Positions 1-29,339 of a stretch of 29,339 nucleotides of DNA are shown in pieces. The notes beneath the pieces are model-generated. The model was given only the letters and a program-made list of their open reading frames with translations. It did not search any database and was not told the origin of the DNA. The stretch covers positions 1-29,339 of the IMG/VR virus record IMGVR_UViG_3300024346_000369. One strand, given 5' to 3'. Positions within the stretch are counted from its first letter, which is position 1, and each line of letters opens with the position of its first letter. This DNA is from a virus. The position numbers and the translations under genes are program-made.

Positions 1-115
1 GTTCTGTAATGTGTTTGGATACATATGTAGGCCCATCACCATAGGCCACATAGAACAATGAACCTGTCGTTACTGTACTTGTTTTACCTAATTCTGAAAC
101 TTTTATTATACTCAT
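1..115 (-). CDS. Phage structural protein, N-terminal part only
   Basis: Only the first 38 codons are in the window; the gene continues past the left edge. The start ATG (115-113) lies 24 bases after the stop of the 2064-residue tail protein and follows an A-rich leader. The protein begins MSIIKVSELGKTSTV, then a segment ending GDGPTYVSKHITE. This short pattern (a Ser-Glu-Leu start, a run of small polar residues, a hydrophobic strand, then Gly-rich residues and Thr-x-x-Val-Ser) is common at the N-terminus of phage tail-fibre and other virion proteins. I infer a structural protein of the same late operon. The specific function cannot be told from the visible part. Confidence 0.6.
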   Translation of the reverse strand, partial: MSIIKVSELGKTSTVTTGSLFYVAYGDGPTYVSKHITE

Positions 116-139
116 ATCTATAATTATTTTTTTTTAGTT

Positions 140-3100
140 TTATTCTTCAATTAATATGTCCCCATTTGTTTCATCTGATATAAAATCTGACGAAATTTCT
201 GTTATTATCCCTTGATCACTTTCAATTAACTCATAAGTTAAATCACATTCTCCCGCGGTTGGGGTTGGTGATGGTGATGGCGAAGGACTCGGAGACGGAC
301 TTGGTGATGGGGTTGGCGAATTACTTGGTGTTGGTGTTGGGGTAGCAATAACCACATCAACCTCAAAGTCACAATTAGGTGTTACCGTTGGAGTCGGAGA
401 CGGTGATGGACTTGGAGTCGGACTCGCGGTAGTTGATGGTGAAGGGCTCGGAGACGGACTCGGAGACGGCGATGGACTTGGGGTAGGACTATTTGATGGT
501 GTTGGCGTTGGCGTAGCAATATCTACGTCAACTTCAAAATCACAATTAGGTGTCACACTAGGTGTCGGAGTTGGTGATGCCGACGGGCTTGGTGATGGTG
601 TTGGACTCGCAGTAGTCGATGGTGACGGACTTGGTGTTGGGCTAGCGGTAGTTGATGGTGTCGGTGATGGGGTTGGACTATTTGACGGAGTTGGAGTTGG
701 TGTGGCAATGTCCACATCAACTTCAAAATCACAATTAGGTGTTACACTAGGTGATGGTGTAGGTGTTGGTGTGAAGGTTGCCGTTGGGTTAGGCGTTTCA
801 GTAGGTACCTGAGTTCCACTAGGTGTTGGAGTCGGTTCAGGTGTTGCAGTTGGGTCTGGAGTTGGGGTTGGTGTGGCAATATCTACGTCAACTTCAAAAT
901 CACAATTTGCGGTCACTGTCGGACTTGGTGATGGTGAAGGGCTTGGCGATGGTGTTGGTGAATTACTTGGTGTTGGAGTTGGTGTAGCAATATCTACATC
1001 GACTTCAAAATCGCAATTTGCGGTAATCGTAGGAGTTGGTGAATTACTTGGTGTTGGAGTTGGTGTAGCAATGTCAATATCAACCTCAAAATCACAGTTA
1101 GGTGTTACCGTCGGTGTTGGCGATGGTGTTGCAGTTGGGTCTGGAGTTGGTGTTGGTGTAGCAATATCTACGTCAACATCAAAGTCACAATTTGGAGTTG
1201 CTGAAGGTGATGGTGTAGGTGTTGGTGTTGCAATATCCACATCAACATCAAAGTCACAATTCGCCGTCACACTAGGTGATGGGGTTGGGGTAGGACTTGC
1301 AGTGGTAGATGGGGTTGGACTCGGAGACGGACTTGGCGTTGGACTTGCGGTAGTTGATGGGGTTGGTTCAGGCGTTACTGTAGGATCCGGAGTCGCAGTA
1401 GGATCAGGAGTTACTGTCGGTTCAGGTGTTACTGTAGGATCCGGAGTCGCAGTAGGATCAGGAGTCGCAGTAGGATCAGGTGTTGCCGAAGGTGATGGTG
1501 TTGGAGTTGGTTCAGGAGTTGCACTTGATGTCGGTTCAGGAGTTGCACTTAATGTTGGTTCAGGTGTAGAACTATTAGTAGGTGCCGGTGTCTCACTAGC
1601 AGTAGGTTCAGGGGTGGCGCTCGATGTAGGTTCAGGCGTTGCACTTAATGTTGGTTCAGGTGTGGATGTTGAGGTAGGTTCTGGTGTTGCGGTTGGTTCA
1701 GGTGTAGCACTATTAGTAGGTGCCGGTGTTTCACTTAATGTTGGTTCAGGTGTAGCACTATTAGTAGGTGCCGGTGTTGCACTTAATGTTGGTTCAGGTG
1801 TTACGGTAGAACTTGGTTCCGGTGTTCCTGAAGGGGTTGGGTTAGGTGTTAATGTAGGTATCGGTGTTGATGTACCTGATGGGTGTGGTGTTGATGTAGG
1901 TATAATAATACAATCATCATCGTATAACGGTCTCTCCAACTCAGGTATTGATGGTATATCCTTACAATCTAATTCATCTTGGAAATACTGTTGTGTATTA
2001 ATATTAAGATTTTCGAATTTTTGTTCAATGTGTTCTATTAATATACAATCCTCATCATCACCATTAAAAACAATTATTTTACCACAATCCAATTCAGATG
2101 GGTTTGAAGTGACATTTAAATGATAGTAAAGATCTCTAGAACAGTAGTCCAAATCAACAGACACAACTTCTATTGGGAAACCGTATTCGTTTAAAAGGAA
2201 GTCACCATCTTCATGGTAAGTTTCTTCATGACTACAACACGGTGTAATTTCATCAATAGGTTTAATCGTTAATTCTTCAGGATATTTCTCCACAAATTCA
2301 TATCTACCGGTATCGTTAGTTAAGACTCTTAACTTTGTATTAGGTAGGACACTAAACCTATCGTTTATCTTGTTGACTTTAACAGACCCTAAACAGTCTT
2401 TATTTTCAACCAATAATGTCTTATAAATCATGGCAAAACCATAACCTTCTATTGGTGAGTTAAAGAAATCTTGAGAACTGTATGGACAATCTTTATACGT
2501 TGCAGATAATATGTAATCACCGATTAAAATATCTTCAATATCGACTTTTACAACATCACCGGAAAGTATGTAATTTTGTACATCTCTCCAATCGTGACTA
2601 ACATTTATGTCTAAACCGTTAACTACTTTTAAGACTTTAGTATTTTGTCTTATACCATAATCAAAGGTTGGTCTATATTGTACTTTTGGGTGTATGGTGT
2701 ATCCTAAATAGTTATCACAATATGTGATACCACTTTGACTTTCTATTGGTGTCGTTTCATCTCCAGGTAGGAAAGAGTCTACAGAATAATTAAAGTAATG
2801 ACTTTTCCCATTAGGGTCCCATTCCAATTTTTGTTGGAGTCCCTCAATTCTTATTTTCTGATCACAGTTAGCGGCATCAGTTATAATAATGTCAAAAACA
2901 TCATGTTCTTTTACATTATTAATGAGGAAGGTACACCCACTAACATGGTTAATACTATAACCCGTTATAGATTCGTTATACCCACCAACACAATTAAGGA
3001 AGATGTTTACAGGCCAATTCGTGTTGTATGGTGGACAATCGTCACAAACATTACCATCGTCAACGGTATCTTCATTACCAAACGTAATCCCTGACACCTC

Positions 3101-6100
3101 AAAATAAACATCTGAAACAAGAGTACACTCGTCAGAATCTTCGGGTAATGTGTACATTGTTCCGTCACCATAAACACTTACCTGTGGATTACATTCGGTA
3201 CTTCCCGTCAAGTATTCTGCTGCCCAATAAAAATCAAACGTACTAGGGTCAATACATTTTAAATCTGAAGGTATAAAACAATCAGAATCTACCGTAGTAC
3301 CATTTCCACTATCCCCTAATTCATGAAAATTAGCTTCGAGTTTTTCGTATAACTGAACATCATAGTTTATACCCCAAATTCTAATTTTTCTTACACCATC
3401 AACATCCGTATAAATCTCATAATTAAGTATTGGTGCGTATTCGTAGTCATAACTTTCAGAATTAGAATCTAATTCATTTAAGTAATTTGTTTCAGTAAGT
3501 GTATTTCCTGTTAACTGGTAATCAACCCAACCCGCATGATTTTGGATGTCATCAAATCCACTATAAAGAGTTTTCTTATAGTATTTTTTATTAATTTGAT
3601 TAACAATAATATCCTCTAACTCATTCGTCCATAACGTATCTAATATTTCCCTTTGTGGTTCTAAATAACATTTAAAATCACAGAGAAGGGGTAAATGGAC
3701 GTTATTATTAAAGGGTACCCCATTAAATTCAACATCATTAATAGAAGTACATTCCGAAGTTATTGTAAATGGTTCGAATAACCCTGCATATGTGGGGTTT
3801 GATGGGATAGGACTTATTGTTGTCCCACTCAATACAATTGGATCGTCTCCTTGGTATGTTTCTCCCTCTAACTCTATAAAGAGTGTGTATGTAACTCCAC
3901 TAACAATAGTTAAACCCCTAAAAACATCTTTGTCACCTAATATAAGTGTCTCTAAATCTTCCTCAATCGCAGTTTCAAACTCAGGGAAAATATTTTGAGA
4001 GTATTCACTTACTAAACATGGTTTAACGTATTCATATTTTGACCTACCAATAGCATGATTCTCAATAATATCACCACCGGTCCATAATGTTGTTGCAGGT
4101 ATGAATTGTTCTATGACCTGTACCCAATAAGGACTCATTTTATTTATGAACTCACTTACTGTTGGGTTACTATATGGGTTAGGTACTTTTTCTAAATAAC
4201 TTCTGTATATATCCTCTAATTGTATGTAAGATTTTTGGTACCTAACAGTATGAGAATTTCTTATTTGTTCATTAAGAACATTATCTAAGAATTCTGCAAA
4301 TGTGAACCCTGTTTGAGGTTCTAGTGTATTTGTACCAAAACTTACTTTTAATTTTCTAGATTGTCTGTAAACATCATATTCAAGTGCTTGTGCAGATGAA
4401 AGATATATTTGAATGTTTTTTCTATTAAGGATTCTACTATCATCGTCACCCAATAATTCCGATTTTTGATTATCAATTGTGTTATGTAATTCATAACCAT
4501 AATCTAAACCATAGAATTGTCTGTATAGATTGAAGTAATCCTCACCATACGTATAATCCTTATTTTTGGTTTTAATGATTTTAGGTGTTTTTGTAAAATC
4601 AGATTTTTCTAAATCTAATTCTGTAGTTGACCTGTGTTGTAATGTTACATCATACCAACCCGCACCTTTTTGAAAGAATGTTTGATTGTTCTCACTAAAT
4701 ATTTGTTGAACGTCACCGTACTTTGTTACCCCTGTTATTACAATAGGGTATTCTGTATCAGAATATATAGTGGTTCCTGTACTAGTTTCATTACTGTACG
4801 TAAATCCTGTTGTGTTTAACTCCGCAATGTTAAAAGTTTTTTCCCCCTGTACTAAATCGTAAAGATCAGAATCAATATCACCAACCGTTTTCTTAACTAC
4901 GTCATATTTGTATACGTGCTCATTAATTTTAATCAACGGTTCTGGTGCACCAATAAATCTAAGGAAAAACTCTATGGCCTTTCTAGTACCTTTTGACTTA
5001 TAAATGTGGACTAAGTTAATAACCAAACGACGGTAAAATTCCGTTTCGGCCTCAACCATATTCATACCAACACCAACTCCGTTATATTGACTATCTACTC
5101 TTGTGTATAAAGTATCTTGTAGAGATTTTTCATCAAATAAATTGACGGTATCTAAACCTAAGGTATTTGATAGATTTTTTAATAAAACATCAGGAATATT
5201 TCTTATACCATCATAACTTACATTTCTCATGTAAGCAACGTTATCTATGAATTTTTTTACCTGATCAAATGCGGTACCGTATAATTGAAATACGGAACCC
5301 ATTCTCTTATCTTCAGTATCAAATTCATTTAAAGATGCGGTTGTTAAGAATCTTACAATTAAGTTAGATTTATAGTTATCAATCTCTTCACCTAAATCTT
5401 TTAATTTTGTTAGGTAAGTAGAATAATCTAACCCCGTTATTTTGATGTTCCAACCGTCCTTAAAAATGGGCCACTTAACTTTTACTGTGGTCATTTCAGT
5501 TTTAGATCCATCAATAGAATCTTTTGGTAATCTAAAACTAGCGGTATAGATAGGACTTGTTTCTCTATTTAAAAGAACTGACTCTAAATCGTCTAAATTG
5601 TTAAAGAACTCTTCAATAATAGAATCAATTGGTCTTATTAAAAAACTTTGATCGTATGTTGTTGAGGTGAAGGGTCTCCCTTTAACCTCTAAAGTAATAT
5701 CGTTATCTCCATCAATAAAACTTAAAACGTCATAACTTAACCCATTTAATACTAACGTATATTTTGAATAGTTTGAGAAGAAATTTTTAAACCCGTTCTC
5801 AACAGTTGGTTGAGTATTACTTTTTGGTTTTGTAAAAACAACATCAAGTGGGTTAAAAATTTTAGATTTTTCAAACTCAAATTTTGTTACGTTAGTTCTA
5901 GGGTTGTATGTGATATTCTCCGCAGTATATTGACTATAAGAGATTGGAGTATCGGCATCGATATAGAACCCCGCAGGGAACTTCCTAATGATCCTTTGGA
6001 CAGACGCTGATAGTCTTTCCTTTAAAGACCCATAAAGTGATTTAGAACCATCTTGTTTAGATTCTGTGAACTTTATCTTATTAGATCTCTCTGTAGTCTT

Positions 6101-6334
6101 TGTGGACTGTGTTTTAGGTCCGTTCTCTTCCTGATTTAAATCTTCAAAAGTTAAGAATTCAGAAAAGGGAACAGATTTAAATTTTTTGGTATCTCTTTGT
6201 GGTATACTTTTTTCAACAGAAAAGTTTGTGGCAGTAAATTGGCTAGACCCATCGGTAATTTGATTACCGATCAAGTTATCGTTAAAGGTTTCCCTTCCAC
6301 TAGCCGCTTGACTTGGAACTTTTCTTTTTGCCAT
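140..6334 (-). CDS. Giant tail/baseplate protein with Pro/Thr/Ser-rich repeat tail
   Basis: A 2064-residue protein, probably in the virion. Residues about 435-480 ([20 protein letters not shown], then [17 protein letters not shown]) resemble the core of phage tail protein I / baseplate proteins, where a kGT motif precedes a hydrophobic helix. Residues about 680-766 carry a second conserved-looking stretch ([19 protein letters not shown], then [10 protein letters not shown]) that I associate with phage structural proteins. The middle (about 770-1478) is Asp/Cys-rich and of unknown fold. Residues 1479-2026 are almost entirely Pro/Thr/Ser/Glu/Asp repeats (TPEPT, SPSPS, TASPT) with eight copies of a Cys-containing motif beginning NCDF. 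A short non-repeat acidic tail closes the protein. Its start overlaps the previous stop by one base (TAATG), suggesting coupling. The family is inferred; the exact place in the tail is unknown. Confidence 0.75.
257..1900 (-). repeat. Low-complexity Pro/Thr/Ser coding repeats with eight NCDF motifs
   Basis: On the minus strand this encodes residues 1479-2026 of the giant tail protein. The right half (about 1265-1900) is built from five-residue periods such as TPEPT/TPDPT/SATPE. The left half mixes TPTP and SPSP runs with eight copies of NCDF(E/D)VD(V/I)DIATPTPTP; one copy has V in place of the last D. The Asn codons lie at 1259-1261, 1190-1192, 1097-1099, 1016-1018, 905-907, 734-736, 545-547 and 374-376, giving spacings of 23, 31, 27, 37, 57, 63 and 57 residues. 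The repeats are diverged in synonymous positions, so this is an old or selected protein repeat rather than a fresh DNA duplication. It also opens a long antisense frame that is not a gene. Confidence 0.9.
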
Positions 6335-7251
6335 TATACCTGAGTGATATCATCAAAATTTTTATTTTCATCGATGTCATCCCTCTCTTCTCTGACCTCA
6401 TAAAGAGTTTCATTGAATTCATCTTTGATTTCAAACAAATTAAATTGTTTGTAGATGACGTTATCCCCATTGTATATAGTATAGATACCATCAGAAACTG
6501 ACTTACTTTGGTTACCATACAATGCGTATGATAATGTAGTCTCATCATGTTCAACCATTTCAATCTCAATCGTCGTTGGATTAAAGAAAGTGTTAGTTAA
6601 AATAATGTTCTGTGACGGTTCGCCAATAAAGGGAACTGTATTAGGTTTATTCGTCGGTGCAGATGATGGTGTAACCGTTAAAAATAATAAATTGGTTGTT
6701 TGATCGGTATACTGGTATCTTATTGCCTTTTGAGTCGAACTAGTAAGATTTGAGGTAATTGGGTTGCAGTAAAACGATGAGGTTACTACTCTATAAAAAT
6801 TAGGTATTTTAGAACCATCATTATTAAGATATTCTATTCTATACCCAACCAACCCTTGAGGAGTAAATTTATTTCTATCGTTAGATGGTACGTTTGACAA
6901 ATCAATTATTAAACCCCTTACTGACGATATTGATGCAAGAATTCCACAATCAGTGATTGATGTTCTTATTTGTTTAGGTCTTAAGTGTAATGTATAAATC
7001 CCTAACTGATCAAAATCCGCGGAATCTAACTTTAAATTATATAAACCACCAATTACTTCAGTATTAACGGCAGAAGATACATCTGTTGTCTCATCATTGT
7101 GATAAACAGGTGTTAAAACATCCTCCGATACTAATTTTTTGAATTGTACGGGGGCGTTTGATGTTCTACCAGTAACGTAGTGAAAAAATATTTCTACGTC
7201 GGCCGGTGAAACATCTGAGGGTCTTACTGTACCATAACTTCCAATTGCCAT
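6334..7251 (-). CDS. Structural protein of unknown role (305 aa)
   Basis: A 305-residue protein beginning [20 protein letters not shown]. No enzymatic motif, signal peptide or membrane segment is visible. The sequence is rich in beta-prone, Thr/Asn/Ser-containing stretches, as in phage virion proteins. It includes [20 protein letters not shown], which looks like a beta-sandwich strand pair, and a C-terminal acidic, charged tail (about residues 285-305). It lies in the baseplate/tail operon, 25 bases after the previous gene, and its stop overlaps the start of the giant tail protein by one base (TAATG). The tight coupling suggests the two products are needed together, perhaps as neighbours or as chaperone and client. 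I do not recognise the family. Confidence 0.65.
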
Positions 7252-7276
7252 ATTCTTTTAATTAATAAATATTAAT

Positions 7277-8194
7277 CTATTGTTTTTTAACTTTAAAAAA
7301 TCCGTTTCCATAGATATCAATTTCACCAACATTATCTAATTCACCTAATCTTAAATTCATTTCTAACACACCTTGTTTTCCTCTTTCGACAAATATGTCA
7401 GAATAAATTTGTGGTCCATCGATGAAACCTATGAAATTTTCATTTCTAGTTAACATTTTATTGAAGACTTCTTCCCTATAAAAATCAGTGGTAGACCCCG
7501 TTATTGTGGTTGTTCCATCGTCATAATCTCTATAAGAAAGATTATCTATTGTATATCCTGTATAATTACCCACAATGTCAGATCCGATTGTTGTTCCTTG
7601 ATAAGTATTTTCACCATACCTTTTCAATTCACCTAATCTACTTCTACCAATTGCCGCAAAATAAATTAATGCATCAGAATCGTTATCAGTATTGTCTAAG
7701 TCGTTGATGTAATCCTGTGTAAATGTTATCCCTGTTGTATATGGAATAACAAAAGGTCCAAATTCTCCTGTCGGATTCGATACCGACACATCCTTTGGTA
7801 CACTTATTTTTTTACTTAATTTTCTTTTAGTCCACGTATTATTTAGAGTTATCGTAACCTCATGTATACCCGCAGTTGAATAGGTGTGGTTTATATAATC
7901 CAAATTGTTACCTAAACCTACATTTATAACGTCTGTACTTCCATCTCCCCATGTAATGTTGAAGACTTCATTTTTAATAATCTTTAAAAGGTCCCTATTA
8001 ACTGTATTATAAAGTCTTATGGAATAGGGTCCTGTATATTGATAGTGGAAATTACAGATTTGTTCTACTTGTTCTATATCACCATCAAAACCAACCATAC
8101 CACCCATTTCATCGGCAGTAGATTCTAAATAAATCGGCAAATTATACGTTTCCCCCGTTGTTGATCTTAATATTTTGTAGATATTTTTTTCCAT
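7277..8194 (-). CDS. Structural protein with a PKD-like domain
   Basis: A 305-residue protein. Residues about 65-125 hold a PKD/Ig-like signature: FNITWGDGSTDVINVG, then NHTYSTAGIHEVTITL. The WGDGS turn followed by a HTY-x-x-x-G-x-H-x-V strand is the classic PKD pattern and points to a beta-sandwich used for binding or spacing on a particle surface. The rest has no recognisable motif. The C-terminus (MNLRLGELDNVGEIDIYGNG, then FFKVKKQ) looks like a small beta domain. It starts by a one-base TAATG overlap with the gene before it and sits among tail genes, so I infer a peripheral tail or baseplate component. The PKD call rests on the motif alone. Confidence 0.65.
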   Translation of the reverse strand: MEKNIYKILRSTTGETYNLPIYLESTADEMGGMVGFDGDIEQVEQICNFHYQYTGPYSIRLYNTVNRDLLKIIKNEVFNITWGDGSTDVINVGLGNNLDYINHTYSTAGIHEVTITLNNTWTKRKLSKKISVPKDVSVSNPTGEFGPFVIPYTTGITFTQDYINDLDNTDNDSDALIYFAAIGRSRLGELKRYGENTYQGTTIGSDIVGNYTGYTIDNLSYRDYDDGTTTITGSTTDFYREEVFNKMLTRNENFIGFIDGPQIYSDIFVERGKQGVLEMNLRLGELDNVGEIDIYGNGFFKVKKQ

Positions 8195-8994
8195 TATGAT
8201 GTGCCACCTATTTCATAAAATTTTATCGGTGCGTCGGTAGTACCTCTTACACCTCCTTTTCCAAAAGATGAATATTCGTTAATTATATAGTGATACGTAG
8301 GTGCATTAGACCTATCCATAAAAACTTCAAAATACATATCATCTTCTTCAACAAATGTTGAGGAGTCTGCAATTTGTTTATTTGCGAACTGAATTCTACT
8401 CCCGTCAAGTGAATTAAAAAACTTAGCGGTCATATAAAATGTACCACCCGTTAATATTGTCTCTTCTAAAACAGTATCATCCTCAAACCAAAAAAGATAC
8501 ATGTTTTCTTTATTTTTAAGAGGAGAACCCGTAAAAACGGGAACATATAATTTTTGACCCGATGGGATAGTGATTCTTTCACCAACCATGGGGTTTAAAT
8601 TTTTAGAGAACACCAATCTTCTGTTGGATCGGTTAGGAGACTCTCCTTCAGGTACCTTGTAAAATTCTAATTTAAAAAAACTATTCTTTAAATTAATTAA
8701 TCTACTGTCATTCTGTTCAATCCCCACAGTATTGTAATCTAACCCCAAACTATAACTTCCATTCTTCACAAAATAAAAATAAAACCATATGTTAGATTGT
8801 TCTATCCCGTTTGATGAGACATATGGTTTGTGTATGTATCTACAGGTTTCATAATTTTCAATCGGATTAACGATTTCTTCTAACAACTCTCTTTCGTATG
8901 TTTGAAAAGATTCATCCCAACCACTATCGGTTCTAAATGTTTGATCCTTATTTAGAATTATTCTATTCCCACTATTATCAAGTCTAAGTTTCAT
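8194..8994 (-). CDS. Structural protein of unknown role (266 aa)
   Basis: A 266-residue protein of the tail operon. It begins MKLRLDNSGNRIILNKDQTF and contains alternating hydrophobic/polar strands such as NIWFYFYFVKNGSYSLGLDY and GGTFYMTAKFFNSLDG, typical of an all-beta virion protein. No catalytic motif, signal peptide or transmembrane helix is seen. Both ends are fused to neighbours by one-base TAATG overlaps (start at 8994 and stop at 8194), so it is very probably translated in step with the 583- and 305-residue proteins. Function unknown; peripheral baseplate or fibre-attachment protein is a guess from context. Confidence 0.6.
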   Translation of the reverse strand: MKLRLDNSGNRIILNKDQTFRTDSGWDESFQTYERELLEEIVNPIENYETCRYIHKPYVSSNGIEQSNIWFYFYFVKNGSYSLGLDYNTVGIEQNDSRLINLKNSFFKLEFYKVPEGESPNRSNRRLVFSKNLNPMVGERITIPSGQKLYVPVFTGSPLKNKENMYLFWFEDDTVLEETILTGGTFYMTAKFFNSLDGSRIQFANKQIADSSTFVEEDDMYFEVFMDRSNAPTYHYIINEYSSFGKGGVRGTTDAPIKFYEIGGTS

Positions 8995-10745
8995 TAACAG
9001 AATTTGTTTGGGTCATTTGTAAATGCTTTAATGCCGTTACCTTTATTGGCGAACATCTCTTCATTTCTTAATAGGAAGGTTATGTCTTTTTTGACGTAGT
9101 GTTGACCGTTGGTGAATGGGAAGTCGGTACCATATCCATCAACATCAATATAACCGTGATCATATAAATCCCTCCATTTCCATAAAGAAATAAAATCATC
9201 ATACACCGTATTTTCGGGTAGATTCATTATATCGTCGGTATTTGATGTTTCAATATAGGGTGATAATTCTCTTAGTTTGATTTTATAGTGTGTCTGATAA
9301 AACAATCCACTAGGGTTATTCACAGATACTCCCGAAAATTTAGTGATATCAGTTTGATCGTGGTCAAACACATTTAACGGATTAGTTATCTTATGAAACG
9401 TTTCTGATAAAACAACCTCTTTAAAATCAACCGCATTATACTCAACAAACGCCCCGATTAATGTAGAACCTAACGGTAACTCATCTCCTTGTTTAAAATT
9501 GATACCGTTTTTGGTTATTGTTGTAAATGGTAAATTTGTGTCTGATGATGGAAAAGTATCATTAAATTGTTCATCCACCCATGTATTATGAAAATTAAAT
9601 CTCCATCCCATTCTTGGTGGGTAATTGAAGTACCCATTTCTATTCCTAAATAATGTAGTTAAATACACCTCAGTCGGTGTATACCCTAAGTTATTCGACA
9701 ACCCATTGATGTCAATGGCATTTTTAAAGTGATAAATAATAGTTTCAGGTCTATTCTGTTCAACATATGCGTCTTTTCTACCATCTGCAGTTTCAAATTG
9801 TAATTTTCTTTCAACTTCAAAAATAGGTGTCTCAAAACCCGTTTTATCAATAATACAATCATCTACAGTTGTTATTGTTTTATGTTTATGAACATAATAT
9901 GTTGATATTGTCTTGCTGATATTTGTCTTATCAATACATCTTTTACCAAATACAACACCACTAATTAATTGTGATGAAGTAAACTCTGATTTACTAAGGT
10001 TAATAACATATTTTTCAGACTCATATATTTCATTACCCACTGAATTAATTAAAAATATCCTATCCTCATCACCCCCAGAATTTATGGTGTTCCCACTTAA
10101 AATAACATATTCTCCTTGAGACATATTATGTTTAAATGGACTAGTTAACTGATAGTAATTGTCAACCTCTTCAACCCTAAAAGGGACTCCGTTACTTGCG
10201 GTGAAATCATAAACGGTGTCACCTGAAAGTGTATACCTCATAGGATATGTTTCGTCTTGATCATAAACATAAGTCACAAAGAAATTCCAATTCCATGATG
10301 CCGATTCAAGTTCGGTAATTGTGGTGTGATCAGTTACACCTGTTACCGTAATGTTTGGGGTAAATTCCCCCGGCAATAGTCCTGTTGGGGATGATACTTC
10401 ACGGTGCGTATCAGTTCTTATGAATGCGAATTCATTATAGGGTAAATAACCCGTCCAATCCGCGTCAACACCGTCACCCAAATCATATAAAGTATTTTTA
10501 AGTGTATCGTAAGTTGTTGTTCCACTATATAAATTCCTAAAAATCATATTACTTTTACCATATAACTTATATTTCGTACTTTCATTTCTTTCTTTGTGGT
10601 ATAGTTCCGCAATGTCTAAAATGATAGTACGATCCCCTTCTCTCAAAAGTTGTTCTTCTTTTTCGAGATCGATTCGGATTGTGAGGTCTTCAGGCTCCGC
10701 ACCTTTAAATCTTTTGGTTGGGTGTAATATTTTTTTATTCTTCAT
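8994..10745 (-). CDS. Structural protein of unknown role (583 aa)
   Basis: A 583-residue protein with a charged N-terminus (MKNKKILHPTKRFKGAEPED) and then long beta-prone segments. It has aromatic-rich patches such as PPRMGWRFNFHNTWVDEQF and scattered Cys residues, including a penultimate NKFC end. No enzyme motif was found. By order (gp25, gp6, 1407-aa protein, small protein, this one) it could stand where T4-like phages carry wedge proteins gp7/gp8, but I see no residue pattern that proves homology. It starts and ends with TAATG one-base overlaps with its neighbours. I call it a baseplate-associated structural protein by context only. Confidence 0.6.
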   Translation of the reverse strand: MKNKKILHPTKRFKGAEPEDLTIRIDLEKEEQLLREGDRTIILDIAELYHKERNESTKYKLYGKSNMIFRNLYSGTTTYDTLKNTLYDLGDGVDADWTGYLPYNEFAFIRTDTHREVSSPTGLLPGEFTPNITVTGVTDHTTITELESASWNWNFFVTYVYDQDETYPMRYTLSGDTVYDFTASNGVPFRVEEVDNYYQLTSPFKHNMSQGEYVILSGNTINSGGDEDRIFLINSVGNEIYESEKYVINLSKSEFTSSQLISGVVFGKRCIDKTNISKTISTYYVHKHKTITTVDDCIIDKTGFETPIFEVERKLQFETADGRKDAYVEQNRPETIIYHFKNAIDINGLSNNLGYTPTEVYLTTLFRNRNGYFNYPPRMGWRFNFHNTWVDEQFNDTFPSSDTNLPFTTITKNGINFKQGDELPLGSTLIGAFVEYNAVDFKEVVLSETFHKITNPLNVFDHDQTDITKFSGVSVNNPSGLFYQTHYKIKLRELSPYIETSNTDDIMNLPENTVYDDFISLWKWRDLYDHGYIDVDGYGTDFPFTNGQHYVKKDITFLLRNEEMFANKGNGIKAFTNDPNKFC

Positions 10746-11419
10746 TAGTTTATATTAAATAAATAATTCCTGATCGATTTTAATAAGGTGTATGGTTGTT
10801 CCACTTCTTCACAAATACCCTTTTCTCTTAATATTTTATTGTATTCGTATGCCATACCACATCGTTTCCAATTAATTTCTTCACCTTCATCTCTTCTAAT
10901 AGTATTGACAACTGTCACTTCATCGTGTTTAAAACCGTACCTACTTTGTGGGATTTTACTGATTAATTTTTCACTGAAACCCTTCTCCTTACATTTACAT
11001 TTATTCATCTTAGCATTAAGAGTGTACTCACCAATTAAACCATACATTTCCATACCATCATAATATTCTGACATTTCCACTAATTGTCTTTGTGATGCAC
11101 CACTAAAACATGTTGTAAACATTATTTTAGTTTCTTTCGTCGTTAAAGGTGATAATTCATCTATAATTCGAACTATATCTTCATTAGAAACCCCCATAAC
11201 CAAAGTATATCCCGTCCCATAACTAGTAAGGTTTATTTGTTTTAAAATTAAACCTTTGTTTTTGGAAACGAATTTTTTTATATCCCCAATAATTTGATCA
11301 ATATCATTCGTTGTACCAATAACACTATGTGTTAATTTGGAGAGGAGTTTGTATAGAAATCTTTCTTCTTTTTTATATAAAAAATAAACAATAAAATGAT
11401 TTGGTTTTCTCTTAAACAT
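10745..11419 (-). CDS. Small protein with a caspase-like Cys motif
   Basis: A 224-residue protein. Residues 97-107 (TKIMFTTCFSGA) form a hydrophobic strand ending in Cys-x-Ser-Gly, as at the catalytic Cys of caspase/metacaspase/CHAT-like (clan CD) peptidases. An earlier strand, LILKQINLTSYGTGYTLVMG (57-76), sits where clan CD enzymes have strand-His-Gly, but here the residues are Ser66-Tyr67-Gly68, so the expected catalytic His is absent at that spot. A CKC pair (141-143) and a basic/acidic C-terminal half follow. The gene lies between two large tail genes, two bases after one and overlapping the next by one base. It may be an inactive caspase-fold protein, a virion maturation protease using another His, or an unrelated fold. 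Confidence 0.5.
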   Translation of the reverse strand: MFKRKPNHFIVYFLYKKEERFLYKLLSKLTHSVIGTTNDIDQIIGDIKKFVSKNKGLILKQINLTSYGTGYTLVMGVSNEDIVRIIDELSPLTTKETKIMFTTCFSGASQRQLVEMSEYYDGMEMYGLIGEYTLNAKMNKCKCKEKGFSEKLISKIPQSRYGFKHDEVTVVNTIRRDEGEEINWKRCGMAYEYNKILREKGICEEVEQPYTLLKSIRNYLFNIN

Positions 11420-11421
11420 AT

Positions 11422-14400
11422 CTATTTTGGTCCAAAGTTTTCGATAAATTTATCATATCCTGTTTTTCCTTTTCTTAAACCTAATTGGTATTGGAACGGT
11501 ACACCTATTTCCATTATGTGTTTTCTTTGACCGTTAACAGTATATTCTTTATAGTTGTCATTTGCCTTAAGTTTTGTACCATTTACCTCAATACAATCTC
11601 TAATTGGCGGTAATAGATAAGGATTAAAATAATCGTCGTCTAAAGGATCACTATTTGGGTCGGGATTAAGATTCGCTTTAAACTGTTGAATTCTTTGGTT
11701 AAAAATTTTATCGTCATAGAAGTCTTGGTTTTCTCCGTTACCCGCATTTTCCCCAAATCCATGTCCTCTTGTATCCCACATAAAATATGGTACCCTTTGA
11801 GATGTGTCACCCAATCTACCGGGTTCATTTAAACACGCCCTTACTAATTCACCCGCCTGTTCTAACTCGGCAGTGTCAGGGTCATCTTCCGAATAAACAA
11901 AATTAAGACCGATAGGTCCTTTACTATCAAACAGTGATGAGTATTCCGCCGTGTAAGGGGAGTCTATCTCTTCAAACTCAAAAGGATAGATACCCGTTTG
12001 GGTATTAAAATTCATTAGTTGAGCAATATCCCCATCTATTTTTCCGTTACTTCTTGCGTCAAATAAATCTTGGACATCTAACCTTCCTTTTTCTTTTATT
12101 TCTTTTGATTGGATTATATATTCCATTAAGTCGTCTAATCCCTTATAGGATGTCGAACCCACACTTCTAGATATAGAACAATTAGGATCTAATTCAGGGT
12201 CCACACATACTTCTTTTAACCATGTGTTTCTAGGACCTAAATCAACTATAGTTGTTGGGAAATTTATTTCGGTTTGCGTAGTCGCCAATGCTCCAGGATA
12301 TAATACTCCCTTTCTAGAACCGTAAAACCCTTTAGTTTTTTTCGAATATTCAACCGTCAACTCCGAATTAACCCCAATATTATTACCTGAATTATCGTAG
12401 TTATATTGTGTCTCCGCATTTTGAGTGAAGTTCGGACTGAAGGGTGTTGATCTATAGTAGTAGTGTACACCGTTCTCATCTTCTTTTCTATATAAACAAT
12501 CTTTACAGTATCTATTTTTACCTCTCTTCATGAATTGGAAGAAGTATAATGCTCCGTTCAACCATGAATTTGAGAATGTATAGGAGATAACCCCACCACA
12601 CATTAATTTACCAAATAATTTTCTTCTTCTATATGAATTAAGTAATTCACCTGTTCTACCCGCCAATGGTACTATTGTAAAAACACCATCCCTAAATTCT
12701 GAATATCCTGATAAAGTACCATCTTTTGTTAATGATTTATCAACCCAATATGGACCTTTTTTCTTAACCTTACCATAGTATGCTCCGTTATAAACACAGT
12801 GAGCAACATTATTTTGGAATGAATTAACATTATTTTCTGTAAATCTTTTTTCATGTTTGGAGACGACCGCCATAACATTATATGGTGTCCTCGGTTCACA
12901 CTCAACTTCGTTAGTACCCAAAACAGCATCTTCATAGTCTTGCGTAGAACCGTATTGTGTCCATAATGTCGGGGAAGTCCATCCTCCACCTTCGCCAGGT
13001 TCATACGTTTCTATATGATCTTTCGCATCTACATAGGTGGTTAAAACCGTATTATATATTCCGGTTAACGGGGAAAGGAAAGGTCTCAATTTCATATCAC
13101 CCGTTCTCCCTTTCTCATCCTCAATGATTGTATCATATTTAGAACAACCACTTTCTATCTCAGTGAATGTTACTGTATCTGGATCAATATCCGCAACTTT
13201 CCATACCTTAGAAACTACGACAACCCCATCAGTGGTATGACACGTTCCGTTAACAGGTTGATCTATGGGTGTGTTATATGCCTGTGAAATTGCATCCGCA
13301 ATAAGACCATAAAGACCAATAATCTTCCATCTACTAACATCCGCATCCCACACAATTTGATAGACTTGTCCAATACCGACAGGCACATATTCGGGACCAG
13401 CACCATAAGGGTCTATTTCTAATAGATATGTCTGATATAGTACGTCCCCATCATTTGGGTTTGAGTTAATTGGTGGTGGGGTAATGTTATATGAATCAAA
13501 ATATAAATCGGTATCAGGTGAGAATGAAAGTGCACCATTAATTACTTGGTAGGTATTAACTGTTAAACCTAATGATGTGAAAGTAGATTGCTGATTTTGT
13601 GCTCCATTTAATGTACTAGTTTGTTGATCGTTTAAAGTTAATGTTTGTGAGTTTCCTGAGCAATCAGTGTACGATGTCGTAACTGAAGCACCAGTACCGT
13701 TAGTGATATTGTAAGAAGCACAATCGCTCGAAGCAACGGTATATAATTCCGAAAAATTTTGATTTGATGAGTACGTCCCACCGGTTATCGACGGATAATC
13801 CGACTCGCTTATTTGGTCGACATTAGCAACGACCGCAGACGCCACTTCATCTTCAGTACAATCATAACAATCGGGGTAAGTTAATAGACTCAATTTAAAA
13901 ATGTTTTTAAATTGGAATTCTTTAGCTCGTCTAAACATTTTAGCCGCAGCTCTTTTAGAGACACCAGTGCTTTCTAAAAGTTCTGCAATTGCGTACATAA
14001 CTTGGGTGGCTATCTCTTTGAAGAATAATTGAATTCTCAGTCCGATGTACTCTATAAAACTTAGTATTGTTAATATGAAGAAATTGAATCTATGATTTCT
14101 TACCGCATCATTTATTGGGAAAAAATTATTAGTATTCGAACAATCATCTTTTTCTGAGGGCCATATTTCTTTAATACCAATAAATGATTCATTTCTATCC
14201 TTGACAAGGAAACTAAAAACGGATTCTAAAGCACTCTTCTTATAATATTGATTGATAAAATTAGATGCGGTATAAACTCTACCATATCTAAATTGATAAA
14301 AATAATCTTGAGGAACACCTAACTGATTTGCATCTATTGCGTCTTGACTAATTCCCGCGATTTCATCAATTGATTGTGAAGGATAATCATCTAAATTTGT

Positions 14401-15645
14401 TGAAAATGAATATGACTTTGTGTCAATCGTTGATGGTCCACCTAAATAACTGGTATCACCATTATGGTACTCTCTAATATTAGGTATTAAAAATTTACCC
14501 GTAAATCTATTTCTCTCACCCGTATCTTCATTTAAACTTATCCTAAAACGATAATTACCTTGTGTTGGGATACCTTTAGTTTGATCATATGTCTCGACCA
14601 TTTCACCAAATTCATTGGTTATTAGTCGTTTCATGTTCATCGGTACTCTGAAGAAATAAACCCCATTTTCATCAACTTGTGAATCAATTGCAATGGCCTC
14701 CAAAATGGGTCTTCCCATGTTAAATGTTCCATCCACATTTTTTTCATACTGACCACTAAATCTAATTGCCTCAATATCACCCGGAAATGTTGTTAATTTA
14801 CATTTTTCACCCATTTGATTATCGACATTACAATTAACTCTAAGAGCGTCTTTACCCGAATCAGTAAATGTCCCTCCCATCATAAGTGCATAAGGTTCGA
14901 TACGAATACCTTTTTCGGATAAATCAAAGTCTACCCTACTAATGCCGATTTCACAAAGATCTTCGTTACCCCAAAAAGGGTAAACTTCAATAGTCTTTTC
15001 AAAAGTTACGATTTGAGGTAATCCATCTATATTATTTGAACCCATGTACGTATACAAGTTTTCAAATTTCTCTTTAGATACTCCCTCATAAATTAAATCG
15101 TAAGGTGTAAGTGAATTACAACCCATGTCTGATAAATCAACGTCAACATGAACAGTTTGTGACCCTACAGGAACCCCCCAAATCATGAAGTCTCCCGCGT
15201 CGTTTGTTTTGACAGTATACCTATAGTATTTTTCATACACCTCTAAAACTTCTTCTCTACCAATAATATCTTCTTGGTCGGGGAATGTTCCTGTTGGTGT
15301 GTGTGCACTATGTTGTTTTCTAGATGGTAGTAAATTATATCTGTAACCGTCATCATTTCTGTCAGTACTTATTGTGTAAGGGTATAATTGACTGATTACA
15401 GGGTCATCCGAGTCTTCATCACTAAGTGGGATAAATATTGATACCCTTGCATTTGCAACACCAACCCCCTCATTTACAGAGATTCGACCACAAACAACAC
15501 CATAGTCCGCACATAAAGATGTGTAGATGTCCTTTTGGGTAAACTTTAACGAAAGAATTTCTAAAAGATCATAATCCTGTTTTAATTCAACAGTTAACTT
15601 TTGATCTTTACCAATTTCCGTTCTTATTCTGTGTTTCTGTATCAT
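11422..15645 (-). CDS. Large baseplate/tail protein with carboxypeptidase-regulatory-like domain
   Basis: A 1407-residue protein following gp6. Residues about 45-175 look like a carboxypeptidase-regulatory/transthyretin-like Ig domain: VVCGRISVNEGVGVANARVS early, and later KTNDAGDFMIWGVPVGSQTV, the usual G-x-f-x-f-x-x-v-p-x-G strand. A hydrophobic helical stretch (about 515-560, FFILTILSFIEYIGLRIQLF) is followed by Lys/Arg-rich helices (STGVSKRAAAKMFRRAKEFQ), then Cys-containing segments, some paired (CYDC, CKDC). Gene order matches the place of wedge protein gp7 in T4, which is also very large, but I cannot show homology. It may be a virion protein with an internal hydrophobic core segment. 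The start ATG is preceded by a hairpin and an overlapping two-codon ORF. Confidence 0.65.
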   Translation of the reverse strand: MIQKHRIRTEIGKDQKLTVELKQDYDLLEILSLKFTQKDIYTSLCADYGVVCGRISVNEGVGVANARVSIFIPLSDEDSDDPVISQLYPYTISTDRNDDGYRYNLLPSRKQHSAHTPTGTFPDQEDIIGREEVLEVYEKYYRYTVKTNDAGDFMIWGVPVGSQTVHVDVDLSDMGCNSLTPYDLIYEGVSKEKFENLYTYMGSNNIDGLPQIVTFEKTIEVYPFWGNEDLCEIGISRVDFDLSEKGIRIEPYALMMGGTFTDSGKDALRVNCNVDNQMGEKCKLTTFPGDIEAIRFSGQYEKNVDGTFNMGRPILEAIAIDSQVDENGVYFFRVPMNMKRLITNEFGEMVETYDQTKGIPTQGNYRFRISLNEDTGERNRFTGKFLIPNIREYHNGDTSYLGGPSTIDTKSYSFSTNLDDYPSQSIDEIAGISQDAIDANQLGVPQDYFYQFRYGRVYTASNFINQYYKKSALESVFSFLVKDRNESFIGIKEIWPSEKDDCSNTNNFFPINDAVRNHRFNFFILTILSFIEYIGLRIQLFFKEIATQVMYAIAELLESTGVSKRAAAKMFRRAKEFQFKNIFKLSLLTYPDCYDCTEDEVASAVVANVDQISESDYPSITGGTYSSNQNFSELYTVASSDCASYNITNGTGASVTTSYTDCSGNSQTLTLNDQQTSTLNGAQNQQSTFTSLGLTVNTYQVINGALSFSPDTDLYFDSYNITPPPINSNPNDGDVLYQTYLLEIDPYGAGPEYVPVGIGQVYQIVWDADVSRWKIIGLYGLIADAISQAYNTPIDQPVNGTCHTTDGVVVVSKVWKVADIDPDTVTFTEIESGCSKYDTIIEDEKGRTGDMKLRPFLSPLTGIYNTVLTTYVDAKDHIETYEPGEGGGWTSPTLWTQYGSTQDYEDAVLGTNEVECEPRTPYNVMAVVSKHEKRFTENNVNSFQNNVAHCVYNGAYYGKVKKKGPYWVDKSLTKDGTLSGYSEFRDGVFTIVPLAGRTGELLNSYRRRKLFGKLMCGGVISYTFSNSWLNGALYFFQFMKRGKNRYCKDCLYRKEDENGVHYYYRSTPFSPNFTQNAETQYNYDNSGNNIGVNSELTVEYSKKTKGFYGSRKGVLYPGALATTQTEINFPTTIVDLGPRNTWLKEVCVDPELDPNCSISRSVGSTSYKGLDDLMEYIIQSKEIKEKGRLDVQDLFDARSNGKIDGDIAQLMNFNTQTGIYPFEFEEIDSPYTAEYSSLFDSKGPIGLNFVYSEDDPDTAELEQAGELVRACLNEPGRLGDTSQRVPYFMWDTRGHGFGENAGNGENQDFYDDKIFNQRIQQFKANLNPDPNSDPLDDDYFNPYLLPPIRDCIEVNGTKLKANDNYKEYTVNGQRKHIMEIGVPFQYQLGLRKGKTGYDKFIENFGPK

Positions 15646-15652
15646 ATCATAT

Positions 15653-15672
15653 AAATAGGTTAGAACCTATTT
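15653..15672 (-). promoter_or_regulatory. Perfect inverted repeat just upstream of the 1407-aa gene
   Basis: On the minus strand the RNA would read AAATAGGTTCTAACCTATTT: an eight-base stem closed by a UCUA loop, ending eight bases before the start ATG (15645). No U-run follows, so it is not a typical terminator. It lies in the 59-base gap after gp6, one of the widest gaps in the tail operon. It could limit ribosome access, mark an RNA processing site, or bind a regulator. Base pairing is clear; function is unknown. Confidence 0.4.
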
Positions 15673-15704
15673 TCCTTAATTAATAATAATACGGAAAAAG
15701 AAAA

Positions 15705-17537
15705 TTAAAATGTAGTGGAACCTAAGGTTTTGACCCTTATTTTGATATCTTTTTTAGGGAATCTAATTTGGAAAATTTGGTTACTTTTCATGAAAATAGT
15801 GGAATCTGACTGATCAATCTCTTTTGTTACTTCATCTAAGTAACCTTGTGAAACTTCCGCAGTTGAATACTCACCTCCTGTTTTACCAAAGACTCTAAGA
15901 TCAACAACGTTAACAATTCCAACAATATCTGAAATAGATTTTTGTAGTTCACCAACAAATAATGGGTCACCCATTTTTCTATTATTTATGGAGAAGAAAT
16001 CGGTGGCTTGTCCAATAACATCTTTTAAGACCTCACTTTGATTAATATTTTTATCAATAAGTAAATCTATTTCTAAACCAAAATCCAATACCTCACCACT
16101 CTGAATATCAATATAATCATTGATCATTCTGTAATTTGTTAGATATCTTAGGATATTGTTTTTTAACGTGTTTGAAACTGTATCTGTTAAGTTACCTTCA
16201 TTATCATATGAAAGTAGTTTAATCTTAATCTTATTATCCTCTTCCATAACATTTACCTTTGCAGGTGCACCATATGTTGATGGCATAGTTTCAATTAAAG
16301 TTTTGTAGTCATTTAATGTAACTGCTCTGTTTTGTGCTGCGAAGTTGTAACCAACCATATTACGTATCTCTTCAACAGTTGGTTGGTCTGATCCTCCCAC
16401 GGCCGGCGTTACGTTGGTAACATTTAATGATTGGACCACTTGGTTATTAACGTTTGTAAGTGGTCCATTTACGTTAAACTCAACGTTATCGACGCTATTA
16501 ATAACGTTAACACCTAAGTTAGTATTCTTACCACCCCCAACTCTATATTTTATGAATAAAGTACTATTGGTTTTTGGTGTTGCACCTAACGATAAGTTAT
16601 TTAAGTATGTACCTAAATTTACTTTCAATGAACCTTCGTTAAATGAATCTAAATTTTCTAATGGGTCGACCGCACCTGATCCAAAAGTTACTGACATGTA
16701 ACCCTCAGGAGTGTATTCACTAATGAATTTATTCGTCACTCTTTTATAATCCCCCGCAGTGAAATTAGAGGTATCTGAAGAAGAAGTTCTGTTTGGTACA
16801 AATACTTTATCTTCCATCAAACTCTTAACCTCATACCATCTATTATTTTCTGATGAAAATTCCGATGATGTTGGGTTGGCAGTAAAATTTGTTCCTTCCT
16901 TGTGTATAATTGATGTTACACCCAAAACATTTTGTTCTGGTAAGAAAATCTTAAAAAATGGTTTTTGATCTTGTGATGAGATGACTCTTCTAAAAACTCT
17001 CGAAACTCCATTTACAACCGCTTCTCTTTTAGTGATCGTATATGAAATCAGTTTATTATTTGAATCAAAATTTGGTATTTTTAATCTATTGGGTTCTCCT
17101 TTTAAATTAAATGGACTTGAGAAATCAGTATCATCAATTGTTTCAAATGTTTGTCCTCCACCTGAAATTTGTGCACCCGCTTTCAATATTCCCAAATATC
17201 TTTCATCTTCTTTATCACCTCTAACCGGAACATTAATTGAAAAATCACATAATGATACAGAAGGTCTATTACCCGGTATTCTTATACCATATGTTTTGGC
17301 AATATGGAATAGGGATCTTCTTTGTTGTGCGAAATCCAACATCGTTTCCTGCCAAACTCTATCGATATGGTAATGTAGGTTATCACCAATCGCAGCGTTA
17401 AGATCCAACAATACTGAAAAGATCGACGCGTCGTTGGTATTCTTAACTAAATCAGGATAATAATCCTTAGTTAGGTTAACGAGTTCTTCCCTTAAACCGG
17501 CAAAATCTCTTTTTGCATATGATATTTTTTTACTCAT
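15705..17537 (-). CDS. 6: Baseplate wedge protein gp6-like (baseplate J family)
   Basis: A 610-residue protein (T4 gp6 is about 660). The N-terminus is typical of T4-like gp6: YAKRDFAGLREELVNLTKDY, then DASIFSVLLDLNAAIGDNL and TYGIRIPGNRPSVSLCDFSI. The C-terminal half has the baseplate-J pattern GGSDQPTVEEIRNMVGYNF and ALNDYKTLIE-like residues (TLNDYKTLIETMPSTYGAPA). In T4, gp6 dimers form the backbone ring of the baseplate wedges around the hub and drive the change of shape on infection. The ATG starts one base after the gp25 stop, and gp25 and gp6 are partners in the wedge, so the pair is mutually supporting. No truncation is seen. Confidence 0.92.
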   Translation of the reverse strand: MSKKISYAKRDFAGLREELVNLTKDYYPDLVKNTNDASIFSVLLDLNAAIGDNLHYHIDRVWQETMLDFAQQRRSLFHIAKTYGIRIPGNRPSVSLCDFSINVPVRGDKEDERYLGILKAGAQISGGGQTFETIDDTDFSSPFNLKGEPNRLKIPNFDSNNKLISYTITKREAVVNGVSRVFRRVISSQDQKPFFKIFLPEQNVLGVTSIIHKEGTNFTANPTSSEFSSENNRWYEVKSLMEDKVFVPNRTSSSDTSNFTAGDYKRVTNKFISEYTPEGYMSVTFGSGAVDPLENLDSFNEGSLKVNLGTYLNNLSLGATPKTNSTLFIKYRVGGGKNTNLGVNVINSVDNVEFNVNGPLTNVNNQVVQSLNVTNVTPAVGGSDQPTVEEIRNMVGYNFAAQNRAVTLNDYKTLIETMPSTYGAPAKVNVMEEDNKIKIKLLSYDNEGNLTDTVSNTLKNNILRYLTNYRMINDYIDIQSGEVLDFGLEIDLLIDKNINQSEVLKDVIGQATDFFSINNRKMGDPLFVGELQKSISDIVGIVNVVDLRVFGKTGGEYSTAEVSQGYLDEVTKEIDQSDSTIFMKSNQIFQIRFPKKDIKIRVKTLGSTTF

Positions 17538-17538
17538 A

Positions 17539-17994
17539 TTATATATTAATTATAACAAAATCTGATGATGAAAATGCACCATTATTAACTGTGTAATCTA
17601 TTTTAACTTTAGCGGTGTATGGTTTGGTGGATGGGTCTGCCAATCTGAATAATCTTTCGTCGTCATCATCATTAACCATCTTTTTTGACTTGTCCTCGTC
17701 ATCTTCCGCAGATATCACCACAATAGAATTAATATCTAAGTTTGGTAGATATTTTCTACATCCCTCTCTAATTTCTTCTTCGATTAGGTTAAAAGTCACC
17801 ATATCGTTTTGATCAAAGATGTATTCATAGATTCTAGTACCAAAATCAGGTAAAAAAAATCTACTCCCTTTCTTAGTTAAAATAAGGTGAATAAGGTTAG
17901 ATCTAACCTCTCTTTCAGGAGAAGTAGTTCTTTTTAAATAATCACCCGTAACACTATCCCTAAATGGGAACTCAATTCCATACGTTACTGCCAT
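17539..17994 (-). CDS. 25: Baseplate wedge protein gp25-like
   Basis: A 151-residue protein of the gpW/gp25 family (T4 gp25 is 132). The family signature is clear: an N-terminal AVTYGIEFPFRDS, then REVRSNLIHLILTKKGSRFF with LPDFGTRIYEYIFDQ, then EEEIREGCRKYLPNLDINSI. In the T4 baseplate gp25 sits at the inner wedge where gp6 and the sheath initiation meet. I chose ATG 17994 because the longer frame to 18012 would use TTG and adds residues unlike the family. The gene begins 37 bases after the NrdA terminator and opens the structural operon, so a promoter should lie between them. The C-terminus is longer than T4 and contains an acidic stretch (EDDEDKSKKMVNDDDDER). Confidence 0.92.
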   Translation of the reverse strand: MAVTYGIEFPFRDSVTGDYLKRTTSPEREVRSNLIHLILTKKGSRFFLPDFGTRIYEYIFDQNDMVTFNLIEEEIREGCRKYLPNLDINSIVVISAEDDEDKSKKMVNDDDDERLFRLADPSTKPYTAKVKIDYTVNNGAFSSSDFVIINI

Positions 17995-18031
17995 ACTAAT
18001 AAATATAAACAATGTTAAAATGAGTATAAAT

Positions 18032-18057
18032 AAAAAACCCCTCGAAAACGAGGGGTT
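18032..18057 (-). terminator. Intrinsic terminator after nrdA
   Basis: On the minus strand a nine-base stem AACCCCTCG / CGAGGGGTT encloses a TTTT loop and runs into TTTTA then TTTATA (six T in a row counting the stem end). It starts 27 bases after the NrdA stop and separates the nucleotide/replication block from the structural operon. On the plus strand the hairpin is followed by A residues, so it acts only for minus-strand transcription. Confidence 0.9.
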
Positions 18058-18084
18058 AAAAAACGAGTTGAAAAAAAAATCAAT

Positions 18085-20535
18085 TTACGAACCACAACCT
18101 TCACATTCGAAAGGTGAATCATCTGGTCGTATCGTTGGTTGTGACACCATCTCTAACTCTTTATTTTCACTTATAAGTGAATTAGAAGAAATTGTTGGTA
18201 CCTCAACATGTTCTACATTTTGTTCGTTTTGTTCAGGTTTTGGTTGTGCTTTTGAGGTATTAATACCAAGACCTTTCAGTGGGTCCACCGCTGATCTTGT
18301 TCTCAAATAGTACATACCTGTTTTCAAACCTAACTTCCAACCAAGTAAATGTGCCGCTAATAATTTGGCTTTACTTGGATTACTAATAAATAAATTTAAA
18401 GATTGTGATTGATCGATAAATACAGATCTATTAGCTGCCATGTGTAATAAGGTCTTTTGAGACATTTCCCACACAGTTTTATATATCTCCTTAATTTCTA
18501 CAGGGATTTCAGGAATGTTTTGAATTGATCCGTTTTCGAGAATCATTTTATCTTTAATCTCATCATTCCATAATCCCGATAACATTAATTCCTTTACAAG
18601 ATGTTTATTAATGACAATAAATTCACCACCTAAAGTTCTTCGAGAATAAAGGTTTGTGGTAAAAGGTTCAAACGCTTCATTGTTCCCCAAAATTTGTGCT
18701 GTTGATGCTGTTGGCATCGGAGCAAAAAGTAATGAGTTTCTAACACCATAGGAAACAACTTCTTTTCTAAGTGACTTCCAATCCCATCTACCCGATAAAT
18801 CGTCATCTTTTAAATTCCACATTTGATATTGGAAAATTCCTTTCTCAATTGGAGAACCCGAGATTGACTCATACGGACCAACTTCTTTAGATAAGTCTTT
18901 AGAAGATGTCATTGCCGCAAAATAGATAGTCTCAAATATGTCTGTTTGTAGTTTATCCGCCTCAGGACTTTCGAATGGTAATCTTAAAATACAGAATACA
19001 TCTGCCAATCCTTGAACTCCAAGACCGATAGGTCTGTGTCTAAAATTAGAACGTTTAGTTTCTTCCGTAGGATAGAAATTAAGATCGATTACATTATTCA
19101 AGTTCTTAACTACTTGATAAACATAGTCATATAAAAGTTGGTGATTAAATTCACCATCAACAATGTATTTTGGTAATGCAATAGATGCAAGATTACAAAC
19201 CGCTTGTTCGGTTGGTGAACTATATTCAATGATCTCGGTACATAGGTTAGATGACTTAATTGTACCTAAATTCTGTTGGTTTGATTTATAATTCGCAGCG
19301 TCTTTATATAACATGTATGGAGTTCCTGTCTCAATTTGAGCCGTTAAGATTGCCTCCATTAATTTTCTCGCCTTTAAGGTTCTTCTTCCTCTACCTTCTT
19401 TTTCATATTGTTCATACAAAATAGTGAAGTCCTTAGATTTAGGTGAATCATAAACATCAGATAATCCTGGTGCCTCGTTTGGTGAGAATAATGTCCAATC
19501 ACCATCCTCTTCAACTCTCTTCATGAAAAGATCCGGTGTCCACATAGCTAAGAACAAATCTCTTGCTCTTAATTCTTCTTTACCGTGATTTTTTCTTAGG
19601 TCAATGAATTCAAATATGTCAGAGTGCCATGGTTCCAAATAAACCGCAAAAGAACCCTTTCTCTTACCTCCTTGATTAATCCAACGAGCAACTTCGTTAT
19701 ATGTTTTCATCATTGGGATAAGTCCATCGGATTCTCCACCCGTTCCTTTAATATAAGAACCTTTAGCCCTTACATCATGAACATGTAAACCAATACCTCC
19801 GGCCCATTTAGAAATATTGGCAACGTCTTTAATAGTGTCGAATAAACCATTAATATCATCGCCTTTATTTCCAATTAGAAAACATGACGACATTTGTTGT
19901 CTTCTTGTACCCGCATTGAATAGGGTTGGTGTTGCATGAGTATAAAAGTGTTGTGATAGGTCGTCATAAATTCTAAGACCCATTTCTAAATCACCATTAC
20001 ATATTGCCATAGCAACTCTCATGTACATATATTGAGGTCTCTCAACAATACGATTACCAATTCTTAAGAGATATGATCTCTCTAAAGTTTTAAAACCAAA
20101 ATAATCAAACTCAAAATCACGCTCTTGTGTAATAGCACCATCAATTACGGAACGGTTTTTCATCACAAATTCGTATAACTCATCAGATATTAATGATGAC
20201 TCTACACCCGTTTTAGGTTCAATAAAAGAATACAATTCCTTTACTGCTTGTGAGAATTTTTTTGGTGTTGTTTTATGTAGATTAGTGACCGCAACTCTAC
20301 CCGCCAATTTTGCATAATCAGGGTGAGTTGTAGTCATTGATGCAGCGGTCTCCGCTGCCAATGTATCTAATTCTGTTGATGATATTCCATCATAAATCCC
20401 TTGAGTAACTTTAAGGGTGATGTATGTTGGATCAACGTAATCTAAATTTAAATCAGAACATAATGCGGAGATTCTTCTAGTGATCTTATCATATCTCATC
20501 TCCTCTAAGGAACCATCTCTTTTCTTTACTTTCAT
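18085..20535 (-). CDS. nrdA: Class Ia ribonucleoside-diphosphate reductase, large subunit
   Basis: An 816-residue NrdA (T4 is about 754) that reduces ribonucleoside diphosphates to deoxy forms in the cytoplasm to feed phage DNA synthesis. An ATP-cone-like start is present (VKKRDGSLEEMRYDKITRRI, residues 3-22). Active-site residues are in place: C218 (SSCFL) and C447 (AVCNLAS) as the redox pair, and N430, C432 and E434 (NLCTE) as the thiyl-radical site. Later come FAPMPTASTAQILGNNEAFE and the Tyr pair of GMYYLRTRSA, which carries the radical from NrdB. The tail ends ECEGCGS, with C811/C814 as the re-reducing CxxC. The linker before it (about 750-808) is long and Gln/Glu/Ser-rich. It lies 12 bases after nrdB in one operon and is followed by a terminator. 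All key residues are intact. Confidence 0.97.
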   Translation of the reverse strand: MKVKKRDGSLEEMRYDKITRRISALCSDLNLDYVDPTYITLKVTQGIYDGISSTELDTLAAETAASMTTTHPDYAKLAGRVAVTNLHKTTPKKFSQAVKELYSFIEPKTGVESSLISDELYEFVMKNRSVIDGAITQERDFEFDYFGFKTLERSYLLRIGNRIVERPQYMYMRVAMAICNGDLEMGLRIYDDLSQHFYTHATPTLFNAGTRRQQMSSCFLIGNKGDDINGLFDTIKDVANISKWAGGIGLHVHDVRAKGSYIKGTGGESDGLIPMMKTYNEVARWINQGGKRKGSFAVYLEPWHSDIFEFIDLRKNHGKEELRARDLFLAMWTPDLFMKRVEEDGDWTLFSPNEAPGLSDVYDSPKSKDFTILYEQYEKEGRGRRTLKARKLMEAILTAQIETGTPYMLYKDAANYKSNQQNLGTIKSSNLCTEIIEYSSPTEQAVCNLASIALPKYIVDGEFNHQLLYDYVYQVVKNLNNVIDLNFYPTEETKRSNFRHRPIGLGVQGLADVFCILRLPFESPEADKLQTDIFETIYFAAMTSSKDLSKEVGPYESISGSPIEKGIFQYQMWNLKDDDLSGRWDWKSLRKEVVSYGVRNSLLFAPMPTASTAQILGNNEAFEPFTTNLYSRRTLGGEFIVINKHLVKELMLSGLWNDEIKDKMILENGSIQNIPEIPVEIKEIYKTVWEMSQKTLLHMAANRSVFIDQSQSLNLFISNPSKAKLLAAHLLGWKLGLKTGMYYLRTRSAVDPLKGLGINTSKAQPKPEQNEQNVEHVEVPTISSNSLISENKELEMVSQPTIRPDDSPFECEGCGS

Positions 20536-20547
20536 TTTATCCTATTT

Positions 20548-21522
20548 TTAAAAATCCATTTCACCAAACGCAGAATCCAAATCCTCTTCCACATCGTTAT
20601 TTACACCCGCCTTTTGGTATTCAGCCACTCTCTTTTCAAAGAAATTAGTTTTTCCCTGTAATGCAATGTTTTGCATAAAGTCGAAAGGATTTTCTGAATT
20701 AAAGTGTTTTGCAACACCTAATGAATCTAATAATCTATCAGTTACAAATTCTAAGTATTGAGACATTAAATCTGAATTCATACCAATTAATCTAACAGGT
20801 AGTGCCTCAAGGATAAATTCCTTTTCAATCTCCAATGCCGAAAGAATTATTTCTTTAATTCTTGCGTGAGATAATTTATTCTCAATATGTTGATTATAGA
20901 GGTGACATGCGAAATCACAGTGTAATCCTTCATCTCTTGAAATTAATTCATTTGAGAAGGTTAAACCTGGCATCAATCCTCTTTTCTTCAACCAGAAAAT
21001 AGAACAGAATGACCCTGAAAAGAAGATACCTTCAACAGCTGCGAACGCAATCAATCTTTCCGCAAAAGAAGGTGATTCAATCCATTTTAATGCCCATTTT
21101 GCCTTCTTATGAATGGCAGGTATGGTGTCAATTGCATTGAATAAGTAATCTTGTTCAGACTTATCCTTAATGTATGTATCGATTAATAACGAATATGTTT
21201 CTGAATGGATATTCTCCATGGCAATTTGAAAACCGTAGAAAAACTTTGCTTCGGTATATTGTACTTCATTAACGAAATTTTCCGCCAAATTCTCATTCAC
21301 AATACCATCAGATGCCGCAAAGAACGCCAATACGTGTTTAACAAAGTGTCTTTCATCATCATTCAACTTATTTGACCAATCATTGATATCTTGTGCAAGA
21401 TCAATTTCTTCGGCCGTCCAAAACGATGCTTCTTGTTGTTTATAGAACTTCCAAATGTCATGGTGTTCGATAGGAAAAAGGACGAAACGTCCCTGATTTT
21501 CTTGTAAAATCTTTTCTGTCAT
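20548..21522 (-). CDS. nrdB: Class Ia ribonucleotide reductase, small (radical) subunit
   Basis: A 324-residue NrdB that houses the di-iron centre and tyrosyl radical for NrdA. Ligands expected from the family are visible: D41 (EEIDLAQD), E103 and H106 with radical Tyr110 ([10 protein letters not shown]), then Glu in [12 protein letters not shown] and Glu/His in [10 protein letters not shown]. The E-x-x-H-x-x-x-Y spacing equals that of the eukaryote-type small subunits. The C-terminal tail [12 protein letters not shown] is the usual docking peptide for NrdA. It is shorter than T4 NrdB (about 388) and closer to the length of cellular enzymes. It sits between the helicase and nrdA with short gaps, so it is probably co-transcribed. 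Confidence 0.97.
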
Positions 21523-21543
21523 CTTTTATAAATTAAATGTTTG

Positions 21544-22935
21544 TTATTGAATGCCGTGAGTTCGTTTATAAATTTCGGCTGCTCGTTTGGTACCTTCCTC
21601 TTTTCTACGAGTTTGGTGACCTAAAAGTGTTTCCTGTTCTGTAACATCAATTTCTAAGTATTCATTATCGAATTTACAGTTTGCAAAGTTAACTCCGTCT
21701 CTACCGATTCTTGATTTAACTAAGGTTACGTTTGCGGTTTTGTTCTCCTTTTGTTCTAAACTTTTTGCAATTGATATAATAACGTGTGCGGATTGTGCCT
21801 TTTTAATGGATCCACCCATATCATCAATATTAACCACGTCAGCTGAGATAGAGTTTCTATTACCCTGAGATGCGGTCCAAACAGCAAGGTTAAGTTCAGA
21901 ACACATTGATTCAACGGCTCTGATTACAGAACCCTCACCTTTCCATTCCTCACCAAAAACACCTCTATCAGAACTAACACAATCAATATAATCAATAATT
22001 AATAGGTCAGGACTGAAACCCTGCGATTCCAATTTTCTAAGTTTTCTTCTAATTTCACCAACAGTGGTTCTATCACTCTCCATTTTAATAAGTTTAAGTT
22101 GACCAAAATTTGGTGAAGTAGTGACCTCTCTAACCTTGGACAATACATAATCCTTATTTTCTTGTGATTCGGTTTGCCAACCACTTGGTTTACCTGACCA
22201 AATTGTGTAGTGTTTCTTTCTTATCTCAGACTCCCTATCTTCAAAGAAAATTTGTACAACTTTAAAACCTAAGTTAACCGCAGTATTAGCAAATTTTGTT
22301 AAGATAGTTGATTTACCAACACCTGTCGGTGCAATAACCATACCTAACTCACCATGACCCAAACCACCTCTAAGTAATTCATCTAAACCACTAATTCCTG
22401 TGGCAATTGGTGTCCTAGTGTCTTTTTCTAATGCTGATTCCAAGTCATCACTAATATCTACAATATCGTCATCACTAGTTCCGACCTGCATTGCTTCTAC
22501 AATCATCTCTTGGATTTTTTCATAATTTTGAAATTCTCCATTGTTAACGATAACATCGACTTTTTTAAGTGTCTTAACCAAATTCTGTTGTTTACAGAAA
22601 TTCATCGCAGTATCTTTTACGTAAGTTGCACCAAGTGTAACTTCTTCAAGATTTTCTATTTCACGTATAGTATCAGTATGAAGTTTTCCCGCTAATGGAT
22701 TACTACTGGTATCTTCACTGATCTTTTGTTTAATAGTAACGTAATTTGGTATTTTACGGTATGTCTCAGTATGTTCTTTAATGATTTGTACAATGTACTT
22801 AAATGAACTATTATCGAAATACTTACTATCTAATACTTCTATGATTTGATCCCCATATTTTGGATCTTCGATAATTGATTTAATTAATGATTGTTGAAAT
22901 TGATTTCCTAGTTTATTAAAATTGTTATCCGTCAT
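21544..22935 (-). CDS. 41: Replicative DNA helicase, gp41/DnaB-like
   Basis: A 463-residue hexameric 5'-3' helicase (T4 gp41 is about 475) that unwinds the replication fork and works with a primase. The N-terminal region (about 1-150) is the helical DnaB-type domain. The RecA-like domain starts about 175 (ATGISGLDELLRGGLGHGEL), with Walker A APTGVGKST at 202-210, Walker B LLIIDYIDC with D315, and a later NSISADVVNIDDMGGSIKKA then SAHVIISIAK as in DnaB motif 4. The C-terminus is basic (HQTRRKEEGTKRAAEIYKRT). It precedes nrdB and follows the 148-aa gene, within the replication block. No primase gene (gp61) is in the window. Confidence 0.95.
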   Translation of the reverse strand: MTDNNFNKLGNQFQQSLIKSIIEDPKYGDQIIEVLDSKYFDNSSFKYIVQIIKEHTETYRKIPNYVTIKQKISEDTSSNPLAGKLHTDTIREIENLEEVTLGATYVKDTAMNFCKQQNLVKTLKKVDVIVNNGEFQNYEKIQEMIVEAMQVGTSDDDIVDISDDLESALEKDTRTPIATGISGLDELLRGGLGHGELGMVIAPTGVGKSTILTKFANTAVNLGFKVVQIFFEDRESEIRKKHYTIWSGKPSGWQTESQENKDYVLSKVREVTTSPNFGQLKLIKMESDRTTVGEIRRKLRKLESQGFSPDLLIIDYIDCVSSDRGVFGEEWKGEGSVIRAVESMCSELNLAVWTASQGNRNSISADVVNIDDMGGSIKKAQSAHVIISIAKSLEQKENKTANVTLVKSRIGRDGVNFANCKFDNEYLEIDVTEQETLLGHQTRRKEEGTKRAAEIYKRTHGIQ

Positions 22936-22967
22936 TTCTTTTTACTTTTACTTATTTTGTCTTTTTT

Positions 22968-23414
22968 TTATAATTCGTAATTGAGATACACCCTTTCCAA
23001 ATTATCGGAAGATAAGGTTTCACTTAGTTCACCTAATATTCTTCTAATCTTTGGTCTGATGTCCACAGAATATCTAACCTTAGGATGGTAGATATGTGCG
23101 GGAAATACCCTTGAAATAAATACATCGTCATTGTGCTTAATTTCTAGTAAGAAGTACTCTTCAGTGTCCGGTCCCTCACTAGTTGCAGGATCAAAAACGG
23201 GAAAATAATTTTGATTATCGTGTAGATATTCCAAAGTTTTTTCTTTTAAATCTAATGAAATTTCTTCACAAATATTTTTAATATTTTCATGAAGATTCAT
23301 AGATTTTCTTACTTGAGGGTTGTAACCCTTCACATTGAAGAATCTTTGTACAATAATGTTACCACTTAAGGTTAACAAAAATTCCATTTTGGTTGAGTCG
23401 TTATTCGAATTCAT
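22968..23414 (-). CDS. Unknown protein between exonuclease and helicase genes (148 aa)
   Basis: A protein of about 148 residues that I do not recognise. It has beta-prone N-terminal strands (EFLLTLSGNIIVQRFFNVKG), a helical centre (NIKNICEEISLDLKEKTLEY), then FLLEIKHNDDVFISRVFPAH and a charged helical end. The first ATG (23414) overlaps the exonuclease stop by 14 bases; an alternative ATG at 23387 would avoid the overlap and begin MEFLLTLSGN, so the start is uncertain. Its place between the 5'-3' exonuclease and the helicase suggests a role in DNA replication or its control. It is shorter than the T4 helicase loader gp59 (217 residues) and shows no motif that would support that name. Confidence 0.7.
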   Translation of the reverse strand: MNSNNDSTKMEFLLTLSGNIIVQRFFNVKGYNPQVRKSMNLHENIKNICEEISLDLKEKTLEYLHDNQNYFPVFDPATSEGPDTEEYFLLEIKHNDDVFISRVFPAHIYHPKVRYSVDIRPKIRRILGELSETLSSDNLERVYLNYEL

Positions 23415-24423
23415 TGTTTTTAAATTTTATTACTCTTTTATTTTTTTCCTTACGGGTTAATCGTAAGAAAGGGTTTAGGAAATTTATCCATGCATCATCC
23501 GATTTAGGTAATACGGTAAATATCCCGTCCTCCATCATCATCTTCATGGTATTCTTATATGATCTCCCTTCGGGATCTAATTCTTCATGTATTAGTGCGG
23601 TGATTGTTTCTCTTGCCTCATCGGTTAGAAACGGTTGGTCTAAACTCACAATACTTTCATTAAGAGTAAAAAATTCTTCCCCAAAAACACCATATTTGGT
23701 GACTCCTGTAAGTAGATTTTTAACTGTGGCGTTATTCTTATCTTCCTCAAACAATTTGTTCGATTTTTCAATAATATCGTTAACCGTGAGAGGTCTTTCC
23801 TTTACTTCAGGGAATAGGGTTATAAATTTTTTTATACCCATATTTTTAATACCCGCGATATTATCGGATCGATCCCCACAAATTATTTTAACGATTTTAA
23901 CGTTCTGTATGTGGATTTCTTCATGATCGTAGATAATCATGTCGTTTTGGTCGTAAAGTTTCCTGTGTGAAGGGTTATATACCTTTGTGGTGTTGGAAAC
24001 TAGTTGTGTTAGGTCCCCATCTGATGAATATATAATTGTGTTTTCTAAACTGTTTTGTGAATAATATGCGATACAGTCATCTGTTTCACAAAATTCAAAC
24101 TCACCTTGTCTTACATATAATTCCTCCAAGTATTGTTGAACCCTTTTTCTCTGTCTTCCGTATGATTGTTTTTCATTGTCAGATCTAACCCTCTCCCTAC
24201 GATTTTCTTTGTATCTGTGATACATTCTTTTTCTCGTAGCTGCACCGTCTTCACCATCCCAAAAAACAACAATTTTATCGAGTTTATAGTATTCGAACGA
24301 TTTCCTTAGGGTGTTCATAAAATGGTATATCCCACCTATATGTTCACCCTTATAGAAATAGTTTTTTAATCCAAAAAAACCAATTGTAAGTAAATTATCT
24401 CCGTCTACTAATAAAACTGACAT
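23401..24423 (-). CDS. rnh: 5'-3' exonuclease, RNase H / FEN family
   Basis: A 340-residue member of the FEN/5'-3' exonuclease family (T4 RNase H is about 305), which removes RNA primers from lagging-strand fragments. Metal-binding acidic residues are visible in order: D7 (LLVDGDN), D56 (VVFWDGEDG), followed by the Arg/Lys/Tyr-rich arch RKRMYHRYKENRRERVR; then E113, D115, D116 (ETDDCIAYYS), D135 and D137 (IYSSDGDLTQ), D184 and D187 (ICGDRSDN), ending in the helix-hairpin-helix-like GIKNMGIKKF. It lies after uvsX and ends overlapping the next gene by 14 bases. A DNA-only flap exonuclease is the alternative name; the catalytic set is complete. Confidence 0.93.
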   Translation of the reverse strand: MSVLLVDGDNLLTIGFFGLKNYFYKGEHIGGIYHFMNTLRKSFEYYKLDKIVVFWDGEDGAATRKRMYHRYKENRRERVRSDNEKQSYGRQRKRVQQYLEELYVRQGEFEFCETDDCIAYYSQNSLENTIIYSSDGDLTQLVSNTTKVYNPSHRKLYDQNDMIIYDHEEIHIQNVKIVKIICGDRSDNIAGIKNMGIKKFITLFPEVKERPLTVNDIIEKSNKLFEEDKNNATVKNLLTGVTKYGVFGEEFFTLNESIVSLDQPFLTDEARETITALIHEELDPEGRSYKNTMKMMMEDGIFTVLPKSDDAWINFLNPFLRLTRKEKNKRVIKFKNNEFE

Positions 24424-24449
24424 TTAAGACCTTTATGAGGTTCAACATT

Positions 24450-25466
24450 CTATTCTTCGTCCTTGTATTCTGAAGGACCTTCTTTGATATCGAAATCACC
24501 ACCTTCTCCAAGTTGGTTGTTCCAATATTCTGCATATTCGTTTTTGTATTGTTCCAAGGATTTCTTTTCCTCGGCAGCGTCTTTTCCTTTTAAGAAACCG
24601 TGTGCGGTTACAATAATCTTTCCATCCTCATATCCCAAACCATTTACGTGGTTCTTCATGATTGATACTTTTGATTTAGTTGCAAACTTCACTTTTCTCC
24701 CACTTTTAACAGCTGAAAGTGGATTGGTACCTGCATTTTTCTGATTTCCAAAACGGAAAACTAATGTTGAGTTTAACCATACTGATTCTCCACCCTTTGC
24801 TTTGATCTTTGGTTGACCGAAAGGATTATCAGGTAACTCAACCCATGGTTGATTTACGATAACCAATGTATTAGTGAATTGAGAATCAACACGTCTTGAA
24901 CCCGAAATTCTTTGGTTAAGACCCATACCGATCTTATCAGAAAGTACAGATGCATTGTGTTGTTTACCACCTTTACCATCAAAAGTCATTTTACATGGTA
25001 CTGAACCAACTGAATCCCATAACAATAGTAAATCATATTCTAATTCACCTTTTTTCTGTGCATCCAATAACTCATTAATGTAATCGGTAATTTGTTCTAT
25101 GTATTCAAATTGATTGTTGAATAGAAAGAAACCTTCGTATTCGATTTCCCCCGTTTCTTCATCAACCAATTCTTCAACTTCCAATCCCATTAATTTTGCG
25201 TGTGGGAAGTCCCATTTTTGTTCTGTAATAATGAACACAGGGAGAATACCTTTCTTCTGAGCATCCACCGCAGTTTTTACCAATGCAGTTGTTTTACCAG
25301 TATCAGAATGACCTAAGAACATGTTTATGTGTCCCATTGCAGGACCCGGTAAACCTGTTGCATCTAAAAAGGCATCTCCTAAGTCAAAAAATCGGTCGGT
25401 TTTGAACTTCGCCTGTTTAGAGAATTTACCTTTTATCTCCGCGAAACTTTTTTTCTTTATTGCCAT
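24450..25466 (-). CDS. uvsX: UvsX/RecA-like recombinase
   Basis: A 338-residue RecA-family protein (T4 UvsX is about 391) that coats single-stranded DNA and carries out strand exchange in recombination-dependent replication and repair. Walker A is GHSDTGKTT at residues 52-60, Walker B is LLLLWD with D151, and the following DSVGSVP is typical of phage UvsX. A long L2-type loop region (VIVNQPWVELPDNPFGQPK, then KAKGGESVWLNSTLVF) is present. The C-terminus is acidic (GEGGDFDIKEGPSEYKDEE), as in many RecA proteins, and may regulate DNA binding. Its ATG lies 21 bases after a structured terminator-like element, which could control its expression. No uvsY was found in the window. Confidence 0.95.
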   Translation of the reverse strand: MAIKKKSFAEIKGKFSKQAKFKTDRFFDLGDAFLDATGLPGPAMGHINMFLGHSDTGKTTALVKTAVDAQKKGILPVFIITEQKWDFPHAKLMGLEVEELVDEETGEIEYEGFFLFNNQFEYIEQITDYINELLDAQKKGELEYDLLLLWDSVGSVPCKMTFDGKGGKQHNASVLSDKIGMGLNQRISGSRRVDSQFTNTLVIVNQPWVELPDNPFGQPKIKAKGGESVWLNSTLVFRFGNQKNAGTNPLSAVKSGRKVKFATKSKVSIMKNHVNGLGYEDGKIIVTAHGFLKGKDAAEEKKSLEQYKNEYAEYWNNQLGEGGDFDIKEGPSEYKDEE

Positions 25467-25475
25467 TTATTTTTT

Positions 25476-25541
25476 TTAATTAAAAAGGGTCCCCATCCTC
25501 GGGGCCGACATAGTCGGTGTTGCTCCACCAGATGTTTCCAT
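25476..25541 (-). CDS. Possible 21-codon leader ORF before uvsX
   Basis: A minus-strand ORF starting ATG GAA ACA TCT and ending TAA, ten bases before the uvsX start. The peptide begins METSGGATPT and ends GTLFN, with three internal Met residues. A-rich sequence precedes the ATG, like other starts here. It occupies the inside and 3' arm of the structured element, so its high G+C may come from the RNA fold instead of coding need. If translated, a ribosome would open the terminator stem and let transcription pass into uvsX. It could equally be chance; no homologue is known to me. Confidence 0.25.
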   Translation of the reverse strand: METSGGATPTMSAPRMGTLFN

Positions 25542-25569
25542 CAATTTATTTTTTTTGAGGTGGGGACCC
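25487..25569 (-). terminator. Multi-hairpin terminator-like element between gp32 and uvsX
   Basis: On the minus strand, GGGTCCCCA (25569-25561) pairs perfectly with TGGGGACCC (25495-25487), and the flanking CCTC/GAGG extends the stem by four bases past a single bulge. Five T follow at once (25486-25482), as in an intrinsic terminator. Inside are three small hairpins: GATG-GAAA-CATC with a GNRA loop, GGTG-GAGCAA-CACC, and CCGAC-TAT-GTCGG. An alternative short stem CCCC-GAGGAT-GGGG shares the 3' arm and would compete with the long stem. The layout is more elaborate than a simple terminator and is compatible with a regulated leader (attenuator or riboswitch-like). It matches no RNA family that I can name. 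Confidence 0.6.
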
Positions 25570-25581
25570 GTGTTTTAGTTT

Positions 25582-26433
25582 TTAGAATGGTAAATCGTCA
25601 TCAACTTCTTGTGACACTTGTGGATCCTCTACGGGAACATTTGCCTTCAAAGGTGCCGAACCACCGAAATCAGTTTCTGATTCTGATTTTGACACGTATT
25701 TCTTTGCCTCTGTATCCCATACAGGTACTTCACCCAATGCAACCATCTCTAAATATTCGATTGGTTTTACTGAATAAACATCTCTCCACGTTGTATCGTC
25801 ATTTGCCCATTCGTTTGCAATTTCGGAATCGGTGTGTAAAGGAGTTTTATCATCTTGGATGATAGAGTTAATAGTAGTATATTCTCTACCATTAGGTGCC
25901 TTGTTTAAGGTCAATGATAAAATCAAGTCTCTACCTTCAAGGATGTCGGTTACATCACCTTTACTTCTAATGATAGGAATGATTTTGTCCAAAGGACCAT
26001 CACCTTTGTAGTTGTGTTTGAATCTCCAAAATTTAGGACCGTCTTGTTCGTTATCACGATCGATAACTTTTACGATATAAAATTTTCTTGCTCTGTAGTT
26101 TCTCGCAATTTGACGATCTGTTTCATCACCTGTTGCTTCTAAACTCTTCTTAACCTCATTAAGTGGTGATCTTTCACCATCTTGTGCGGGGTCATAAAGT
26201 TTTACCCATGATCCATTTACTTGGATTTCATGGAACTCAACCTCTTTAAAACATGTACTACCGTCCTTTGTTGGTAGAATTCTGATTCTCTTCTGACCTG
26301 AGGTTGAACCTTTTGGTAAGATAGTTGTGAAGTACTTTTTTAGTCGATCTTCACTCGACACTTTGTTGCCGCTTGCGGCAGGTTGCGTATTTTTCTCGTA
26401 CTGAGAAAGAATCGCGTCAATTGAATTGTTCAT
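25582..26433 (-). CDS. 32: Single-stranded-DNA-binding protein gp32
   Basis: A 283-residue gp32-type protein (T4 is 301) that coats single-stranded DNA and organises replication, recombination and repair. After a basic N-terminus (SSEDRLKKYFTTILPKGSTS) comes the OB-fold core: KRIRILPTKDG, FHEIQVNGSWVKLYDPAQDG, then NYRARKFYIVKVIDRDNEQD and FWRFKHNYKGDGPL. The acidic C-terminus ends EVDDDLPF, as expected for partner binding. ATG 26433 is preferred; an in-frame ATG at 26472 lies inside the T-run of a terminator and adds residues unlike the family. Only one Cys is present, so the zinc-binding Cys set of T4 gp32 is missing. Terminator-like elements on both sides suggest it is transcribed alone, probably at high level. 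Confidence 0.92.
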   Translation of the reverse strand: MNNSIDAILSQYEKNTQPAASGNKVSSEDRLKKYFTTILPKGSTSGQKRIRILPTKDGSTCFKEVEFHEIQVNGSWVKLYDPAQDGERSPLNEVKKSLEATGDETDRQIARNYRARKFYIVKVIDRDNEQDGPKFWRFKHNYKGDGPLDKIIPIIRSKGDVTDILEGRDLILSLTLNKAPNGREYTTINSIIQDDKTPLHTDSEIANEWANDDTTWRDVYSVKPIEYLEMVALGEVPVWDTEAKKYVSKSESETDFGGSAPLKANVPVEDPQVSQEVDDDLPF

Positions 26434-26472
26434 ATTATTACGATTTAAATTATGTGTAAATAAAAGATACAT

Positions 26473-26506
26473 AAAAAAAGTCCGAGAGTCAAGGCCCCCG
26501 GACTTT
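26473..26506 (-). terminator. Intrinsic terminator before gp32
   Basis: On the minus strand AAAGTCCG pairs with CGGACTTT, and G-C/G-U pairs (GGGG with CTCT) extend the stem to 12 base pairs around a CCTTGA loop, followed by a long T-run (26479-26473). It lies 24 bases after the stop of the 121-residue protein and 39 bases before the gp32 start. It ends the upstream transcript, so gp32 needs its own promoter in the short A/T-rich gap. Confidence 0.9.
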
Positions 26507-26530
26507 AAAAGTCAAAATAAATTAAAAAAA

Positions 26531-26896
26531 TTATTTAAGTGTGAGTAAATAAGAGAGTTTGTTAATCTGTGCCAACATCTCATCCCTTATATTCAATAAA
26601 TCACTGTCTGCAGGATTTATTTCCATTTTTTGAAGGGTAGTCCTAACTGTCTTAATCATACCTAACATATCTACATCAGAAAGATTATTGATTGTTAGGG
26701 TTTTATTTTCATCTTCTAAGATGAATCTTCCATGAAGACCCATGCATGTTTCAACAAAACTATCTATAAGTCCATCCAAAACATCATAGGTATCACCCAA
26801 TGCGATATGTTTTGCGTGGCTTTTAGTTTGCCAATGTAAAATTCTCAACTGAGATTGAAGTTCTAAAAAGAACTGTACATTACCATTCAACTTCAT
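26531..26896 (-). CDS. Small helical phage protein, DUF5856-like
   Basis: A 121-residue, mostly alpha-helical protein. The N-terminal part (FFLELQSQLRILHWQTKSHA, then KHIALGDTYDVLDGLIDSFV and ETCMGLHGR) resembles a family of small phage proteins, which I recall as DUF5856, with a Dps/ferritin-like helical layout: HWQT, KH-x-A-x-x-x-x-Y and D-x-x-x-D-x-x-x-E. Whether it binds metal is unknown. The helices continue to the C-terminus (NIRDEMLAQINKLSYLLTLK). It overlaps the acidic coiled-coil gene by 17 bases and is followed by a terminator, so it ends its operon. The family assignment is from memory of the motif and is moderately sure. Confidence 0.6.
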   Translation of the reverse strand: MKLNGNVQFFLELQSQLRILHWQTKSHAKHIALGDTYDVLDGLIDSFVETCMGLHGRFILEDENKTLTINNLSDVDMLGMIKTVRTTLQKMEINPADSDLLNIRDEMLAQINKLSYLLTLK

Positions 26897-27557
26897 TTTC
26901 TTCGTCAGGGTTAAAATTAAATGAATCTCTCATTTCTTTATCGTTATAATCCGAAATATCTGATTTAGTGATTATATACTCATTTTTACCACTCGCTTTC
27001 ATATCGAGTTGTTTTTGTGAGAAGAAGTCCGACGGTTTTTGGTTAAACGGATAAGAATCCAATGATCTCATTTCGAGTCTTTCCTGTGGAGTTGGTTCTT
27101 TCATCGTTTCAACTTTATTTTCAAGGTTGTCAATTTTAGAAATCACACTGTCCATTTGGGAAAGTTTTGACTCTAAATCATCTAATTTAGAGAAAAGGTC
27201 ACCCATCTTACCTAAAACCGCATCATTGTTAGATTTACTGTTATCCAAATCATTTTTAATGTTTTGGGTCATAGTAACCAAATCCGTAATGTCAATCTCC
27301 TCCACATCAGAATCCATTGCAGGTTCTTCAACGGGTGCGTCTCCAACAGGGGCATCTCCAACAGGAGCATCACCAACAGGAGCATCACCAACAGGGTCTT
27401 CTGCAGGTATGTCATCAACGGCAGGTACTTCTTCATCAGAACCACCAGGTAATGCGTCAGGTGCAACTTCTTCTTGCTCCATAATGAATTTTTTACCGTA
27501 ATTATTAATACTACGGTATCTCATTAGTTCTTCGTGTAACTTATCCTCTAATTTCAT
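26880..27557 (-). CDS. Acidic coiled-coil protein with VGDAP tandem repeats
   Basis: A 225-residue protein. Residues 1-28 form a basic/hydrophobic helix (HEELMRYRSINNYGKKFIME). Residues about 30-85 are acidic and Pro-rich with four VGDAP repeats. Residues about 95-155 form a coiled coil (MGDLFSKLDDLESKLSQMDS, then VISKIDNLENKVETMKE). The C-terminus is mixed and ends EENEVEW. No enzymatic motif is seen. The mixture of an N-terminal helix, an acidic disordered part and a coiled coil recalls phage scaffold or internal proteins, but this is only a resemblance. It is one base after the small 70-residue gene and overlaps the next gene by 17 bases. Function unknown. Confidence 0.65.
   Translation of the reverse strand: MKLEDKLHEELMRYRSINNYGKKFIMEQEEVAPDALPGGSDEEVPAVDDIPAEDPVGDAPVGDAPVGDAPVGDAPVEEPAMDSDVEEIDITDLVTMTQNIKNDLDNSKSNNDAVLGKMGDLFSKLDDLESKLSQMDSVISKIDNLENKVETMKEPTPQERLEMRSLDSYPFNQKPSDFFSQKQLDMKASGKNEYIITKSDISDYNDKEMRDSFNFNPDEENEVEW
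27334..27393 (-). repeat. Four 15-base tandem repeats coding VGDAP
   Basis: Units at 27334-27348, 27349-27363, 27364-27378 and 27379-27393, each encoding a Val-Gly-Asp-Ala-Pro period in the acidic protein. The last two units are identical and the first two differ by a few bases, mostly silent, so the array looks like recent slippage growth in a disordered linker. Confidence 0.9.
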
Positions 27558-27558
27558 C

Positions 27559-27771
27559 TTAATCTCTTAATAATTGTCTACCGTCTTCGGTAATGTATTT
27601 TTTATTGATTCTTTCAACCAAACCGTCTTTACTACGGATTACATAACATTCTCCCGTATTCATATCACATACTTCTTGTTCGGTACCAGTTTCGTTGAGA
27701 TTTTTCACCGTTTTGTTACCTAAGAAGTTATCAATTGCGGAACCTACTTTTAAATTGCTCATAATTTCCAT
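27559..27771 (-). CDS. Small protein of unknown function (about 70 aa)
   Basis: A small protein containing NLKVGSAIDNFLGNKTVKNL, then EVCDMNTGECYVIRSKDGLV and a basic/acidic end (NKKYITEDGRQLLRD). The CDMNTGECYVIRSKDG stretch looks like a beta-hairpin with two Cys seven residues apart. The frame is open upstream to 27807 but would begin with TTG and overlap the previous gene. The in-frame ATGs are at 27771 and 27762; I use 27771, which follows an A-rich leader, and 27762 is equally possible. It is one base before the acidic coiled-coil gene and so probably in the same operon. I do not recognise it. Confidence 0.6.
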   Translation of the reverse strand: MEIMSNLKVGSAIDNFLGNKTVKNLNETGTEQEVCDMNTGECYVIRSKDGLVERINKKYITEDGRQLLRD

Positions 27772-27799
27772 TTTATTATAAATATTACATTTTACGTAA

Positions 27800-29332
27800 T
27801 TATTCAATTTTAAAGTAAACTACTTCACCATCTTTCAATTTTAAGTCTTTCATTAAATTTTTTGAAAGGGTTAAACCATAAGTTTCTATATCCCCGTCTT
27901 TAGTCACATTTCTCTCACCGACATCAATAGGTCCATTAACGTACCTTACACCACTGTCAGTATTAAGTTGCGAATCTGCGGTTATTGTTTTTGCAATACT
28001 GTTCGAAGGATTTAAAAACTGTGTTTTTGAATCAAATAATAAGTAATCCGCAGTATCGTTTTTAAATGTATCTACCATAAATGGTGCAGAATAGAAATAC
28101 TTATTACTATTTTTTATTTCTGACCATTCCAATTTAGAAGGTTTAACTGTATGGTTTTTGACTTTAGTCGGTAAGTACATTGCAATAGAATCGGTTAAAC
28201 CTGGACCCATTGTTATGACTCTAGATCTATACCATATATTTCCTTTGTATTTTACCTTCTGAATTGATTTGTTATTATTATACCCATTGAATGGTATTCC
28301 TAATGAAGTGACTCCCGATTCTTTAACCATTTCCTCACCCTCTATTTTAATACCACCTCTATCAGTTGTAAAAGTCCCTTGACTAGTCGTGATTGTTTCT
28401 TCAGTTGATGTACCACTTACCGTAGTATTCTTAGCAATCGCAGCATTAAGTATTTTATCAAATAAGACACGGTAAGATGCGGTAAACGATTCTTTAGGGT
28501 CAGGTAATGAATCCTTAGGTATCCTAACACCTTTAAACCTCGTTTTAATAGTATTACTTTCAATCTTATGACTTACTTCAACAATCCAATATGCCCCCTC
28601 AAATAAAGGAACATTTTTAAGTTGGAAGTACATTGTTGGTTGTATCATTACATTACCCATCGCCTCGACTTCACAACTATAAGAACGGGTTTCGTAGATA
28701 TCATATAAACCAATATCTATTTGACCAGTTCCTGAACCTGACTCCGATCTACCTAACCTCTCAATTGCAAGATTACTTTCAAATGTATTTCTAAACTGAG
28801 ATTGATCTAAGGAAATTGACTTAAAGATACCTTGGTTTTGATCACCAAAACTTACTTCAAATGCAACTACCTTATTAGACTTAGATAAATTGGTTGTTTC
28901 AAAGAACTTAGGGTTTGTTATAAGTAACGGATTTGACTGAGGGTCTTCTAAATTAAAACCATCGTTTAAATAAAAATATTCTTTATTAATTGTACTTAAA
29001 TCTAAGTGTTTTGAGGTTCTACCCACATATTGTAAAATCATCTTAGGTGTTGAATATTCTAAATCAACTTCTAAGAACTTCCCAAACATAATATTTGCAA
29101 TATCTCTAGATGGTCTAACTCTTGTTTTATTTGAATTATTACCATAGAAGTTTACATATGAAGGTAATGCTCGGATATCCACATTAGATCTACTTAGAAT
29201 CATGGATATTGCACCATATAATTCTAAGTTTTGATTATTTGAGTGTTCTAATGGAATTAGTTTCTTTATATCAATAAAGAAATCGTCCCCAATGTCTCTG
29301 TTCGCCTTATCTAAGAATAGGAATTCCTCCAT
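27800..29332 (-). CDS. Putative tail/baseplate-hub-type protein (510 aa)
   Basis: A 510-residue, beta-rich protein. Residues about 225-275 (QPTMYFQLKNVPLFEGAYWI, then VEVSHKIESNTIKTRFKGVR) match the pattern seen in tail hub proteins of the gp27/gpD/VgrG type, where a strand ending in v-x-H precedes T-x-f-x-x-v-R. The first part has GAISMILSRSNVDIRALPSY and MILQYVGRTSKHLDL. The C-terminal part looks like a second domain (GLTLSKNLMKDLKLKDGEVV). It could be a hub or a related tail-tip protein. The start ATG forms TAATG with an upstream in-frame-independent TAA at the window edge, so this start is well supported, and the preceding gene probably ends there. Hub identity is inferred. Confidence 0.6.
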   Translation of the reverse strand: MEEFLFLDKANRDIGDDFFIDIKKLIPLEHSNNQNLELYGAISMILSRSNVDIRALPSYVNFYGNNSNKTRVRPSRDIANIMFGKFLEVDLEYSTPKMILQYVGRTSKHLDLSTINKEYFYLNDGFNLEDPQSNPLLITNPKFFETTNLSKSNKVVAFEVSFGDQNQGIFKSISLDQSQFRNTFESNLAIERLGRSESGSGTGQIDIGLYDIYETRSYSCEVEAMGNVMIQPTMYFQLKNVPLFEGAYWIVEVSHKIESNTIKTRFKGVRIPKDSLPDPKESFTASYRVLFDKILNAAIAKNTTVSGTSTEETITTSQGTFTTDRGGIKIEGEEMVKESGVTSLGIPFNGYNNNKSIQKVKYKGNIWYRSRVITMGPGLTDSIAMYLPTKVKNHTVKPSKLEWSEIKNSNKYFYSAPFMVDTFKNDTADYLLFDSKTQFLNPSNSIAKTITADSQLNTDSGVRYVNGPIDVGERNVTKDGDIETYGLTLSKNLMKDLKLKDGEVVYFKIE

Positions 29333-29339
29333 TAATAAT

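Follow-up and report, generated by a model that had tools for sequence, protein, structure and literature searches.

The wcaG RNA (Rfam RF01761), a candidate riboswitch that has gone unexplained since 2010, was described in 5' UTRs, those of either exopolysaccharide or high-light genes (Weinberg et al. 2010, PMC2864571). An authentic copy in Synechococcus phage S-CREM1 (92.7 bits) has the form GUUUC-hairpin-GUGGUGCGGAU-GGG..CCC-GCC-UG-GUUUC-hairpin-GUGGCGAGCC, and each of the 14 cyanophage loci that we read contains one to three modules of the type UUUC-hairpin-GUGG, often beside tRNA genes. In cyanophages S-SM2, S-SRM01, DSL-LC03 and S-RIM32 (loci L350-L356) the wcaG RNA is overlapped by annotated CDSs that are short or extended, e.g. 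S-SM2 SSM2_190 and S-SRM01 gp295; these CDSs are probably spurious or start too early. Here we present evidence for a smaller relative of this RNA between the gp32 and uvsX genes of an uncultivated phage. Judging from sequence comparisons, it is probably a single-module wcaG-like 3'-UTR RNA that is nested in the terminator ending the gp32 transcript and limits read-through into uvsX.

The window, i.e. the whole 29,339-nt stretch of DNA analysed (IMGVR_UViG_3300024346_000369), is a fragment of a T4-like phage. All large genes in the part of the window around the element lie on the minus strand, and the element occupies the 115-base gap between the end of the gp32-like gene at 25582 and the start of uvsX at 25466 (Table 1). 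The gp32-like gene has a second in-frame ATG at 26433. A strong terminator, AAAGTCCGGGGGCC..GGACTTT-TTTT, separates gp32 from a Dps-like gene (26531-26896) at 26477-26506 on the minus strand, and another strong terminator follows the ribonucleotide reductase large subunit, at 18036-18057. The minus strand also encodes, at 140-6334, a 2064-aa protein with long Pro/Thr/Ser repeats, of which a 416-aa plus-strand ORF (873-2123) is probably the shadow.

Table 1. Coordinates of the gp32-uvsX junction element and its neighbouring genes in the window
Feature	Position	Strand	Basis or behaviour in relatives
gp32-like single-stranded DNA-binding protein (upstream gene)	25582..26472	-	PHROG phrog_1192, E = 2.9e-8
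P1 outer stem (terminator), 5' arm GGGTCCCCA-CCTC	25557..25569	-	wholesale compensatory replacement in relatives
A/T-rich linker P1-P2, variable in length and sequence	25543..25556	-	alignment of 15 gp32-uvsX gaps
P2 hairpin GATG-GAAA-CATC, GNRA loop	25531..25542	-	compensated in L001, L215; absent in L003, L223
Conserved core U-GGUGGAG (UGGUGGAG)	25523..25530	-	invariant in 15/15 aligned gp32-uvsX copies
P3 hairpin CCGAC-TAT-GTCGG	25505..25517	-	variable loop length; stem covaries in the wider family
YCCY segment 3' of P3, also 5' arm of the competing short hairpin	25501..25504	-	
P1 3' arm (terminator)	25487..25500	-	fold and alignment
T-run (TTTTT) of the intrinsic terminator	25482..25486	-	TTTT invariant in 15 relatives
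UvsX-like recombinase (downstream gene)	24450..25466	-	PHROG phrog_97, E = 4.2e-12

The structure noticed in the original prediction is real and occupies the gp32-uvsX gap on the minus strand. Its outer nine base pairs, GGGTCCCCA/TGGGGACCC (25569-25561 with 25495-25487), are joined across a one-base bulge to four more, CCTC/GAGG (25560-25557 with 25500-25497), and five T follow. Such a GC-rich stem running directly into a T-run, and preserved in relatives, is characteristic of an intrinsic terminator. Three hairpins had been claimed inside this stem; P2 and P3 are conserved, but the third, GGTG..CACC, is a window-specific feature. Also present is the short competing hairpin, CCCC-GAGGAT-GGGG (25504-25491). 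The fold energy is -37.9 kcal/mol (z = -3.85), and none of 200 shuffles is as stable. We propose that the first GG of the core pairs with the CC after P3; these GG:CC pairs vary only to G-U. An Rfam search with the window gave no match at the gathering threshold and none at E up to 10.

To read this junction in other phages, we collected 80 related loci by uvsX similarity and inspected the gp32-uvsX gap in each. All 14 of the closest loci (L001-L014, 87-90% identity) retain the element; in L015, L016 and most loci below 80% identity, a plain hairpin with a T-run takes its place or the gap is only a few bases long. That sister phages (L015, L016, L017, L020 and others) have a simple hairpin and T-run at the same junction favours a plain gp32 terminator, whose inner hairpins would be neutral passengers. 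However, conservation in the 15-gap alignment is higher in the inner core than in the terminator arms, and the core recurs elsewhere with covariation (see below), making this explanation improbable. The element is found in 22 distinct gaps, where P1 is swapped wholesale and yet remains paired (GGGTCCCC/GGGGACCC; GGACCCACC/GGTGGGTCC in L001 and L005; GAACCTATCCCCC/GGGGGGTAGGTTC in L126). Likewise, the GATG/CATC of P2 is replaced by GACG/CGTC in L001 and, in L215, by GATGT-GTGA-ACATC, and P3 changes from CCGAC/GTCGG to CCGAT/ATCGG; two of the 22 gaps (L003 and L223) are without P2. Among isolated phages, the only related uvsX (44%) is that of Flavobacterium phage immuto, whose SSB-recombinase spacing of 2 bases sets it apart from this type of gap.

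The same gaps bear on the suggestion that translation of a small ORF controls uvsX. An open frame of 21 codons does exist in the window (ATG..TAA, 25541-25476; METSGGATPTMSAPRMGTLFN), with an A-rich stretch preceding its ATG, which sits inside P2, and a stop 9 bases ahead of the uvsX ATG. Against such a leader peptide, the start, frame, length and stop all vary among the 22 related gaps: two have GACG and no start at this site, P2 is missing in two more, and the peptides predicted from the same start elsewhere range from 7 to 34 codons, with differing frames and stops. The claim is refuted by this comparison, and we assign control by the small ORF a negligible likelihood.

The conserved inner module can be written as hairpin-U-GGUGGAG-N-hairpin-YCC. 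Using a pattern derived from the gp32-uvsX family we scanned IMG/VR and recovered this core at unrelated gene junctions of other phages. As this pattern required both GGTGGAG and CCGAY..RTCGG, the first copies from outside gp32-uvsX were partly selected for these features; the U before GGTGGAG was absent from the pattern, yet it occurs in 23/23 low-GC hits as against 18/69 other hits. Because the pattern scans preselected the RNA sequence, we also took a pattern-independent route, searching by a conserved 99-aa downstream gene and then reading the DNA upstream of it. This synteny yielded many more copies, with markedly different stems such as CTGAC/GTCAG (L309), CCGG/CCGG (L289), TGACC/GGTCA (L324), TTGACAC/GTGTCGA (L311) and CCGAAT/ATTCGG (L307). 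The 99-aa protein itself (..GSYMAKQQLFTIATLAYKMWE..), found downstream of many copies (L267-L346, match at 1501 onward), has no PHROG match. Variant modules in L329, L335 and L343 have UGGUGGAC, a shortened bulge and GCUC replacing YCC after P3. With one strict pattern, 84,980 bacterial and archaeal genomes gave zero copies of the module.

Across both contexts, gp32-uvsX and elsewhere, UGGUGG is invariant. The consensus is UUU-P2-U-GG-UGGAG-N-P3-(Y)-CC-N-AAA-terminator. A terminator follows in all 36 tested copies outside gp32-uvsX (control: 104 of 2000 random positions), and in nearly all copies outside this junction no more than about 60 nt separate the upstream stop codon from P2 (maximum 96 nt), or the stop codon is even inside P2. 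The flanking genes are non-homologous, being of many unrelated kinds upstream and varied downstream. There is usually one clear copy per record; a single copy per genome is odd, as it would be unexpected for a general RNA-stabilizing element.

Covariation was assessed in model-based alignments of 37 copies with 14 pairs. Within these pairs 97.5-99.8% of cells are paired, percentages that lean toward the model since the alignments were fitted to it; controls with slid partners and the stems found by synteny are independent of this fitting. Two-sided compensatory changes occur in 11 of the 14 pairs, the 55 double-change cells compare with a shuffled mean of 11-13 that never reached this count in 500 shuffles, and the signal collapses when pairing partners are slid. 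A covariance model built solely from copies outside gp32-uvsX (R3) recognizes the junction gap in 18 of 19 gp32-uvsX sources, L126 being the exception, with 13-23 bits (L001: 22.8 bits, E = 0.0036). Its score on the window is weak (16.2 bits, E = 0.15 for 162 kb); a model that includes two gp32-uvsX copies (R2) finds the window at E = 7.6e-5. The anatomy, conservation and covariation of the module, and its recurrence at predicted transcript ends flanking unrelated genes, are established at the level of sequence. The original prediction had named a GC-rich hairpin and T-run with no covariation in the inner part as the observation that would speak against it. Instead, inner elements and outer stem are both conserved and covarying, which supports its notion of a new structured RNA as well as its attenuator or terminator ideas.

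An attenuator of uvsX, either riboswitch-like or controlled by a protein, would use the CCACC of the P1 5' arm and the GGUGG of the module as an antiterminator; folding or binding of the module would then free the 5' arm, allowing the terminator to form and turning uvsX off. These two pairings are mutually exclusive. When transcripts are folded after truncation before the 3' arm, GGUGG is predicted to pair with the 5' arm with a probability of 0.65-0.99 in most of the 22 gaps, and the full transcript is predicted to fold into the terminator. In addition, uvsX starts about 16 bases past the T-run, which leaves little room for a promoter of its own. The alternative folding proposed earlier is thus predicted in truncated transcripts and would fit a regulated attenuator. 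It does not hold generally, however. The alternative pairing is weak in the window (0.29) and L126 (0.09), and outside gp32-uvsX the terminator is separate from the module, with no consistent overlap and with unrelated genes downstream. The conservation of CCACC is no independent evidence here, since the terminator stem also requires it, and we know of no ligand for the module. We consider a regulated attenuator rather unlikely. Two further pairings were considered and rejected, namely a general terminator/antiterminator overlap outside gp32-uvsX, where the pairing is inconsistent, and, for L172-type loci, a pairing of the terminator with a GGTGAAG arm lying upstream, which by eye has no covariation.

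We favour a 3'-UTR RNA nested in a partial terminator. The element would be the 3' UTR of the gp32 transcription unit, with P1 and the T-run acting as an operon-internal intrinsic terminator that ends most gp32 transcripts. A minority would read through into uvsX, and this partial termination would keep uvsX below gp32. In this clade the terminator loop holds one conserved module, P2-U-GGUGGAG-N-P3-YCC, a probable relative of the repeated unit of wcaG. The module most likely serves the RNA that it terminates and not one particular downstream gene; it would do so either as a bound or stabilized 3' domain or as an RNA that is released from the 3' UTR. This is the least certain part of the proposal, and it is favoured because the neighbouring genes vary while the 3'-end position is constant. 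For a large group of uncultivated phages, such a combination of module and terminator points to a possible way of setting the gp32:uvsX ratio.

A second recurrent setting of the module involves the GOLLD RNA (RF02032). Both occur in 25 records, including contigs of 270-297 kb. Judged by coordinates, the module follows GOLLD there on the same strand at a distance of 0.6-2.7 kb and closes a gene cassette. The arrangement is seen in loci L172, L144, L150, L216, L219 and L324 and in records G013-G045, and six loci were read closely. In these six, GOLLD and the terminator belonging to it are followed by a cassette of small genes on the same strand, then by the module and a second terminator, with no additional terminator between GOLLD's own and the module. 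GOLLD is, however, a separate RNA with its own terminator; it was not found in the window or in other gp32-uvsX contigs, and L140, L315, L321 and L335 have the module in contigs without it.

Taken together, a wcaG unit that occurs alone, covaries, lies at transcript ends beside unrelated genes and is repeatedly found downstream of GOLLD counts against the current annotation of wcaG as a 5'-UTR exopolysaccharide switch. We tentatively suggest that there are relocatable small 3'-end RNA modules of phages, wcaG being one tandem form, which mark single transcripts in T4-like and GOLLD-carrying phages (gp32 here, the post-GOLLD cassette, and the tRNA/ncRNA region of cyanophages) and which may act via the terminated RNA or in trans. 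As the module is a compact object of 50 nt, its function is directly testable.

The module also bears some likeness to the T-box antiterminator, with a two-pair helix, a 5' bulge beginning UGG, a second helix without a 3' bulge and a terminator nearby. It might accordingly bind tRNA 3' ends, through a T-box-like UGGN or through pairing of UGGUGGAG with the complementary CUCCACCA, the 3' terminus that tRNA-Ala or tmRNA is expected to carry. Such binding would fit the topology (GG, a bulge on the 5' side that starts with UGGA, hairpin, CC) and the tRNA genes that often adjoin cyanophage wcaG. But the window has neither Stem I with its specifier loop, nor a UGGNACC bulge (it reads UGGAG-N), nor an amino-acid gene, and there is no Rfam T-box match, so that membership in the T-box class was rejected. 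Pairing with the tRNA-Ala or tmRNA 3' end was likewise rejected as a general mechanism: cyanophage modules read UGGUGCGGAU, UGGCGAG or UGGCGUG, so that only UGG[UC]G is common and UGGUGGA is not. We regard tRNA binding as very unlikely.

The closest described relative remains wcaG. It too is an element of T4-like phages, part of it has the order UUUC-hairpin-G-UGGUG...-hairpin-CC, it often begins right after a stop codon (in Bellamy the CDS ends at 699 and wcaG starts at 701), and a terminator is sometimes downstream, although a simple terminator test was positive for just 4 of the 14 cyanophage wcaG loci. The two forms adjoin in S-SRM01, where an extra module, UUUCCUAGUUUG..AAAUUAGG-UGGUGGAG-UCA-AAA-UGA-CCCC, has the motif of the window type directly 5' of a canonical wcaG (R3: 26.5 bits, E = 3.3e-5). 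The window has the hairpin-UGGUG, and its P3 is followed by CC (CCGAC-TAT-GTCGG-CCCC) as in wcaG; the UUUC motif, present in relatives outside gp32, is replaced by ends of the UUG type. The second UUUC-hairpin-GUGGCG module (P4) of wcaG proper, which also has GGUGCGGAU in place of GGUGGAG, is missing, and CC runs straight into the terminator arm. The RF01761 gathering score (42 bits) is missed, the best relative reaching 23.5 bits (E = 0.013) and the window giving no match even at E up to 10. With the second module missing and no RF01761 score, we describe the element as wcaG-like and do not file it as wcaG, from which it further differs in sitting inside a terminator. It resembles other intrinsic (Rho-independent) terminators in its GC-rich stem and T-run after gp32, but where the usual loop is short, that of the window is a conserved structured module of about 50 nt.
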